Origin: Larkinella rosea
Lineage (GTDB): Bacteria; Bacteroidota; Bacteroidia; Cytophagales; Spirosomataceae
NCBI RefSeq assembly: GCF_003858635.1
Contig: NZ_RQJO01000007.1
Coordinates: forward strand, 1,799,941-1,863,940
Length of the DNA stretch: 64,000 nucleotides
Direction of reading: 5' to 3'
A program made the translations under genes and the position numbers. Each line of letters opens with the position of its first letter. The stretch's first letter is position 1. This document shows, piece by piece, positions 1 to 64,000 of this stretch. The notes beneath the pieces are model-generated. The model was not told the origin of the DNA. It did not search any database and saw only the letters and a program-made list of their open reading frames with translations.

Positions 1-1
1 C

Positions 2-1141
2 AATACGGTTTTCTCTGTCCAGATCCTCGATGGGCCCAACGTCATCGGGACCCTGGCTGCCGGGGATTTCCGTCAGGATTTGCTCGATGCGGGGAAAGGC
101 AACGGCAAACACGCCTTCCGCTTCACCATTCCCGACAACCTCAAAGACGGGTTAGCCCACAACCTCTCGGCCCGGATTGCGGAGAGTAGCTTCATTCTGA
201 AAGATTCGCCCAAAGCGCTCATCTGTCAGGGCGGCACCACCCCGCCCGCCAACAAACCGCCGGTTGCTCCTTCGCCCACGGTGTTGATTGCGCCTTTGGC
301 CGCCCAGGTCGGTGTGCCGTTTTCGGGAACCCTGGCGGCTTTCACCGATCCCGAAGGAGGAGCGTTGACTTATGATCTGGTGGGTTTGCCCAATGGCTTA
401 ATGATCAATACCACCAGCCGCGTTATCTCGGGAACGCCCACCGTTGCCGGCGACTTTGTCCTGACCTATACGGCCACCGATCCGCAGCTTGCCACCAACT
501 CGGTCAGCTTTGTGCTGACCATCAGCGCTCCAATGACCACCACCGTGACCGGGAATTTTGAAGGGTATCTGGACAAGGTGGAATGCGGCACAATTCGCGG
601 CTGGGTTTGGGATCGCAACAAACCCAACACCCCGGTGACCGTCGAATTCTACACCGGCAGCACGGTTTGGGGCAGCACCATCGCCAACATTTACCGGGAC
701 GATCTGAAGAATGCGGGCAAGGGCAATGGCGCTCACGCCTACAGTTTTACGGTCCCCACTGACCTGAAAGACGGCAATACCCGATTGATTTACGGCCGGG
801 TACAGGGCAGCACCTTTGTGTTGAAGGATTCGGGAAAACCGCTGACCTGCAACTTACCCACCCGCTTATCAGCCGAAACAACGTCGGACTGGCAGGTGAC
901 GGTGTTGGGCAACCCGGTTTTAGGTCAGACCGTTGCAGTTGAAATCCGGGGGGCCGAAGGACAACCATTGCGGTTTTCGGTGACGGATGTACAAGGCCGG
1001 ATCGTAGGGGAACAGAACGTGGAGAATGCAAAATCCGTCGAACGGCAAACGTTGTCGATTGGTAAAACCGCTCCCGGTATTCTGCTGCTGCGGGTGAACA
1101 CGCCAACGATTTCCAAAACCGTGAAACTGGTCAAACCGTAA
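2..1141 (+). CDS. C-terminal part of a T9SS-secreted modular cell-surface protein (partial)
   Basis: The frame is open to the left edge, so only about 380 C-terminal residues are present. Two similar modules of roughly 90 residues are visible. Each has a block like AGKGNGxHAFxF, then LKDG, and ends in LKDSxKxLxC; the second also carries GWVWD near its start. They flank a cadherin/He_PIG-type Ig-like domain (FTDPEGGALTY, then ISGTPTVAGDF and TYTATD). The last ~80 residues form a typical type IX secretion sorting domain: a GNPV block, a DVQGR turn and a terminal TVKLVKP. T9SS cargo is exported and then anchored or released at the outer membrane. The catalytic part, if any, lies outside the window, so the function is unknown. 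The ~90-residue module is not one I can name. Confidence 0.85.
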   Translation, partial: NTVFSVQILDGPNVIGTLAAGDFRQDLLDAGKGNGKHAFRFTIPDNLKDGLAHNLSARIAESSFILKDSPKALICQGGTTPPANKPPVAPSPTVLIAPLAAQVGVPFSGTLAAFTDPEGGALTYDLVGLPNGLMINTTSRVISGTPTVAGDFVLTYTATDPQLATNSVSFVLTISAPMTTTVTGNFEGYLDKVECGTIRGWVWDRNKPNTPVTVEFYTGSTVWGSTIANIYRDDLKNAGKGNGAHAYSFTVPTDLKDGNTRLIYGRVQGSTFVLKDSGKPLTCNLPTRLSAETTSDWQVTVLGNPVLGQTVAVEIRGAEGQPLRFSVTDVQGRIVGEQNVENAKSVERQTLSIGKTAPGILLLRVNTPTISKTVKLVKP

Positions 1142-1170
1142 AAACGGGTTTGAATAAATTGTTCCTGCTA

Positions 1171-1230
1171 CTGCCCAAATTCGGCAAACCGGCTCGAAAA
1201 CTGGTTTGCCGTGTTTGGGCAGAAATTTTA
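1171..1230 (+). terminator. Rho-independent terminator after the T9SS protein
   Basis: Inverted arms CTGCCCAAA...GGCAAACC and GGTTTGCC...TTTGGGCAG pair across a short loop, with an A/T-rich run after it. It starts 30 bases past the stop codon. Confidence 0.75.
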
Positions 1231-1953
1231 TTCCTGCAACAATACACGAAGGAATGCAACAATAAACTAACTAATTGATAAAATAAGAGAAGTCCATTTT
1301 AATGCAATTAACCACCTTGTGGTCATTAAATCAGCTCGATTGGATGACCACTTTTTGGCCTACCAGCGAAGTGTTCTGCCAACGCTAACTTATAAACCGA
1401 TAACTAAAACAGCCATTTCAGACACTTTTATGCAACAACCATCCTTAAGCCGATTCCCGAATCGTGTTTATCGACAATTTTAATGACCAGCCTGAACTCT
1501 GCCGCCCAGTCATCCGCTGGAAAATGAGGCAATGTCAGTACCCTGATTAAACTGTTTTTGCGAACCAAATAGCCAATGAATCCATGAAACTCACGCGTAA
1601 ATTATCCCACCCAATAATGTCCCAGGAGCCCGGAACCGGTCGGAAAACCGCCCGGCCAATGTAAATACGACCCGGCTGTTGTCCGATTTCCGTAAACCGG
1701 TCAAAGTCGGAATTGGACAAAATGGTCGATTCGGGACCAACTCATACCCCGTTCGCTTTCTCACGAACAGCCCGCTCTTCATTACGTGCTGATGAGCTTC
1801 TGATGGGATGATTCCTGTCGGCCAATGTGCCCACGAATAATTCAGAACACCGATGGATTGAGCCTTTTCTTCTGGTCTTAACCGTAAAACCGCTCGCATT
1901 GACGGTCGTATTTTACGCCATTTTCCAAACCGTACCTTTTTCCCATATCCATT
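1231..1953. other. Intergenic stretch with no convincing gene
   Basis: About 720 bases lie between the T9SS gene and the ABC exporter. The frames here are short and have no family signature. I looked for a small double-glycine leader peptide that the neighbouring exporter might carry and found none. A minus-strand frame at 1591-1968 has no recognisable composition or start context and was not called. Confidence 0.5.
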
Positions 1954-4152
1954 ATGCAGCCTTCGCATTTGCTGTCACCGCATGTCCAGCCCGTTCAGAA
2001 AAACAACAACGACTCTGCCCTGAAATGTCTGCGCAAAGTGGCTCGCCACCACGGAAAGAACCTATCCATGGCCTCCCTACGGAGCAAAAATTCGGGTAAA
2101 GCCGGAAATAAAACCCTGAAAGACATTGCCGAATTAGCCGAATCCATTGGTTTTCGGGCCCGTTGTATCGACGTTTCGTATGCAACGCTAACGCAGGAAA
2201 TTCCTCTCCCCTGCCTCATCAAATGGAATGGACACGGTTTTGTTGTCGTATCCAAAATTGTTCAAAATCAGATCGCAATCGGTACCGATCGGGAAACGAT
2301 CACGGTCTCATCCGGCGAGTTTCGCAAAAACTGGCTACCCGAGTCCGCCGAAGAAGCCACGGTGTTGCTGCTGGAACCGACGCCCGGTTTTTTAATGGAA
2401 ACCGCACCCGAACCCGACGCAAAACCGCAGGGCTTACGGTCGCTGGTGAATTACCTGAAACGGTATCCGAAACTTGTCTGGCAATTAATTCTCGGAATGG
2501 CATTCGGAACCATTCTGAAACTCATTTTCCCCTTTCTGACCCAGGCCATCGTGGACGTGGGTGTAATGAACAACAACCTGAATTTTATCTATATTTTTCT
2601 GGCGGGCCAGTTGATGCTGATGGTCGGTCGCAATTCGCTCGAAGCGATTCGGGGGTGGTTGCTGTTGTACGTGAGCAGTAAGGTGGGTGTTTCGTTGCTG
2701 ACCGATTTTGTTGCCAAAGTCATGCGGTTGCCCATCAGTTATTTCAATGAAAAAGCCGTTGGTGAGGTGATGCAGCGGGTTGAAGATCAGAAACGCATCG
2801 AAACCTTTCTTTCCGCGCAGCTGCCAATCATTCTGTTCGGGAGTATCAACCTGATCATTTACACCCTCATTTTTGCCATTTATGACCTCACTATTTTCGC
2901 CATTTTTTTCGGAGCGACGCTGCTCTATCTAGGCTGGATCGCCCTCTTCCTGAAGAAACGGCGCGAACACGATTTTACCCGGGCGCGCATCGCCGAACAG
3001 GATCAGAACAAACTGGTCCAGATTGTACAGGGCATGTCTGATATTAAACTGGCGAACGCGGAAATTCTCAAACGCTGGGACTGGGAACTGATTCGGGCGC
3101 GGCTCTTCCGGCAAAACATCCGGTTGCTCAAAATTTCGCAGGTACAGCAAATTGGCGGTTTGCTCATCAACGAAACCAAAATTCTGGTCATCACTTTCCT
3201 GTCGGCCAAAGCCGTTCTCGACGGTCACCTTTCGCTGGGCGCCATGCTGGCCGTACAGCAAATGCTGGGGCAAACCAACAGCCCGACCGAGCAATTGTTT
3301 GCTTACCTCCAGCAGATTCAGGACGCCCGGATCAGTACCGAACGCATCAATACCGTCCACCAGATGCCGGAGGAAGAGGCTGACGATCGGGCGATTACCT
3401 CTCATATATCCGAGAACCAGCCGATTGTATTGCGGAATGTCAATTTCCAGTACCCGCACTCGGCCAGTACGGTTTTGCGTGACATCCGGCTTTATATTCC
3501 GGCGGGCAAAACCACCGCCATTGTCGGTTCGAGCGGCAGCGGCAAAACCACCTTGCTCAAACTGCTCATGAAGCATTACGAACCAAGTTCGGGGGAAGTG
3601 TCGATCGGGAAACAGAGCCTCAAAAACATTGCGACCCGCAGCTGGCGGAACGAATGCGGGGTGGTAATGTCGGACGGGGTCATTTTTGCCGATTCGATTT
3701 TGAGCAACATTGCCCTGGGCGACCCCGACCCTAACCTGGAACGGGTTCACAACGCGGCCAGGGTAGCCAACATCCATGAATGGATCGAAACTACGCCCCT
3801 CGGCTATCATTCTACCATCGGCATCGAACACGGCAGCATGAGTCAGGGCCAGAAACAGCGGATACTGATTGCCCGCGCGGTGTACAAAAATCCGGAATTT
3901 CTGTTTTTCGACGAAGGGACTAATGCACTCGACGTTCAGAATCAGCAGATTATCATGAAAAACCTGAGCGATTTCTTTAGTGGCCGAACCGTTGTCGTTG
4001 TGGCCCACCGCCTGAGCACCATCCGTCATGCCGACCAGATTGTGGTTATTGAGGAGGGCCAGATTCTGGAAAAAGGAACGCATGAAGAACTCGTGGCGCT
4101 GGAGGGTCGCTATTTTGAACTGCTCACCAAACAACTCGAAGCCGCTTCCTAA
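1954..4152 (+). CDS. Type I secretion ABC exporter with a degenerate C39-like N-terminal domain
   Basis: This 732-residue inner-membrane exporter fuses an N-terminal C39-like domain (about 1-135), a six-helix transmembrane domain (about 165-440) and an ATPase domain (about 490-730). The ATPase is intact: Walker A GSSGSGKTT, signature MSQGQ, Walker B FLFFDE and H-loop AHRLS. The peptidase domain appears dead. The usual DCGxxCL site reads DSALKCL, so the catalytic cysteine is serine; the WNxxHF histidine site reads WNGHGF; the DP motif is absent. In HlyB-type exporters such a domain binds cargo rather than cutting a leader. The HlyD adaptor follows 40 bases downstream, so the pair is probably one operon exporting an unknown protein or peptide. 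No cargo gene is visible beside it. Confidence 0.9.
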   Translation: MQPSHLLSPHVQPVQKNNNDSALKCLRKVARHHGKNLSMASLRSKNSGKAGNKTLKDIAELAESIGFRARCIDVSYATLTQEIPLPCLIKWNGHGFVVVSKIVQNQIAIGTDRETITVSSGEFRKNWLPESAEEATVLLLEPTPGFLMETAPEPDAKPQGLRSLVNYLKRYPKLVWQLILGMAFGTILKLIFPFLTQAIVDVGVMNNNLNFIYIFLAGQLMLMVGRNSLEAIRGWLLLYVSSKVGVSLLTDFVAKVMRLPISYFNEKAVGEVMQRVEDQKRIETFLSAQLPIILFGSINLIIYTLIFAIYDLTIFAIFFGATLLYLGWIALFLKKRREHDFTRARIAEQDQNKLVQIVQGMSDIKLANAEILKRWDWELIRARLFRQNIRLLKISQVQQIGGLLINETKILVITFLSAKAVLDGHLSLGAMLAVQQMLGQTNSPTEQLFAYLQQIQDARISTERINTVHQMPEEEADDRAITSHISENQPIVLRNVNFQYPHSASTVLRDIRLYIPAGKTTAIVGSSGSGKTTLLKLLMKHYEPSSGEVSIGKQSLKNIATRSWRNECGVVMSDGVIFADSILSNIALGDPDPNLERVHNAARVANIHEWIETTPLGYHSTIGIEHGSMSQGQKQRILIARAVYKNPEFLFFDEGTNALDVQNQQIIMKNLSDFFSGRTVVVVAHRLSTIRHADQIVVIEEGQILEKGTHEELVALEGRYFELLTKQLEAAS

Positions 4153-4192
4153 ATCGGCCTTTTTCGCTCAATCACTTATTCGCCATTTTCCA

Positions 4193-5473
4193 ATGAAAAA
4201 CTCTACGCAAAATCTGTTAAGCGACGAAATGCTGGATATTCTCAGCGAAACACCGGGCTGGATTGTCCGCACCTGGACGGGTGTCATTGCGGGCATTTTA
4301 ACCCTGTTTTTTATCAGTACCTGGGTTATCAAGTATCCGGAAGTGTTAAAAGGCAACGCAATTGTTACCACCAAAATACCGCCCATTCGAGTCGTTGTCC
4401 CCACTGGCGGCCGCCTGATCCGGCTCCTCGCTAAAGACGATATACGGGTAAAAAAAGGCGATATTCTGGCGGAAACCGAGAACACCACCCGGCTGGAAAA
4501 TATCCCGGCAATGAAGCAATTGATCGCCAGTGCGAGGCAGTTTTTACGAAACCCGCAACGCACCATTTCCTTTCCGGGCCATCAGTTTGTCTGGGGCGAT
4601 TTGCAGGATGATTTTAACCTGCTGCGGCAAAGCTATCTGGATTACAAGCACCTTCAAACGGACCGTTTCCAGGCAAGCCAGCTTCTAAGTCTGCAGGAAC
4701 AGGCCGACGAGTTGCGGCAGTTGGGGGCAGTGAACGAGCGCCAGAAACGGATCAGTGATGAAGAATTTGCCAATGCGGAGGAACGCTTTCGCAGTGAAGA
4801 AACGCTGTATCAGAAAGGTATTTACAGTAAATCGGATTATATCGAAAGCAAAAACAAGCACCTGAAAAAGCAGAGCGAACGGGAGGAGTTTCACAAACAG
4901 GCACTTTCCAATCGACTCAAAATCAACGAAGTCGACCGAAATTTACATGAATTGAAACACAGTTATTCGGAAAAGCAGCGCCTTTTTCTCGATAATATCG
5001 AACGCAGCATCCACAACATCGAGAATAGTTTGCAGAACTGGCGGCAGAACTACCTGATTACCGCACCGGCCGACGGCAAGCTGGTTTTCCTGAAAAATCT
5101 GACGGAGAATCAGCACCTGACGGTTTCCGATACGCTGTTTGTCGTCATGCCGGAGCAGGAGCAATTTATTGCTGCCCTCGATTTTCCTGTCCGGGGAATG
5201 GGAAAAGCCGGGATTGGGCAAAAAGTGATTATTAAACTGGACGATTACCCTTATCAGGAATTTGGTATGCTCGAAGGCCGGGTGCTGAGCATGGCCCCTT
5301 CGCTAAACGTGCGGTTTTATCGGGTTATGGTGAGCCTGCCCAAAGGCCTGACAAGTACCTACAATCAAACCTTCACCTGTAAATCAGAAATGACTGGTAC
5401 GGCCGAAATTGTCACCGCCGACGTTCGGCTGATCGAACGCGCTTTTTACGGATTTCGGAAGCTGCTCCTATGA
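4193..5473 (+). CDS. HlyD-family membrane fusion (adaptor) protein
   Basis: The 426-residue product has a short cytoplasmic N-terminus, one membrane helix (about residues 25-46), a split lipoyl/beta-barrel region (VVPTGGRLIRLLAKDDIRV... and ITAPADGKLV...) and a long charged coiled-coil segment (about 150-290) between them. This is the HlyD/periplasmic adaptor layout. It bridges the ABC exporter to an outer-membrane channel. The ATG at 4193 was chosen because it gives MKNSTQ followed by the membrane helix; upstream in-frame starts lie inside the ABC gene. It follows the exporter by 40 bases and is co-directional, which implies a shared transcript. A TolC-type partner is not in the window. Confidence 0.9.
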   Translation: MKNSTQNLLSDEMLDILSETPGWIVRTWTGVIAGILTLFFISTWVIKYPEVLKGNAIVTTKIPPIRVVVPTGGRLIRLLAKDDIRVKKGDILAETENTTRLENIPAMKQLIASARQFLRNPQRTISFPGHQFVWGDLQDDFNLLRQSYLDYKHLQTDRFQASQLLSLQEQADELRQLGAVNERQKRISDEEFANAEERFRSEETLYQKGIYSKSDYIESKNKHLKKQSEREEFHKQALSNRLKINEVDRNLHELKHSYSEKQRLFLDNIERSIHNIENSLQNWRQNYLITAPADGKLVFLKNLTENQHLTVSDTLFVVMPEQEQFIAALDFPVRGMGKAGIGQKVIIKLDDYPYQEFGMLEGRVLSMAPSLNVRFYRVMVSLPKGLTSTYNQTFTCKSEMTGTAEIVTADVRLIERAFYGFRKLLL

Positions 5474-5483
5474 ACCAATGAAG

Positions 5484-6626
5484 TTACTTGTAGTATCCCC
5501 AAACTTCCCGGCCATCTACTTCCGGGAAACTGCGGTAGGCAACCGTGAGCGGTATGGTGATCTCCTCCAGTTCAACAAGATCCTTCACCCGATCGGCGGG
5601 TAATTTGTTGATCGGAACGAATGTGACGGGTGTTCCGTAGGATTTGGTGTACGTAAAGGCAATCGGTAACAGGTAACTTCCGGCGTATTCCGGATTAAGT
5701 GGCGGCAGTTTTTTCAACCCCTGTTTGACTTCCTGATCAAAACCGTAACCGGCATTATCCGGACTGATTAAAGCAATATTCTGAATGTTGCCGTTTGTAT
5801 CGACATCGAAACTCACGTACGTTCGGCCGTATACATGGTTCAATCTGGCTTGGGTTGGATACGCAATTCGCTTCCGGAGGGTCTGTTTAAAAACGGGATC
5901 ACTGCCCAGCGTTAGTTTTTTTTCCGATAATTCCGACGTTAGCTCGTCGTAATATTTCAAAATATTTACAACAGATTCAGGAGTTATATTTTTGTCTGGT
6001 AACCGAGCCGCCAACTGCTCCGACTGATCTTCTAAAACTGATAAAATTGATTTTTTGGTTAAGTTAATCTGTTCAGGATTGGCGTTGCCTTTTTTGAGGT
6101 AATAGGTTTCCAGAATTTCATACCGTCCGCTAAACCCTTCCCGTTTCTGGTAGCCATCCGAACTGGCCAAATTCACTAGCCTGGTTTTTAGATGCTTTAA
6201 CAATTTGGTCGTGCCGTTATTGACAACCTGCAAGAAAACTTTGTTGTTGCTTCCTGAACCGATCGGTAGGCGAATAAACCGGTGCCCCCCGACCGTAAAA
6301 GCTTCTGGCTGAACGCGCTCCGGCGTTTCGGCATTATTCAATTGGTATGATAATTCACCACTTACCAAGTGAAACGAAAGCTGGCAGGCAATTTCCCGAC
6401 CGCCAAGCTGGACGGTCCCCTGTTGCCAGGCTGGATATGTAAAAAATTCACTGCCCAGATAAACCATCCGGTTGTAGGTTGCGCCTACGGTTTTTTCAAG
6501 CTGTATGGGATATACGTCACAAGTTGTAATAACCCGGCCCTCTGGGTCTTTTGACACAACGCATTGGCCAAAAATACGGAAACCATTCAGGAAGATTGCA
6601 AGCGTAAGAATGACGCAACGAAGCAT
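5484..6626 (-). CDS. Exported protein with TonB-like C-terminal domain
   Basis: A 380-residue product with an N-terminal signal peptide (MLRCVILTLAIFLNG...). The C-terminal ~100 residues fit a TonB_C-type fold: RIAYPTQAR, YVSFDVDTNGNI, a GYGFDQEV helix, LPP and LPIAFTY. In Bacteroidota many such proteins are periplasmic and not classical energy transducers; here no proline-rich spacer or TonB membrane anchor is evident. The central region has no family I recognise. It converges on the HlyD gene with only 10 bases between stop codons. The function is unknown. Confidence 0.7.
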   Translation of the reverse strand: MLRCVILTLAIFLNGFRIFGQCVVSKDPEGRVITTCDVYPIQLEKTVGATYNRMVYLGSEFFTYPAWQQGTVQLGGREIACQLSFHLVSGELSYQLNNAETPERVQPEAFTVGGHRFIRLPIGSGSNNKVFLQVVNNGTTKLLKHLKTRLVNLASSDGYQKREGFSGRYEILETYYLKKGNANPEQINLTKKSILSVLEDQSEQLAARLPDKNITPESVVNILKYYDELTSELSEKKLTLGSDPVFKQTLRKRIAYPTQARLNHVYGRTYVSFDVDTNGNIQNIALISPDNAGYGFDQEVKQGLKKLPPLNPEYAGSYLLPIAFTYTKSYGTPVTFVPINKLPADRVKDLVELEEITIPLTVAYRSFPEVDGREVWGYYK

Positions 6627-6688
6627 AATGTGTCTGTTAATCAGATGGCCTTGAGTCAGTATTATAGCAACTAATTTCGAAATCCTAT

Positions 6689-6964
6689 TTAAAGCCGGGC
6701 CATTGTCTGCCGAAAATAATCAACCGGAATTTCGCCAACCACTGTCCCTTTCACTTCAATTTCTACCTTCGAATTCTTTAAAATCAATTGCAGACGACCG
6801 TTAAAAAGCCGACTACTTTCGCTATTTAAAAACCGCTTCAGGCTGCTCACATTTTCTTTCCGACAAACCCATTCATCGCCGTTTTTCCGAACTATTAATC
6901 GAACCTTCTTTTCAAAAAGTTCGATTATCAATTCCAGCGTATCCGATAGTTTCATTGAAGTCAT
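6689..6964 (-). CDS. Hypothetical 91-residue protein
   Basis: A short charged, soluble protein without signal peptide or membrane helix. I do not recognise a family. The alternation VRLIVRKNGDEWVCRKEN and LQLILKNSKVEIEVKG looks like beta strands. An internal ATG three codons downstream (MKLSDTLE) is an alternative start. It is co-directional with the TonB-like gene, 62 bases upstream of it. Confidence 0.5.
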   Translation of the reverse strand: MTSMKLSDTLELIIELFEKKVRLIVRKNGDEWVCRKENVSSLKRFLNSESSRLFNGRLQLILKNSKVEIEVKGTVVGEIPVDYFRQTMARL

Positions 6965-7016
6965 TTACTTTCAAAGCTATCATTTTTGCGCCACATTCAC
7001 TACGGTAGTCAGCGGG

Positions 7017-7460
7017 TTATTGGGAGAAATTAACGCCCAGTTGAAAAGTACGCCAGGCTTCGGCCCGGTCGCGGTCGTGGTGGTAGGTTGGCTTCGTCAT
7101 CTTCGCGTACGTCACCGGATTTTCGAGCATCAGCAACTGAAGAGGTGCCGCAAGCGTCGGTTGCTGACCCGGCGAAGCGGCATAATTCAATCGCAACTTA
7201 AACATGACCCGATTCGGGCGGGCACTGGAGGACGGAATCACGGAACTGACCTGAATCGTATTGTCGACAACCGTGGTTTCACCCGGTGAAATCGGATCGG
7301 TAATGGAGGATTTGCTGAAGGTAGGCGGTGTTGAAGTCCTTGTAAATCGGATGAATATATGAGAAATCCCTGCGTATTTCCGGCCAATATGATGTCGCCA
7401 TTGGCCCGGTTTACGTAAAATAAACCAAAGCGAGTAAACCCGTTCCCGGCTTTTCTTTCT
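7017..7460 (-). pseudogene. Probable decayed protein-coding remnant
   Basis: Coding-like stretches appear in different minus-strand frames without one continuous frame. One stretch (about 7017-7330) ends in RTFQLGVNFSQ, reminiscent of a beta-barrel or extracellular beta protein end. Another (about 7340-7460) reads RFGLFYVNRANGDIILAG. This would fit a gene broken by frameshifts, but I cannot name the family and the segment could be non-coding. Confidence 0.3.
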
Positions 7461-7544
7461 GGTATATTCGGAACCGCCATCTCACTTGATTTTGCTTTAA
7501 AGCCCTGTAAAAGACTGTTGTACATAGCACATTTTGGAAATCGT

Positions 7545-8588
7545 ATGAAAAACAACCAATCCCGGCGTCAGTTTATCGGCGCAACGACCGCGCTCATTTC
7601 GGGCATTCTTGTGGGTACAAAACCGGTTTTTGGCGCTCCTGCCCTCATCCGAAGCCTGGGTGACAAACCCAACTCGCTGATCGACGGTGTTCAGATCGGA
7701 TGCATTACGTATTCGTTTCGGGAAATGCCCGACCAGAGTGCCGATGCAACATTGCAATATGTTCTGGACAGCGGCATCAGCGCCATTGAATTGATGGGCG
7801 ATCCGGCAGAATCGTTTGCGGGCGCTCCCAAAAGTAAGGTCGATATGAAGGTGGTTGGCCCGCTGATGCGGAAGCGACGCGAAAATCAGACGCTGACCGA
7901 CGACGAGCAGAAAACGCTGGCAGAAGTGGAAGCCCAGCGGAAAGCCTACCAGCAGGAACTGGCGCAATGGCGGCTTTCGGCCCCGATGAAGAAATTTGAG
8001 CAGGTTCGTAAAATGTATAACCAGGCCGGTGTGCAGATTTACGCCTTTAAACCTTCGACATTCGGCATCCAGAGTTCGGACGCTGAGATCGATTACGGCA
8101 TGCGGGCCGCCAAACTGCTGGGGGCCAATCAGGTTACGCTCGAACACCCGGCCAATGACGCTCACACGCTCAAACTCGGTAAAATGGCTGAAAAACACGG
8201 TTTGCGGGTTGGTTACCATGGCCACGAACAGCAAACCCCGACTTTCTGGGATACCGCCCTCGCCCAGTCACCGGCCAACGCGCTCAACTTTGATTTGGGG
8301 CATTACGTGGCCGCGGGCAATCCCGACCCATTGATCCTGATCAAACAGAAACACGACCGCATTGCCAGCATGCACATCAAAGACCGCCAAACCGCTGCGC
8401 ACGGAAAAGGGAACCTGCCCTGGGGACAAGGTGATACGCCCCTGACGCAGGTCCTGAAACTGATGCGCGAACAGAAGTATAAATTTCCGGCCGTGGTTGA
8501 GCTGGAATACCAGATTCCGGCGGGTTCCAATTCGGTCGCCGAGGTCAAAAAATGCGTTAATTACTGCCGAAACGCGATCCTGAGCTAA
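7545..8588 (+). CDS. Sugar phosphate isomerase/epimerase (TIM barrel) with Tat signal
   Basis: The 347-residue product belongs to the AP-endonuclease-2-like xylose isomerase superfamily. Its N-terminus (MKNNQSRRQFIGATTAL) is a twin-arginine signal, which suggests folded export to the periplasm. Barrel and metal-site motifs visible include IELMGDP, GYHGHEQ, FDLGHYVAAG, SMHIKDR and VVELEYQ; the E, H, D and H residues of these are the usual metal ligands. A charged insertion (about residues 105-150) separates early strands. The ATG at 7545 is chosen because it begins the Tat motif. It opens the left end of the catabolic island. The substrate is unknown; the family acts on keto/aldo sugars or inosose-like cyclitols. 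Confidence 0.85.
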   Translation: MKNNQSRRQFIGATTALISGILVGTKPVFGAPALIRSLGDKPNSLIDGVQIGCITYSFREMPDQSADATLQYVLDSGISAIELMGDPAESFAGAPKSKVDMKVVGPLMRKRRENQTLTDDEQKTLAEVEAQRKAYQQELAQWRLSAPMKKFEQVRKMYNQAGVQIYAFKPSTFGIQSSDAEIDYGMRAAKLLGANQVTLEHPANDAHTLKLGKMAEKHGLRVGYHGHEQQTPTFWDTALAQSPANALNFDLGHYVAAGNPDPLILIKQKHDRIASMHIKDRQTAAHGKGNLPWGQGDTPLTQVLKLMREQKYKFPAVVELEYQIPAGSNSVAEVKKCVNYCRNAILS

Positions 8589-8593
8589 AACCG

Positions 8594-8619
8594 GGGGTGG
8601 CAAAAACCACCCCTTTTTT
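8594..8619. terminator. Bidirectional terminator hairpin
   Basis: GGGGTGG pairs with CCACCCC across a 6-base loop and is followed by TTTTTT. It lies between the convergent isomerase and membrane-protein genes. Confidence 0.85.
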
Positions 8620-9901
8620 ATTCAAACCGCCGGTTCATTCCTTTCATTTCGCCGTGGGTGTTGATGGCCACCAGGGTAATCAGTGCAATAAAAACCAGCA
8701 CGACCGCAAAGCCCATTGCCCAGCGACTCGCATACAGCCCCCGATTCGAAAAACCGGGTTTTGCTTTTCCAATCACTGCGGTAATAACCAGCAGGTTGGC
8801 CACGTAGAGATATTGCTCGATCCGGTAGGTGCTCATGTAAGCGCCGGTGGTCAGGAAACTAAAAACCGTATAGAGGCCCAGATGGCCGATGAAGAATGTG
8901 CGGACGTCGTTGTACGTATAGCCAACGAATTCAGTTGTTTTATTCCGGTAATATTTCATAAACCAGATCGCGCTGGTTACCACCAAAATTGCCAGCGTTA
9001 CCCACCGAACGTTGGTAATCAGACTCAGCACGTCGCCCGTGGCAATTTTGCTGTACGTACCTTCCAGTTTCTCCATTGTAAACGTCTGATTCCAAACGAT
9101 GAACGGAATGACGAGCGTCAGCATTACCAATGGAAACCAGATCCGGCTTCTTTTTTCGCGGTTTTCGGCAGGCTCCCAGTCCGACGTAAACGTTCCGTAG
9201 GCCATGCCCCCGCCCCCGAAAAAACCGATGGAATATTCCATCACATTCCAGAAGTTGAATTTGATCTGGGCGACTCCGCCCATCACCTGCAGGAAATTTC
9301 CGAAAGCAAACCCAAAACCGGCACCCAGCCCGGCAAAAACCGCTACGCGCAGGGCTGAATACTGCTCATTGCGGTACATAAACCAGGTCAGCGCAAACGC
9401 CATTCCCAGACAGGAAGCCCACATTTCGGAGCGCGGGGGCGTCATCAGCCAGCCCCATTCCTCGATCAGTAAATAATAGACAATCAACCCGCCAACCAGC
9501 ATTTCGACAATGATCCGGTGCCACTGAACGCGTTTTTTGTCCGAATCGGCCAGTGCCAGTCCGAACAAACCGCCCCCGATAAAGCCGTATAAACCGCCGA
9601 TGATGAACAGCATCACCAGCCCGTAATAGACATTGACAAAGTCGATGCCCCGTCCGTATCCCACCACAATTCCGTAACTCATGATTCCGCCGGTGCCCCA
9701 GCCAATGGCCGATGCCAGTGCGGCCTTGAACACTTTTGAGTACCAATCCGTCCGTTTGGCAACCAACAAAATACCCAATGCGCCGATGCCTCCGGCCCAG
9801 GCCGCACCCTGTTCGTGCCCAAATTGTCCACGGATGGCCCAGGCCGTGCCCATCGCCATGCCCGCAACGAGTAGGCTGGTAAATAATGACTTGACGTTCA
9901 T
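8618..9901 (-). CDS. Uncharacterised polytopic membrane protein (short paralogue of the IRGxFGHE family)
   Basis: The 427-residue protein has about ten to twelve predicted membrane helices. It shares an unmistakable core with the 713-residue protein at 31029-33170. The common motifs are AIRGQFGHEQGAA near the N-terminus, AIGWGTGGIMSYG in the next helices and MTPPRSEMWA in the middle. Such invariant Arg, His, Glu and Asp residues in or next to membrane segments suggest a transporter or a membrane enzyme rather than a structural protein. I do not know a characterised family for it. It sits between a periplasmic sugar isomerase and a DegT aminotransferase in a sugar-catabolic island, so transport of a degradation product is a reasonable guess only. 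Confidence 0.8.
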   Translation of the reverse strand: MNVKSLFTSLLVAGMAMGTAWAIRGQFGHEQGAAWAGGIGALGILLVAKRTDWYSKVFKAALASAIGWGTGGIMSYGIVVGYGRGIDFVNVYYGLVMLFIIGGLYGFIGGGLFGLALADSDKKRVQWHRIIVEMLVGGLIVYYLLIEEWGWLMTPPRSEMWASCLGMAFALTWFMYRNEQYSALRVAVFAGLGAGFGFAFGNFLQVMGGVAQIKFNFWNVMEYSIGFFGGGGMAYGTFTSDWEPAENREKRSRIWFPLVMLTLVIPFIVWNQTFTMEKLEGTYSKIATGDVLSLITNVRWVTLAILVVTSAIWFMKYYRNKTTEFVGYTYNDVRTFFIGHLGLYTVFSFLTTGAYMSTYRIEQYLYVANLLVITAVIGKAKPGFSNRGLYASRWAMGFAVVLVFIALITLVAINTHGEMKGMNRRFE

Positions 9902-10030
9902 AGTGGTTTAGGGGGTTTGAACTAATACGTTACAGGCTGCAAAACAGGCTATTCTCCGCAAAATTTATTCAGCGGCAATAGCCTGAAACCCATTGGATCG
10001 CGTACTTTAAGGGATTCGATTTTTATAAAA

Positions 10031-11260
10031 ATGAAAAGTACTCCGGAAACCCTGGCCATCGACGGCGGAGAAAAAACCGTGCAGTCGACCTTCCCCTGGC
10101 CCATATACGATGAAAGTGAAGTCCAGGCCGTCGCCGAAATCGTTCGGAGCGGGCGCTGGGGCAATCCTGATTGTAGTGATGCCGTGGCAGCTTTCGAACA
10201 GGCATTCGCGGCTTACTGTGGCACAAAATACGCCGTCACCTGCGTCAATGGTTCCGTTTCGCTCCGGCTGGCCCTGATTTCCTGTGGCGTTCGGCCAGGC
10301 GATGAAGTCATTGTTCCGCCGTATACCTTTATCGCGACGGCATCGACGGTGCTGGAAGTCAACTGTGTACCGGTTTTTGTGGACATCGACCCCGACACCT
10401 ACAACCTCGATCCGAAAGCCATTGAAGCGGCCATTACGGAACGGACCAAAGTGATAATTCCCGTTCATTTTGCCGGTTTGTCCTGCGACATGGACGCCAT
10501 TCTGGACATTGCCAAACGCCACAATTTGCGCGTGGTTGAAGATGCGGCCCACGCCCACGGGGCCGAATACAAGGGGCGCAAACTGGGTTCCATCGGTGAT
10601 GCGGGCAGTTTCAGTTTTCAGTCGTCCAAAAACCTGACGAGTGGTGAAGGCGGAATCGTGGTAACGAACGATGAGGATTTGTACCGCATGATGGCGTCGC
10701 TGCGGAACGTCGGGCGCGTGGAAGGCCACCAGTGGTATGATCATTTCAATCCCGGCTGCAATTACCGCATCACCCAGATGCAGGCGGTTTTGCTCTCCCA
10801 GCAACTCAATCGGCTGGAAGAACAGACGGTTTTGCGCAACGATAATGGCTTATATCTAAACGAATTACTGGCTGATATTGACGGTATTACACCCTTAAGC
10901 CGGGGAACCGAAGAAATCCGCCATTGCTATCACCTGTACATTTTCAAGTACGACGGGTCAGCCTTTGGCGGTCTTTCCCGGAAAGAGTTTGTCGCGCAAC
11001 TGGCCGCCGAAGGGGTGCCGTGTTCGATGGGCTATCCGCATCCGCTCTACCAACAGCCGGTTTTTCAGAACAAAAATTTCATGTGCTACGCCATTCCGGA
11101 GACCGTCGATTATTCTTCCGTGAATTGCCCCGCAGCCGAACGGGCCTGCCGAGACGAAGCCGTCTGGATCTTCCAACACGCCATGCTGGGCAGCCGCGAA
11201 GACATGCGCTCCTTTGCCGAAGCTATTCGTAAAATCCAACGGGTTATTTCGCGGAGTTAA
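10031..11260 (+). CDS. DegT/DnrJ/EryC1/StrS-family PLP aminotransferase
   Basis: A 409-residue fold-type I PLP enzyme. The PLP lysine is in SFSFQSSKNLTSGEGG (about residue 200), preceded by the VVEDAAHAHG motif, with VPPYTF and the N-terminal LAIDGGEKTV block. This subgroup aminates keto-sugars or keto-cyclitols (for example inosose aminotransferases) with glutamate or glutamine, or works in reverse during catabolism. Its neighbours are degradative, so a catabolic role on an amino or keto sugar is plausible. Oddity: the last codons and stop lie inside the left arm of a long palindromic repeat (11243-11343), so the repeat supplies the C-terminal tail. Confidence 0.88.
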   Translation: MKSTPETLAIDGGEKTVQSTFPWPIYDESEVQAVAEIVRSGRWGNPDCSDAVAAFEQAFAAYCGTKYAVTCVNGSVSLRLALISCGVRPGDEVIVPPYTFIATASTVLEVNCVPVFVDIDPDTYNLDPKAIEAAITERTKVIIPVHFAGLSCDMDAILDIAKRHNLRVVEDAAHAHGAEYKGRKLGSIGDAGSFSFQSSKNLTSGEGGIVVTNDEDLYRMMASLRNVGRVEGHQWYDHFNPGCNYRITQMQAVLLSQQLNRLEEQTVLRNDNGLYLNELLADIDGITPLSRGTEEIRHCYHLYIFKYDGSAFGGLSRKEFVAQLAAEGVPCSMGYPHPLYQQPVFQNKNFMCYAIPETVDYSSVNCPAAERACRDEAVWIFQHAMLGSREDMRSFAEAIRKIQRVISRS

Positions 11261-11343
11261 GCGGAGTAAAAAAGAATTAAGCAGAGTTTTATAGTTCTCT
11301 CCTTAACTCCCTTTAACTCTGCTCAACTCCGCGAAATAGCTCT
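11243..11343. repeat. Palindromic repeat family A, copy 1
   Basis: A ~100-base imperfect inverted repeat whose outer ends read TATTTCGCGGAGTT and AACTCCGCGAAATA. Each arm contains repeated words of the type GAGTTnAGCnGAG. Two more copies lie at 14978-15080 and 16273-16375. The left arm overlaps the end of the aminotransferase gene, including its TAA. Confidence 0.85.
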
Positions 11344-11364
11344 TTCAAATTCTTCTAACCTGAA

Positions 11365-13683
11365 ATGAAACTCTATTTCCATTTTCTATTATTGCTCACA
11401 TTACCCCTTGCTGCTCAACCCGTTAATCTAAAAAATGCGGTTATTGTCGTTTCGCCTTCGATCCCGGTGCCTATGCGGACAACCGCTCCGCAGATGCTGG
11501 TGGAAGAAATCGCCAAACGTACCGGCAGCACCCTGAAACAGTCCCAAAACGGGGGTGCCACGACGCTCGTCCTGGCGCTTTCTTCCGACAAAGACGTGTT
11601 AGGAAAACCGGTTCCGGCCCGTACGGGGACTAATTTGCCCGAACAAAAACCGGAAGGTTTCCGGATCGTCACCGAAACCGGAGCAAAAGGAACGACACTC
11701 TGGATCATCGGAGCCGATTCGCGCGGCATTCTGTTCGGCTCCGGCTGGCTGCTCCGGAATTTAAAGATGGATGCCAAACGGCTCGAACTCGCCGGACCGG
11801 TCGAATTGGCCAGTGCGCCCGCCTACCCGATTCGCGGGCATCAACTCGGCTACCGCACTACCGCCAATTCGTACGATGCCTGGACGGTCGCCCAGTTTGA
11901 CCAGTATTACCGCGATCTGGCGATTTTCGGCACCAACGCCATCGAAGGCATTCCGTTTCACGAAGAAGAAAAACCCAGCCCGCATTTTAAAATACCGCCG
12001 ACTGAAATGCAGGTTCGCATGAGCGAATTGTGTCAGAAATACGACATGGATTACTGGGTCTGGACGCCGGTTGAATTTGAACTGACCGACGAAGCAAAGC
12101 GGAAAGCGGAAATTGAGAAGCACGAGGCTTTTTATAAATCCTGTCCCCGGCTCGACCACATCTTTTTCCCGGGTGGCGACCCTGGCGACAACCACCCGCG
12201 CGAGGTGATGGCGTTTCTGAAAGACCTGCATGAAAAGCTCGTCAAAGCGCATCCGAAGGCCAAAATCTGGATTTCGCTGCAGGGTTTTAACACCGAGCAG
12301 ATCGATTATTTCTACAATTACCTGGCGCAAAACAAGCCGACCTGGTTGCAGGGTGTGGTGTCGGGGCCGAGCAGTCCGCCGATGGCCGAAACCCGGTACC
12401 GGCTTCCCAAAAATTACCAGCACCGCGAATACCCGGATTTGACGCACAACGTCCGCTGCGAATTTCCGGTGGAGCGCTGGGATCAGGCGTATGCCTTAAC
12501 GTTAGGTCGGGAAGCTATCAATCCCCGGCCGTTTTTCTTCGCCGGAATTCACGGAAAATACGCGGCTTTTACCGACGGTTTTGTTTCGTATTCGGATGGT
12601 TGTCACGACGATATCAACAAGATTGTCTGGAGCCAGCGGGCCTGGGACCCGGCCAAAGATGTCAACGAAATCCTGAACGACTACAGCCGGTTTTTCTTCG
12701 GCTGGACGGTAGCCACTGAAGCCGCCGACGGTATTTCCGCGCTCGAAAACAATTGGCAGGGACCGCTGGCCCAAAATGGCGGTGTCGAAGCGACATTCAC
12801 TTTCTGGAAAAATCTGGAATCCACTCATCCGGAACTAAAAAATAACTGGCGCTGGCAAATGCTGCTCATGCGTGCCTACTACGATACCTACACGCGTCGG
12901 CGGTTGATTTACGAACAGGGACTTGAAAAAAACGCCAATTTAATTCTGGCTCAGGCCAACGAAGCCAACATGGAGAAATCCATGGAATCGGCACTCACAA
13001 TCCTCAATAAAGCCGACAAAGAACCCATTTCGACCGAATTACGGAAGAAAATTGAAACCCTTTGTGCCGATTTGTACACTTCCATCGGTTTGCAAACCAG
13101 CGTTCCGAAGTACAAGGCGAAGAATTATGAACGGGGCGCTTCGCTCGATTTTGTAGATTATCCGCTGAATAACCGCTGGTGGCTGGCCGATGAATTCAAG
13201 AAAGTTCAGGCCATGAAAACGCCGAAAGAAAAACTGGATCGGCTGCACGTCATCGGCAACTGGGAGACGCCGGGCGAGGGCAGTTATTACGATGACGTGT
13301 CGAGCGGCAGCAAAAGTCCGCGCGTAAAAACCATCTCCGAAGACGCCACCGACATCGCCTGGTGGGACAACGGTTTCAGCCGCGCCCGGCTTTCGACCCA
13401 AACGTTTCAGAATGAACCGGCGCTGGACTACGACAACCTCGATCCGGGCAGTCGTTACATCATTCGGGTGGCCGGTTTGGGGGAAGCGCTGCTCCGCGTC
13501 GACGGGCATCGCCTAAAACCGCTCATTTACAACAAAGCGAACGAAACCTTCAAAGAATGGATCGTCCCGCTGTCGCTCACCCAGGACGGAAAGATTTCCG
13601 TCACCTTCGATGAGCCGGAAGAATCCCACCTGAACTGGCGCCAACACTCGAAGGTTTCGGATGTGTGGCTGTTGAAGCAGTAA
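11365..13683 (+). CDS. Uncharacterised secreted glycoside-hydrolase-like protein (paralogue 1)
   Basis: The 772-residue protein has an N-terminal signal peptide (MKLYFHFLLLLTLPLAAQ). An alpha/beta domain follows (about 25-145), like the non-catalytic N-domain of GH20 and GH67 enzymes (LVEEIAKRTGS, GILFGSGWLLRNL). A probable TIM barrel starts with PIRGHQLGYR and continues for ~300 residues. Motifs shared with the paralogue at 24442-26871 include HIFFPGGDPGD, AKIWIS, YPDLTHN, GREAINPRP, VSYSDGCHDDINK and SRFFFGW. The GGDP motif recalls GH20 GGDE but lacks the catalytic Glu, so the catalytic residues are unknown. The C-terminus is a beta-sandwich-like region. It probably acts on a glycan in the periplasm or outside the cell. 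Confidence 0.8.
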   Translation: MKLYFHFLLLLTLPLAAQPVNLKNAVIVVSPSIPVPMRTTAPQMLVEEIAKRTGSTLKQSQNGGATTLVLALSSDKDVLGKPVPARTGTNLPEQKPEGFRIVTETGAKGTTLWIIGADSRGILFGSGWLLRNLKMDAKRLELAGPVELASAPAYPIRGHQLGYRTTANSYDAWTVAQFDQYYRDLAIFGTNAIEGIPFHEEEKPSPHFKIPPTEMQVRMSELCQKYDMDYWVWTPVEFELTDEAKRKAEIEKHEAFYKSCPRLDHIFFPGGDPGDNHPREVMAFLKDLHEKLVKAHPKAKIWISLQGFNTEQIDYFYNYLAQNKPTWLQGVVSGPSSPPMAETRYRLPKNYQHREYPDLTHNVRCEFPVERWDQAYALTLGREAINPRPFFFAGIHGKYAAFTDGFVSYSDGCHDDINKIVWSQRAWDPAKDVNEILNDYSRFFFGWTVATEAADGISALENNWQGPLAQNGGVEATFTFWKNLESTHPELKNNWRWQMLLMRAYYDTYTRRRLIYEQGLEKNANLILAQANEANMEKSMESALTILNKADKEPISTELRKKIETLCADLYTSIGLQTSVPKYKAKNYERGASLDFVDYPLNNRWWLADEFKKVQAMKTPKEKLDRLHVIGNWETPGEGSYYDDVSSGSKSPRVKTISEDATDIAWWDNGFSRARLSTQTFQNEPALDYDNLDPGSRYIIRVAGLGEALLRVDGHRLKPLIYNKANETFKEWIVPLSLTQDGKISVTFDEPEESHLNWRQHSKVSDVWLLKQ

Positions 13684-13788
13684 AACGGTTTTACGGTATA
13701 CGGTTTTCGGTGGCTGGCGCATGCTTTTCAAGGCGTTTTTGTGCGTGCGTCAGCCACCGAAAAACGAAAACCAAAAACCGTATACCTA
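13684..13788. repeat. Palindromic repeat family B, copy 1 (between convergent genes)
   Basis: Imperfect inverted repeat. The left arm holds GGTATACGGTTTTCGG then TGGCTGGCGC; the right arm holds GCGTCAGCCACCGAAAA then ACCGTATACC. The core GGTGGCTGACGC and the ACGGTTTTC words recur in copy 2 (37008-37099). It starts right after one stop codon and reaches the stop codon of the opposing DUF1080 gene, so it could terminate both. Confidence 0.85.
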
Positions 13789-14481
13789 TAATTCCTTCAC
13801 CTTGATATTCCGAAACGCGCTCTCGTCGCCGTGGTCCTGCAGGAGGAAATAGCCGGATTCCATGGTTCCGAAATCTTCAACGGCTTTGAATTTGCTTTGG
13901 GCTTTGGCGGCTTTAAACCGGTCGTCACCGCGCTCATACTCAACGACTTTGGTGCCGTTCAGCCAGTGTTCGACGTGTTTGCCTTTGACCACCACCCGGC
14001 CTTCGTTCCACTGACCGATTGGTCTCAGTTTTCGGGATGACGGAGCGAACAGTTCGTACAAACCGGCCGTGCGCCGTTTGTCGTCTTTATCGGCGGCAAT
14101 GTCTTTGTTATTCACATCGTCGATGATCTGGTATTCACAGCCCAGCCAGGCTCCATCAGGGTATTTCTTGACGAAATATTTTAACCCGCTGTTGGCACCG
14201 GGTGTCAGTTTAAACTCAAACCGCAGATCGAAATTGCCGAATTTTCGGCGCGAAATCAGGTCACCACCCCGTTTCGATTTATCACCGCCTTTGTTGGCAA
14301 CCAGCGTTTTATTTTCAACACTCCAGCCTTCCTTCGGAAATCCAGCCGCTTTGGCGCTGGTCCACTGGCTGGTGTTGGAACCATCAAAAAGCCAGATCCA
14401 ATCGGACTGAACGGGTCTGGAACGATCTTCGAAAGTGGAGAAAGAATTAACAAAAAGGGAAATCACAAGCAGAAAATACAT
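13786..14481 (-). CDS. DUF1080 family (3-keto-disaccharide hydrolase-like) secreted protein
   Basis: A 231-residue protein with an N-terminal hydrophobic signal (MYFLLVISLFVNSFS). It has a concanavalin-like jelly-roll of the DUF1080 type: WIWLFDGSNTSQW, FDLRFEFKLTPGANSGLKYFV, GCEYQIIDD and YFLLQDHGDESAFRNIKVKEL. Members of this family cleave or bind 3-keto-glycosides and are common in Bacteroidota and Planctomycetota sugar loci. The location is probably periplasmic. It faces the hydrolase-like gene across repeat B1 and is 29 bases downstream of the small membrane-protein gene on the same strand. Confidence 0.85.
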   Translation of the reverse strand: MYFLLVISLFVNSFSTFEDRSRPVQSDWIWLFDGSNTSQWTSAKAAGFPKEGWSVENKTLVANKGGDKSKRGGDLISRRKFGNFDLRFEFKLTPGANSGLKYFVKKYPDGAWLGCEYQIIDDVNNKDIAADKDDKRRTAGLYELFAPSSRKLRPIGQWNEGRVVVKGKHVEHWLNGTKVVEYERGDDRFKAAKAQSKFKAVEDFGTMESGYFLLQDHGDESAFRNIKVKEL

Positions 14482-14510
14482 GGGTTCAGGAGTTGGTTAT
14501 ACGAGTTTAT

Positions 14511-14966
14511 TTATTTTTTCGACGCGTAATACCGCTCGACAATAAGCGATATGGGCAATCCGATGCATACCATCAGAATGGCCATATTAAGCAACGCACT
14601 TTCCAGTTTGATCGGTCCGCGCGCCACGTTGGTCATCGGCACGACCACCAGATTCATGACGCCCCAGACCAAAACACCGTACAGTAATCCGCTCAGCAAT
14701 TTGTGTTTCTTCAACAGCGGAGGCAACGACGGAAAGATGAAAAAGTACGCAATGGCGAAGAAAAACGCGATGGTGTAGTGAAACAGGAGCCCCAACCACG
14801 CCATTTCGGAGCCACCGGCAAACGCATCTTTCCCGAAAACCCCACTCGCAATGTACTTTAAAACCGGTACCGCTTTCCAATTACCCAGCAGAACGATGGC
14901 GGCCGTGATGTCCAATGTTCCGGCGGTAAATCCCGCGAGTAAAATCGTCTTGAGTCGAGATGTCAT
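14511..14966 (-). CDS. Small integral membrane protein, YagU/DUF1440-like
   Basis: The 151-residue protein has four hydrophobic segments. The first is TILLAGFTAGTLDITAA; a pair of helices surrounds FHYTIAFFFAIAYF, and a terminal helix precedes VERYYASKK. This pattern resembles small membrane proteins of the YagU/DUF1440 type, an assignment made from pattern only. The role is unknown. It probably shares a transcript with the DUF1080 gene. Confidence 0.6.
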   Translation of the reverse strand: MTSRLKTILLAGFTAGTLDITAAIVLLGNWKAVPVLKYIASGVFGKDAFAGGSEMAWLGLLFHYTIAFFFAIAYFFIFPSLPPLLKKHKLLSGLLYGVLVWGVMNLVVVPMTNVARGPIKLESALLNMAILMVCIGLPISLIVERYYASKK

Positions 14967-14977
14967 AGGCTTAGGGG

Positions 14978-15080
14978 CTATTTCGCAGAGTTGAGCAGAG
15001 GAAAAAGAGTTTAGCGGAGAAAAATATATAAAACTCCGCTAAACTCCTTTTAACTCTGCTCAACTCCGCGAAATAACTCT
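14978..15080. repeat. Palindromic repeat family A, copy 2
   Basis: The best-matched copy: arms of about 41 bases, from TATTTCGCAGAGTTGAGC to TTTAGCGGAG and back, with few mismatches around a short A/T loop. It lies between two minus-strand genes, just downstream of the XylR-like regulator, where it could terminate transcription. Confidence 0.85.
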
Positions 15081-15089
15081 CTTTCAAAC

Positions 15090-16253
15090 TCATTTCCCCG
15101 CCACGTATTTATTCCGGAATTCAATCGGCGTGCAGCCCTTCACCTGCCGGAATTGCCGGGCAATGTTCTTGCTATCCGATAGCCCCATGTCAAGCGCAAT
15201 TTCAAAAATTGTCATGTCGGTTTCCAGGAGTTTCTGCGTAAATTTTTCAATCCGCAGGTTAAAAATATACTTGTAAATCGGGTAGCCGGTTATCATAAAA
15301 AACCGCTTTTCCAACGCGCGTCTCGATAGCGGAACCTGTCTGACAACCTCATCGACTTCCAGGTTTTTATCGATATTCTGGTGAATGTATTTCAGCGACG
15401 AAGCAATGTAATGATCGTTGGTGGCATAGATGTCGGTCGAGTGCCTCGTAACCACTTGCGTCGGTTTCACCACAATATCGTAAAACCCCGCCCCTCCTGT
15501 CCGAATCATCTGATCGAGCAGCTTAGCGGAGTCGTAACCACCCTTCTCCGCATCGAGTGCAATACTTGATAACGGCGGATCGGAAAGTTCGCAGATCGTT
15601 TCGTCATTATCGACTCCCAAAACGGCGACTTCCTCCGGAATCCGGATACCGGTTTGCCGACAGGCTTCCGTAATGTGCTGACCCTGACGGTCGTCACAGG
15701 CCATAATTGCAATCGGTTTCGGCAATGATTGCAGCCATTGGCTCAGGGCACTTGGTTTGTAATACCACAATTCGCTGGATTGCGCCTTGGTATGTTCAAA
15801 TGAATGAACCTCAAATCCGGCGCTCCTGATGCGGTTTTCGAACCCCTCCGCCCGTTCACGCGACCAGACGATGTCTTTAAAACCGTAAAAGGCAAACTGC
15901 GTAAAGCCTTTTTTCAGGAAATAATCAGCCGCCATGGCACCGGCTTCGTGGTAAGCGCCGGTGATGTTGGGTATGTCGTCAAATCGCTCTTTGAAGTCCT
16001 GGGCAATAACCGCAATCCCGGCTTTAATGATTTCAGAAATCTCGTTGTCATTATAAAACTGTCCGATAATGCCGTCGGCTCCCCACTCCTGCGCCCATTG
16101 CAGGATGCCTTTAATTCCGATGGTTTCTCGGTAAAAAAGTGGCATTCGGCAAAAAACCCAGGGACCGTGTTCGCGCGAGTATTTCGTTACGCCTTTCAAC
16201 AGGCTTTTGCTGTAATCCTCGGCAAAATCGATCAGAAGGATGATTTTATACAT
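15090..16253 (-). CDS. XylR-like AraC-family transcriptional regulator
   Basis: The 387-residue protein joins a periplasmic-binding-protein-like sensor domain (about 1-270; AVLGVDNDETICELSDPPLSSIALD is the typical LacI/XylR block) to a C-terminal AraC pair of helix-turn-helices (about 285-385; VPLSRRALEKRF and MGLSDSKNIARQFRQVKG). This layout matches E. coli XylR, which activates sugar genes on binding its sugar. ATG 16253 is preferred because the protein then begins MYKIILLIDF, the first strand of the sensor domain; an upstream TTG would extend into repeat A3. It is probably the local activator of the adjacent permease and hydrolase genes. The ligand is unknown. Confidence 0.88.
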   Translation of the reverse strand: MYKIILLIDFAEDYSKSLLKGVTKYSREHGPWVFCRMPLFYRETIGIKGILQWAQEWGADGIIGQFYNDNEISEIIKAGIAVIAQDFKERFDDIPNITGAYHEAGAMAADYFLKKGFTQFAFYGFKDIVWSRERAEGFENRIRSAGFEVHSFEHTKAQSSELWYYKPSALSQWLQSLPKPIAIMACDDRQGQHITEACRQTGIRIPEEVAVLGVDNDETICELSDPPLSSIALDAEKGGYDSAKLLDQMIRTGGAGFYDIVVKPTQVVTRHSTDIYATNDHYIASSLKYIHQNIDKNLEVDEVVRQVPLSRRALEKRFFMITGYPIYKYIFNLRIEKFTQKLLETDMTIFEIALDMGLSDSKNIARQFRQVKGCTPIEFRNKYVAGK

Positions 16254-16272
16254 ACATACCTGTTTTGCAAAG

Positions 16273-16375
16273 GAGTTATTTCGCAAAGTTGAGCGGAGTT
16301 CACCAGAGTTTAATGAAGAAAAAGATAACGCTGCTTACCTCTCTTTTTCTCCGCTAAACTCTGCGAAATAACTCT
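16273..16375. repeat. Palindromic repeat family A, copy 3
   Basis: Outer arms TTATTTCGCAAAGTTGAGC and TTTAGCGGAG-type complement ending CTCTGCGAAATAA. The middle is more diverged than in copies 1 and 2. It fills the space between the MFS gene stop (16377) and the regulator start (16253), so it is both downstream of one gene and in the leader of the next. Confidence 0.8.
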
Positions 16376-16376
16376 T

Positions 16377-17630
16377 CTACTCAAATAATTCCCGAAAACT
16401 CTTCACCGTTGCATTGTTTACCAGTGGCCGCGCCCACAAACCGATGCTGAAAATGTAGCTCAGCGTAATCAACAGGAACAACATCGCGAATTTCAGCCCG
16501 ACCAGTTCGCCCAGCCCGCCGATGATCAGTGGCACAACAGCTCCGCCCGCAATGCCCGTACACAGAATGCCCGAAAATGTCCCGTGGTGATGGGGCACCG
16601 AATTGAGCGCCAGCGACACGATGATCGACCACATGACGGAAGCAAAAAAACCGGTCATCGGAAACGCGTAAATGGCCAGCTCTTTCGGACCAAATAAGCC
16701 CGCCAGCAAGGAAACGATCGCTCCTCCTGCAAACAACATCAGCACCCGCCGACTGTCGAATATCTTCAGGAGCAGCAAGCCCAACAGGCAACCAATTGTC
16801 AGTAGCCCCCAGAAATAGGCAATGACCGAAGCACCGGTTGTGGCCGGATCGACGCCGTGGTACGTTTGCAGAAATTGGGAAGTCCAGTTTGCAATGCCCT
16901 GTTCCGTACCGACATACGCGAAAATTCCGCAGAAAAAAAGCCAGACGGTTTTGTTCCCGAGTAAGTCTTTGAAAGCGGCTCCGGTATCGATTCGTTCGTC
17001 GTCTTTCAACTCCACCTCCGGGAAACGAACAACGTAAATCACGGCCACCATCAGCAATGCCGTTACGGCAAAAACCCAGTAGAGCGACACCCATTTCAGG
17101 TTCGCCGGAACCAGTTGATTGAACAGGGTGATTACCGACGAAGTTTCAGTTCCGGAATGCACATTACTCACTAAGTAACTGTATAACAGCGGACTCAGGA
17201 ACGAAGCGGCTCCAAAAAACAACTGGGCCAATACCGAATTGAACGCAAACTGCGCTTCGCCACCGGCCACCCGCAACAACGGATTGATCACGACCTGAAG
17301 CATCGCCATGCCGACGCCAATCAGGAAAAGTGAAAACAGAGCAATGGAGAAACCGGGGATCAGGGCAAACAATAAAGCGCCCGCAAAAGCCAGAAAAAAT
17401 GCCCCCAGCAAGACCGGTTTTTCGCGGTATTTCTCGACCAGGATCCCCGACGGAATCGACATCACACCGTAGGCAACAAAGAACGCAAACGGCAGAAAAC
17501 CGGCCAGGCCGATGCTCAATTCAAAACTTTTGATAATGTCCGGAATGAGCGGACCAAGAATATTGGTCAGAAAGGATATGACAAAAAATATCAGCAGTAT
17601 TAACAGGACAATCAACGAATTGTGCTTCAT
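16377..17630 (-). CDS. MFS sugar permease (FucP/FHS-like)
   Basis: The 417-residue protein has 12 predicted membrane helices. The pattern fits sugar:proton symporters of the FucP type: PFAFFVAYGVMSIPSGILVEKYREKPVLLGAF in the first half, then GVGMAMLQVVINPLLR, and a weaker second-half repeat. It would import a mono- or disaccharide across the inner membrane. It lies in the same orientation as and downstream of the GH20 gene, and next to the XylR-like regulator, so the permease and the hexosaminidase are likely co-regulated. The sugar cannot be read from sequence. Confidence 0.85.
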   Translation of the reverse strand: MKHNSLIVLLILLIFFVISFLTNILGPLIPDIIKSFELSIGLAGFLPFAFFVAYGVMSIPSGILVEKYREKPVLLGAFFLAFAGALLFALIPGFSIALFSLFLIGVGMAMLQVVINPLLRVAGGEAQFAFNSVLAQLFFGAASFLSPLLYSYLVSNVHSGTETSSVITLFNQLVPANLKWVSLYWVFAVTALLMVAVIYVVRFPEVELKDDERIDTGAAFKDLLGNKTVWLFFCGIFAYVGTEQGIANWTSQFLQTYHGVDPATTGASVIAYFWGLLTIGCLLGLLLLKIFDSRRVLMLFAGGAIVSLLAGLFGPKELAIYAFPMTGFFASVMWSIIVSLALNSVPHHHGTFSGILCTGIAGGAVVPLIIGGLGELVGLKFAMLFLLITLSYIFSIGLWARPLVNNATVKSFRELFE

Positions 17631-17656
17631 CTTGGGACTGATTTAGTAGGAACAGA

Positions 17657-17710
17657 GATTGAGCGAATCTGAACGGATGATCCGTTAAAATCCGGCCCAT
17701 CCGTTCAATC
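17657..17710. repeat. Palindromic repeat family D, copy 1
   Basis: Ends GATTGAGCGAATCTGAACGGAT and ATCCGTTCAATC, with an inner GATCCGTTAAAATCC word. The right arm covers the stop codon of the GH20 gene (17705-17707). A second copy, in the opposite orientation, lies at 40396-40443. Confidence 0.6.
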
Positions 17711-20302
17711 GAGCGTCGATCCGGCCGCGTTTCCATCCACAATTGCCGTCCGGCTCGATCGTCCGGCTGCGTCGAAACTCCTCACTTTAACTTTCCCCGA
17801 CACTTTCACCGGAGCCGAATACAAGCTCGATTGGGGGGTTGGTTCAGAGCCATCGGTGGTATAGCGAATGGATAATCCCGGATATTCGACATTGGCTTTT
17901 AACGTGCTGTTTTCCAACACCGCTCCCGGCATCGGTACCCGGTAATTATACCCTCCATTCAAGGTCGCCAAACGGGGCATATCCTTCTGAGCCAGGGTAT
18001 TCGCAAAAACATTCCAGCCTTTTTGCATCGATGATTGACGGACACCGCTGTTTTCGATGGTTTCCCAGGGGCGCTCGGCAGCCCAGGCACTTTCGGCAAA
18101 ACCCATCAGCTTTGGCAAGGTATAGTATTCGAGCATGTCCCGTCCTTTCACGGTTTCGCTCCACAGCTGAGACTCCAGTCCAATGACATTTTTCCGCGCT
18201 TCCGGTTTCATTTTTTCCAAACCGGTAAAGGTCAACGGTTTGCCCATCGAGGTCTGGAACGTCGTTTTAAACATATCAAAGGGAGCAAACGCCCAGTTAG
18301 CGTAGGCATCGACCAGACCGCCCCAATACAAACCGGGCTCCAGCGGATCGGTATTATACGCCAGATCGAAATAGAAGTTCGTGACATTACACAGCACGAC
18401 CGGATACCCCGCATTGGCCAGCCGGTTGCCTAAATCCAGGTCGTAAATGTTGTTCCAGATGTAAGGCACCACTTTTTTACCGACAAACTCCGGATTCGGG
18501 AGATATTTGCCCTCCGGAGATTTGTTCAGCGCGACTTCCTCCCAGCCGTGGATGCTCAGATTCCGTTTTTCGAGCCGCTTCAGCAGTTTCCCGAAGAAAT
18601 ACGATTGCAGGTTTTTGGGGTCTTTTACCGCCGGGTTTTCTTTCAGCAACTGAGCCGCTTCGGGCGATTTTGTCCAGGCACCTTCGGCTACCTCATCGCC
18701 CCCGGCATGGAAAACATCCAGCTTCAAACCCGCTTCTGCATATATTTTGGTAATTTCGTCCACCACTTTTTCGTAAAAATGGTAGGTCGATTCGCGAGCT
18801 ACGTTGACCACGTTGTCCTTGTAACCCTGCGCCGAAAGGTACACCGATTTGTCGTTTGGATCGATCAGGCGGTATTCGTTAGCTTCTTTTTCCTTCCCTT
18901 CCTTCATCAGCCGTTCATACCGCGCTTCCATTGCCTTGATGGCCGCCCGTGCGTGACCCGGAAAGTTCAGTTCGGGAATGACTTTGATGTGCCGTGCGGT
19001 TGCGTATTTCAGGATTTCGATGAAATCAGCTTTGGTGTAAAAACCGCTGCCGTATTTGCCCTCGTCATACGCTTTTGGCCCCGATCCGTAGGCCGGATGC
19101 AAAACCGGTGACGCCATCCCCCCGGCGGTGTGTTCGCGTTGAGCACCGACTTTGGTTAGTTCAGGCAACCCGTCGATTTCGAGCCGCCAGCCTTCGTCTT
19201 CGGTCGTGTAAAACAGAAAATGATTGATTTTGTACATCGCCAGCAGGTCGATCAACCGCAGAATCGTCTCTTTCGTCTGAAAATTCCGGCTGACATCCAA
19301 ATGCATACTCCGAAAATGAAACCGGGGTGCATCTTCGATCTGCACATAATCCAGCGCAATCGCCGGACCCGGTTTTAGATACGACGCCGTCGGGATCAAG
19401 GCCAGCAAGCTTTGGGTTCCGTAAAAAACGCCGGAGGCATCGCTTCCGGTAATGGTCACGCCTTTGTCGTCAACGCTCAGTTTATACGCTTCCTTCGCAA
19501 TCCCATTCACCAAAACCGCACCGGTTTTCAGCACAATACCTTTATCGGCGGGCGTTCCACTTTTGATTGCAAAATCAGTTCCGGTCACCGCTTTCAACTT
19601 CTCACTCAACAGTTTAGCTTCGTTTTCAAGCCCGTTTCCGTAAAAGATTGCTACCTCATTTCCAAAACTCAACGTACCGGCACCTGGTGTAATTTTCACC
19701 GGAGCCGGAATAATTCTCTGCAACTGTTTGGCATCCAACAGGCTGACTGCCAGATTATCCTGATACCGTTTAGCCGCCGTTTGCAAAGGCCGAAGGTCGT
19801 CTTTCCCGCGCAATTGCTGCTCTTTTCTAGCAAACGGCAAAACCGTGTAATTGCCGACCTGAACAATGTTTTCTTCCTTTCCGTCTTTATCGTAGAAAAC
19901 GAAGTAAAGCCCCATCGGCGCGTCGGTATGCTTGATTACAGCTTCGGTCCCGGCATACCGAATTTCGGTCGAATCACCGGGTGCCAGCGCAAAACCGGCG
20001 TTTGGTGTAAGCTTATACCAATCGCCGTTAATATGCTGAACAGTAGCGGACTGAGCGGTTTTTGCTGGAATAATGGGGCGGGGCGACATGTTGAAAAACA
20101 ACGCCCAGTTTTTATCCGTCAGCGCATCGTTGCCGTGATTCGCCAGCGTAAACCGAGCTTCAAAACCGTTCTCCACATCCGTAAAATTGGTCACCAGCTC
20201 CCAGGAAACCGCGATTTGTCCGGTTTCCTTTTCGGATGATTTGCAGCTATTCAGCAGGAATACAACGGCGAATAAAACCGTGAGGCAAAAAAAGTTACGC
20301 AT
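17705..20302 (-). CDS. GH20 beta-N-acetylhexosaminidase, lipoprotein
   Basis: The 865-residue product starts with a lipoprotein signal (VFLLNSC). Domains in order: a CHB_HEX-type carbohydrate-binding domain (about 28-165), a GH20b alpha/beta domain (about 190-320), a GH20 TIM barrel (about 325-740) and a chitobiase C-terminal beta domain (IRYTTDGSEPTP, about 790-860). The catalytic Asp-Glu pair is in FHAGGDEVAEGAW (about residue 535). The substrate histidine region is conserved (HLDVSRNF, PELNFPGHA). It releases terminal GlcNAc/GalNAc from chitooligosaccharides or glycans at the periplasmic or outer-membrane surface. It precedes the MFS permease on the same strand. Its stop codon lies in a palindromic repeat. 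Confidence 0.93.
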   Translation of the reverse strand: MRNFFCLTVLFAVVFLLNSCKSSEKETGQIAVSWELVTNFTDVENGFEARFTLANHGNDALTDKNWALFFNMSPRPIIPAKTAQSATVQHINGDWYKLTPNAGFALAPGDSTEIRYAGTEAVIKHTDAPMGLYFVFYDKDGKEENIVQVGNYTVLPFARKEQQLRGKDDLRPLQTAAKRYQDNLAVSLLDAKQLQRIIPAPVKITPGAGTLSFGNEVAIFYGNGLENEAKLLSEKLKAVTGTDFAIKSGTPADKGIVLKTGAVLVNGIAKEAYKLSVDDKGVTITGSDASGVFYGTQSLLALIPTASYLKPGPAIALDYVQIEDAPRFHFRSMHLDVSRNFQTKETILRLIDLLAMYKINHFLFYTTEDEGWRLEIDGLPELTKVGAQREHTAGGMASPVLHPAYGSGPKAYDEGKYGSGFYTKADFIEILKYATARHIKVIPELNFPGHARAAIKAMEARYERLMKEGKEKEANEYRLIDPNDKSVYLSAQGYKDNVVNVARESTYHFYEKVVDEITKIYAEAGLKLDVFHAGGDEVAEGAWTKSPEAAQLLKENPAVKDPKNLQSYFFGKLLKRLEKRNLSIHGWEEVALNKSPEGKYLPNPEFVGKKVVPYIWNNIYDLDLGNRLANAGYPVVLCNVTNFYFDLAYNTDPLEPGLYWGGLVDAYANWAFAPFDMFKTTFQTSMGKPLTFTGLEKMKPEARKNVIGLESQLWSETVKGRDMLEYYTLPKLMGFAESAWAAERPWETIENSGVRQSSMQKGWNVFANTLAQKDMPRLATLNGGYNYRVPMPGAVLENSTLKANVEYPGLSIRYTTDGSEPTPQSSLYSAPVKVSGKVKVRSFDAAGRSSRTAIVDGNAAGSTLD

Positions 20303-20391
20303 GGAAGGGTGAGTTAAGTAGCCTTAATAATACGGAATCCAGTATTAAAAATACCACTGGCGCTCAAAGACTTTTTCAAGCTTTCCCATCG

Positions 20392-21531
20392 ATGATTACC
20401 CAAACGAATCAATCGGTCCCTTCAACCGAGTTGCTGGCTTCCAGCCCAAACCGGTTGATATCGCTCGATGCCCTGCGCGGTTTTACGATTGCGGCCATGG
20501 TTTTGGTCAATTTCCCGGGCGACAGCGAGCATGTCTATTTTCAATTGCAGCACACGAAGTGGAATGGCCTGTCATTCACCGACTTAATTGCGCCTTTCTT
20601 CCTGTTCATCATTGGTGTTTCCATTACGCTGGCGTACGCCAGGCGGCTGGAAAATGGTGATCCGAAAGGAGAAATGTACAGGAAAATTGTCATCCGGGCG
20701 GTAAAGATTTTTGCCGTCGGTATGTTCCTGAATATCCTGGCCACGTTCAGTTTTTCCGATATTCGCTGGACGGGAACGCTCCAGCGGATCGCGTTTGTGT
20801 TCCTCATGTGCGCCTTTCTTTTTCTGAATACCACCTGGCGACAGCAGGCCTGGATTGCCGTCATTACGTTAGTTGTTTACTGGCTGGCTTTAACGCTGAT
20901 TCCAACTCCGGGATTTGGGAAAGTCATGCTGGAACCGGGTGCCAACCTCGTCGCGTGGTTCGACAATTTATACCTGCCAGGGCGGATGTGGCAGAAAACC
21001 TGGGACCCCGAAAGCCTTCTCAGCACATTTCCCTCGGCCGTTTCCGGCATCACCGGATTACTGGCCGGTCGCCTGATGATCAGCCCATTAAGCCAGAACG
21101 AGAAAGTAAATTACCTGATGACGGCCGGTGTTTTCGCGGCCGCCACCGGTTTTTTCTGGAACCTGGCATTCCCACTGAACGAAAACCTCTGGACCAGTTC
21201 GTTCGTGCTGGTCACGTCCGGTTTTGCCGCACTGTTGCTCGGGGCGGTGTACTTTCTGGTGGATGTTCTGGGCAAAACCGGCGGCACCAAACCGGGTATC
21301 ATTTTCGGAGCCAATGCGATCACGGTTTTCGTTTTGGCGGATGTATTTTCCATTCTGTTTTACTACCTGAAATTCGGCGGACATTCGTTAAACGAACACG
21401 GCGTCGCGGCTTTAACCGGACTGGGTTTTGATTCCCGGTTTGCCAGTATGGCGTATGCGCTGTTTTTCGTCGGTATCAATTTTATTCCGGCCTACATTCT
21501 TTACCGGCGAAAGATTTTCATCAAGCTGTGA
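20392..21531 (+). CDS. HGSNAT/NagX-like membrane acetyltransferase (DUF5009 type)
   Basis: A 379-residue membrane protein with about ten helices. It matches the bacterial relatives of heparan-alpha-glucosaminide N-acetyltransferase: SLDALRGFTIAAMVLVN, QHTKWNGLSFTDLIAPFFLFIIGVSI and LQRIAFVFL. The His of QHTKWNG corresponds to the proposed acetyl-transfer residue. In human HGSNAT acetyl groups cross the membrane to glucosamine; bacterial NagX is linked to GlcNAc use. Its position next to the divergently transcribed GH20 gene supports an amino-sugar role here. The activity in this organism is inferred. Confidence 0.85.
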   Translation: MITQTNQSVPSTELLASSPNRLISLDALRGFTIAAMVLVNFPGDSEHVYFQLQHTKWNGLSFTDLIAPFFLFIIGVSITLAYARRLENGDPKGEMYRKIVIRAVKIFAVGMFLNILATFSFSDIRWTGTLQRIAFVFLMCAFLFLNTTWRQQAWIAVITLVVYWLALTLIPTPGFGKVMLEPGANLVAWFDNLYLPGRMWQKTWDPESLLSTFPSAVSGITGLLAGRLMISPLSQNEKVNYLMTAGVFAAATGFFWNLAFPLNENLWTSSFVLVTSGFAALLLGAVYFLVDVLGKTGGTKPGIIFGANAITVFVLADVFSILFYYLKFGGHSLNEHGVAALTGLGFDSRFASMAYALFFVGINFIPAYILYRRKIFIKL

Positions 21532-21542
21532 GCGATATATAA

Positions 21543-22502
21543 ATGAAACAATATTCTTTTCTGATCCTATTTTTTTGCCTGGCAACAACCCTTTCGTTCG
21601 CTCAGAAAAACGGGGTAAAAAAAGTAAAAATCGGGATGTTTGCCGACGTTCACATCCCGACCATGCACGACGGCGAATCCCGGTTGAAGGCGTTTATGGA
21701 CAGCATGAAAACCGCCAAACCGGATTTCATTATCGAACTCGGTGATTTCAGCACGCCCGCCGAAAAATACGACTATGCGTTCAAAATCTGGGAGTCTTAT
21801 CCCGGCCCCAAATACCACCTGATCGGTAACCACGAAATGGACGGCGGCACCTCGCTCGCGCAGGCGTTGGCCCACCGAAATATGCCTTCTTCGTATTACA
21901 CCTTTGACCAACAGGGGTTTCGCTTCATTGTCCTTGATGGAAACGACAAAAAAACGCCCGAACTAAAAGGCTATCAGGAACACATCGGAACCGTTCAACT
22001 GGCGTGGCTAAAAGCCGAACTGGAAAAAGCCACCACGCCCATCGTCATCTTTTCCCACCAGGGCTTGGGACTCGACGGCGTGGATAATGCTGCCGAAATC
22101 CGGTCCATGCTGGAAGCGCATAATGCCAAAACGAAAAAAGCTAAAATCATCGCCAATTTCTACGGCCACGTTCACTACGATCGGGCCGAAGAAGTAAACG
22201 GAATCTGGTACATCTGCATCAACTCGATGTCTTATAAATGGCTGGGCGAGGAATACGGTCACGTTCGGTACAACGACGAAATTGACAAGAATTATAAGTG
22301 GATCAAATACACGGCTCCGTACAAAGATCCGCTTTATACCGTCGTCGAAATTTCAACGGATGGCGTCATCCGGATCGCCGGTAAAAAATCATCCTGGGTT
22401 GGTCCTTCACCGTGGGCTGTTGGCTATCCCGACAAAAATAAAGCGTATGATCGGCCTGAAATCCGGGAAAAGAAACTACGCTTTTCGCCCGTAAATCAGT
22501 AA
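21543..22502 (+). CDS. Secreted calcineurin-like metallophosphoesterase
   Basis: The 319-residue protein has a signal peptide (SFLILFFCLATTLSFAQ). It has the complete metallophosphatase motif series: FADVH (D-x-H), ELGDFS (GD), GNHEMD (GNHE), FSHQG and YGHVHYD (GHxH). It is expected to hydrolyse a phosphomonoester or diester in the periplasm. It starts 11 bases after the acetyltransferase gene and ends 1 base before the sialidase-like gene, so the three form a tight operon. The link with the operon suggests removal of phosphate from a glycan or teichoic/LPS-like substrate, which is inference. Confidence 0.88.
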   Translation: MKQYSFLILFFCLATTLSFAQKNGVKKVKIGMFADVHIPTMHDGESRLKAFMDSMKTAKPDFIIELGDFSTPAEKYDYAFKIWESYPGPKYHLIGNHEMDGGTSLAQALAHRNMPSSYYTFDQQGFRFIVLDGNDKKTPELKGYQEHIGTVQLAWLKAELEKATTPIVIFSHQGLGLDGVDNAAEIRSMLEAHNAKTKKAKIIANFYGHVHYDRAEEVNGIWYICINSMSYKWLGEEYGHVRYNDEIDKNYKWIKYTAPYKDPLYTVVEISTDGVIRIAGKKSSWVGPSPWAVGYPDKNKAYDRPEIREKKLRFSPVNQ

Positions 22503-22503
22503 A

Positions 22504-24381
22504 ATGAAACGTATTCTGCGTCTATCTTTCTTCTTCCTGCCTTTGTTGTCCGGTGGTCCCTTCGCTAATGCCCAAACCGGTAGTCCGGCGGAACCCGTGC
22601 GGTATGTGGGTGGAGAATCCGTCGATCCGAGTGTTCACGATGGGCGGCTTCGCTATGCCATCGGGGTCGAAAGCCGCCAGACGCTGCGCGTAAACCGAAC
22701 CCATCCCGAATTGGCCGACGGGCACGGCTGGACGTACAACCACGCTTCCAATTTGTGTTACTGGAACAATACGTTTTACCAGCAGTACCTGAGCAATCCG
22801 GTCGACGAACACATTTCGCCCGGTCAAACGCTGGTCATGACTTCCAAAGACGGTCGGGAATGGAGCAAACCGCAGGTGGTTTTCCCGCCTTATGAACCGC
22901 CCACCGGCGTCAAAATTCCCGACAGTTCCAACGGCTACATGATGCACCAGCGCATGGGTTTTTACTTAGCGCCCAACGGTCGCCTGCTCGTGCTGGCGTT
23001 CTACGGACATGCCGAAGATCCGTTCGGGCAGGGCGGTATTGGGCGCGTGGTTCGGGAAGCCTACAAAGACGGCACGTACGGCCCGATTTATTTCATTCGC
23101 TACAGCAGCCATACCACCCTCAACGGCGTTCGCTGGAACGAAACCAACACGAGCTTTCCGTTTTATAAAAAGTCCACCGACACCGGTTTTCTGGATGCCT
23201 GCAACTCACTATTGGCAGACAAACTCATGACGTTCCAATGGTGGGATGAAGACCGGGGGCTCGACGGTTTTTACGGCGGAAAGGAAGCCCGGGAAGCGCT
23301 CTCCTACTACCATCGAAAAGACGGTAAAGTGGTGGCATTGTGGAAGCGGTCGCACAGCGCCCTGTCGTCCGACGAAGGGAAAACATTTTCCAAACCGGTC
23401 AAGGTACCCACAATGATCATGGCGGGTGGCAAACAGTGGGGCCAGCGCACGGACGACGGCCGGTTTGCCATTTGCTACAATCCGATCGAACTGGACGAAT
23501 ACCGGTACCCGCTCACCATCATTACCGGAGACGACGGTGTTTTTTTCGATAACATGCTGATTGTTCAGGGAGAAGTGCCGCCCCGTCGGTTTTTCGGCCG
23601 CTGGAAAGACTTCGGTCCCTGCTACATGCGCGGCATTGAAGAAGGCAACGGAAACCCGCCCGGCAACGACATGTGGCTGTCATACAGCATGAACAAGGAA
23701 GACATCTGGATCAGCCGGATTCCGACGCCGGTTCGGTATGCCGTTCGCGGTCCGGTAGCCGATGACTTCAATGGACTGGCTCTGAATGGCAGCGTTACCG
23801 ACTGGAATATTTACGCGCCGAAATGGGCCCCGGTTTCGGTTGTCAATTCGCCGGGAGCAAGTGGGAAATGCCTTGAATTAACCGACAAAGACCCCTACGA
23901 TTACGCCCGTGCGGTTCGGGTATTTGAAGAGGGAAACCGGATCGAAACCCGGCTAAAGGTCCGGGCTGCGCAAAACAACACCGGCACACTTGAAATTGAC
24001 CTCACCGACCGCTACGGGAACCGCCCGGTCCGGTTGCGGTTCGATGAAAAAGGCAACATTATTGCAACGGTTGGCAGTACCGAAAAACCGGTTCAGTCGT
24101 ATCAGGCGGGAAGGTGGTATGACCTTACGTTCAGTGTTGACGCCAGCCTGAGCGGAAATTACGATCTGGCCATCGATGGCAAAAAAGTTCTGACCAAAGC
24201 GGCACTGGCCGAAGCCGTCAAGTCGGTCGAACGGTTGTCGATCCGGACGGGGACGTACCGAAACTTGCCCAACCGGAAAACGCCCAACGAAGAACCGGGA
24301 CCGCCCCTGCCAGGAGCCGACGAACCCGTACCTACGGCCACCTACCTCATTGATGATGTGCAGGTTAAGCCGATTAAATAG
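22504..24381 (+). CDS. Sialidase-fold (BNR/Asp-box) secreted protein with C-terminal jelly-roll
   Basis: The 625-residue protein has a signal peptide ending around FANAQ. The first ~420 residues look like a six-bladed beta-propeller, with Asp-box-like turns TSKDGREWSKP and SSDEGKTFSKP. The next ~190 residues look like a concanavalin-type jelly-roll. The fold is shared by exo-sialidases and several uncharacterised hydrolases; no clear catalytic Arg triad was traced, so a true sialidase activity is not claimed. It is translationally linked to the phosphoesterase (1-base spacing) and followed 60 bases later by the second ~800-residue hydrolase-like gene. Confidence 0.75.
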   Translation: MKRILRLSFFFLPLLSGGPFANAQTGSPAEPVRYVGGESVDPSVHDGRLRYAIGVESRQTLRVNRTHPELADGHGWTYNHASNLCYWNNTFYQQYLSNPVDEHISPGQTLVMTSKDGREWSKPQVVFPPYEPPTGVKIPDSSNGYMMHQRMGFYLAPNGRLLVLAFYGHAEDPFGQGGIGRVVREAYKDGTYGPIYFIRYSSHTTLNGVRWNETNTSFPFYKKSTDTGFLDACNSLLADKLMTFQWWDEDRGLDGFYGGKEAREALSYYHRKDGKVVALWKRSHSALSSDEGKTFSKPVKVPTMIMAGGKQWGQRTDDGRFAICYNPIELDEYRYPLTIITGDDGVFFDNMLIVQGEVPPRRFFGRWKDFGPCYMRGIEEGNGNPPGNDMWLSYSMNKEDIWISRIPTPVRYAVRGPVADDFNGLALNGSVTDWNIYAPKWAPVSVVNSPGASGKCLELTDKDPYDYARAVRVFEEGNRIETRLKVRAAQNNTGTLEIDLTDRYGNRPVRLRFDEKGNIIATVGSTEKPVQSYQAGRWYDLTFSVDASLSGNYDLAIDGKKVLTKAALAEAVKSVERLSIRTGTYRNLPNRKTPNEEPGPPLPGADEPVPTATYLIDDVQVKPIK

Positions 24382-24441
24382 TTAAAATCAAGCTTTTAGT
24401 ACAACCAGTAGTTTACCGAAACCCAGACCCTTAAAATTAAC

Positions 24442-26871
24442 ATGTTGAAGCCACTCAAAGCGTTTTTTGTGCTGATCGGATTTGTGATTTTGCTGTCGAA
24501 ACCGGCCTATTCAAACCCCATTGACCTTACCAAAGCGCAGATTTATTGTCCCGTAAAAGACCCGAATGTACTGCTTCGAAGCCTGGCGGTTTTGCAGGAA
24601 GAACTGGCCAAACGAAGCCAGATCAAGTTGTCGGTTGCTAAAAAACTGCCGGGAGCTGGACAACCCGCCATTTACTTACTCACTGAAAATGAACTCAATA
24701 CGCTACCCGAAAGCTTTCGAACGGCCTTGAGCGGCATGCCTTCGATTGCGAAAGAGGGATTTAAATTATTGGTTCAGGAGAATTCGCAGGCTGTTTTGGT
24801 TGTGGGCAAAGATGCACGCGGATTGCTTTTTGGGGTCGGACGGCTGTTACGCAAAATGGAAATTCGGCCCGGCAAGATTCTGGTGCCCGACAAAGCCACC
24901 ATCGCAACCAGCCCGCGGTACCCGATTCGCGGGCATCAACTGGGTTATCGACCGAAAACCAATGCTTACGACGCGTTCACGGTTGCCCAGTTCGACCAGT
25001 ATATCCGCGATCTGGCGCTGTTTGGGGCCAATAGCATTGAAATTATGCCCCCGCGCACCGACGATGACTTTACGAGTCGGCACATGAAACTGCCCGCCAT
25101 CAAAATGATCGGCGAACAGTCGCGAATTTGTAAGGAATACGGCCTGGATGTCTGGATGTGGTATCCGAACCTGGCCAAAGATTACGTTCATCCGGATTCG
25201 ATTCAGAAGGAGCTGAAAGAACGGCAGGAGATTTTTGCGTCCGTTCCGAAGTTGGATGCGGTTTTTGTGCCGGGTGGTGACCCCGGCGACCTCGAGCCCG
25301 ACGTGCTGTTTGCCTGGCTGGAAAAGGAAGCCGTGGTTTTGAACAAATACCACCCAAAAGCCAAAATCTGGGTTTCTCCGCAAGTTTTTCGGCCTACCCA
25401 AGCCTGGTTCGACGCTTTTTACAAACACGTCAATAAGGAGTATCCCTGGTTTGGCGGAGTCGTTTTCGGTCCCTGGGTGAAAATGCCGGTGCAGGAAATT
25501 CGGAAAATTGTCAAACCGTCGATTCCAATCCGGCATTATCCCGACATTACGCACAATTACAGTTCACAATACCCGGTTCCGCACTGGGATCTGGCCTGGT
25601 CGATGACCTGCGGGCGCGAAAGCATCAACCCTCGCCCCCACGACGAAAAAGCGATTCACAATGCACTCGACGAGTATGGCGTGGGCAGCATCAGCTATTC
25701 GGAGGGTACCAACGACGACGTTAACAAGTTTGTCTGGAGCGATCAGGACTGGAACCCCGAAACGCCGGTCATCGAAACGCTGCGCGATTTTTCCCGGCTG
25801 TTTATTGGCCCGGAGTATACCGAAACCGTGGCGCAGGCCCTGATTTCGCTGGAAAACAACTGGCGCGGAAGCCTCCTCACCAATCAGGCCGTCAACCAGT
25901 CGCTGATGCAGTGGCAGTCGCTGGAAAAACAGGCTTCCCTTAAGGTGTTGCAAAATGCCCGGTTTCAGATGGGCTTGATTCGGGCTTATTTCGACGCCTA
26001 CACCCAGCAGCGGTTTTTGTACGAAAGCGAACTGGAACAACGGGCCCGGGAGATGCTGGCGACGTATGCAACGGGCGGATCCGTACCCACCATGAACCGC
26101 GCCCGGGAAATTCTCGAAAAGGCCTGGAAATCGCCGATTCTGCCCGAATACCGGACAAAATGCTATGCCCTGGCCGATTCGCTTTTCAAGTCGATCGGTG
26201 CCCAGCTGACCATGGAAAAGCACGGCGCGATGTCGGGGCGGGGCAATTTCGTCGACAACATTGGAATTCCGCTCAACGATTCGCCCTGGCTGATGGATCA
26301 GATGGCGAAAATTGAGAAGCTATCCGATGAAAAGGCGCGGCAAGCCAAAATCCACGAGATACTGCACCGCACCGATCCCGGCCCCGGCGGTTTTTACGAC
26401 CATTTCGGCGCACCCGAAAGCTGGCACCGCGTGGTTCCCGGTGTAGGTTGGGAAAAAGATCCCGGTAGTCTGCAATCGCCCCGAATTGGTTTTGGCGTGG
26501 GTTTGGTCGGCGTCGAGTGGGTAGACGAAATCAAGGCGACCGGTTTCAAAGGCCAGATTACGCCCCGGGTCTGGATGAAACAGGCCAAAACCCTGTACGA
26601 CCAGCCGCTGAAAATTGCCTACGACGAGCTTGACCCGACCGCTTCCTACCGAATCCGGATTGCCTACACCGGGCGGTTTCGTTCGCGCATGAAAATGACT
26701 ACGGACGACGGCTCGGTGATTCACGACTTTATCCAGACCGGCGAGCAGCCGATCTACGAATTCGATCTTCCCAAAGCGGCTTCGTCCGACGGCAAAGTAA
26801 CCTTCGTCTGGACCTGTGGCGAAGGCGAACGTGGCTCGCAGGTAACCGAAATCTGGCTGATGCGGAAATGA
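24442..26871 (+). CDS. Uncharacterised secreted glycoside-hydrolase-like protein (paralogue 2)
   Basis: An 809-residue relative of the protein at 11365-13683, with the same order: signal peptide (FVLIGFVILLSKPAYS), an alpha/beta domain with GLLFGVGRLLRKM, a probable TIM barrel from PIRGHQLGYR, then a helical and beta C-terminus. Conserved blocks are AVFVPGGDPGD, AKIWVSP, YPDITHN, GRESINPRP and ISYSEGTNDDVNK. Acidic residues kept in both copies (Asp of GGDPGD, the DD of the NK motif) are candidates for catalysis or metal binding. It ends the + strand block that starts at 20392. A family-C hairpin with a T-run follows its stop. Confidence 0.8.
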   Translation: MLKPLKAFFVLIGFVILLSKPAYSNPIDLTKAQIYCPVKDPNVLLRSLAVLQEELAKRSQIKLSVAKKLPGAGQPAIYLLTENELNTLPESFRTALSGMPSIAKEGFKLLVQENSQAVLVVGKDARGLLFGVGRLLRKMEIRPGKILVPDKATIATSPRYPIRGHQLGYRPKTNAYDAFTVAQFDQYIRDLALFGANSIEIMPPRTDDDFTSRHMKLPAIKMIGEQSRICKEYGLDVWMWYPNLAKDYVHPDSIQKELKERQEIFASVPKLDAVFVPGGDPGDLEPDVLFAWLEKEAVVLNKYHPKAKIWVSPQVFRPTQAWFDAFYKHVNKEYPWFGGVVFGPWVKMPVQEIRKIVKPSIPIRHYPDITHNYSSQYPVPHWDLAWSMTCGRESINPRPHDEKAIHNALDEYGVGSISYSEGTNDDVNKFVWSDQDWNPETPVIETLRDFSRLFIGPEYTETVAQALISLENNWRGSLLTNQAVNQSLMQWQSLEKQASLKVLQNARFQMGLIRAYFDAYTQQRFLYESELEQRAREMLATYATGGSVPTMNRAREILEKAWKSPILPEYRTKCYALADSLFKSIGAQLTMEKHGAMSGRGNFVDNIGIPLNDSPWLMDQMAKIEKLSDEKARQAKIHEILHRTDPGPGGFYDHFGAPESWHRVVPGVGWEKDPGSLQSPRIGFGVGLVGVEWVDEIKATGFKGQITPRVWMKQAKTLYDQPLKIAYDELDPTASYRIRIAYTGRFRSRMKMTTDDGSVIHDFIQTGEQPIYEFDLPKAASSDGKVTFVWTCGEGERGSQVTEIWLMRK

Positions 26872-26957
26872 GAAGTGAGAGGTTAGACAAGAGAATAGAG
26901 ACTTTTCTTAAAATGCCAATCTCATTTCTCTTGTCTCATCTCTCTTGTCATTTTTTT
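26870..26957. repeat. Palindromic repeat family C, copy 1 (terminator-like)
   Basis: The left arm GAGAGGTTAGACAAGAGAA pairs with a right arm TTCTCTTGTCTCATCTCTC, followed by CTTGTCATTTTTTT. It starts at the stop codon of the preceding gene. A second copy is at 36130-36225. Confidence 0.75.
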
Positions 26958-27094
26958 CTTTTTCACGAAATACTTGTAATTTTTACAGCCGGACGCGCTG
27001 AAGAGATGCGGTTTTGCACAATGCAGGATCGGTGACAGGACCGGAATTGGAGTGAGTCGAGTTAGTTTCACCGAATTAAATCTCTCCCAAACCC

Positions 27095-28567
27095 ATGAAT
27101 ACGCTCACGATGAAATATCCGCAGGTGCAGCAATTCATTGACGGACAATTTATTGACAGTTACGAGGACCGGTTTCTGGAGGTAGTTTCGCCCCTGGATG
27201 GATCGTTGCTTTCCACCGTTCCGCTGGGTTCTGCCGTTACGGTAGACAAGGCCGTTCAGGCGGCCCAAACCGCCTTTCCGCGGTGGTCGGCCATTCCGAT
27301 CAAAGAGCGCGTTCAGGTGTTTTACGAGTACATGAATCTACTTCGGAAAAACCGCCAGTCGCTTTCCGAACTGATTTGCGAAGAAGGCGGAAAAACGATG
27401 CTGGAAGCGACTGCCGAAATCGACAAATGCATCGAGCTGACCGAATTTGCCTGTTCCCTCCCCCAGTTGACCGGCGGAGAAATCCTGGACGTTAGCAAGG
27501 GTGTCGAGTGCCGGACGGAACGGTATCCGCTCGGTGTCGTGGCCAGTATTGTTCCGTTCAACTTTCCGAGTATGGTGCCCCACTGGACCATTCCAAACGC
27601 GCTGGTACTGGGTAACACCATGATCATCAAGCCATCGGAGCAAGTTCCGCTGAGTGTGATGCGAATCGCTGCGATGTTGAAAGAAGCCGGTTTACCCGAC
27701 GGGGTTTTCAATATCGTTCATGGCGACAAAACGGTCGTTGAGGCCATTTGCGACCATCCCGACATTGCCGCCATTTCGTTTGTCGGTTCGACGAAAGTCG
27801 CCAAACGGGTGTACGTGCGCGGCACCTCCAACCTGAAACGCGTTCTGGCGCTGGGCGGGGCCAAAAACCACCTCATCGTGTTGCCGGACGCCGTTCCCGA
27901 CATGACGGCTTCTAACATCGTCGCATCCGTCACGGGCTGCTGCGGACAGCGTTGCATGGCGGCTTCCCTTATGCTGGCGGTTGGCGAAGTGGATCACATC
28001 ATCGATCGAATTTGCGACGAAGCAAAAAGGGTTATTCCGGGAAACAATCTGGGAGCCGTCATCAGCCGGAGCGCCAAACAACGGATTGAAAAATACATTT
28101 CCGAAGCCGAAACTGCCGGAGCACGTATATTGGTTGACGGTAGAAATACCGTCGTTCCGGGCAAGGAAGGCGGTTTTTACGTGGGGCCAACGATCATCGA
28201 TCATGTCTCAGCCGATATGGCGATTGCCCGCGAAGAAGTTTTCGGACCGGTTTTGGCCATTGTTCGCACCGCAACGGTTTCGGAAGCCCTGTCCATTGAG
28301 AACAGCAATCCGTACGGCAACGCGACCGGCGTTTATACCCAAAACGGAGGCATCGCCCGGCAGGTGGCCGAACGAGCCAGCACCGGCATGGTGGGTGTCA
28401 ACATCGGCGTTCCCGTTCCGCGCGAGCCCTTTTCTTTCGGCGGCTGGAACGAATCGAAATTCGGCGCACTGGATATTACCGGCAAAAGCTCGATTGAATT
28501 CTGGACGAAATTGAAAAAAATCACTACCAAGTGGAATGCTGAAGCCGGCGTAAACTGGATGAGTTGA
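27095..28567 (+). CDS. mmsA: CoA-acylating methylmalonate-semialdehyde dehydrogenase
   Basis: The 490-residue aldehyde dehydrogenase is full length. It carries the MMSDH signatures: VASIVPFNFPSMVPHWTIP, the nucleotide loop FVGSTKVAKRVY, LGGAKNHL and the catalytic cysteine in TGCCGQRCMA (about residue 285), with no classical catalytic Glu before it. MMSDH/IolA oxidises methylmalonate or malonate semialdehyde to propionyl- or acetyl-CoA in valine, beta-alanine and inositol breakdown. The following gene is an omega-type aminotransferase, which could supply a semialdehyde. Together with inosose-like enzymes in the island it hints at cyclitol-like breakdown, but iolC, iolD and iolB are not here. 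Confidence 0.9.
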   Translation: MNTLTMKYPQVQQFIDGQFIDSYEDRFLEVVSPLDGSLLSTVPLGSAVTVDKAVQAAQTAFPRWSAIPIKERVQVFYEYMNLLRKNRQSLSELICEEGGKTMLEATAEIDKCIELTEFACSLPQLTGGEILDVSKGVECRTERYPLGVVASIVPFNFPSMVPHWTIPNALVLGNTMIIKPSEQVPLSVMRIAAMLKEAGLPDGVFNIVHGDKTVVEAICDHPDIAAISFVGSTKVAKRVYVRGTSNLKRVLALGGAKNHLIVLPDAVPDMTASNIVASVTGCCGQRCMAASLMLAVGEVDHIIDRICDEAKRVIPGNNLGAVISRSAKQRIEKYISEAETAGARILVDGRNTVVPGKEGGFYVGPTIIDHVSADMAIAREEVFGPVLAIVRTATVSEALSIENSNPYGNATGVYTQNGGIARQVAERASTGMVGVNIGVPVPREPFSFGGWNESKFGALDITGKSSIEFWTKLKKITTKWNAEAGVNWMS

Positions 28568-28605
28568 TTGATAATGAGTTTGTAAATTCGAAAACCGCCA
28601 CGCAC

Positions 28606-29964
28606 ATGAACGCTGAATTTGCCACCATTACGCAGGAAGAACGGGAAGAAATACTCCGGAACAACTTCGAACACACGATTTTTTCCTGGTCCAAACAGAA
28701 AGGTCTGAATCCAATCAGCGTGGAGCGGGCCGAGGGCGTTTACCTGTATGACCACGACGGTACCCGGTACCTGGATTTTTCATCCGGACTGATGAACGTC
28801 AACATTGGACATGGCAATCAGCGGGTTACGGAGGCCGTTGCCCGGCAAATGCAACAGGTAAGCTACGTAACACCCAGTTGCGTGACGAAAGTGCGGGGCG
28901 AGTTGGGAAAGAAATTGGCCGAAATTTGCCCCGGCGATTTAAACAAGGCCTTCTTTACGGTTTGTGGGGCGACAGCCAACGAAAATGCCATCAAACTCGC
29001 CCGACTGTATACCGGTCGGCACAAAATCCTGAGTCGGTACCAGTCGTTTCACGGAGCCTCCTACGGGGTGATTTCGGCGGGTGGTGATCCCCGAAAAATT
29101 CCGGTGGATTCGCAGCAGGCTCCCAATTTTGTGCATTTTGATATCCCGACGGCCTACCGCTGGCCCCACGCGCCCGAAACGCTGTTGCCGGAATCGGTGG
29201 CGCAACTGGAACGGATCATTGGCTACGAAGGTCCCGAAACCATTGCCGCCATCATGCTCGAAGGGGAATCGGGCACTTCCGGTTGTCTGAAATACCCAGA
29301 CGGTTACTTGAAGGAAGTGCGCAGGATTTGTGATAAATACGGAATCCTGTTGATCATCGACGAGGTGATGAGCGGTTTTGGCCGAACCGGGAAATGGTTC
29401 GGCGTCGATCATTCCGGTATCGTTCCCGATCTGATGGCGTTGGCGAAGGGCGTTACGTCCGGTTATTTGCCGCTCGGCGTGCTGATGGTTTCCGACAAAA
29501 TTGCCGCCCGCTACGATGACACCACGCTGCCGCTGGGCCTCACGTATTCCGCCCATCCGGTTTCCTGTGCGGCTGCGCTGGAAGTGATCCAAATTTACGA
29601 AGATGACCAACTGATCGAGAATACGGTTGCGATGGGGAAATACGTGGAAGAGCGCGTCGAAGAACTGAAATCGCAACACATTTCCATCGGTGAATTCCGG
29701 AACACCGGTTTGCTGGGCTGTCTCGACCTGGTCAAAAACCGCATCACGAAAGAACCCCTGGCTCCTTTCAACGCCAAACCCTCGGAAATGGGGCTCATGA
29801 ACAAAGTCGCGGCCAAGCTGAAGGAATTGGGGATGTATACGTTCGTCCGCTGGAATCTCGTGTTCATTGCTCCGCCCCTTTGCGTCACGCGGGAACAGGT
29901 TGACGAAGGCTTGGCGATCATTTCGGAAGCCCTGAAGATTGCCGATGCGGAGTGTGATGCGTAA
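28606..29964 (+). CDS. Class III (omega) aminotransferase
   Basis: A 452-residue fold-type I PLP enzyme. The hallmark stretch LIIDEVMSGFGRTGKWF is followed by the PLP lysine in MALAKGVTSGYLPLG (about residue 280); SGLMNVNIGHG lies near the N-terminus. The family moves amino groups from beta-alanine, GABA, taurine or diamines to pyruvate or 2-oxoglutarate, giving a semialdehyde. The ATG at 28606 is preferred: it gives MNAEFATITQEER, the usual length, and leaves a 38-base gap from the dehydrogenase; an earlier in-frame start would overlap that gene. Adjacent MMSDH could take the semialdehyde product. Confidence 0.88.
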   Translation: MNAEFATITQEEREEILRNNFEHTIFSWSKQKGLNPISVERAEGVYLYDHDGTRYLDFSSGLMNVNIGHGNQRVTEAVARQMQQVSYVTPSCVTKVRGELGKKLAEICPGDLNKAFFTVCGATANENAIKLARLYTGRHKILSRYQSFHGASYGVISAGGDPRKIPVDSQQAPNFVHFDIPTAYRWPHAPETLLPESVAQLERIIGYEGPETIAAIMLEGESGTSGCLKYPDGYLKEVRRICDKYGILLIIDEVMSGFGRTGKWFGVDHSGIVPDLMALAKGVTSGYLPLGVLMVSDKIAARYDDTTLPLGLTYSAHPVSCAAALEVIQIYEDDQLIENTVAMGKYVEERVEELKSQHISIGEFRNTGLLGCLDLVKNRITKEPLAPFNAKPSEMGLMNKVAAKLKELGMYTFVRWNLVFIAPPLCVTREQVDEGLAIISEALKIADAECDA

Positions 29965-29968
29965 AACT

Positions 29969-30010
29969 CCCCGCCAGACTGAGTAGAAAAGCTGCTCCGG
30001 CGGGGATAAA
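29969..30010. terminator. Terminator hairpin between convergent genes
   Basis: CCCCGCC (29969-29975) pairs with GGCGGGG (29999-30005), followed by ATAAAAA on the + strand. It sits between the convergent aminotransferase and Gfo/Idh genes. Confidence 0.7.
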
Positions 30011-30016
30011 AACCGG

Positions 30017-31006
30017 TTATTTCGCCGTAATCCAGTCCATGATTAAATTTGCCCGGCCGCCGGTTTCGCCGGTACTTGGCGATTTGCCTTCACCCCGCAA
30101 CTCCTTGACGATTTCTTCAATCATCGGTTGCTGAACGTGGGGTGGATACGGCAGATGGTATTCCTCCACACCAGCCGCCGTTTCGACTTTAATAGTGAAT
30201 TTCTCGAAGTAATGAAACGTGATTTTACCCTCCGAACCAATGAGTTGCGCTTCGTCGATACGTTGTTCTTTGTTGACGGTATAACACCAGCTTCCGGTTC
30301 CGAGAACACCGGACTCAAATTCAAAATTGGCCACCACAACGTCATCCGCTTCGTATAGACCGGCCTGATTTCGTGCAAAACCCTTAGCGGTTTTGATCGG
30401 CCCCAGCGCAAATTCCAGGAAATCGAACTGATGGGATGCCAGATCGTGGAAGTGACCACCACCGGAGATCTCCGGAAAAACCCGCCAGCGCGGTTTGGGA
30501 TTCTCCCCGACTTCTTCGGCATACGGCTGCCAGTGCAACTGAATGTTGACCACCCGAATGTCCCCAATTGCTTTGGTATCGATCAACTCCTTCACCTTCA
30601 GGAAATACGGCAGCGAACGGCGGTAAAACGCGACAAAAACCGGCAACCCGGATTCCTTGCCCTTCTGAATTATTTCGTCGCACTCTTTCCAATTTCGAGC
30701 CATCGGTTTTTCAATGTAAACCGGTTTTCCGGCCTTCATGGCCCGAATGGCGTAGTCGGTGTGGACGTCCGGCGGGGTGGCAATGTACACCGCATTGACC
30801 TCCGGATCGTTGATGAGGTCGTCCACATCGTCATACCATTTCGGCACACCGTGGCGCATGGCGTAATCGGCGGCTTGTTCGCCATCACGGCGCATGACCG
30901 CCACCAGCGACGAGTTCGGCACCTTGTTGAAAGCCGGGCCGCTTTTAACTTCGGTTACATTCCCGCAACCGATAATTCCCCATTTGATCTGATCCATCAT
31001 GCGCAT
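30017..31006 (-). CDS. Gfo/Idh/MocA-family NAD(P)-dependent oxidoreductase
   Basis: The 329-residue protein has an N-terminal Rossmann fold (WGIIGCGNVTEVKSGPAF), the family EKP motif (VYIEKPMARNWKECDEI) and a C-terminal alpha/beta domain containing ISGGGHFHDLASHQFDFLEF, the likely substrate site with its His pair. Members oxidise or reduce sugars and inositols (e.g. myo-inositol 2-dehydrogenase, glucose-fructose oxidoreductase). No export signal is seen, so it is cytoplasmic. Several ATGs occur in the first four codons. It lies 22 bases downstream of the large membrane-protein gene, in a three-gene minus-strand operon with the HpcH/HpaI aldolase. Confidence 0.9.
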   Translation of the reverse strand: MRMMDQIKWGIIGCGNVTEVKSGPAFNKVPNSSLVAVMRRDGEQAADYAMRHGVPKWYDDVDDLINDPEVNAVYIATPPDVHTDYAIRAMKAGKPVYIEKPMARNWKECDEIIQKGKESGLPVFVAFYRRSLPYFLKVKELIDTKAIGDIRVVNIQLHWQPYAEEVGENPKPRWRVFPEISGGGHFHDLASHQFDFLEFALGPIKTAKGFARNQAGLYEADDVVVANFEFESGVLGTGSWCYTVNKEQRIDEAQLIGSEGKITFHYFEKFTIKVETAAGVEEYHLPYPPHVQQPMIEEIVKELRGEGKSPSTGETGGRANLIMDWITAK

Positions 31007-31028
31007 GTAAGGGTCAAAAAAACAAAAC

Positions 31029-33170
31029 CTACTTATGCTCCGCGTTTTTTAGATTGGGCCGGGCGCGCCAGCTGGCTTCGGGCCCAAACCGCGTGTGATT
31101 AGCCACTTTATCCAGTTTTTCATACGGCGGATACTGGTACACCAGCCGGTTGGTAACCAGAAAAACCGGTGCCGCCAGTACCAGCGCAGCAATGGCCCGA
31201 ATCCAGACCCGATTGTACCACAACGCAAACGCATTTTCCGGCAGAATACGTACTGTTTCTTTTTCAAACGGAGCCAGCACCACCAGCGCCGTGGCCAGAA
31301 CGGCATTGATGGTAATCACCCATTCGGTCAGCAACCGTTGCGGAGCCCAGTCGACCAGCGCGCGCTCAAAGTTGCCGATGACCATCACCCACAGCAGGAT
31401 TAGAAACAGCAGTTGCCCCTTGCCCAGCCAGGTTTTCGGGATAATCGCCAGCGGTTCTTGCAAATGCCTGCGAACAACCAGAACTGCCATCACCAGCAGG
31501 AAAAACCAGGTGAGATTAAACCAGCCATCCGGGCTCAAATGGAGGTAATCGACTTTGGGTAAATGGCCGAGATACGGAACATCCCAGACCGCGGGGGCGG
31601 TTTTTACACTTCCGTCGGCCTCCGCAACCGCTTGCGTCCAAACCGCCGGGTTCAGTTTTTTGCCCCATTCCTCCACATTTTTAACCAGATTGACGTACGG
31701 AATTGCGAGTAAAACAAAAACCGCTGCCACCCCAAGCGTCCAGCGTCCCCGGTTTGGATCTGCGGGCTTGGGGTTAGTTTGGATCGGGATTCGGGTCGCC
31801 AGAAAAGCCAGCGTAACTGCAATGGCGATTCCGTTGACAAAACCGTAGGACTGCTCCAGAAAACTGTGCCAGTTCTGGTGTTGCCAGTTGGCCCAGTTCG
31901 TCGTGATCTGTAGGAAAGATTCACTTTCCGGCAAAACTCCTTTGTTTTTCAGGATCGTCGGGTTTCCCGGCGCCATCAATAAGTGTTTCAGGCACTGAAC
32001 GCCCGAAAAACCAAGTCCGCCCATGGTGCCGCTCATCACGGCCGCTACCGCCACCGGCAGCAACTGATTCCGTCGCATCCAGAGTACGGTGCCGACGAAA
32101 ACGCCTGTAATCCCGGCCCAGTCGTCACTCCGGGGAGGTGTCATCCGAATCCCACCCACGTCGGCAAAAAACAAACTGCCCAGAACCGGAAACGCCAGAA
32201 AGGCCAGCAACCAGCCCGAAGCCATGTAAACAATCAGGGAAGAACCGTTGCGGAATTTACCAAACCGGATAAAATAAGCCGTGATGCCGAGCACCAGCCC
32301 AATCACCCAGCCGACGTGTTGCGGGTAATCACCAAACCATTGCGGCCAGTTGTTCAGAAAGTTATGCGGATCAAAGGCCGTTTTTCCCGTAGCGGGGTCA
32401 ACGTACGACGGGTCGCCCAACTGGTACGTCAGCATCGATGAAAGTCCCGCTTCCAGACCGGATTTTTGCAACATCCACTGGCTCAGATACCCCAAAACCG
32501 CTCCCGTACCAGCAAAAACCGGCAGTAGCCAGCCATTGATTTGTCGACGTTCCTGCAAATCGTAAATTCCAACTCCCAGTAGGGCAAACGAAGCGCCCAG
32601 GTAATCGGCGTCGAACCAGTAAAGCGGGCTTTTATGCCGTGACCACGTCCGGTCGAAACCAAGGCCGGATTGCAGGGCCTTCGCCACGGCATCTTCGATC
32701 AGATCCTGAAAAAACCAGGCCGCAAAGACGAACAGAATGGGTTTGAACAACCGCACCAGCCGATCCTGTTCGGCCACGGCGGCCAGCGCAGTGCCTGCTC
32801 CGCCAAGTCCGGCCCACAAAAAACCGATGTAAAACAAACCGGTATAGCCGTACCACTGCGAAAGCACGTGGCCGCTCTGGGTGTAGGAGATCACCTGCAT
32901 GTAGGAAATCGAGGCCCCAAACCCCCAGCCGATGGCGCCGAAAAAAGCGAAGTAAAGCACCCGCTGTCGCCAGTCTTCCCGGCCCGACATCAGGGCGACG
33001 GTGATGGCAGCCAGACAACCCGCAAATGCCGCTCCGTATTCGTGTCCGAAATTTCCCCGAATTCCCCAACCGATTGACAAAGAGAGTCCCACCAGCAAAT
33101 ACGTACTTAAACGTTGAGCTGGCGATCGGGCGGTTTTAATAACCTGTTCCGGCGTATCGGCGGTGATCAT
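31029..33170 (-). CDS. Uncharacterised polytopic membrane protein (long paralogue of the IRGxFGHE family)
   Basis: A 713-residue membrane protein with about 15-18 hydrophobic segments. Its N-terminal half matches the 427-residue protein at 8618-9901 through GWGIRGNFGHEYGAAFAG, GAIGWGFGASISYMQ and MTPPRSDDWAGITG. An extra C-terminal half carries further helices and a soluble loop near residues 500-560. It is 8 bases upstream (in transcription, downstream) of the aldolase gene and directly precedes the Gfo/Idh gene. This coupling to cytoplasmic sugar enzymes makes a transport role plausible. I know no characterised member. Confidence 0.8.
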   Translation of the reverse strand: MITADTPEQVIKTARSPAQRLSTYLLVGLSLSIGWGIRGNFGHEYGAAFAGCLAAITVALMSGREDWRQRVLYFAFFGAIGWGFGASISYMQVISYTQSGHVLSQWYGYTGLFYIGFLWAGLGGAGTALAAVAEQDRLVRLFKPILFVFAAWFFQDLIEDAVAKALQSGLGFDRTWSRHKSPLYWFDADYLGASFALLGVGIYDLQERRQINGWLLPVFAGTGAVLGYLSQWMLQKSGLEAGLSSMLTYQLGDPSYVDPATGKTAFDPHNFLNNWPQWFGDYPQHVGWVIGLVLGITAYFIRFGKFRNGSSLIVYMASGWLLAFLAFPVLGSLFFADVGGIRMTPPRSDDWAGITGVFVGTVLWMRRNQLLPVAVAAVMSGTMGGLGFSGVQCLKHLLMAPGNPTILKNKGVLPESESFLQITTNWANWQHQNWHSFLEQSYGFVNGIAIAVTLAFLATRIPIQTNPKPADPNRGRWTLGVAAVFVLLAIPYVNLVKNVEEWGKKLNPAVWTQAVAEADGSVKTAPAVWDVPYLGHLPKVDYLHLSPDGWFNLTWFFLLVMAVLVVRRHLQEPLAIIPKTWLGKGQLLFLILLWVMVIGNFERALVDWAPQRLLTEWVITINAVLATALVVLAPFEKETVRILPENAFALWYNRVWIRAIAALVLAAPVFLVTNRLVYQYPPYEKLDKVANHTRFGPEASWRARPNLKNAEHK

Positions 33171-33178
33171 GGGTGGAA

Positions 33179-34003
33179 TTACACGACAAGCGAAGGACCT
33201 TCACCAAGCGCGGCTTCGTCGCCAACGGCTTTTTTAATCGTGCCGATGTCATGCCGCAGCCGCTGCGCGAACAGGGCGACATCGAAGCTGTGCACCACCA
33301 TGTTGACGCCCTCTTTCACCCACCGAATCTGGCGCTCGGGTTCCAGTGAAAAATGGATGCCGATGGAAAGCCCTTTGGCGCGCGTCGTGTGAATGATTTT
33401 CAGGACAGCAGCTTCAAAATCCGGATGATCGTATTGTTCGGGAATGCCCAGACTCACCGACAAATCGTGGGGGCCGATGAAAACCGCATCGAGTCCGGGA
33501 ACCGACAACAAACTATCCAGCCGTTCCAGCGCCGGAACACTTTCGATGTTGGCGATGCAGATGTTTCCTGCATTGTGCGCGTCGATGTACTGCTTCAGGT
33601 CGTCGGGCATCTGCTCCTTTCCGCTCAGAAACCGGGCCAGCCGTTCGCCTTTCAAGGGACGGTATTTGGTGGCTCCCACCAGGTCAATAATCTGATCGAC
33701 GGATTCGAGGTAAGGCGCAATCACGCCAACCGCTCCCCCATCAATGACCTGACAGGCCAGGTACGGATCAGGTTTCGGAATGCGGACAATCGGTGTAATG
33801 TGGTAAGCCCGGAAAATCTGACACAGTCGGGCGAGTTCGGCCCGATCCAGGGGAATATGCTCGGTATCTAAAAAAACAAAATCGAGACCCGCCCGCTGGA
33901 GTGTAATCGGCCACATTGGCGCAGTGGAGGTAATACAGGTGCCATAGACGTTCTGGCCCTTTTTTAGTTTTTCAAGTAACGTAGAATCCGGCGTAACTGC
34001 CAT
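33179..34003 (-). CDS. HpcH/HpaI-family class II aldolase
   Basis: The 274-residue TIM-barrel enzyme shows the family pattern: FVFLDTEHIPLDRAEL with the metal-binding Glu, PIVRIPKPDPYL with the active Arg, AVGVIAPYLES, FIGPHDLSVSLGIP and GIHFS. Such enzymes cleave 2-keto-3-deoxy sugar acids or 4-hydroxy-2-oxoacids to pyruvate plus an aldehyde. As the first gene of a minus-strand operon with the membrane protein and Gfo/Idh dehydrogenase, it fits the cleavage step of a non-phosphorylated sugar-acid route. The exact substrate is unknown. Confidence 0.88.
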   Translation of the reverse strand: MAVTPDSTLLEKLKKGQNVYGTCITSTAPMWPITLQRAGLDFVFLDTEHIPLDRAELARLCQIFRAYHITPIVRIPKPDPYLACQVIDGGAVGVIAPYLESVDQIIDLVGATKYRPLKGERLARFLSGKEQMPDDLKQYIDAHNAGNICIANIESVPALERLDSLLSVPGLDAVFIGPHDLSVSLGIPEQYDHPDFEAAVLKIIHTTRAKGLSIGIHFSLEPERQIRWVKEGVNMVVHSFDVALFAQRLRHDIGTIKKAVGDEAALGEGPSLVV

Positions 34004-34333
34004 TTTTCAAAAGTTAAGGGATAAAAAAATAGTCTATCGTTTGACGTCAATAGTTTATCAAAGTAAGTAACTGAATGAAAGTGCGTTACATGAGTCCTTT
34101 CTTACGGTGAACGATAAACTTTAAACCGGGTAACCAATTCATGCGGGCGAGTTCAACCGCTCACCTCCATAGTACTTTCTCAACCCCGATTCCGACTATT
34201 TTCACTGGAATTATTTATCGGATAATGGTCTTTTTTGCAAAAAAATGAGTAGTCATTACAGAAAAAATGCATTGGTAGTTAACAGTGCCGACGTTATTAT
34301 TTGGACCCTAATTCTTCAATTCAACCCCCTTTA
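34004..34333. promoter_or_regulatory. Divergent intergenic region with a TTGACGTCAA palindrome
   Basis: About 330 bases separate the minus-strand aldolase operon from the plus-strand HPS-like operon, so promoters for both should lie here. The only clear site is a perfect 10-base palindrome at 34041-34050, 38 bases upstream of the aldolase start. The same core lies inside a 14-base palindrome at 43775-43788. A role as operator is inferred. Confidence 0.4.
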
Positions 34334-35038
34334 ATGAAACCGATTGTTCAAATTTCCCTGGACCTCACCAATATTGATGAAGCGCTCGAAACGGCAGCCC
34401 TGGCCATGCGCGCCGGGGTCGACTGGCTCGAAGCCGGAACGCCATTGCTGCTGGCGGAAGGTTTACACGGTGTCAAAAAATTACGCGAAGCCTTCCCGAA
34501 CGTGCCCATTGTGGCCGACCTGAAAACGATGGACGGTGGCTATCTCGAAGTCGAGATGATGGCCAAAGCCGGGGCGTCGTACGTCGTGGTGATGGCGCGC
34601 GCCCACGCCGAAACCGTTAAATGCGTCGTAAAAGCCGGTCGCGATTTTGGCGTTCAGGTGATGGGCGACAACATGATTTCGACAGATATGGTCGCAGGGG
34701 CCAAATGGCTCGAAGATCTGGGGTGCGATTTCATCATTCACCACATCGGCTACGACGAGCGCCGGGGAATTGCCGCCCAGGGATTACGGATGCCGAGCCC
34801 GCTCGACCAACTGCGCGAAGTGGTGCAGGCGGTCAATGTACCGGTTCAGGCCGTTGGCGGGCTTTCGCTCGAACAGGCCATTCGCTGCCCGGAATACGGA
34901 GCTCCGCTCGTGGTGTTGGGCGCTCCGCTGACCATCGATGCCGACGCGTTCAAAACCGCCGACGGTGATCTGGAAAGCTCCCTCCGATTGATTTGCGAAA
35001 AAATTCACGCGTACGGCGATGTGCCCGTCGGAAGATAA
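34334..35038 (+). CDS. HPS/HUMPS-like (OMP decarboxylase superfamily) enzyme
   Basis: The 234-residue barrel has the 3-hexulose-6-phosphate synthase / 3-keto-L-gulonate-6-phosphate decarboxylase signature: ISLDLTN, WLEAGTPLL, VADLKTMDGGYLE (the D-x-K-x-x-D catalytic set), VVMARAH, and QAVGGLS. Members either condense or cleave hexulose phosphates with formaldehyde or decarboxylate keto-gulonate phosphate. The start at 34334 gives MKPIVQISLD, the first barrel strand, with about the usual length. It heads a + strand run with Zn-alcohol dehydrogenase, SDR and sugar isomerase, so decarboxylation or aldol cleavage of a keto-sugar acid is plausible. Confidence 0.85.
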   Translation: MKPIVQISLDLTNIDEALETAALAMRAGVDWLEAGTPLLLAEGLHGVKKLREAFPNVPIVADLKTMDGGYLEVEMMAKAGASYVVVMARAHAETVKCVVKAGRDFGVQVMGDNMISTDMVAGAKWLEDLGCDFIIHHIGYDERRGIAAQGLRMPSPLDQLREVVQAVNVPVQAVGGLSLEQAIRCPEYGAPLVVLGAPLTIDADAFKTADGDLESSLRLICEKIHAYGDVPVGR

Positions 35039-35050
35039 AACCGGTATATC

Positions 35051-35079
35051 TGTGAGAAAAACCTTTTACCTTTCTCACA
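35051..35079 (+). terminator. Hairpin after the HPS-like gene
   Basis: TGTGAGAAA pairs with TTTCTCACA across an 11-base loop, 12 bases past the stop codon. There is no strong T-run, so it may attenuate or stabilise rather than terminate. Confidence 0.45.
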
Positions 35080-35100
35080 ATTAACCCCTTAACTACCTCA

Positions 35101-36126
35101 ATGAATTCTGCTGCTGTTGTCAATTTTGCTCCCGAGAAAGGCTCGGTTGAAATTCGTGAAATTCCGAAACCAACCATTGGCGAGGAAGATGTTTTGCTGG
35201 AAGTTGCCAACGTTGGCGTTTGCGGCAGTGACCTCCACCAGTGGACCGCCGACCATAGCTGGCCCGTTAATTATCCCGTTGTGCTGGGTCACGAATTTGG
35301 CGGTCACATCGTCGAAGTCGGAAGCCGGGTCGTAGGCTGGAAAGAAGGCGACCGGGTGGTGAGCGAAACGGCCGCCATCATCGACCCCAATAACCCGATG
35401 ACCCGGCAGGGCCTTTACAACCTGGACCCGACCCGCAAAGGCTTCGGATACGGTGTCAATGGTGCGATGACCAAATACGTTCGCGTGCCGATGCGCATTC
35501 TCCACCGGGTGCCGGATTCACTGGCGTTTGAACAGGCCTGCCTGACCGAACCGTGTTGTGTAGCTTTTAACGCCGTGGTCGAAAATTCACGGCTGAAACC
35601 CGGCGACCGCGTCATCGTGCTGGGTCCCGGAACAATCGGTATTCTGTGTGCCGCCATGGCGCGGCTTTGTGGTGCCGAAGTGGCCGTTGTGGGTCTGGAA
35701 GCAGATCGTCACCGGCTCGCCATTGCCCAGCAATATGGGTGCGAAGCGATCATCGGCGACGCCACAGAATGGGCCAAAAAACGTGACGGTTTGGGTGCCG
35801 ACTGCATCATCGATGCCGCCGGAGCCAGTATTACCCTAAAAATCGCGCTGCAACTGGTTCGGCCGAACGGACACATCACGAAAGTGGGCTGGGGTCCGCA
35901 ACCGCTTGGTTTTTCACTCGATGCACTGGTGCAGAAAAACGTCACCCTTCAGGGCAGTTTCAGTCACAACTGGCCGATCTGGGAGCGCGTACTGGCCTTG
36001 TTAACCAGCGGTCAGCTCGACGTCAAACCGATCATTGGGGGCGTGTGGCCGATCACCGAATGGCACGAAGCCTTCGAAAAAATGCACCACGGCGAAGTGA
36101 TCAAAAGCGTTTTAAAACCGGTATAG
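35101..36126 (+). CDS. Zinc-type medium-chain alcohol dehydrogenase lacking the structural zinc cysteines
   Basis: The 341-residue protein has the catalytic zinc motifs VCGSDLHQW and GHEFGG and the nucleotide-binding LGPGTIGILCAAMA, as in threonine or sorbitol dehydrogenases. The region that normally holds four structural cysteines reads SETAAIIDPNNPMTRQ then GLYNLDPTRKGFGYG, with no cysteine, so the structural zinc is lost while the loop length is kept. It oxidises a secondary alcohol of a sugar or polyol with NAD(P). It follows the HPS-like gene by 62 bases and precedes an SDR. Confidence 0.88.
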   Translation: MNSAAVVNFAPEKGSVEIREIPKPTIGEEDVLLEVANVGVCGSDLHQWTADHSWPVNYPVVLGHEFGGHIVEVGSRVVGWKEGDRVVSETAAIIDPNNPMTRQGLYNLDPTRKGFGYGVNGAMTKYVRVPMRILHRVPDSLAFEQACLTEPCCVAFNAVVENSRLKPGDRVIVLGPGTIGILCAAMARLCGAEVAVVGLEADRHRLAIAQQYGCEAIIGDATEWAKKRDGLGADCIIDAAGASITLKIALQLVRPNGHITKVGWGPQPLGFSLDALVQKNVTLQGSFSHNWPIWERVLALLTSGQLDVKPIIGGVWPITEWHEAFEKMHHGEVIKSVLKPV

Positions 36127-36129
36127 ATG

Positions 36130-36225
36130 TATAGAGAAGAGAGGTGAGACAAGAGAGTAAAGACTTTCACTGGCCAGCGCCATTCTGTTTTTTGTCTCTT
36201 GTCTTTCTTCTCGCTTCTTTTTTCT
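36130..36225. repeat. Palindromic repeat family C, copy 2
   Basis: The left arm GAGAAGAGAGGTGAGACAAGA matches the family-C word in copy 1 and pairs with TTGTCTCTTGTCTTTCTTCTC on the right. It fills the space between the dehydrogenase and the SDR, ending 4 bases before the SDR start codon. Confidence 0.7.
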
Positions 36226-36228
36226 AAG

Positions 36229-37005
36229 ATGCGCTTAGAACAGAAAGTCATTATTGTTACCGGCAGTTGTACGGGCATCGGGAAAGCCATTGCGAAACGC
36301 TGCGTGGCCGAAGGGGCGCGGGTGGTTATCCACGGACTGGAACCGGAACTGGGTCAGGAAGTCGTGGACGAACTCGGTACAGCCAATGCCGTTCTGCACA
36401 TCGAAGACCTGGCGGTGGAAGGCGTTGCGCAGCGGCTGGTCGACCGGGCCGTTCAATCGTTCGGTCGGCTGGATGCGGTCGTGAACAACGCGGCTCTGGT
36501 CGCTTCGTCGAATATTCACACCACCGATCTGGCTTTTTTCCGGCACATTCTGGAAGTGAATACCCTTGCTCCTTTTGCGCTGATTCAGGCTGCTTTGCCA
36601 TTTTTAAAGGAAAACCGAGGGTGTGTGCTGAACATCGGTTCGGTCAATGGCTGGAGTGGGGAACCGGATTTGATGGCCTACAGCGTGTCGAAAGGAGCAT
36701 TGATGACCCTGACCCGCAACCTTGGCGATACGCTCCACCGCGAAGACGGCGTCCGGGTCAATCAGATCAATCCGGGCTGGGTGCTCACCGAAAACGAAGC
36801 CCGGCGCAAGCATGAACACGGTATGCCTGTCGATTGGTACAAAGACATTTCGCCGGTTTTTGCCCCTTCGGGTCGGATTATCTGGCCCGATGAACTGGCC
36901 GCAGCCGCCATCTACTGGCTGGCCGATGAGAGCGGCCCGATCAGCGGCCAGATCGTTGATTTGGAACAGTATCCGTTGATCGGACGAAATCCGCCAAAAA
37001 ATTAA
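36229..37005 (+). CDS. Short-chain dehydrogenase/reductase (classical SDR)
   Basis: The 258-residue protein shows the glycine motif TGSCTGIG, NNAA, the active serine region LNIGSVNGWSG and the catalytic Tyr-Lys in AYSVSKGAL. It oxidises or reduces a sugar or polyol with NAD(P). The ATG at 36229 gives MRLEQKVIIVTG, the canonical first strand. The start codon lies only 4 bases after palindromic repeat C2, so the ribosome site falls inside the repeat. Another repeat (B2) begins right after the stop. Confidence 0.9.
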   Translation: MRLEQKVIIVTGSCTGIGKAIAKRCVAEGARVVIHGLEPELGQEVVDELGTANAVLHIEDLAVEGVAQRLVDRAVQSFGRLDAVVNNAALVASSNIHTTDLAFFRHILEVNTLAPFALIQAALPFLKENRGCVLNIGSVNGWSGEPDLMAYSVSKGALMTLTRNLGDTLHREDGVRVNQINPGWVLTENEARRKHEHGMPVDWYKDISPVFAPSGRIIWPDELAAAAIYWLADESGPISGQIVDLEQYPLIGRNPPKN

Positions 37006-37007
37006 TG

Positions 37008-37099
37008 GTTTTCGGTTTACGGTTTTCAGGTTACGGTGGCTGACGCGTTCGTCGCTCCATGCGTCAGCCACCGTAACCTGAAAACCGTAAACCGAAAAC
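37008..37099. repeat. Palindromic repeat family B, copy 2: perfect 39-base inverted repeat
   Basis: Arms at 37008-37046 and 37061-37099 are perfectly complementary, with a 14-base loop. The arm holds GTTTTCGGTTTACGG, CAGGTTACGG and the core TGGCTGACGC also seen in copy 1. It sits between two co-directional genes, 2 bases after the SDR stop and 27 bases before the next start. Confidence 0.95.
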
Positions 37100-37126
37100 G
37101 CTAACCCATAAACCTCAAAACTTATT

Positions 37127-38023
37127 ATGCCTAAATTGGCTGCTTTCCCCAAAGCTTTTATGCAAGCCCTCTGCAAAGATGGCACAATGACGGTTTCTGA
37201 ATGGATCGAACTGGCCGTCCAGCTCGACATTGACGGACTCGAATGGTACGCCGGTTTTCTGGAAATGGCGGACGAAAGTAACTGGCCGCGTTTCCGTCAG
37301 CAGGTGGAGAGCCACGGCAAGGTGATTCCGATGATGTGCTGCTCACCGGATTTCACGCACCCCGATCCGGCTTTCCGCGCCAAGGAAATCGCCAAACAGA
37401 AACACTGGATCGACATGACTTACGCGCTGGGCGGTTCCTACTGCCGGGTTCTTTCCGGCCAGCGTCGCCCCGAACTCACGATCGATGAGGGTGTTAGACT
37501 GGCCGTTGAATGCATCGAAGCCTGTTTGCCCTACGCCCGTGAACGCGGTATTACGCTGATCATCGAAAACCACTACAAGGACGATTTCTGGGAATACCCG
37601 GAATTTGCGCAGAAAATGGACGTTTTCTGTCAGCTGGTCGATGCCATTCATGACCCGAACTTTGGCGTCAACTACGACCCGAGCAATACGTACCTGGCGG
37701 GGGAAGAACCGCTGGAATTGTTGGATCGGGTGGCCAAGCGCGTGGTGACGATGCACGCCAGCGACCGGTTTTTGCTGGAAGGAACCATCGAAGATCTGCG
37801 CAAGGAAGAGGGTGGCGCCACCGGTTACGCCAAACGACTGAGCCACGGCGAGATCGGCAAAGGGCTCAATGATTATGACGCGATTTTTACTACCTTGAAA
37901 GGCGTTGGTTTCGACAGTTGGATCAGCATCGAAGACGGCGTTGATGGTATGGAGCAATTAGCGCGCAGTGTAGCTTTTCTCCGCCGGAAAATGGCGCAGT
38001 ACTGGCCCGAGCAAACGGCCTGA
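37127..38023 (+). CDS. Sugar phosphate isomerase/epimerase (cytoplasmic TIM barrel)
   Basis: The 298-residue protein is of the xylose-isomerase-like TIM-barrel superfamily: IDGLEWYAGFLE, the metal-site Glu in LIIENHYKDD, NFGVNYDPSNTYLAGE, VTMHASDR and WISIEDGVDGME. Unlike the paralogue at 7545 it has no export signal and lacks the charged insertion. It probably interconverts keto and aldo sugars or epimers, or dehydrates an inosose. It follows the SDR across a perfect hairpin and is followed 33 bases later by the beta-helix protein. Confidence 0.87.
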   Translation: MPKLAAFPKAFMQALCKDGTMTVSEWIELAVQLDIDGLEWYAGFLEMADESNWPRFRQQVESHGKVIPMMCCSPDFTHPDPAFRAKEIAKQKHWIDMTYALGGSYCRVLSGQRRPELTIDEGVRLAVECIEACLPYARERGITLIIENHYKDDFWEYPEFAQKMDVFCQLVDAIHDPNFGVNYDPSNTYLAGEEPLELLDRVAKRVVTMHASDRFLLEGTIEDLRKEEGGATGYAKRLSHGEIGKGLNDYDAIFTTLKGVGFDSWISIEDGVDGMEQLARSVAFLRRKMAQYWPEQTA

Positions 38024-38056
38024 AAACCGGTACGGTTTTGTAAATAATAACCTTTT

Positions 38057-40396
38057 ATGCTCCGATGGTTGCTATTTTTTCTGGCCGGCACGTCCCTGAT
38101 CGCCCGGGCGCAAAGCCGGTTTTACGTCGCGCCGTCGGGAAAAGATAGCAACCCCGGAACGGTGGCACTGCCGTTGGCCACGCTTGCCAAAGCGCTGGAA
38201 AAAGTCAAAACCGCTTCCCGGAATTCCGTTGAGATTTGCCTGCGGAAAGGCACGTATTATCTGTCGGAAACCGTACGGATCAATCCGGAAGTCATTCAGG
38301 ATAAAACCCTGACCATTAGCAATTTCCAAAACGAAAAAGTTACACTAAGTGGTGGCCGAAACGTAAAACTCAACTGGCAAAAAACCGGTCTGAACGTCTG
38401 GACGACCCGCGTCGACGGGCTGTCTTTTGAGCAACTTTTCCTGAACGGGAAAAAGCAGATTCTGGCCCGTTATCCCAATTATGATGCCACAGCGCGCGTG
38501 TTCAACGGCACAGCCGCCGATGCCCTGAGCGAATCGCGAATCAGCGGTTGGAAGTCGCCCGAAGGTGGTTTTATTCATGCGTTGCACCAGGGTGAATGGG
38601 GCGATTTTCATTACCGGATTACCGGAAAATCGGACGGAAAACTTCAGATGGAAGGCGGCTGGCAGAATAACCGCCCTTCGCCCCTGCACGCCAAAGAACG
38701 GTTTGTCGAGAATATTTTTGAGGAACTGGACGCGCCCGGCGAGTGGTTTCTCGACCAAAAGACCCACCTCCTTTCCCTGATTCCACCGGCGGGCGTCAAT
38801 GTAGCCACCGCCACGGTGGAAGTTTCCCAGCTTAACAAATTGGTGGCTTTAACCGGAACATCAGGTAAACCGCTTCGGCAAGTTACGATTCGTGGCATCC
38901 GGTTTGTCCAGACCGAGCGCACGTTCATGGAACCCTATGAGCCGTTGCTGCGGAGCGACTGGATGCTATTTCGGGGCGCAGCGGTTTTTCTGGAAAATAC
39001 CGAAAACTGTCGGATCGAAGATTGCGAGTTCGCAGAGTTGGGCGGTAATGCGCTGATGATGAGCCGATACAACCGAAAATCGATCATTGAAGGCTGTCAT
39101 TTTCACGAGATTGGAGCCAGTGCCATCAGCTTTGTCGGCGATTCGTCGGCCGTTCGGTCACCGGCTTTTCGGTACGAACAGTTTGTGCCGTATGCCCAAC
39201 TGGATTTGAAACCGGGTCCGAAAAACGACCAATATCCTGTTGAGTGTGTGGCTGAGAATAATTTGATTCACCGCATCGGACGCATCGAAAAACAATCGGC
39301 GGGTGTGCAGATTGCGATGGCTTCCGGGATTGTTGTCCGGCACAATACGATTTATGAAGTACCCCGGGCGGGAATTAACATTGGCGACGGCACCTGGGGC
39401 GGTCACCTGCTGGAATTCAACGATGTGTTCGATACGGTTCTGGAAACCGGTGATCACGGTGCGTTCAACTCGTGGGGCCGCGACCGGTACTGGCACCCCA
39501 ACCGAAAAACGATGGATAGTCTGGTGGCAATCCACCCCGAACTGATTCTGCTCGATGCGCAAAAAACCACAATCATCCGCAACAACCGGTTTCGCTGCGA
39601 CCACGGCTGGGACATCGACCTCGACGATGGCAGCAGTAATTACCACATTTACAACAATGTGTTGCTAAACGGAGGATTGAAGTTTCGGGAAGGATTTAAC
39701 CGCATCGCCGAGAATAATATCCTGATCAACAACTCGTTCCATCCACACGTCTGGTTCAAAAACAGCGGAGATATTTTTCGGAAAAATATCGTCATGCGAC
39801 CTTATTTCCCAATTGGCATAACGGATTGGGGCAACGAAATCGATTACAATTTTTTTCCCGATCAGGCGGCACTGTTGAAAGCTCAAAAAGACGGCACCGA
39901 TCTCCACAGCGCATTCGGCGACCCGGTTTTTGTGCAGCCGGAAAAAGGAAATTATCAGGCCCGAGCCAACAGTCCCGCCCTGAAAACCGGTTTTCAAAAC
40001 ATCCCGATGAATCAGTTTGGCGTCCTGAAACCCGCTCTGCGCGCCATAGCCCGAGCGCCGAAACTTCCGGTTTTGCTGGATCATCGGTTTGAAAAATCGG
40101 TGCAGGCACTGACCTGGCTGGGCGCTTCCATCCGCAACGTGCAGGGTCTCGGTGACCGATCCGCCTACGGTTTACCCGACGAAAATGGCATTATTGTGGA
40201 GAACATTCCGAAAGGAAGTCTGCTCGAAAATTCGGGGCTGAAAACCGGTGACGTCATCCGAACCGCCGGTCAGGAGGATGCGCCCAACATCGGGCGACTG
40301 GTGGCCATTCAGACGCAGGTTAACTGGACGGGCCATCTGGACGTTACGGTCATCCGCAACCAGCAGATTGTCAAATTATCGCTGCCGTTGAAATAG
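38057..40396 (+). CDS. Secreted right-handed beta-helix protein with C-terminal PDZ domain
   Basis: The 779-residue protein has a signal peptide (LLFFLAGTSLIARAQ) and a start typical of polysaccharide-active helices (FYVAPSGKDSNPGT, LRKGTYYLSETV). Right-handed beta-helix coils with NNV/N-rich turns occupy about residues 270-640 (RIEDCEFAELGGNALMM, NTIYEVPRAGINIG). The last ~85 residues form a PDZ-like domain (VENIPKGSLLENSGLKTGDVI). Such proteins are lyases, hydrolases or binding proteins for acidic or complex glycans. The PDZ end suggests binding of a partner or of itself. The catalytic class is unknown. Its stop codon borders repeat D2. Confidence 0.82.
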   Translation: MLRWLLFFLAGTSLIARAQSRFYVAPSGKDSNPGTVALPLATLAKALEKVKTASRNSVEICLRKGTYYLSETVRINPEVIQDKTLTISNFQNEKVTLSGGRNVKLNWQKTGLNVWTTRVDGLSFEQLFLNGKKQILARYPNYDATARVFNGTAADALSESRISGWKSPEGGFIHALHQGEWGDFHYRITGKSDGKLQMEGGWQNNRPSPLHAKERFVENIFEELDAPGEWFLDQKTHLLSLIPPAGVNVATATVEVSQLNKLVALTGTSGKPLRQVTIRGIRFVQTERTFMEPYEPLLRSDWMLFRGAAVFLENTENCRIEDCEFAELGGNALMMSRYNRKSIIEGCHFHEIGASAISFVGDSSAVRSPAFRYEQFVPYAQLDLKPGPKNDQYPVECVAENNLIHRIGRIEKQSAGVQIAMASGIVVRHNTIYEVPRAGINIGDGTWGGHLLEFNDVFDTVLETGDHGAFNSWGRDRYWHPNRKTMDSLVAIHPELILLDAQKTTIIRNNRFRCDHGWDIDLDDGSSNYHIYNNVLLNGGLKFREGFNRIAENNILINNSFHPHVWFKNSGDIFRKNIVMRPYFPIGITDWGNEIDYNFFPDQAALLKAQKDGTDLHSAFGDPVFVQPEKGNYQARANSPALKTGFQNIPMNQFGVLKPALRAIARAPKLPVLLDHRFEKSVQALTWLGASIRNVQGLGDRSAYGLPDENGIIVENIPKGSLLENSGLKTGDVIRTAGQEDAPNIGRLVAIQTQVNWTGHLDVTVIRNQQIVKLSLPLK

Positions 40397-40443
40397 ATTG
40401 AAACGGATAATCGGTGAAAATCTGTTGAATCCGCTCAATCCGC
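40396..40443. repeat. Palindromic repeat family D, copy 2 (covers two convergent stop codons)
   Basis: Ends GATTGAAACGGAT and ATCCGCTCAATC with TGAAAATC in the middle. It begins on the last base of the beta-helix gene's TAG and covers the TGA of the opposing queG gene (40435-40437). It matches D1 in inverted orientation. Confidence 0.6.
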
Positions 40444-41379
40444 GTTCCCATCTATTTTCACAAACGAAATATTCCGTTTCAAGCCTTCCAGTTTGGTTCG
40501 CTTTACGGCGGAACGGCGGAAGATTTCCTGAAAAATCTCCTGCGTAATTTCTTCCCAATCGGTTTTTGTCATCTCACTCAGGCCCGGACTCGGGTCAAAA
40601 GCAGGAGTCGAGTGCGTGCGGGAAAACCGGTTCCAGGGGCACACATCCTGGCAAATGTCGCAGCCAAAAATCCAGTTTTCGAATTTTCCCTTTACCTCGT
40701 CGGGAATGGCCTCTTTCAGTTCGATGGTAAAATACGAAATGCACTTGCTGCCATCGACCACGTACGGGTCGCTGATGGCGTCGGTCGGACAGGCGTCGAT
40801 GCAGCGGGTGCAGGTGCCGCAATAATCGGCCATTGGACCGTCGGCCACCAGCTCCAGATCCAGAATCAGTTCACCGATAAAGACAAAACTGCCCAGGTCG
40901 CGGGTGATTAGATTGGTATGTTTGCCGACCCAGCCCAACCCGCTTTTTTTGGCCCAAACCTTGTCCATAACCGGTGCTGAATCGACGAAAAACCGCCCGT
41001 TGACTTCGCCGATTTCCTCATGAACAAACGCCAGAAGTTCCTTGAGTTTATCCTTGATCACAAAATGGTAATCCGTTCCGTAAGCATATTTTGAGATTTT
41101 ATATCCCCCGGTTTCCGATACGGTTTTTTCGGGATAATAATTCAGTAAAACCGTTACAACGGACTTGGCCCCTTCAACCAGCAACCGGGGGTCCAGCCGT
41201 TTATCGAAATGATTCGCCATGTAACTCATCTGGCCGTGCATCTGCCGGTTAAGCCAGCCTTCCAACCGGGGGGCTTCCGCTTCCAGAAATTCGGCTTTGG
41301 ATACACCGCAAAAATCGAAGCCCAATTCGGCGGCTTTTGATTTAATGAGCTGCGTTCGTTTTTGAATCAATTCGAGCAT
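40435..41379 (-). CDS. queG: Epoxyqueuosine reductase
   Basis: A 314-residue cobalamin- and 4Fe-4S-dependent enzyme that makes queuosine in tRNA anticodons from epoxyqueuosine. Both iron-sulfur motifs are clear: [12 protein letters not shown] and [11 protein letters not shown]. The N-terminal domain has the family features LLNYYPEK and [13 protein letters not shown], and the middle has [25 protein letters not shown] 41379 gives [13 protein letters not shown], the usual start; longer upstream readings have no support. It is cytoplasmic housekeeping and marks the right end of the catabolic island. Confidence 0.93.
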
Positions 41380-41510
41380 AAAACCGGGTGAACCATGCGC
41401 ATCTGACCCGCGTTTTGACCTAAACATGTCTGACACGTCGAGCACTTTCCTGTCAAATTTAACGGGACGAGTCCATGAATAAAAATGCCATCTTGTCAGT
41501 ATTCTGAAAA

Positions 41511-41527
41511 TTGGCAACTAATTTGCA
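41511..41527 (+). promoter_or_regulatory. Candidate sigma-54 (-24/-12) promoter of grpE
   Basis: The sequence TTGGCAACTAATTTGCA keeps TTGGCA at -24, TTGCA at -12 and the exact 10-base GG-to-GC spacing of sigma-54 sites. Transcription would start near 41538-41540, giving a ~33-base leader to the ATG at 41572. The three positions after TGGCA do not match the consensus. No enhancer site was identified. Confidence 0.45.
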
Positions 41528-41571
41528 ACTTTTAAATCACTATGTGGTGGCGACGAAATACAACCAAGCGT

Positions 41572-42144
41572 ATGGAAAATAAAGAAACGTTGAATAACGA
41601 AGAACCGGAATTAACCCAACAACCTGACAATACCGTTATCGATCCAGCAGTTGAATCTGACAATACGACGGATGAACCGGGCGAAAGCGCCATTTCTGAA
41701 TTCGATAAAGTGACGGGAGAACTGGGCGATCTGAAAGATAAATACCTGCGGCTCTATGCCGATTTTGAAAACTTCCGTCGGCGGACAGCCAAGGAAAAAG
41801 TTGACCTCATTTCCAATGCCAACGAAGGGCTGCTGGTGGCGCTGCTGCCCGTCCTCGACGATTTTGAACGGGCATTGAAAGCGGCCGAAACCGCGTCGGA
41901 TGTCGACGCCCTGAAAGCGGGGGTTCAATTGATTTTTAATAAATTTTACAAAGTGCTGGAATCCAAAGGGGTTAAACCGATGGAATCCGTAGGTCAGGTT
42001 TTTAATCCTGATCTGCACGAGGCAATTACTCAATTTCCCGCTCCCAGTGACGATCTGAAAGGAAAAATCATTGACGAAACCGAAAAAGGGTACCACCTGA
42101 ATGATAAAGTAATTCGGTTTGCAAAAGTGATTTTAGGCTCCTGA
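41572..42144 (+). CDS. grpE: GrpE nucleotide exchange factor
   Basis: A 190-residue DnaK co-chaperone. It has a charged, disordered N-terminus (about 1-45), the long dimerising helix (LKDKYLRLYADFENFRRR) and a beta domain ending IIDETEKGYHLNDKVIRFAKVILG. The family motif FNPDLHEAI is present. The ATG at 41572 is preferred to the one at 41542: it starts MENKE, and the proposed promoter leaves little room for the earlier start. It is followed 83 bases later by dnaJ; dnaK is not nearby. Confidence 0.95.
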   Translation: MENKETLNNEEPELTQQPDNTVIDPAVESDNTTDEPGESAISEFDKVTGELGDLKDKYLRLYADFENFRRRTAKEKVDLISNANEGLLVALLPVLDDFERALKAAETASDVDALKAGVQLIFNKFYKVLESKGVKPMESVGQVFNPDLHEAITQFPAPSDDLKGKIIDETEKGYHLNDKVIRFAKVILGS

Positions 42145-42164
42145 ACGATATACTATGCAATGAG

Positions 42165-42214
42165 GAATAGACTGAACGGTATAGATTTTCTACCCGCTTC
42201 AGTCTATTCGTTTT
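42165..42214 (+). terminator. Hairpin between grpE and dnaJ
   Basis: A perfect 12-base inverted repeat, GAATAGACTGAA and TTCAGTCTATTC, with a 21-base loop and GTTTT after it. It could be a partial terminator or an mRNA processing site setting the grpE to dnaJ ratio. Confidence 0.6.
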
Positions 42215-42227
42215 AAAGAACTTGTAC

Positions 42228-43370
42228 ATGGCTACGAAACGAGATTATTACGAAATACTGGGTGTCGACAAAAACGCTTCGCCGGAGGAGGTTAAAAAAG
42301 CGTATCGGAAGATGGCGATCAAGCACCACCCTGACAAAAATCCGAATGACCCCACCGCCGAAGAGAAATTCAAGGAAGCCGCCGAAGCCTACGATGTACT
42401 GAGCGATCCACAGAAAAAAGCGCGGTACGATCAGTTTGGTCATGCGGGCATGAACGGCGCGGGCGGAGGTGCTCAGTCGATGGATGACATTTTCTCGCAG
42501 TTTGGCGATATTTTCGGCGACGACAGCCCGTTTGGTAGTTTCTTCGGTCGCGGGGGGCAGCAGCAGGGACGACGCGTCCGGCGCGGTTCCGATCTACGGA
42601 TTAAGCTGAAGCTGAACCTGCAGGAAATTGCCAATGGAGTTGAGAAAAAAATCAAGGTAAAACGCCACGTTTCCTGTACAACCTGCGGTGGTAACGGTTC
42701 CAAAAACGGTACGGCGGTCACGACCTGTAACACCTGTAATGGTTCGGGGCAGGTTCGGAAAGTAGTCAATACGATGTTGGGCCAGATGGTTTCGACCAGC
42801 ACCTGCCCCACCTGTAACGGCGAAGGAAAAATGGTTACCGATCGGTGCGACACCTGTTTCGGCGAAGGTCGTTTGTTGCAGGAAGACGTGATTCCGATCA
42901 AGATTCCGGCGGGTGTCTCCGAAGGAATCCAGTTGTCCGTAACCGGAAAAGGCAACGTTCCTCCTCGTGGTGGTGTGGCCGGTGATCTGCTGATTGTGGT
43001 GGAAGAAGAGGAGGATGAGAACCTGAAACGCGATGGCAACAACGTGGTTTTCGATTTACACGTCAACTTTGTCGATGCCGCTTTGGGGACGTCCGTTGAA
43101 GTGCCGACCATTGACGGCCGGGCACGCATTACGCTCGAACCCGGAACGCAGGGCGGCAAAATTCTTCGTCTGAAAGGCAAGGGAATCAAGGAGTTGAATG
43201 GGTATGGCCGGGGTGATCAACTCATCCATATCAACATCTGGACGCCCAAAAACCTCAGCTCGGACGAACGCAGCACGCTGGAACGACTGCGCAATTCCCC
43301 GAACTTCCAGCCCAAACCGGGTAAAAACGAGAAGGGCTTTTTCGACAAAATGAAAGATTTTTTTCATTAG
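42228..43370 (+). CDS. dnaJ: DnaJ (Hsp40) co-chaperone
   Basis: The 380-residue protein is a full-length type I DnaJ. It has a J domain with HPD at residues 34-36, a Gly/Phe-rich linker (about 70-120), four CxxCxGxG zinc-finger repeats ([32 protein letters not shown]), then two substrate-binding beta domains ([25 protein letters not shown]). It stimulates DnaK ATPase and holds unfolded clients. ATG 42228 gives [13 protein letters not shown]; a TTG two codons upstream is not needed. It forms a unit with grpE. Confidence 0.97.
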
Positions 43371-43390
43371 AGTGTATGTCGATTAAATGT

Positions 43391-43525
43391 TTAGTGAGCA
43401 TTTGAGCTGCTCAGGTGAAAATGGGGCAATCCACAACAGCTTTCCAACACCGAATTCGGGCTTTGACAATCCGGCAAATTTTGACCCGCCCAATGGCGTG
43501 CTCAACCACAACCCGAAAACGAGAT
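43391..43525 (-). pseudogene. C-terminal relic of an IS5-type (DDE_Tnp_4) transposase
   Basis: The minus strand encodes SRFRVVVEHAIGRVKICRI then VKARIRCWKA, the typical end of a DDE_Tnp_4 transposase (VVEHAIGGVKRCRIVKDRIR). After an internal deletion the end of the protein (CCGLPHFHLSSS) continues in another frame and stops near 43393. Nothing of the element's front half remains: it is replaced by the VOC gene. Confidence 0.75.
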
Positions 43526-43764
43526 TTCGCCACGGCCTGGTCTACATCTTCCACCGGAAAATTGAGGAAGGTAAAAGTGGCCGGGGTATGATCCGGTTTC
43601 GGGTAAAGTAGTAGTTTGCTGCCACCGCCCAAGTGCAGTGTTAACAACGGTATTCCTTTGTGTTCCTCGGTAACTTCCAGTTTCAGCGTCTGCTGATAAA
43701 CCATCTTGGCCTCTGGAAAATCATCGACAGAAAACCTGCTGAATGGGTTGGTGGTCGTAAACAT
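43411..43764 (-). pseudogene. Truncated VOC (glyoxalase-fold) gene fused in frame to a transposase tail
   Basis: The 117-codon reading frame starts as a VOC protein: RFSVDDFPEAKMVYQQTLKL, LLTLHLGGGSKLLLYPKP and FTFLNFPVEDVDQAVAK are the first beta-alpha-beta-beta-beta module. At about codon 80 it changes abruptly into SRFRVVVEHAIGRVK, the tail of a transposase. The C-terminal half of the VOC domain, with its second metal-ligand set, is missing. An insertion followed by deletion most likely created the chimera. The product is unlikely to be active. A 14-base palindrome lies 10 bases before the start codon. Confidence 0.75.
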
Positions 43765-43774
43765 TGTAACGGCT

Positions 43775-43788
43775 GATTGACGTCAATC
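43775..43788. promoter_or_regulatory. 14-base perfect palindrome upstream of the truncated VOC gene
   Basis: GATTGACGTCAATC reads the same on both strands and contains the 10-base core also found at 34041-34050. The position just upstream of a start codon suggests an operator. Confidence 0.4.
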
Positions 43789-43841
43789 GTGACTTGCCTG
43801 ATTTCTACTGGCATCGATAGCGATCAACCCGTTTAATTTCA

Positions 43842-43909
43842 AGCAAAACCGATCTTTAAACAAAACCGGTTTAGGTGATGACCGATTTTGTTTAAAGATC
43901 GGTTTTGCT
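43842..43909. repeat. 29-base inverted repeat (hairpin)
   Basis: Arms at 43842-43870 (AGCAAAACCGATCTTTAAAC, then AAAACCGGT) and 43881-43909 are complementary with one mismatch around a 10-base loop. It is not flanked by a gene end and is probably the edge or scar of a mobile element, or a small palindromic element. Confidence 0.85.
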
Positions 43910-43969
43910 CATTTCCTGTCTTAGCCCCTATCAGTTGGACAATTCTTCTAAAATAGTTGTGCTGCAAAC

Positions 43970-44560
43970 TATGGTTTCCTGATAGGTATCATCCCACCTT
44001 TGTTGCGGTGTTACAAAACCAATCGACCGATGAGACTACTTCCTGATTGGGTATCCAAGTGCCATCTAGCCGCGCGGTCATCTGACTGGGTTTTGCCCCT
44101 GGCAACCCTGTTCGGGGGTATAATAGGATACACTGCGAGGCAAATCCAGCCACTGGCATAGCTGTGTACGGCTGGTAGTCTGTTGATACTGAGTCATGAG
44201 TGCTAATTTTTCCGGGGTCCGATGGGTGTTTTTTAGCAATTCACTTTTGACCTCCAGTTCGAGGGCCTGTTTAGCGACGATCCGTTTTAAACGCCCGTTT
44301 TCTTCTTCTAGCGTCCGCAGTTTGGGATCAATTCGTGGATACGAATCCCTCAGGCCTTCTTTGCCCTTACTCAAATATTTCTGCCGCCACTTCCTAAGCA
44401 GTGAGGGGAATAAATTGTACTTCCGGCAAATTTCGGAATGGCCATTTCGCAGGGATTCCTGAACGATGGAGTAACGGTCCTCAGGAGTGAAATTACGTCT
44501 TACTTTGCTCGTGATTTTCTGAATATAATGGACTAATCGCACCGGCAACCCGGCTGTTTT
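43970..44560 (-). mobile_element. IS3-family relic: orfA plus the start of orfB
   Basis: The frame 44548-44078 encodes an OrfA-type protein. A helix-turn-helix is present (NFTPEDRYSIVQESLRNG; SEICRKYNLFPSLLRKWRQK), followed by a leucine-zipper-like coiled coil (LEEENGRLKRIVAKQALELE). It then runs on into the start of OrfB (SRTQLCQWLDLPRSVSYY). A one-base deletion near 44085 breaks it; the next frame goes on as TWIPNQEVVSSVDW and ends near 43985. The DDE catalytic part is absent. This is a dead remnant. Confidence 0.8.
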
Positions 44561-44595
44561 TACAATTTTGTCCAGCGATTCAGGGGGCTAAGACA

Positions 44596-44716
44596 CGCAT
44601 TCAATAACGGATAGCACAAAAAGGGGATCAGAAGTGATTATTGATACTCATTTTCTGAACCAATATCCTGACCCAATATGAGCCCCTTATTTTGGGGTGT
44701 ACTGATAAGGTTGTAA
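44596..44716. repeat. 120-base repeat, inverted copy at 51786-51903
   Basis: About 90 percent identical, in inverted orientation, to 51786-51903. The shared centre reads TTCTGAACCAATATCCTGAC then CCAATATGAGCC. A third degenerate trace (GAACCGATATCCTGAT) lies near 50910. These look like ends of the same unidentified insertion element. Confidence 0.85.
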
Positions 44717-44902
44717 AGCTATGAATTGCTGATCAAGGCCGTGCGTCACGGTTTCAAGTAACGAAACGGCCCTATAACTGGCGTTGAAAACGATCCTTCC
44801 AACCATTTCCGATAGTTCTCCGCCAAAGAGAATGTGAAAAATGGAAGTCTCTCTGAGTTGTCGATGTACTGAAAGTGATTTCGAGCCACCGCTGCGGAGC
44901 AA
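44687..44902 (-). pseudogene. C-terminal fragment of an unidentified element protein
   Basis: A 71-codon frame, ending in QPYQYTPK, runs out into the repeat at 44596-44716. The inverted copy near 51790 encodes the same ending (QPYQYTTK), so the fragment belongs to the repeated element. The body (IFHILFGGELSEMVGRIVF) is not one I can assign to an IS family. Confidence 0.45.
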
Positions 44903-45028
44903 GTCTTGAATGTGATCTTGTGTGATTGCCCATTTTAGTTGGAAACTGACAAGCTGTTTCAGGTTAAGACACTTTGTAAACCTATTTCAGTCGCATACGG
45001 GAAACAAACCTTTTTGACGGGCGGTGGT

Positions 45029-45616
45029 TCAGTCGGGGATAAACGTAAATTCAGGGAAGCCGTTAATTAAGCCGAACTCGTTCGCAGAGGAAGTTGGAAA
45101 GGCCGCTGTGCCGCCACCGCCGGAGCGGATAGCATGCATTGTTATGTTACCTTGGGTGGCGGGCAAAACATTGCTCCCACTGGCTTTAAAAGCTTGGGCG
45201 TACGATCCCTGGCTGCGCTGGCCCGATCGGTTATTGATGCTGATTACATATTTCTTGTTGATCGTCAGCGGCACAACGTCTGTGTTGGTGAGCGCTAGCT
45301 TGTCGGGTATCTCTTGTTCCACCGTTTTTTGTAGTAATACCTTCCCGCTATCGAAGTCCCAGACCGTGACTACATAAATACCAGCGTCAGGCAGTTTGCT
45401 ACCCACCTGGGTGAGTTTACCGGAGACGGAACTGCTGAATACCACACCCGACTCCCGAAAGCTATTTCCCCGAATCTCCACTACTTTCAACGTCTGCGCC
45501 TGCTCGCTCAAGAAGGTAGTAATCGGGTTCTGGGCTGGTTTGACAGCTTCTTTCTTGTCACAACTCGTCAGGTTGGCGGCAAGCATTAGAAGTCCCAACA
45601 CCCATAGATTTCTCAT
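45029..45616 (-). CDS. Lipoprotein, DUF4082-like beta domain
   Basis: A 195-residue product with a lipoprotein signal (LLMLAANLTSC). The mature part resembles a DUF4082-type beta-sandwich: SGVVFSSSVSGKLTQVGSKLP, YVVTVWDFDSGKVLLQKTV and KKYVISINNRSG. A glycine-rich loop (RSGGGGTAAFP) lies near the C-terminus. The assignment is by pattern only. Its ATG overlaps the stop of a truncated upstream frame (ATGA), so it was once translationally coupled to a gene that is now broken. Confidence 0.65.
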   Translation of the reverse strand: MRNLWVLGLLMLAANLTSCDKKEAVKPAQNPITTFLSEQAQTLKVVEIRGNSFRESGVVFSSSVSGKLTQVGSKLPDAGIYVVTVWDFDSGKVLLQKTVEQEIPDKLALTNTDVVPLTINKKYVISINNRSGQRSQGSYAQAFKASGSNVLPATQGNITMHAIRSGGGGTAAFPTSSANEFGLINGFPEFTFIPD

Positions 45617-45837
45617 AATTTCAGAGGTTTATTGGTTTGGCAATTGCAATCCGCCCACTGCAACTTGGCGGAACCGTTTACTACATAATCCGGAGGCCAT
45701 TGTTGGGCGATAGCAAGCGTAGCGCCATACAGCAAATACTTGATCTGCCCTTGTTCGAGCTGGCTAATTTGGATTTCGATCGTGTTATTGCTGACGGTCT
45801 GTAAAGCCTTATTCAGTTTGTCTACCAGCAGGCCAAT
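45613..45837 (-). pseudogene. 3' remnant of a gene coupled to the lipoprotein gene
   Basis: An open frame without a start, right after an in-frame TAA at 45838-45840. It reads LVDKLNKALQTVSNNTIEI then QISQLEQGQIKYLLYGATLA, and ends NKPLKL with TGA sharing bases with the next gene's ATG. Codon content looks genuine. I do not recognise the family. The upstream half has been lost. Confidence 0.5.
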
Positions 45838-46361
45838 TTAAATTCCTAGCGATTTTTTTCATTAAATGTGCTAAGAAATATAATGTATAATCCCCAAGAG
45901 CCATTGAATAGATACTAATATAGAGAAATAACTGAACGCCAAGGAAGGTATTTAGCAAACGGTAATCATCCATTATAGAACTTCACATGCTAAAAGGTTC
46001 CTATACAAGTGCGTCTAAAATAACGCTCGTGGCAATTGCACAATTCCTGCTCGGAGCGGAATCCGAGTGCTTCACTATAAAATCAGCCAAATTTGGGATT
46101 AAAACAGCACCCGAGAACGTGGTAGAAGGGTAATTTGGAGAGTTACATTGACAGAAATAAGTTGTGTGACCGCCTGGGCTTTCTTACGCACCATCGGCCC
46201 GGAGCCATGCTCCTTTTTTTAGAACAAGGATGATTTATTTATCATTCTTGTTCTAATTTACCGGTGAACAGGCCATCAATGCTCACCTTAGTTCTTTTAG
46301 ATGTAAACGAGTACCTCGGACTATTCATTTTCAAGGTACTCGTTTGCAGTGAATGCGTGAT
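45838..46361. other. A/T-rich intergenic region with three hairpins
   Basis: No gene was found in about 520 bases. Near the right end are a terminator GGAGCCATGCTCC plus eight T (46201-46220), a second hairpin AGAACAAGGATGAT...ATCATTCTTGTTCT (46221-46255) and a third, TGTAAACGAGTACCT...AGGTACTCGTTTGCA (46302-46348). The third lies just past the end of the SDR gene on the minus strand and likely terminates it. Confidence 0.6.
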
Positions 46362-47060
46362 CTAGTTCGCGCCAATAATGATCTCGACTACCTCACGTTT
46401 CGTATGAAGATTCCAATGCGTTTCAGCCACTTCGTTAACATGAATGGTTAGCATACCAGCGGGGAAATCACCTTTTGAGGCTATGCCCTCACCGACAACA
46501 ATGGCCCCAATCGATACGATACCTACGTATACATTGTCCTTACCCAGATCCTCGTGAAGCAAGCGTGCATAATTGAGTAATGCACCGGCAGCTACGCCAA
46601 AACTAGCCGTAGCAAAGTTCGGACGCTGAGCGGCTGACGCCGTGGTGAAAAGGATGCTACCCGTTTTGCGCTCGAGCATTTGAGGAAGCACCGTTTGGAC
46701 GGCTGTGATGGCAGAGAGTACCTGAAAATCTAAATGATATTGTTCATTTTCAACATCAATATTTCTGGGGGTCCGCAGGGTTTCCCAGGCAGGAGAAGGA
46801 CTAAACTCCAGTACATCGATTGATCCATATGCATCGATTACCTGATTGAGCGCCCGGGTGGTGCTGTCTCGGTCGAGAATGTCAGCTTTGAAAATGCTTG
46901 CCGTAATGCCCCTGGCTTGTAGTTTGCTTTGGAGCGGGGCAAGCTTCTCTGTATTTCTGGACAACAGGGCTACGTTGTAACCTTGCAGACCAAATTTTTC
47001 AGCGATTGCTAACCCTACACCAGGGCCAGCACCGATAATTGCGATTGTTTGTGCCATCAT
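46362..47060 (-). CDS. Divergent SDR-family oxidoreductase
   Basis: A 232-residue Rossmann protein with GAGPGVGLAIAEKFG, NTEKL, and DILDRDS. The usual catalytic YxxxK site reads FGVAAGALLNYARLL, so both Tyr and Lys are absent. It may be a reductase with altered chemistry or a nucleotide-binding regulator. It is the last gene of a minus-strand run: DsbA-like, DoxX, SDR. This type of cluster next to an HxlR regulator is common for responses to electrophiles, quinones or disulfide stress. Confidence 0.8.
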   Translation of the reverse strand: MMAQTIAIIGAGPGVGLAIAEKFGLQGYNVALLSRNTEKLAPLQSKLQARGITASIFKADILDRDSTTRALNQVIDAYGSIDVLEFSPSPAWETLRTPRNIDVENEQYHLDFQVLSAITAVQTVLPQMLERKTGSILFTTASAAQRPNFATASFGVAAGALLNYARLLHEDLGKDNVYVGIVSIGAIVVGEGIASKGDFPAGMLTIHVNEVAETHWNLHTKREVVEIIIGAN

Positions 47061-47086
47061 TTTAAGAAGATTGTTGAAAGTAATTA

Positions 47087-47476
47087 CTACGAAATTTGGC
47101 TGTTGAATTTAGGCTGAAATAGCTGCTGCCAGGCCCAATACGACACCCCCGCAGCGGCAAGAATCAACAGCGTAACGCCCCATTTTTCGGGGCCGCCATG
47201 GGTGGCCATCAGGGTGTAGGTTGCCCCAATAAAATAAAAGATAAAACCGAAATAAGCTGCTTGCTGGAAGCGTCTAAGCGCGGGAACCAGAATGGTAATG
47301 GCACCGACCACTTTAACGAAACCGAAAAAGGGCATGAAATAATCGGGTAGTCCCAGTGCTCTATTGGCCTGGACCAACTGGTCAACTAGGAGGATATTGA
47401 AGATGCCCGCGAAGCCAACCAGGGCTAAAAATAGCGTGGATAGCCAATAGATTTGTTTTACGTGCCTAAGAGTCAT
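47087..47476 (-). CDS. DoxX-family membrane protein
   Basis: The 129-residue protein has four membrane helices: YWLSTLFLALVGFAGIFNIL, VVGAITILVPALRRF, AAYFGFIFYFIGATYTL and GVTLLILAAAGVSYWAW, with the DYFMPFFGFVKV segment typical of DoxX-like proteins. Members are tied to thiol-stress complexes and quinone or sulfur metabolism. It is 26 bases upstream of the SDR gene in a single operon. Confidence 0.8.
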   Translation of the reverse strand: MTLRHVKQIYWLSTLFLALVGFAGIFNILLVDQLVQANRALGLPDYFMPFFGFVKVVGAITILVPALRRFQQAAYFGFIFYFIGATYTLMATHGGPEKWGVTLLILAAAGVSYWAWQQLFQPKFNSQIS

Positions 47477-47528
47477 AATGGATTGATGTTTGGAAATTGA
47501 AACGGGTCTGATTTGCTGCCAATGAGCC

Positions 47529-48245
47529 TTAATTACAGTACCCCTCTGGGGTGCATACAGCTCCTCCGACGATGTCTATTTTCTCATTTTTCGTCTGCAC
47601 CCATTGCTCGTAGGCCGCGGCTAGTGCCTGAGCGAATACCTTGGGTTGTTGAGCACCGCTAACCGCCTGGGTTTGATTGAAGACAAAGAAGGGCACACCG
47701 GTGGCTCCCATTTGTCGTACCCGTTGGGCGTCTTGGCGAACCTTGTCTTTATACAAATCGGATTGTAGAACCTGCTTTACTACATCCGGTTGAAGTCCTG
47801 TCTCCGTGCTTAAGGTGAGTAAAGTTTGGTGGTCGCTCAGTAAGGCACCTTCGGTGAAATAGGCCCGGAAAAAGCGCTCTTCCAGATCATTGGTCAGGTT
47901 GTATTTTTTGGCCAATTGAATAAGCCGATGGGCATCCAGTGAATTGGTGACCTTCGCCTGATCCAGTCGGTAATCCAGGCCCGCATATTTGGCAGTTTGA
48001 ACCAATGTTTTATGAACCTGAATGGACCATTCCCGAGTTTGCCCCTTCAATTCGGCTACATAATCATAAAAGCTTTTGTTGGGTTGATACGTCAAGTCGG
48101 GGTTAAGCTGAAAGCTATGCCAGACAACCTCTACAGAGTCCTTGGCGGGAAATTCAGCGAGTGCTTTTTCGAAATTTCGCTTGCCGATATAACAAAAGGG
48201 ACACATGATGTCACTCCAGATATCGACTCTCATTTTTGCGTTCAT
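47529..48245 (-). CDS. DsbA-family FrnE-like oxidoreductase
   Basis: The 238-residue thioredoxin-fold protein lacks a signal peptide and carries the active site CPFCYIGKRNFEKAL at residues ~16-19. A helical insert and GVPFFVFNQTQAVSGAQ with the cis-Pro follow. This fits FrnE/2-hydroxychromene-2-carboxylate isomerase-like cytoplasmic oxidoreductases. ATG 48245 gives MNAKMRVDIWSDIMCPFC, the first strand; a longer start would run into the operator region. It is the first gene of the minus operon, divergent from HxlR. Confidence 0.87.
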   Translation of the reverse strand: MNAKMRVDIWSDIMCPFCYIGKRNFEKALAEFPAKDSVEVVWHSFQLNPDLTYQPNKSFYDYVAELKGQTREWSIQVHKTLVQTAKYAGLDYRLDQAKVTNSLDAHRLIQLAKKYNLTNDLEERFFRAYFTEGALLSDHQTLLTLSTETGLQPDVVKQVLQSDLYKDKVRQDAQRVRQMGATGVPFFVFNQTQAVSGAQQPKVFAQALAAAYEQWVQTKNEKIDIVGGAVCTPEGYCN

Positions 48246-48394
48246 GTTGGTTGTAATTTTGTGTTGAAAAACGGGTGGTCTCGACGGCTGACTAACGACT
48301 TTAAAGCTCAGGACTAGGCTAATCCAAATCTGAGGGTGTGTCATGCGCTAATTGGTAGGAATCGACCGTTTGTTTTTTTTACAAAAGTACCTAT

Positions 48395-48455
48395 ATTTGA
48401 TTACCAAAAGTTATCAGTTACCCGTAGGTAATCAATTACCTTTTGGTAATCAAAT
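48395..48455. promoter_or_regulatory. HxlR operator/promoter region with nested palindromes
   Basis: A perfect 16-base inverted repeat, ATTTGATTACCAAAAG (48395-48410) and CTTTTGGTAATCAAAT (48440-48455), flanks an inner GGTAATCAATTACC palindrome (48427-48440). The GGTAAT word thus occurs several times. The region lies just upstream of hxlR and in the leader of the divergent DsbA-like operon. Autoregulation and repression of the neighbour by HxlR is inferred. Confidence 0.75.
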
Positions 48456-48464
48456 AAGAAAGCT

Positions 48465-48809
48465 ATGCCGAATTACACAGATTGTTTAGCTGCTCTGACC
48501 CCTATTCGAGATGCGTTGGAAGTAGTCAACGGAAAATGGAAACTGTTGATATTGGTTTCCATTGGGGTCGGAAATCACCGGTTTCGGGAGATACAGCGCA
48601 GTATTCCCGATCTAAGCACGAAGGTGCTGGCGAAGGAGTTGAAAGACCTGGAAGAAAATGGATTGATCAAACGTACTGTTGAAGATGGCTACCCTGTTCT
48701 GATCACCTATACCACGCTGCCTTATGCGGAAACACTGGGGAGTGTGATCGAGGCTTTGAAGAACTGGGGCGTCCAACACCGCGAACATATCATGGGAGAC
48801 ATGTCCTAG
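48465..48809 (+). CDS. HxlR-family winged-helix transcriptional regulator
   Basis: The 114-residue MarR-like winged helix has the HxlR signature: PIRDALEVVNGKWKLLIL, HRFREIQRSIPDLSTKVLAKEL, and GLIKRTVEDGYPVLITYTLT-like wing (ITYTTLPYAETLGSVI). No cysteine is close to the N-terminus except in NYTDCLAAL, a position used for redox sensing in some HxlR proteins. It starts 9 bases past the palindromic operator and is divergent from the DsbA-like/DoxX/SDR operon, the likely target. Confidence 0.93.
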   Translation: MPNYTDCLAALTPIRDALEVVNGKWKLLILVSIGVGNHRFREIQRSIPDLSTKVLAKELKDLEENGLIKRTVEDGYPVLITYTTLPYAETLGSVIEALKNWGVQHREHIMGDMS

Positions 48810-48959
48810 CAATCACCTACCGCATTGGAAGGTAGTAAATACCTTAAAGTTGGAACCGGCCTGGCCATCATCAGACAGCTCTCTGTGCTTTATGTTCACT
48901 CTCAAAAACACTCCTTTCTGGAATTGCAATAGTATACTGGAGGATTTTTTAGGCAGCCA

Positions 48960-49258
48960 TTGAGTTTGTAAAAAAATGAGATTCACTTTGATGAGGGATC
49001 TGATAATTAAGCGTCGAATGTTTCCGCCGACGGTTGTACGGCACGGGCCGCCCCGCACCCCTCGATATATTCAAATGTAGCCAACCTCGCCTGGTGCCGT
49101 GTTTCAAAATTAATGTGATTGACCATCTCACACTTCAGCGTTTTGAAAAAGCTCTCAGCCACGGCGTTATCCCAGCAGTTACCCTTCCTGCTCATACTTT
49201 GTAAAACTTCTAGGCCCTTCAATTGATCCCGAAATTCGGCCAGTATAGTCTGGCTTAA
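48960..49258 (-). mobile_element. IS3-family orfB 3' relic, broken by a 16-nt insertion
   Basis: The minus strand encodes the end of an IS3 integrase: LQSMSRKGNCWDNAVAESFF then KTLKCEMVNHINFETRHQAR and FEYIEG. The frame then breaks; 16 extra bases (49040-49055) separate it from YNRRRKHSTLNYQIPHQ, which continues in another frame. Removing the 16 bases restores a normal EGWYNRRRKHS. The front of the gene is absent, and the relic abuts a truncated kinase gene at about 49258. Confidence 0.85.
49040..49055 (-). repeat. 16-nt GC-rich hairpin insertion, copy 1
   Basis: On the transposase strand the insert is CGGGGCGGCCCGTGCC, between GGGGTG and GTACAACC. It can fold as CGGG-GCGG-CCCG followed by TGCC. 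Excision restores the IS3 reading frame exactly. A near-identical insert is at 51215-51230. Confidence 0.8.
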
Positions 49259-49563
49259 ATAAATATCTCGGCCAATAATCCGGCCAGGACATAGCCCTTA
49301 TGCCAGCGAAGGAGACCATGGTCAGCGGCTAAGCGCTCCACCTGAGCTTCCTGGCTTTGCTGCTGCAATTGCTGCTGGAGCACATTGAGCATAAACGGGA
49401 CTTTGTTGACAAAATCCTCACGGCTTAAGCGGTTAACGCTTTTCAGGCCCGGATCGGCCTCACAGGCGATTCGCCAGTTGGCTAGCAGCGCTTGGCGCCG
49501 GGTAGCCAGAAAGGAAGCGAGTTGGCCTAGCGGAGCCGATTCTGAATTGGCAGTGAATATCAT
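49255..49563 (-). pseudogene. Truncated N-terminal sensor domain of a histidine kinase
   Basis: About 100 codons from ATG 49563 (MIFTANSESAPLGQLASFL). The helical stretch RRQALLANWRIACEADPGLK then LSREDFVNKVPFMLNVL and HGLLRWHKGYVLAGLLAEI is the N-terminal RsbR-like domain found ahead of sensor kinases in this lineage. The frame ends at the junction with the IS3 relic, and no PAS, HisKA or ATPase part remains. Confidence 0.6.
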
Positions 49564-50125
49564 GGTTGGGCTGGAAAAATTCCTACATCCGGCAGGAGCG
49601 GTTCGACCGGAGGAAGTGATCCCAATTGGGCAACCAGGCGCTAGGAACGTATACGCAAAGCCGTTATCCATTCACCTGAGGTAACGTTTGTTTAAGATAA
49701 TTGTTTAGGAAAAGTGTAGTATCCTACCGGTTTGGTTCAGACTAAGAGAGACCGGCTAGCCAAGCAAACGAATCTCCTTTCCCTCTCTGGCGGAACATGT
49801 AGCTGCCCAATACCAGGCCACTTGCGGTGGGCAGCTACATGTTCTGCGTCAAGCCAACAGGACGATTAAAAATTAGTTGGGGCACCTACCAGTTGCAAAA
49901 CAAAAACCGGTCGGGTAGAAACAGAGATATTCGGACTTTAGCAACGATAAAGCCGGAGACTATAAGGTTGGAAAACAACGAAAAACCGGCCGAGATTCTT
50001 TTTGTCGAGGGAAAACGATCCGATTGAAAGTAGATGGCAATGAAACGATTACACTAAAAATCACAGTTTTCAACGGCACGATCACTCCTGGCTTACACCA
50101 ATTCAGACTTATAACGAAACAACAA
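49564..50125. other. Intergenic stretch with a 17-base inverted repeat
   Basis: No gene is seen. A perfect hairpin, GAACATGTAGCTGCCCA (49793-49809) and TGGGCAGCTACATGTTC (49828-49844), lies in the middle with an 18-base loop. It has no T-run and could be an element scar or an mRNA structure. Confidence 0.6.
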
Positions 50126-50674
50126 ATGATTCTTTTCAAAAAGAACAAAACCAGGCGGTCTTTCTATAAATGTGTCAAAATAACACTCATGATATTTGGG
50201 GGGGCACTAAGCGCTCTGGGACAATCTAATTTTGCCAGCAAAACAATTGGCGTAGGGGTGGTAGTCGCCGACCTTGAACGCTCGCTGGACTTTTACGTCA
50301 ATGGCATCGGTATGGTCAAAACCGGCAGCTTTACCATCAATGAAGAGTTCGGCAAACGTTCCGGCCTGACCAATGGTGTAGCCACGAACGTAACCATACT
50401 GAAACTCGAAAACAGCCCTGATGCCACCGACTGGAAGCTGATGAGTTTGGGAGGCAAATCGGCGCATCCAAAGCCCAAACATATTCAGGACGATACAGGC
50501 ATGCAGTATATCACTATTCAGGTGAAGGCTCTGCAACCCATCATAGACCGGCTAACGAAACTGAAGGTGCCGTTTCTGGGTAGCACTCCTACACCCTTGA
50601 ATGCCAACGCGCACTTTGTTTTTGTGCAGGATCCCGACGGTACTTTCATCGAGTTAATTGGCCCGCTTCAATAA
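50126..50674 (+). CDS. Exported VOC-family (glyoxalase-fold) protein
   Basis: A 182-residue protein with one complete VOC domain: IGVGVVVADLERSLDFYVNGIG, NVTILKLENSPD, MQYITIQVKALQPIIDRL, and FVFVQDPDGTFIELIGPL, with the metal-site Glu near the end. Starting at ATG 50126 it has a basic N-terminus and a hydrophobic stretch (ITLMIFGGALSALGQ) typical of a signal peptide, unusual for this mostly cytoplasmic fold. ATG 50192 is an alternative. The substrate is unknown. It stands alone between decayed elements. Confidence 0.75.
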   Translation: MILFKKNKTRRSFYKCVKITLMIFGGALSALGQSNFASKTIGVGVVVADLERSLDFYVNGIGMVKTGSFTINEEFGKRSGLTNGVATNVTILKLENSPDATDWKLMSLGGKSAHPKPKHIQDDTGMQYITIQVKALQPIIDRLTKLKVPFLGSTPTPLNANAHFVFVQDPDGTFIELIGPLQ

Positions 50675-50821
50675 TCCTGAAAACTTGATTTTAACGGCGA
50701 CGCTCTTAGCCAAAGGCGGCTCCCGCTTATTCATGTTCTCGCTCTGAATGTTCAGATGAAAAACAAGCTCTTTCGATTTGTTGTACTTGTATATCCCTGA
50801 AACAGCCTGGCCGATTTTGAG
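50654..50821 (-). pseudogene. Possible 3' fragment of a decayed gene
   Basis: Fifty-five open codons after a TAG at 50822-50824: LKIGQAVSGIYKYNKSKELV then FHLNIQSENMNKREPPLAKS and a final LLKRAN. The composition looks coding and lysine-rich, but there is no start and the end overlaps the VOC gene by 21 bases on the other strand. It may be chance. Confidence 0.25.
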
Positions 50822-50969
50822 CTATTTGTATTGACAAACCCCATCTCATATTTTGTGCTTTTTGCTTGGAAATTTCCGCAAATAGGGTGATCACTATTCG
50901 TTTTTTTGAACCGATATCCTGATCTAAAAAAGCTCTATATTAAAGTTAAAAACCAGGGCGAGTTGACAA

Positions 50970-51724
50970 TTAAAGTATACGAATCATGGCCGAAGCCAAA
51001 TAAACAAACCCTATAAAGCTGATGACGGTTTTGTCATAGCGGGAAGCTACCCGCCGATATTGCTTAAGTTTGTTAAAATACCGCTCCACTTTATTGTGAT
51101 CTTTCTATAAATTCTCCTCAATTACACGCTCCTCTAAGCGGTTTTTCTTGGATGGTATCACGACATCGATCCCCGATTGTTGAAAGGTATTAATGAACGA
51201 ATCTGCATCGTAACGGCACCGGCCGCCCGGCTCGATCTGCGAATAAGCTACTCGTTTCATAATCAGCAACGAATACTTCCGCCTGGGTAATATCAGCCCG
51301 TTGGCCCACGGTTAATAATGATCCGCAGTGGATTACCCAGAGCATCCACCGTGGCATGAATTTTCGTCGTCCAACCTTCCACGGATGGCCTAAACATCCG
51401 CGACCGGGTTCGCTTTTTGGGGCCGGCTGCATGTTGGTGAGCCCGCACGATGGTCGAGTCAATCATAATCCAATCCAGATCTGGTTCCTGTAACTCGTTA
51501 AGAATCGTTTTCCAAACTCCCTTTTTAGCCCATCTCCGAAACCGCCGATAAACCGTGTTCCAGGGATCAAATCGCAGGGATAAATCTCGCCACGGCGCTC
51601 TACTGCGATTAATCCATAGTATCGCATTGATAAAGAGTCGATTATCGGCCGCATTTCGGCCCACATCGCCAACTTTTCCCACCAGTAAAGGAGCTATTGT
51701 GCCATTATTCGTCGGTAAGCTCAT
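50970..51724 (-). pseudogene. Broken IS5-family transposase
   Basis: The N-terminal part (NRLFINAILWINRSRAPWRD; RRFRRWAKKGVW; DLDWIMIDSTIVRAHQHAAG) contains the first catalytic Asp. A +1 insertion near 51303 breaks the frame before ADITQAEVFVADYETSSL. A 16-nt insertion (51215-51230) breaks it again between FADR and GYDADSF. A TAG replaces a Tyr codon in EENLYKDHN near 51110. The end reads GFVYLASAMIRIL. It cannot make a functional enzyme. Confidence 0.85.
51215..51230 (-). repeat. 16-nt GC-rich hairpin insertion, copy 2
   Basis: On the transposase strand the insert is CCGGGCGGCCGGTGCC, between GATCGAG and GTTACGATGC. It differs from copy 1 at two positions that would pair with each other in the CxGG-GCGG-CCxG stem (G/C versus C/G). 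Excision restores ADRGYDADSF. Confidence 0.8.
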
Positions 51725-51785
51725 AGCGTCTCATGGACCAAATTTGCAAGGCAGTAATAGATTTACCTAATTGTCAACACGCCCT

Positions 51786-51903
51786 ACAACCTTATCAGTA
51801 CACAACAAAATAAGAGGCTCATATTGGGTCAGGATATTGGTTCAGAAAATGCGTATCAATAATCACTTCTAGTCCCCGGTTTTCGCTATCGTTATTGAAT
51901 GCG
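51786..51903. repeat. 118-base repeat, inverted copy of 44596-44716
   Basis: Matches 44596-44716 in inverted orientation, differing mainly by small substitutions. It directly abuts the right end of the IS5 relic, which appears to have landed inside or next to this older element. Confidence 0.85.
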
Positions 51904-52137
51904 AAGGACAGCCATTGCAGCCATTCAGGTCCCAGGTGTGAATGAACAAAAACTACAACAGTCGCATGAGGAGGGAAATCGTCTTTCTAAATAATAAAAA
52001 TTGAGCTTATCTTCGTAACGGATTTGCCGCACCGGCAGTCCGGTCTAACTGTGATAATGCCCAATCCACGTTGCCGAAGATACGCTGCACCATTCCCTAA
52101 ACATATACTTTTTTTTATCGAATGACTATCATATGAC
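51904..52137. other. Region upstream of the LytTR regulator
   Basis: No gene is supported. A GCACCGGCAGTCCGG motif at 52029-52043 resembles the 16-nt hairpin element but cannot be shown to be an insertion. Promoter elements of the LytTR gene should lie in the last 100 bases; no clear consensus was seen. Confidence 0.4.
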
Positions 52138-52875
52138 ATGGACATAGCCGTGAAGTTGCTCATTGTGGAGGACGAAATGATTATTGCCGCCGATATCGCC
52201 CTTCAACTCAGCAAACTAGGCTATGAAGTGAGCGGGATAGTTCCTCGGGGCGAAGAAGCCATCCGACACATCGAAACGAACCGACCTGACCTGATTCTGC
52301 TCGATATCAGTCTTAAAGGCTCACTTGACGGTATCGAGACGGCCCATGCGATCCGCCAGCAATGGAACATTCCGATTATTTACGTCACGGCCAATACCGA
52401 CGAGGCCACCTTTGCTCGGGCCAAAAAAACCCGACCCTACGCCTACATTTCCAAGCCAATCCGGGCCATTGAATTACAACGGGCTATCGAATTGACCATC
52501 AGCCGCCTGGCCGACGAGCCTCCTGCCTCTGCCGACCCTGCCCCCGACGCGCCCTTCGTGCTCAATGACCGGATTTTTGTACGGCACCGCGAAAAGATCG
52601 TCAAGATTTTCATCGCCGATATTCTTTACGTGGAAGCCGACCGCAACTATTGCCACCTCTACACGGCCGACAAAGAATACCTGCTGACAACGACCCTGAA
52701 GGTGATGGAAGATAAACTCCCGGTCAACTTTTTTGTGCGGGTGCACCGCTCCTATCTGGCAAATCTGACGCAGGTCGATGAGGTAGGCGAAGGCCATATC
52801 GGAATCGGGGGTAAAACGATTCCGCTCAGCCACCTCCTGCGCGAGGCCCTGCTGAAACGAATCCAGACCATTTGA
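52138..52875 (+). CDS. LytTR-family response regulator
   Basis: A 245-residue regulator: receiver domain (about 1-122) with acidic pair IVEDE, the phosphorylated Asp in LILLDISLKG, T/S in IYVTANTD and Lys in AYISKPI; then a short Pro/Ala linker and a LytTR DNA-binding domain (about 145-245; ADILYVEADRNYCHLYT, FVRVHRSYLANL). The usual partner is a membrane sensor kinase; the nearest candidate is the propeller kinase 8.5 kb downstream. Its targets may include the small-protein cluster that follows. Confidence 0.92.
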   Translation: MDIAVKLLIVEDEMIIAADIALQLSKLGYEVSGIVPRGEEAIRHIETNRPDLILLDISLKGSLDGIETAHAIRQQWNIPIIYVTANTDEATFARAKKTRPYAYISKPIRAIELQRAIELTISRLADEPPASADPAPDAPFVLNDRIFVRHREKIVKIFIADILYVEADRNYCHLYTADKEYLLTTTLKVMEDKLPVNFFVRVHRSYLANLTQVDEVGEGHIGIGGKTIPLSHLLREALLKRIQTI

Positions 52876-53393
52876 GGCCTCCGGACAAAACCGGCATTAC
52901 CGTTCACACATCCGGTAAGAAAATACCCCCTTTCGGACAGTAAAAGGATGCGCTCGTCCGGGCGAACTTGGTTGGGAAATACGCTGGCGATAGTTTAGAT
53001 CCGTTATCAGCCAAATCGCTTTACCGGGCTGATTGGGCCGCTCCGTTTCAGACCACCACCGAACTATGTTTAACCATGTCGTTCCCGTTTGCCACTATTC
53101 ATTCGCCGGCTATTTTTTGCTTCCTGTGGATCTCCCCAACTGCCATCTTATAAGCCTACAGAGGCCTGCCGTGGCTACGATTACCGCTCATACGCACAAT
53201 CGCATCAGGGTAAGTGATACGCGCGGTTCAACACGGAAACCCCTCATCTGACGAATAGAATTGAGAACCGGTCACCTCCTTTCCGATTTGGCCTATTCGG
53301 CTGCCAGCTAATTCATTCTTCTTCCTCAACCAAGTCTGTTCACCTCCTCATCACCGGGCTATAAACGGCCCGGTGGTTTAAATCCCAGACTAT
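52876..53393. other. Intergenic stretch with no convincing gene
   Basis: Short overlapping frames at 52968-53251 lack any family signal, signal peptide or plausible start context. No strong hairpin or repeat was found. Confidence 0.45.
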
Positions 53394-54329
53394 ATGCAAA
53401 CGGTAGGCGTCCTTGGCGGAGCGGGCTTCATTGGCAGCTACGTCACCCAAAAATTTCTGAACGAGGGATATGCCGTGAAAGTATCGGCTTCTGACCCGGC
53501 CAACGCCGAAAAGTACGCTCACCTGAACACCCTCAACAGGGCCGAAAACCTGATGCTGGTGACCTGCGATGTGCGCGATGTGGCTGCACTTGAGTCCTTT
53601 ATGCAGGGCTGCGCGATTGTGGTACACGGTGGCACACCTTTTCAGCTGGCAGTAGAAGACCCGCAGCGCGACCTGTTAGACCCCACCATCCGGGGTACGG
53701 AAAATTTTCTGGCCATAGCCAATCGAACAGAGGGACTCAAAAGTGTAGTGTTCATCGCTTCGGTGGCGTCCTATACTACTTCGTTTCCAATGCCTCCCCC
53801 TAACCACCCCGCCGGTCAGGTATTTTCCGAAGCTGATACGCCCTGGTTCAGTGCGGAAGACCATCCCTACGGACAAGCCAAGTTCCTGGCCAACCAGGTC
53901 GTACGGAAATTCATCGAGGCAAACCCGAATATACCCTTCGAGATCACTACCGTTTCGCCGGTTTTTGTCATTGGCACCAGCTTGTCGCCCCGCGCCGATT
54001 CAACATCGATGGGTATGCTCTACCTGTTTAAAAACAAGATCGCCCCCAACCCATTCGTTGAGATGCTGTTTGCCAACGATGTGGCCTTTTCGGTGGTGGA
54101 TGTGCGCGATGTGGCCGAGGCCGTTTTTCAGGCCGCTACCCGGTCGGGCTTGCACGGCAAAAACTACCTCCTTTCGAGCGAAAGTTACCCCATCTCCGAT
54201 CTGTCGCTCATGCTGAACCAGCAACCGCCCGCAGGCGAAGCCGCACTTGTATACAGCAACACCCTGGCGACCAATGACCTCGGCGTAGCGTTCAGGTCTG
54301 TACAGGAAACATTACAGCAGGCCGGGTAG
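53394..54329 (+). CDS. Extended-SDR NAD(P)-dependent epimerase/reductase
   Basis: The 311-residue protein has the GxxGxxG motif (VLGGAGFIGSYV), the catalytic site PYGQAKFLANQVV (YxxxK), and SVASY for the active Ser. It resembles dihydroflavonol/cinnamoyl-CoA reductase-like enzymes, with ITTVSPVFVIGTSLSP as the substrate-side loop. No signal peptide is present. It starts a + strand run of small proteins. The substrate is unknown. Confidence 0.85.
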   Translation: MQTVGVLGGAGFIGSYVTQKFLNEGYAVKVSASDPANAEKYAHLNTLNRAENLMLVTCDVRDVAALESFMQGCAIVVHGGTPFQLAVEDPQRDLLDPTIRGTENFLAIANRTEGLKSVVFIASVASYTTSFPMPPPNHPAGQVFSEADTPWFSAEDHPYGQAKFLANQVVRKFIEANPNIPFEITTVSPVFVIGTSLSPRADSTSMGMLYLFKNKIAPNPFVEMLFANDVAFSVVDVRDVAEAVFQAATRSGLHGKNYLLSSESYPISDLSLMLNQQPPAGEAALVYSNTLATNDLGVAFRSVQETLQQAG

Positions 54330-54379
54330 AAGGCTGGCTTAGAAACTCACCCAATCAACTCACGTAACCATATTTACCC

Positions 54380-55486
54380 ATGAAAACCAGTAATCTAATT
54401 TTCGTCATGGCCCGGCTTTTGACGCTGCTACTCCTTCCGGCTTTCGTAGCCACCACCCTCGCGCAGGGCCTCAACACCGAAGCGGTTGCCTTTACCAAAA
54501 CCTACCAGACCGCCTACAACAAAGGCGACCGGCCCACGCTGATGACCCTTTTTGCCGACAATGTGGGCTGGGTAAACCCCGATGGCAGTGTATCGCCCGG
54601 TTCCAAAGCCGATGTTGAAGCCGACTTTGTACGCGATTTCGGCGAAACGGCCGGGTCGTATATGGAATTCACGGTGGTTAGCACCGAGGCCCAGCCCGAT
54701 GGCAAGGTAAAAATCGGCACGACCGTCACAGGCTACGATTTTGTGCGGAAAACCGGCGCGAAGCTCAACCCCACGGCGGGCACCTACGAGATGCTGATCG
54801 GCAAGGTCGGCGGACAGTGGAAAATCAGTCAGGTCAAGTGGAATATGAACACGATTGGGCTTGAGGTGCGCGACCTGGTGAAGCGATTTCAGGATGCCTT
54901 CAACCGCGAGGACGTAGCCACCCTGAAAACGATGTTCACCACCGATGCCGTGCGGACGGCTACGGACGGTACCACCACAAAAGGGGCTGCGATAGTTGAT
55001 TTTTACACGAAGGGGTTTGTCGATGATGACGTGACCAACGTCATTTCGCTGGCCAGTGTTAGCCCGCAATTCGATGGCAGCGTGATTTTCACGGGAACCT
55101 ATCACCTAACGGGGCGGTCGGCAAAAGGAGAGCGGATCGTGAGAGAAGGGGCTTACAGCAACACGGCTGTCAAAGAGAACGGGCAGTGGAAGATCAGCCG
55201 CAACACCCAATCCAAACTCGTCAAAGCGATGGTCTATCACAAAGTGGCCGACTATGCCGCCTGGAAAAAAGGCTTCGACCGGTTTTATAACGAACGAATG
55301 CTGGCGGGCGAACTAAATGCCGAAGTCAGTACGCTGGCCGACGACCCCAACACGGTTTGTATCATCAGCGAGTGGGCCTCGCCCGACGCACCGAAGGCTT
55401 TTTTTGCCCGCCCGGATTTGGCGGAAACGATGCGGAAAGACGGGGTCATTGGTAAGCCTACCATGCTGATTATGAGCAAGAAATAA
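54380..55486 (+). CDS. Secreted protein with two NTF2-like (SnoaL/DUF4440) domains and a C-terminal alpha/beta-barrel-like domain
   Basis: A 368-residue product with a signal peptide (LTLLLLPAFVATTLAQG). Two NTF2-like domains follow in tandem, about residues 35-155 (FTKTYQTAYNKGDRPTLMTLF, GQWKISQVKWNMN) and 160-280 (LVKRFQDAFNREDVATLKTMF, GQWKISRNTQSKL). The last ~85 residues (MVYHKVADYAAWKKGFDRFY ... IISEWASPDAPKAFF) look like an antibiotic-biosynthesis-monooxygenase type dimeric barrel. NTF2 domains bind small hydrophobic molecules or act as isomerases or lactonases; three small-ligand folds in one exported chain is unusual. Confidence 0.8.
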   Translation: MKTSNLIFVMARLLTLLLLPAFVATTLAQGLNTEAVAFTKTYQTAYNKGDRPTLMTLFADNVGWVNPDGSVSPGSKADVEADFVRDFGETAGSYMEFTVVSTEAQPDGKVKIGTTVTGYDFVRKTGAKLNPTAGTYEMLIGKVGGQWKISQVKWNMNTIGLEVRDLVKRFQDAFNREDVATLKTMFTTDAVRTATDGTTTKGAAIVDFYTKGFVDDDVTNVISLASVSPQFDGSVIFTGTYHLTGRSAKGERIVREGAYSNTAVKENGQWKISRNTQSKLVKAMVYHKVADYAAWKKGFDRFYNERMLAGELNAEVSTLADDPNTVCIISEWASPDAPKAFFARPDLAETMRKDGVIGKPTMLIMSKK

Positions 55487-55557
55487 CCGACAATACCGCC
55501 ACCATAATAGCCCGGTTTGTATTGTCGCAGACCGGGCGAAACAACCAAGCCAAGTCA

Positions 55558-56097
55558 ATGAAAATCAACCAAGTTACCCTCGTTTCGGCTGCCTTCATGG
55601 CCCTGCTCCTGTTTGCCGCCGGTTGCAATACACCCGCAAAGGAAACGGACACACAAACAACCGAGGTGTCGGCCATGACACCTGAACACAAGCAGGCGAT
55701 TGAACAGGAAATTTCTGGCCTTGTGAAAGAATTCTTCCAACAGGTCGAAAAACTTGACATCGAGCGGTGCATGACCTACTTCGAAAAAACGCCTGATTTT
55801 CAGGCGGTCAATCCCGATGGCACTTTCGGGGATTACAACGCACTCAAAAAATTGAACGCAGACGGGTTTAGCCAGATGAAGACGTTGAGTGTCGTGCCAG
55901 CAAAGGAAGCGATTCGGGTTTTGACTGACTCGCTGGTACTTTATACGTTCTCGATGGAACAGAATGCAACGCTCAAAACCGGCCAGAAAATAAAGTTTGA
56001 GCACGTCGCGGGAACGATGCTCTTCACCAAAATCAAGGGTGCGTGGAAAGCGACGTTTTACCAGGAGTCGGCAGCGGCACCGGTAGCCGTCAAGTAG
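55558..56097 (+). CDS. NTF2-like (SnoaL) lipoprotein
   Basis: A 179-residue lipoprotein from ATG 55558 (MKINQVTLVSAAFM; lipobox LLFAAGC). The mature part is one NTF2-like domain: GLVKEFFQQVEKLDIERCMTYF, FGDYNALKKLN, and KGAWKATFYQESAA. It is expected at the inner face of the outer membrane. The N-terminus (MKINQ and the ALLLFAAGCNTPA stretch) closely matches those of other lipoproteins of different fold in this cluster (56158, 57245, 60817). Confidence 0.8.
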   Translation: MKINQVTLVSAAFMALLLFAAGCNTPAKETDTQTTEVSAMTPEHKQAIEQEISGLVKEFFQQVEKLDIERCMTYFEKTPDFQAVNPDGTFGDYNALKKLNADGFSQMKTLSVVPAKEAIRVLTDSLVLYTFSMEQNATLKTGQKIKFEHVAGTMLFTKIKGAWKATFYQESAAAPVAVK

Positions 56098-56157
56098 CAA
56101 AGAGGGAGCGCACATAAAACCAATAACCTTGCAGCTTTTTCTCTATTCGATAGAGCC

Positions 56158-57216
56158 ATGAAAATCAACCAATTTCTACCTTCGCTGTTACCGACCGCTT
56201 TTGTTGTTTTGCTCATTGGCCTGACCGTTGTCGGCTGCGACCCAAAACCAAATGCTGACAAGGCGAACGCACTCCAAACCTACTTTGCCCCAGCCGATAC
56301 AGGTATACAAACCGGGGGTGTGAAAATAATCCCGATCAAGACTCCGAAAGGCACATTCAACGTGTGGACGAAGCGGATTGGCAATAACCCAACGGTCAAG
56401 GTTTTGATTCTGCACGGCGGTCCCGGTGCAGGTCATGAGGCCTACGAGGTGTTCGAGAGTTTTTTGCCTAAAGAAGGCATCGAGTTCATTTATTACGACC
56501 AACTCGGCGCGGGCAACAGCGACCGACCGACTGACAAGAGCCTGTGGGTATTACCCCGTTTTGTGGAAGAAGTAGAGCAGGTTCGGACAGCGTTGGGGTT
56601 AAACAAAGACAACCTTTACCTATACGGTCAGTCGTGGGGGGGCATTTTGGGTATTGAATACGCGCTTAAATACGGACAAAACATCAAGGGTTTAATTATC
56701 TCGAACATGATGAGCAGCGCGCCCGCCTACAGCCAGTACGCCAACGACGTACTCGCCAAACAAATGGATCCGAAGGTGCTGGCCGAGATCAAAACCCTTG
56801 AAGCCAAAGGCGACTTTACCAACCCGCGCTATATGGAACTGTTGCTGCCCAATTATTACGAAAAGCATATCTGCCGGTTTCCAACGGCGCAGTGGCCCGA
56901 ACCGCTGAATCGGGGGTTGGCCAAACTGAACCAGGAGCAGTATGTGACTATGCAGGGACCAAGCGAGTTTGGCATGGCGGGTGATGCTAACCTAAAGAAC
57001 TGGGATCGTAGTAAAGACCTACCCAAAATAACAGTGCCGACGCTTGTTATCGGAGCCACCTACGACACGATGGACCCCAAACACATGGCGATGATGGCCA
57101 GGCAGGTCAAAAATGGCACTTTTCTGCTCTGTACCAACGGTAGTCATCTGGCGATGTACGACGACCAGCAAACGTATTTCACCGGATTGATCTCTTTTTT
57201 GAAAAAAGGGAATTGA
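56158..57216 (+). CDS. Proline iminopeptidase-type alpha/beta hydrolase, lipoprotein
   Basis: The 352-residue product begins MKINQFLPSLLP and has a lipobox LTVVGC. The body is a peptidase S33-type alpha/beta hydrolase. The oxyanion motif is LHGGPGAGHEAYE, then YYDQLGAGNSDRP, the nucleophile Ser in GQSWGG and a cap, with the Asp in TYDTMDP and His in GSHLAMYDD near the end. It may release N-terminal proline or hydrolyse a small amide or ester in the periplasm. It lies 60 bases after the NTF2 lipoprotein, in the same operon. Confidence 0.88.
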   Translation: MKINQFLPSLLPTAFVVLLIGLTVVGCDPKPNADKANALQTYFAPADTGIQTGGVKIIPIKTPKGTFNVWTKRIGNNPTVKVLILHGGPGAGHEAYEVFESFLPKEGIEFIYYDQLGAGNSDRPTDKSLWVLPRFVEEVEQVRTALGLNKDNLYLYGQSWGGILGIEYALKYGQNIKGLIISNMMSSAPAYSQYANDVLAKQMDPKVLAEIKTLEAKGDFTNPRYMELLLPNYYEKHICRFPTAQWPEPLNRGLAKLNQEQYVTMQGPSEFGMAGDANLKNWDRSKDLPKITVPTLVIGATYDTMDPKHMAMMARQVKNGTFLLCTNGSHLAMYDDQQTYFTGLISFLKKGN

Positions 57217-57244
57217 TCTCTTCACATTAACCAACCAAATCCCA

Positions 57245-57748
57245 ATGAAACCCAACCAATCCGCCCTGATGCTGGCCGCTTTTGCCGCCCTGCTCCTGTT
57301 TACCGTCGGTTGCAATACCGCTCCCCAAAAAGCAGATGAGAAACCAGCGACTCAATCCGATGCACCGGAGTACTTTATGTTACGCCCCGAACTCGAAAAA
57401 GCGTATGGCTATTCCCATGCTGTTCGGATTGGCAATGAACTGAAAATATCGGGTGCGGTCAGTATGGACGAGAAAGGAAACCTGACGGCTAAAGGTGATA
57501 TGGGCCAGCAAATGAAAAATTGCTACGCCGATCTGGACAAAATTCTGAAGCACTATGGCTACACCTGGGACGACGTTGTGGTGGAGAATATTCTGACCAC
57601 GAATATGCCCGAATTTGTGAATCAGTCGGCTTACCGAAATACAATCTACAAAAAGCAGTTTCCGACCGGGTCGTGGTTTGGCGTGAAGGAATTAGCCTTG
57701 CCCGGCCAGTTGATTGAGATCGAGTTAGAAGCCTATAAAGCGCACTGA
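57245..57748 (+). CDS. RidA-family lipoprotein lacking the catalytic arginine
   Basis: The 167-residue product carries a lipoprotein signal (ALLLFTVGCNT) ahead of a complete RidA/YjgF fold: YGYSHAVRIGNELKISGAV, GQQMKNCYADLDKIL, GYTWDDVVVENILTTNM and LPGQLIEIELEAYKAH. Cytoplasmic RidA deaminates reactive enamines using an Arg in a PARS motif; here the site reads PTGS, so Arg is replaced. It may be a ligand-binding or differently acting relative in the periplasm. It is 28 bases after the hydrolase gene. Confidence 0.88.
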   Translation: MKPNQSALMLAAFAALLLFTVGCNTAPQKADEKPATQSDAPEYFMLRPELEKAYGYSHAVRIGNELKISGAVSMDEKGNLTAKGDMGQQMKNCYADLDKILKHYGYTWDDVVVENILTTNMPEFVNQSAYRNTIYKKQFPTGSWFGVKELALPGQLIEIELEAYKAH

Positions 57749-57857
57749 TTCAGTCAAGCAGGTTCAATGATGAGCCTCATCGGTTTTTACAGATTCCTGC
57801 CTGGGGTTAGCCCAAACCTTTCAGAACACACAGAAGAGTGTTAGTCGCTATACCGAA

Positions 57858-59102
57858 ATGACCTTTCCGTTCATCCATACATCTGTAACCGCAGGCTCCC
57901 GCAATCCAGCGTCTTCATTCATCAACACCCGCATCGAGTCCATCGACGTACTGCGGGGTCTGATTATGATCATTATGGCGCTGGACCATACGCGCGATTT
58001 CTTTCACGCCCAGGCCTATACCGACGACCCGCTTAATCTCGATACCACCACGCCGGTCATGTTCGTCACCCGCTGGATTACCCACTTCTGCGCTCCTACG
58101 TTTGCCTTACTATGCGGTACGTCCATCTACCTGCAGGGTTTGCGAAAATCGCGCAGCGAGTTGAGTCTGTTCCTGCTGAAACGAGGCCTATGGCTCATTG
58201 TCGCCGAGGTGCTCCTGATTGCGCCAGCGGATACGTTTACCCTGTTTAATCCCATCACGCTGGTCGTTTTCTGGTCGCTGGGCATCAGCATGGTGTTCAT
58301 GGCCGGACTAACGTGGCTGCCGTTCCGGGCCATCCTGAGCATTGGTTTAGCGATCGTTCTAGGCCATAATCTGCTGGATGCAGTGGAACAGGGCTCGGGA
58401 TTTACGTCGGGTTTTTGGTGGGCGCTGTTTCATGGTGGCGATCACCGTGTGTTAGAATACGCTCCCGGTCGGGCCGTTGTGGTACTGTACCCGTTTCTTC
58501 CCTGGCTGGGGCTAATGATGCTGGGCTACTGCCTGGGCCGGTTGTTTGAGCCGGCGGTTTCGGACCGGAAGCGTCAACAATGGCTGGTTTATCTCGGTGC
58601 CGGCGCCATTGGGTTATTTGTGGTTCTGCGTTGGCTGAATGGATACGGCGACCCCTTCTCCTGGAGCGTCCAGAAAGACGGCCTCACCACGTTGTTCTCG
58701 TTCCTGAAGGTGCATAAATACCCCCCATCGCTGCTGTACATGTGCATTACGGTAGGGCCTGGACTGCTGGGTCTGGCGTTGCTGGAGAACGTTCACAATC
58801 GCGTTACGGGCGTGCTGCGCACCTACGGACGAACGGCCTTTTTTTATTACACGATCCATTTTTATGTCCTGCACACCCTGCGCATGATTGTCTTTTTTGC
58901 CGCTGGCCATACCATGATGGAGGCCGATAAATCGCTGCAAATCATACCGATGCGGTTTGTGCTACCCGGCGATGGCGGCTACAATCTCGGGGTGGTTTAC
59001 CTTATCTGGATAGCCGTTGTCGCGTCCTTGTATCCCCTGTGTCGCTGGTTTGATGCCTACAAGACAACGCACAAAGAGCAGTGGTGGCTGAGCTATCTGT
59101 AG
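57858..59102 (+). CDS. DUF1624 (HGSNAT-like) membrane protein
   Basis: The 414-residue membrane protein has about ten to eleven helices. The N-terminal motif RIESIDVLRGLIMIIMALDHTRDFF is typical of DUF1624/heparan-alpha-glucosaminide acetyltransferase-like proteins, as is WITHFCAPTFALLCGTSIYL. It is distantly similar in type to the NagX-like protein at 20392-21531. It may transfer acyl groups across the membrane. The substrate is unknown. It lies 109 bases after the RidA gene. Confidence 0.82.
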   Translation: MTFPFIHTSVTAGSRNPASSFINTRIESIDVLRGLIMIIMALDHTRDFFHAQAYTDDPLNLDTTTPVMFVTRWITHFCAPTFALLCGTSIYLQGLRKSRSELSLFLLKRGLWLIVAEVLLIAPADTFTLFNPITLVVFWSLGISMVFMAGLTWLPFRAILSIGLAIVLGHNLLDAVEQGSGFTSGFWWALFHGGDHRVLEYAPGRAVVVLYPFLPWLGLMMLGYCLGRLFEPAVSDRKRQQWLVYLGAGAIGLFVVLRWLNGYGDPFSWSVQKDGLTTLFSFLKVHKYPPSLLYMCITVGPGLLGLALLENVHNRVTGVLRTYGRTAFFYYTIHFYVLHTLRMIVFFAAGHTMMEADKSLQIIPMRFVLPGDGGYNLGVVYLIWIAVVASLYPLCRWFDAYKTTHKEQWWLSYL

Positions 59103-59131
59103 AAAGTAAACAACCAAAACCTAGTCAGGAA

Positions 59132-59668
59132 ATGAACAAAAGTGAAAAAGTAAAAACAAGAACCGTTGTCATTCCGGACGACCTGGAAACCGTTAAAAAA
59201 TTATGGTTTGATTATTTAGTTTGGGGGAACGACAAAATGCAGGAACTCTACGGCGTTCATCCCCATAATCCCAAAGAAGCGGTTGAACAGGACATCCAAC
59301 AGATTGGCAAGTTTCAACCCCCTTACGGCCAATTAATCCTGGCTATTTATGAAGGTGAAGTATGTGGGCTTGGAAGTCTGAAACGGATCAACTCCGATAT
59401 CGGTGAAGTAAAACGGATGTTTGTTGATCCAGCTAGCAGACGAATTGGAGCTGGACGAGCGATCCTCGAAGGCCTTTTACTTGAAGCGAAAAAAGTCGGT
59501 TATAAAAAAATTCGACTTGACAGTCCGAAGTTTATGGAAGCAGCTCATTCCTTATACAAAAGTGTTGGATTTCGTGACATTGGCGCGTATCCGGAAATGG
59601 AAATCCCCGCCGAATTTAAAGACTTTATGCTGTTTATGGAATTGGATTTAACGGACGACACTACCTAA
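59132..59668 (+). CDS. GNAT-family N-acetyltransferase
   Basis: A 178-residue acyltransferase with the acetyl-CoA motif A, VKRMFVDPASRRIGAGRAIL (the R/Q-x-x-G-x-G/A loop), and motif B LDSPKFMEAAHSLYKSVGF. ATG 59132 gives MNKSEKVKTR and avoids overlap with the membrane-protein gene; an upstream GTG would overlap it. Cytoplasmic. The substrate is unknown. Confidence 0.87.
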   Translation: MNKSEKVKTRTVVIPDDLETVKKLWFDYLVWGNDKMQELYGVHPHNPKEAVEQDIQQIGKFQPPYGQLILAIYEGEVCGLGSLKRINSDIGEVKRMFVDPASRRIGAGRAILEGLLLEAKKVGYKKIRLDSPKFMEAAHSLYKSVGFRDIGAYPEMEIPAEFKDFMLFMELDLTDDTT

Positions 59669-59755
59669 ATCCAAAATGATGAGCACACAGAAGCCCAGCC
59701 TATACATACTGCTGGGGGATCGATTTTAAAACAGTCAAACTAACTAATCAAACCC

Positions 59756-60160
59756 ATGAAACAACTCCTGATTTCCCTAGCTGCTCTTTGGCTACTGGTT
59801 AGCCTCGGCCTGTCGACATCTGCACAGGCTCAGCAAACGTCAACGACCCAACTCAAAAGTATCCACCTTTTCGATATGCCAGCGGGTGTAACGGAGGCCC
59901 AGCTGTCGGCGTTGATTGGCGAGCTGAACACGGTCATTAAACGCCTGGGCTACAGTAACGCCGGCTACACACTCTACAAAGTAGAAGGAAAAGGAGCCGA
60001 CAAATACCGCTACTACTTCGAGGGCAATTGGCCCAATGCCAACGCGTACCAGAAAATCCACGACGACAAATCGTTTCAGGAAGCCGATAAAAAATTGGGT
60101 ACAGTGTACGAGAAAATAAAAGCCGTTGAACTCTACCGTCGCTTAGTGAGGGTCCCCTAA
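59756..60160 (+). CDS. Small secreted protein, ABM/NIPSNAP-like pattern
   Basis: A 134-residue protein with a signal peptide ending at STSAQAQ. The mature ~105 residues (LKSIHLFDMPAGVTEAQL, GYTLYKVEGKGADKYRYYF, EGNWPNANAYQKIHDDKSF) look like a small alpha/beta ferredoxin-like dimeric barrel. I do not recognise a named family. It lies between the GNAT gene and an NTF2 lipoprotein gene. Confidence 0.65.
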   Translation: MKQLLISLAALWLLVSLGLSTSAQAQQTSTTQLKSIHLFDMPAGVTEAQLSALIGELNTVIKRLGYSNAGYTLYKVEGKGADKYRYYFEGNWPNANAYQKIHDDKSFQEADKKLGTVYEKIKAVELYRRLVRVP

Positions 60161-60178
60161 ATCGCCTAAATCAAACCA

Positions 60179-60691
60179 ATGAAAACCAATCCATTTACCC
60201 GAATCCTGGCCATTGTTGCCATAATGTCTGTCGGTGTTACCAGTTGCAACACGCCCGCCCAAAAACAGGAAACTGCAACCGAGCAGGTAGCTGCTAAACC
60301 CGATATGACCGCTATCAAAACGGAAATACAAGCCATCGAAACCGAATGGGCCAGCGCCACAACCGCTAAGGACATCGACAAAATAATGGCACTCTACGCA
60401 GACGATGCCATAGAAATGGCCGATGATGAACCCATGTGCGTGGGAAAGGATGCTATCCGGCAGGTGTTGCTCAAAAGTATGAAAGCGCGCAAGGCCGGGA
60501 CTACGGTTTCCTACGAGACGATGGACGTGTACGGCGATGGCAACCTAGTGACCGAAGTCGGGAAGACAACGGTTAAAGACGCGTCTGGCAACGTAGTGAG
60601 CACTGGCAAATACATGGGCATTTTTGAAAAACGCGACGGAAAATTCATCTGCATCCGCGATATCAACAACGAGGATCAGAAGGACAAGTGA
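60179..60691 (+). CDS. NTF2-like (DUF4440) lipoprotein
   Basis: The 170-residue product has a lipobox (MSVGVTSCNTPAQ) and one DUF4440 domain: AIETEWASATTAKDIDKIMALY, DDAIEMADDEPMCVGKDAIRQ, and GNVVSTGKYMGIFEKRDGKF. Its start is 19 bases after the preceding stop. CNTPA right after the lipobox matches the lipoprotein at 55558. Confidence 0.85.
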   Translation: MKTNPFTRILAIVAIMSVGVTSCNTPAQKQETATEQVAAKPDMTAIKTEIQAIETEWASATTAKDIDKIMALYADDAIEMADDEPMCVGKDAIRQVLLKSMKARKAGTTVSYETMDVYGDGNLVTEVGKTTVKDASGNVVSTGKYMGIFEKRDGKFICIRDINNEDQKDK

Positions 60692-60816
60692 GGTGAGGCC
60701 GGGTTTCTAAAGGTATTGGGTAGCCCGGTGTGCAATACGATCGACACCCAGCCTATGACGCTGAATAAGCCTACAACGGCTACTCGTTTCCCAATCCGTT
60801 TAAACCTACTTTAATC

Positions 60817-61299
60817 ATGACAGCCAAATCCTCTACACGAATCAGGGCCGCCTTTGCGGTCCTGCTCCTGTTTGCCGCCGGTTGCAACGTGCCTGCAACG
60901 GAAAAACCCGCCACGGCCGAAGAATTGTCTCAGATGAACCGGGATTTTGCTGCGGCACTCAATGCCAGAGACGCGGTGGCGGCTGCGAATTGCTATGCGG
61001 ATGATGCAACGTTGTATCCGCCCAATGAGCCCGCCGTTACGGGCCGGGCAAACATTCTTAACTACTGGAAGGGTGCTATTGACGCGGGGGCCACCAATGT
61101 ATCCGTCAAAACGATTGCTACGGGCAGTGAGGGTGACTTGGGGTGGGAAACGGGTCAGTTCCAGATGGATATAAAAACGCCCGACGGGAAAGTCGTTGTC
61201 GATAAAGGCCGATACACCGAACTGCTCAAACGCAATACAGACGGGAAGTGGGTATCTACAATGGGTATGTGGAATGCCGATGCACCACCTGCTCCTTGA
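60817..61299 (+). CDS. NTF2-like (DUF4440) lipoprotein
   Basis: A 160-residue lipoprotein (AFAVLLLFAAGCNVPA) with one DUF4440 domain: MNRDFAAALNARDAVAAANCY, DDATLYPPNEPAVTGRANILN, GDLGWETGQFQ and DGKWVSTMGMWNAD. The signal region is nearly identical in sequence to those at 55558 and 57245. It is the last small gene before the sensor kinase. Confidence 0.87.
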   Translation: MTAKSSTRIRAAFAVLLLFAAGCNVPATEKPATAEELSQMNRDFAAALNARDAVAAANCYADDATLYPPNEPAVTGRANILNYWKGAIDAGATNVSVKTIATGSEGDLGWETGQFQMDIKTPDGKVVVDKGRYTELLKRNTDGKWVSTMGMWNADAPPAP

Positions 61300-61384
61300 C
61301 GGAACGACATCCTGATTAAGCCGAATCGTCTATAACGCTCTATTTTTTGTATCTTGTTCGCTACTGAATACGGGTTGTCCCAAC

Positions 61385-64000
61385 ATGGGTAAATGCATCG
61401 TTCAAAGGTGGCTCATCGTCCTGTTATGCCTGCTCTCAATCGCTGGACAGGCACAATCGACGGTGCTTTATTTCAACGAACCGCCCAAAGAGACGCTGGG
61501 TCGAAACCGGAACCAACTGGTTATCAATAAATTCTTTAACGACCGTGAGGATTTTCTCTGGTTCGTCAGCGGCAATGGCCTAAACCGGTACGACGGCCAC
61601 GAGATCGTATCGATCCGCTCCAATCCCGTTGATCTGAATTCCTTATCCTCGTCACGTGCGATCGATATGATCCAGGATGAGCAGGGCAACTTTTGGATCA
61701 CCACCCGCGACGGTGGCCTGAATGCCTATAATCCGCAAACCGGAAAGATCGCCCATTTTCATCATGTGCCTACCAACAAAGCCAGTCTATCGTCCGATAA
61801 ACTCCGGTTCCTGCAACGCGATGAGTCGGGTCAGATCTGGATCGGGAGCGATTTGGGTATGAACCAGTTCGACCCAAAAACAGGCCGTACCGTTCGTTTT
61901 TTGCCCAAACCCGGCGAGGTAGGGCAGTTACAGGGCAACCCCCTGTCGCCCATTGTGATCGAATCAGACCGGATTTATGTCAGCACCACCGTCGGCTTCG
62001 AATACTATAACCGGACTAGTAAACAATGGCATTGCTTTCCGGCGGTAGACAAAAAGGGTGTGTCTGTTCCCAACTTCATCGTTGGTCTGAATGCTCCCAA
62101 TAGCCTCTGTAAAGATCATCGGGGCTTGCTCTGGATGGGTGTTCCCAACCAAACCGGGCTTCAGGTGTTCAATCCAAAAACTGGGCAGATCACCTCGTTC
62201 GACAAGCACACGGCCGACGGGAAACCGATTACGTTTCCGAAAGTAATTCTGGAAGATCGGTCGGGGCGGCTCTGGCTCTGTTGCGAGGACGACATTTTTC
62301 GAATTTCGGCCGATCGGACCGTGGTAGAGCACTGTATCCCGATGGCCGTCGAAAATCAGGAACCGCTATCGGGCTTGGTGACGCTTTACGAAGATCGGCA
62401 GGGGTTGATCTGGCTGGAGCGTATAAGTGACAAGAATCCGCTCTTTTTCGATGCCCGCCAGGAACGTTACCCTAACCTGAAAATGCCGCAATTGGGCAAG
62501 GTCAAGCCGCTGGCTAACGATCTATTTCCTGACGCGAACGGCCTGATCTGGATCAGTACCGATCTGGGGCTGATTCGTCACGATCCCAGCGGGGGCCATC
62601 CAGGCGGGGACGATACAAGGTTTGTGCTGAAGCTACCCAACGTTTATTCCAGTATCCCCCTGTCCGATCATCACCTGCTGCTTATTTCGGAAGATGAGGG
62701 TTTGTTTATTTTCGACAAAAAAACGGGTCGTGCCCTCCCTGTCCGGTTCCATAAAGCGGGGATTAAATCGATCCAAGCCCCCATCTTTACGGTTCTAGAC
62801 CAGGACGGCGACTTGTGGATCTCGACCTGGGGCTATGGGCTTTTCCGTATTCCGAAGGGTAGTTTGTCCGTAAAAACGGGCCTTGTGAGCGTCTATGAGC
62901 AATGGAAAAATGACCCTGCCAACCCCAACAGCCTGCTGTCGAATCTACTGCAAAAAATTGCCGTCGATGCTCAGAATACCGTCTGGGTGTGCGGAGCCGC
63001 CAACGGGCTTTGCCGGGTAAACAAACACACCCGTCGCGTACAACGGTTTATGCTCCGGCAAGGCGACCCGCATGGGCTGGCCAGCAACTACACCTACGCA
63101 CCATTGGTTGATAAGCAGGGCGATGTGTGGGTAACGAGTGGGTATAGTGCTCCTTTACAGCGGCTGTCGGTCAAAACGGGGAAGTTCAAAAAATATGGCA
63201 TTGCCAACGGGTTTACAGATGATTATTTTGCCCATGCCACGCTGGACGGAACTGGCAAAATCTGGTTCAATCAGAATCAGGTAGTTTCCAGTATCGATCC
63301 CATAACGGAGCGAGTAACCACGTTTCCGCAGTTTGTGGGTACATCGGTCTTTAGTACGCCAATTGCCGCACAGCCCCTCACAGGCGAGATTTATTTTAGT
63401 TGCCAAAACAACCTTCGACGGTTTAGGCCAGCCTTGATTCAGAACGCCCCCCGAACGCCGTCGCCCCTGCGGCTGGTGGCGGTATCTTATTTCGATGCCG
63501 ACGAGACAGAAACCATGAAGCCGCTACCCGAAAATCGCTGGCGAGCCAATGAACTGGCGTTGTCGTATCGGGAAAACACGCTTGAACTCAAATTTGCACT
63601 TCTGGATTACCGCAGCATCACCGGTCGGGAATATGTCTACGCCCTGACCGGGGTGGATGAGGAACCTCAGTGGGTAAGCATCGGCCTGAAAAATACCGTC
63701 GATTTTGCCCAGATGAAGCCAGGTACCTACCTGTTCCACCTGAAAGCCCGCAACAGCGACGGGATTTGGACTAAACTGGCAAAACCCCTGCGTATTAACA
63801 TCACCCCGCCCTGGTGGCAAAGCCCCTGGGCGTATGTTGCTTATACACTGCTGCTGTTGCTCGGTTTTTGGTACCTGATGAAGGCCCGGCTGCGCGAACA
63901 GGCTCGCGAACTGGCCCTGCAGGAAGCCGTAATTATTAAACAGCAGCGCGACGAGATTGCCCAAAAAAATGCTCAAAACGAACTCCTGTTGAAGGAAATT
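61385..64000 (+). CDS. Two-component-propeller sensor histidine kinase (partial, cut by the right edge)
   Basis: Open from ATG 61385 to the window end (872 codons). A signal peptide (WLIVLLCLLSIAGQAQ) is followed by a long periplasmic beta-propeller of Reg_prop repeats (REDFLWFVSGNGLNRYDG, QGNFWITTRDGGLNAYNP, DGDLWISTWGYGLFRI). A Y_Y_Y-type domain follows (about 715-800; EYVYALTGVDEEPQWVS). Next come a membrane helix (WAYVAYTLLLLLGFWYLM, about 814-832) and the start of a cytoplasmic coiled coil ending LLLKEI, as in kinases that continue with HHRVKN. It probably senses an extracellular glycan or stress signal and may phosphorylate the LytTR regulator at 52138. The kinase domain itself is outside the window. 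Confidence 0.88.
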   Translation, partial: MGKCIVQRWLIVLLCLLSIAGQAQSTVLYFNEPPKETLGRNRNQLVINKFFNDREDFLWFVSGNGLNRYDGHEIVSIRSNPVDLNSLSSSRAIDMIQDEQGNFWITTRDGGLNAYNPQTGKIAHFHHVPTNKASLSSDKLRFLQRDESGQIWIGSDLGMNQFDPKTGRTVRFLPKPGEVGQLQGNPLSPIVIESDRIYVSTTVGFEYYNRTSKQWHCFPAVDKKGVSVPNFIVGLNAPNSLCKDHRGLLWMGVPNQTGLQVFNPKTGQITSFDKHTADGKPITFPKVILEDRSGRLWLCCEDDIFRISADRTVVEHCIPMAVENQEPLSGLVTLYEDRQGLIWLERISDKNPLFFDARQERYPNLKMPQLGKVKPLANDLFPDANGLIWISTDLGLIRHDPSGGHPGGDDTRFVLKLPNVYSSIPLSDHHLLLISEDEGLFIFDKKTGRALPVRFHKAGIKSIQAPIFTVLDQDGDLWISTWGYGLFRIPKGSLSVKTGLVSVYEQWKNDPANPNSLLSNLLQKIAVDAQNTVWVCGAANGLCRVNKHTRRVQRFMLRQGDPHGLASNYTYAPLVDKQGDVWVTSGYSAPLQRLSVKTGKFKKYGIANGFTDDYFAHATLDGTGKIWFNQNQVVSSIDPITERVTTFPQFVGTSVFSTPIAAQPLTGEIYFSCQNNLRRFRPALIQNAPRTPSPLRLVAVSYFDADETETMKPLPENRWRANELALSYRENTLELKFALLDYRSITGREYVYALTGVDEEPQWVSIGLKNTVDFAQMKPGTYLFHLKARNSDGIWTKLAKPLRINITPPWWQSPWAYVAYTLLLLLGFWYLMKARLREQARELALQEAVIIKQQRDEIAQKNAQNELLLKEI

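What the first reader, a model, noticed from the sequence alone, without database searches (positions are those of the whole stretch)
49040..51230. Two near-identical 16-nt GC-rich hairpins inserted into unrelated transposase genes
At 49040-49055 an IS3-family orfB is interrupted by CGGGGCGGCCCGTGCC. At 51215-51230 an IS5-family transposase is interrupted by CCGGGCGGCCGGTGCC. In each case removing exactly 16 bases restores the expected protein (EGWYNRRRK; ADRGYDADS). Both inserts lie on the same genomic strand and precede GT(T)AC. The only two differences (positions 2 and 11) are compensatory in a CxGG-GCGG-CCxG stem-loop followed by TGCC, so the structure seems to be conserved. This is seen in sequence. 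That it is a tiny mobile or templated element is inference; no such 16-nt element is known to me.
Basis: partly seen in the sequence, partly recalled or inferred. Interest (0 to 1): 0.75.

Follow-up and report, generated by a model that had tools for sequence, protein, structure and literature searches.

The report
Sixteen-base mobile hairpin in bacteria
A family of 16-letter DNA inserts, recognisable by the shape they can fold into rather than by their letters, has landed in dead transposon genes and spacer DNA of related bacteria, and looks like one of the smallest mobile DNA elements known.

Summary
Both 16-mers are exact insertions: an IS3 relative lacks precisely these 16 bases, and intact IS5 relatives read straight across the second site. 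A third insert lies at 44538-44553. Between homologous copies in congeners, 43 of 112 indels of 4-60 nt are exactly 16 nt. They fall at 37 places; at 27 all eight pairs of one structure form and at 4 seven do (20,000 random windows gave 10 and 30). The structure is two interleaved 4-bp hairpins. Its outermost pair joins element base 11 to the target base before the insert (C-G or T-A; Fisher p=2e-9). Letters vary, pairing persists. Target: AC^ for 62 of 71 copies of the two commonest 16-mers. The commonest pair of 16-mers is in 5 of 5 sampled genomes of the window's family and 0 of 390 others of its class. Best reading: a non-autonomous mobile element, recognised by structure and moved in trans by an unidentified enzyme. 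Closest known kind: the 21-27-nt SDRs of cyanobacteria (recalled). Enzyme and intermediate are unknown; no cognate RAYT was found.

The parts
49040..49055 (+). Insert 1, element strand GGCACGGGCCGCCCCG, after ...GTAC (base 49039 = C, pairs with element base 11 = G); all 8 model pairs form
   Evidence: homologue L344 lacks exactly these 16 nt; L343 (congener, 259 of 287 identical) shares them
51215..51230 (+). Insert 2, element strand GGCACCGGCCGCCCGG, after ...GTAAC; all 8 model pairs form
   Evidence: intact IS5 proteins read across the site
44538..44553 (+). Insert 3 (new), element strand CGCACCGGCAACCCGG, after ...CTAAT; 7 of 8 pairs form (1:10 is C-A; -1:11 is T-A)
   Evidence: L382 and L413, IS3 relatives in the same genome, each lack exactly 16 nt here
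48960..49230 (-). IS3-family orfB remnant that holds insert 1
   Evidence: rve_2, rve_3
51293..51724 (-). IS5-family transposase remnant (N-terminal reading frame); the remnant runs on to about 51100 and holds insert 2
   Evidence: DUF4096
44078..44548 (-). IS3-type reading frame just downstream of insert 3
   Evidence: aligned to L382 and L413, not scanned with a family library
52028..52043 (+). Possible decayed copy CGCACCGGCAGTCCGG (7 of 8 pairs); no empty homologue found
   Evidence: also present in congener locus L374, 82.8% identical over 453 bp, so not polymorphic there

Best explanation
The 16-mers are copies of a very small non-autonomous mobile DNA element. Shown: it inserts as exactly 16 nt without target duplication, mostly after A-C (or A-T), in either orientation; its letters vary but two interleaved helices persist: helix 1 = bases -1,1,2,3 with 8,9,10,11, helix 2 = bases 5,6,7,8 with 13,14,15,16 (base -1 is the last target base; base 8 is shared, so the helices are alternatives or a pseudoknot). 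Inferred: an enzyme acting in trans recognises the folded single strand (or cruciform), not the letters, joins it after a pyrimidine that pairs with base 11, and so either chooses or copies the target base. Landing sites that survive are neutral ones: dead transposon genes, spacers, other palindromes. Not shown: the enzyme, the nucleic acid intermediate, whether movement is copy-out or cut-out, and any use to the host. Odds by step: real mobile insertions about 0.93; structure is what is recognised about 0.8; base 11 pairs with the target base during insertion about 0.5; single-strand DNA recombinase rather than an RNA route about 0.45.
For: Indel lengths between homologous copies: 43 of 112 are 16 nt, the next commonest length (4 nt) has 15. 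The 43 rows are 37 places; 27 form 8 of 8 pairs, 4 form 7 of 8, against 10 and 30 of 20,000 random windows. Of 16 places whose insert does not match the motif I had searched with, 9 form 8 and 2 form 7 pairs. Clean polymorphisms: L220 vs window 91.7% identical overall, L412 vs L055 91.7% (both in this genome), L408 vs L406 89.4% (same genome; L406 is an uninterrupted 261-aa orfB), L279 vs L385 95.5%, L284 vs L385 89.2%. Covariation with those columns free: bases 6 and 15 complementary in 139 of 149; 1:10 is C-G 77, G-C 33, T-A 5, A-T 4 of 149; -1 by 11 C-G 82, T-A 9, C-A 1, T-G 3, Fisher p 1.8e-9. One insert swaps pair 2:9 as well (GCCACGGGGCGCCCCG). Target AC in 62 of 71 copies of the two commonest 16-mers, background AC 5.7%. 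31 motif matches in this genome, 0 reversed.
Against: No live movement was seen and no enzyme found. Six of 37 places form only 3 or 4 pairs. Loci were mostly fetched because they held the motif, so densities and indel counts are enriched by choice. Folding energies of six examples are not better than shuffles (z 0.25 to -0.77). In copies embedded in one palindrome (ACGGAT^...TTCAGTCCGT) base 11 is C, T or A with T before it, so the -1:11 pair often fails there (T-C 4, T-T 1 of 105). No replication-strand bias (7 versus 6), which lagging-strand single-strand transposition would lead one to expect. 44 of 153 sites have an opposite-strand partner within 400 bp, so for some copies the moving unit could be a pair.
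Confidence: 0.6

Rival explanations
1. It is a REP-like element moved by a RAYT/TnpAREP (Y1 HUH) enzyme: bases 1-4 (NGCR) are the guide tetranucleotide 5' of hairpin 2, and the target AC^ is chosen as IS608 chooses TTAC^.
For: Y1_Tnp matches in 9 of 9 congeneric genomes; insertion after AC without duplication resembles IS608, which inserts 3' of TTAC by guide pairing (passages of PMC5934647); TnpAREP can act on a 5-bp perfect stem with a tetranucleotide (passages of PMC8266576).
Against: 0 exact elements in the 20 fetched Y1 loci (of 28 matches), 66 kb; by eye some of these loci carry other palindromes (L356, L358). No strand bias. Bases 1-4 pair inside the element rather than with the target. 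REP singlets are held to be immobile (passages of PMC3116915), whereas here single 16-mers insert.
Confidence: 0.25
2. The insert is made by fold-back DNA synthesis: a 3' end at the target is extended from a short seed and snaps back, so base 11 is copied from the target base and the helices are by-products of copying, not recognised features.
For: Base 11 tracks the target base in several sequence subfamilies (GGCACCGG, GGCACGGG, GGCTCGGG, CGCACGGG, CGCTTCGG each occur with A11 after T).
Against: The same 16 letters recur at tens of unrelated sites (CGCACGGGCGGCCCCG 38, CGCGCGGGCGGCCCCG 33 of 156 non-redundant sites), which calls for a copied master; base 12 does not follow base -2.
Confidence: 0.12
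3. It moves through an RNA intermediate, the route proposed for the cyanobacterial SDRs.
For: Structure conserved over letters, nested insertions and 7-nt periodic surroundings parallel the SDRs (SDR account recalled; flank periodicity).
Against: No reverse transcriptase link was looked for; inserts occur on either strand and in spacer DNA not known to be transcribed.
Confidence: 0.15
4. A host or rival-element weapon: the inserts are placed in transposon genes to silence them.
For: 4 of 10 rve-type loci in this genome hold 7 exact copies; G002:C5 has 7 copies in about 1.5 kb of transposase remnant; 36 exact copies in 201 kb of transposon-rich contigs against 2 in 400 kb of spaced chromosome samples.
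Against: The 201 kb were chosen because they held copies. Dead transposons and spacers are simply where inserts can survive, and many copies are in spacers.
Confidence: 0.08
5. It is the footprint left when a larger element excises.
For: Constant 16-nt length and no target duplication.
Against: No large element split between the two halves was noticed, though no dedicated search was made; a footprint does not explain compensatory changes across many letter versions.
Confidence: 0.04
6. Chance, native transposase sequence, or an assembly artefact.
For: In high-GC genomes the descriptor is met by chance (41 of 117 loci from an unselective scan).
Against: 9 of 9 congeneric genomes match, 0 of 390 outside the family, intact relatives lack the bases, the same insert is inherited in two species.
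Confidence: 0.01

Closest known systems
SDR elements (small dispersed repeats) of Nostoc and relatives, Elhai et al. 2008
   Same: Very short, structure conserved by compensatory change across unlike sequences, lie in heptameric repeats and minitransposons, nested insertions, no partner enzyme known (recalled from the abstract; the paper is not held). Precise insertion of SDR5 between bases 3 and 4 of HIP1 is stated in a passage of PMC4390886.
   Different: SDRs are 21-27 nt (recalled) and cyanobacterial. These are 16 nt, in Cytophagales, with two interleaved helices, one of which includes a target base. SDR sequences were not compared.
REP sequences and REPINs with RAYT/TnpAREP
   Same: Short GC-rich palindromes in high copy, some as inverted pairs.
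   Different: Single 16-mers insert here; no RAYT neighbour; no GTAG tag; pairing of bases 1-3 with the loop of hairpin 2; found inside genes as well as in spacers.
IS200/IS605 insertion sequences (IS608)
   Same: Insertion without duplication 3' of a short target ending in AC; hairpins; base pairing between element and target.
   Different: No transposase inside; 16 nt is too short for separate left and right ends; no strand bias seen.
GC clusters of yeast mitochondrial DNA (GC42)
   Same: Tiny GC-rich palindromic mobile DNA conserved in structure (passages of PMC4478555).
   Different: 42 nt, with an AG target nucleotide pair duplicated, in mitochondria.

Membership tests
SDR-like very small mobile repeats | Dispersed copies under about 30 nt with occupied and empty sites | tested here: met
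SDR-like very small mobile repeats | Shared structure upheld by compensatory changes | tested here: met
SDR-like very small mobile repeats | Lies in heptameric tandem repeats | tested here: met
   7-nt autocorrelation of flanks 0.367 versus 0.273 in control sites; at least 0.5 in 10 of 70 versus 6 of 400. The other element versions (83 sites) show no such peak (0.263)
SDR-like very small mobile repeats | Sequence homology to a named SDR family | not tested
   SDR sequences not available
REP/REPIN with RAYT | Copies flank a RAYT gene | tested here: not met
   0 exact elements in 20 of 28 Y1 loci
REP/REPIN with RAYT | Mobile unit is an inverted pair | tested here: not met
   109 of 153 sites have no exact opposite-strand partner within 400 bp; single copies are what is gained in transposase genes
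IS200/IS605 | Insertion 3' of a fixed tetranucleotide | tested here: inconclusive
   only the last two target bases are strongly preferred (AC 62 of 71)
IS200/IS605 | Strand-specific, single-stranded transposition | tested here: inconclusive
   7 versus 6 by local GC skew, small sample
MITE | Terminal inverted repeats and target duplication | tested here: not met
   no duplication at the five clean polymorphisms; no terminal inverted repeat in the 16-mer

The most novel reading that the evidence does not exclude
The smallest transposable unit known: a 16-nt DNA that carries no code and little fixed sequence, moved as a single copy by an unknown enzyme that reads an interleaved double hairpin, with base 11 acting as a one-base guide (or as a one-base copy) of the target.
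Probability: 0.45. Interest if true: 0.9.

Novelty: new variant of a known kind. Interest (0 to 1): 0.78.

Why it matters
If right, mobile DNA can be cut down to 16 bases recognised by shape alone. The family gives clean occupied and empty sites in culturable bacteria, so the long-open question of how very small repeats such as the SDRs move becomes testable. The pairing of an element base with the target base is a specific, falsifiable clue to the chemistry. It also warns annotators that many frameshifts in transposon genes of these bacteria are one recurrent event.

Tried and rejected
Chance in the window: alone is not decisive (5 of 100 shuffles). Relaxed motif with 3 mismatches was too noisy (286 and 283 matches versus 167 and 221 reversed).

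Only two of the loci that I looked at were useful (Emticicia agri MAG L200, Runella aurantiaca L183). A third, Hymenobacter L094, does not fit the descriptor.

Viral scan: one match, in 67% GC sequence, taken as chance.

RAYT link: none found. Rfam: no family over 48000-53000 of the window. Folding energy: no signal. Strand bias: none. Literature: searches listed nothing on such an element in Spirosoma or Larkinella or on a 16-bp hairpin insert; the searches cover open-licence papers only. My first count of distinct indel places used a faulty motif and over-merged; one search replaces it.

The genus is not named by the tools; Spirosoma or Larkinella is a guess from genome size and kin.
Full report
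What was claimed.

The observation. Both are where stated. For site 1 an IS3 relative in a congener, L344, aligns across the site with exactly 16 nt missing (GGTTGTAC^CA, 161 of 229 identical), and a closer copy in another congener, L343, 259 of 287 identical, shares the insert. For site 2 intact IS5 proteins from Rhizobium and Leptolyngbya plasmids read VLADKAYDS and VLADKGYDAD where the window's two frames give ADR-G and YDAD on either side of the insert. The window holds a third insert at 44538-44553, for which two IS3 relatives in the same genome each lack exactly 16 nt. It forms seven of the eight pairs described below.

One closely related pair is especially clear. The congener copy L343/L220 differs from the window's IS3 by one further 16-nt insert of quite other letters, CGCTTCGGCGATCCGA, with near-identical sequence on both sides. 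It fits the same fold.

A family, not a pair. The own genome (8.17 Mb, 18 contigs) has 31 matches to GCRCGGGCNNCCCCG and 0 to the reversed pattern. Nine of nine held genomes of the genus match the motif SGCRCGGGCNNCCCCG, with 1 to 28 matches each; the reversed pattern matched once in two of them. In 395 genomes drawn from the class, CGCRCGGGCGGCCCCG occurs in 5, which are all five sampled members of the window's family, and in none of the other 390; one reversed-control match was seen. Outside that sample, a Runella aurantiaca contig has one copy, and an Emticicia agri MAG has two copies 61 bp apart whose flanking frames spell an IS3 orfB in three successive frames, as two 16-nt inserts would give. 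NCBI places Emticicia in Leadbetterellaceae, order Cytophagales.

Architecture. Number the element 1 to 16 and the target base before it -1. Two helices recur: helix 1 pairs -1,1,2,3 with 11,10,9,8; helix 2 pairs 5,6,7,8 with 16,15,14,13. Each is a 4-bp stem with a 4-nt loop. They overlap at base 8, so they are alternatives or a small pseudoknot. The 17-nt unit keeps the same architecture when read on the other strand.

The strongest test compares homologous copies and asks only for indel length. Of 112 indels of 4-60 nt, 43 are 16 nt; 15 nt has 6, 17 nt has 4, and the next commonest length, 4 nt, has 15. These 43 rows are 37 places, of which 27 form all eight pairs, 4 form seven and 6 form only three or four. 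The same scoring of 20,000 random windows gave 10 and 30. The loci were mostly fetched because they hold the motif. So the fair subset is the 16 places whose insert does not match the searched motif: 9 form eight pairs, 2 form seven, 5 form three or four. An earlier run on less DNA gave 17 of 38 indels at 16 nt.

Covariation with the columns left free: bases 6 and 15 are complementary at 139 of 149 sites (G-C 87, C-G 52); bases 1 and 10 are C-G 77, G-C 33, T-A 5, A-T 4 of 149; for the target base and base 11, C-G 82, T-A 9, T-C 4, T-G 3, G-G 3, and one each of G-C, T-T, C-A, C-T of 105. The C/T by G/A table has Fisher p 1.8e-9. One polymorphic insert swaps pair 2:9 too (GCCACGGGGCGCCCCG). With letters fixed only at the GC core, 158 exact sites against 2 for a re-paired control were found in 742 kb. 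With no letter fixed, 402 against 56 and 68 were found, the 402 counting many sites on both strands. Of 156 non-redundant core sites there are 36 distinct 16-mers, at least one of them a likely chance match. Folding energies are not better than shuffles, so the case rests on covariation and not on stability.

Target. For the two commonest 16-mers, -2 and -1 are AC in 62 of 71, CC 4, TC 3, AT 1, GC 1; +1 is T in 52 of 71. AC makes up 5.7% of dinucleotides in sampled chromosome. No duplication is seen at the clean polymorphisms.

Where they land. By reading contexts: IS3 and IS5 genes and an IS110-like gene (the last named by eye from its reading frame), AT-rich spacers with near-7-nt repeats, and the loop edges of other palindromes, among them one with the sequence ACGGAC^TTTAGTCCGT and one built on CCCCCTTTAGGGGG. 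The flanks of the two commonest 16-mers show a 7-nt autocorrelation of 0.367 against 0.273 in control AC^T sites; other versions show none (0.263). In this genome 4 of 10 rve-type loci hold 7 exact copies. In 201 kb of transposon-rich contigs, picked because they held copies, there are 36 exact copies, against 2 in 400 kb of regularly spaced chromosome samples; re-paired controls gave 0 in both. Dead transposons and spacers are where inserts can survive, so this does not show targeting.

How it may work. Shown: gain of exactly 16 nt, target preference, structural constraint, link of base 11 to the target base. Inferred: a trans-acting enzyme that recognises the fold and joins it after a pyrimidine. 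Once the element sits in a target, helix 1 gains a pair from the target base; in the free 16-mer only helix 2 was predicted, while in context helix 1 was predicted for the three standard copies. This suggests, but does not show, a switch between a free and an inserted state. Base 11 may be a one-base guide or a one-base copy of the target; both fit the data. A Y1/RAYT enzyme is the obvious suspect because IS608 inserts 3' of TTAC by base pairing (passages of PMC5934647). But no exact copy lies in 20 fetched Y1 loci of 28 matches, there is no strand bias in a small sample (7 versus 6), and bases 1-3 pair within the element.

Known kinds. The nearest are the SDRs of cyanobacteria (abstract recalled; paper not held; one citing passage read in PMC4390886). 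REPs and REPINs (passages of PMC3116915 and PMC8266576) and yeast GC clusters (passages of PMC4478555) are more distant. I file it as a new variant of the very-small-mobile-repeat kind. It is shorter, in another phylum, and has interleaved helices that include a target base.

Limits. Sampling follows the motif; independence of sites is approximate; orthologous and paralogous copies are mixed; no movement was observed; the enzyme is unknown.

Noticed in passing
L046, L050, L059, L083, L088 around position 1500: Spacers of this genus carry AT-rich near-7-nt tandem repeats (TTAACTC, AATGAAC, ATTCACTC types) in which the commonest element versions often sit.
   Followed up: partly
L260, L291, L294, L303, L318, L322 around position 1500: Another palindromic repeat family (CCCCCTTTAGGGGG with AAGCCC before it), often in inverted pairs, in G005 and G008; the 16-mer sits inside its 5' arm in many copies.
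   Followed up: partly
L252, L285, L300, L304, L313 around position 1500: A third palindrome with TTGCAAC or TTACAAC at its loop, with the 16-mer at the loop edge.
   Followed up: no
L271, L328, L332, L334, L339 (starts of contigs of G008): Several contigs begin 26-35 bases before an element, as if assembly broke at these inverted pairs.
   Followed up: no
L358 and L363: Y1 transposase genes lie near repeats of a different kind (CGCGTTAGCGACCCAA), probably their own palindromes.
   Followed up: no
L048, L056, L215, L241, L279, L284: One spot in IS3 orfA (YNW-KKYGGL region) holds inserts in several copies, in both orientations and one base apart: a possible hot spot.
   Followed up: no
window 52028-52043 and 60843-60858: Two further sequences that form 7 of 8 pairs; insertion not shown.
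   Followed up: partly
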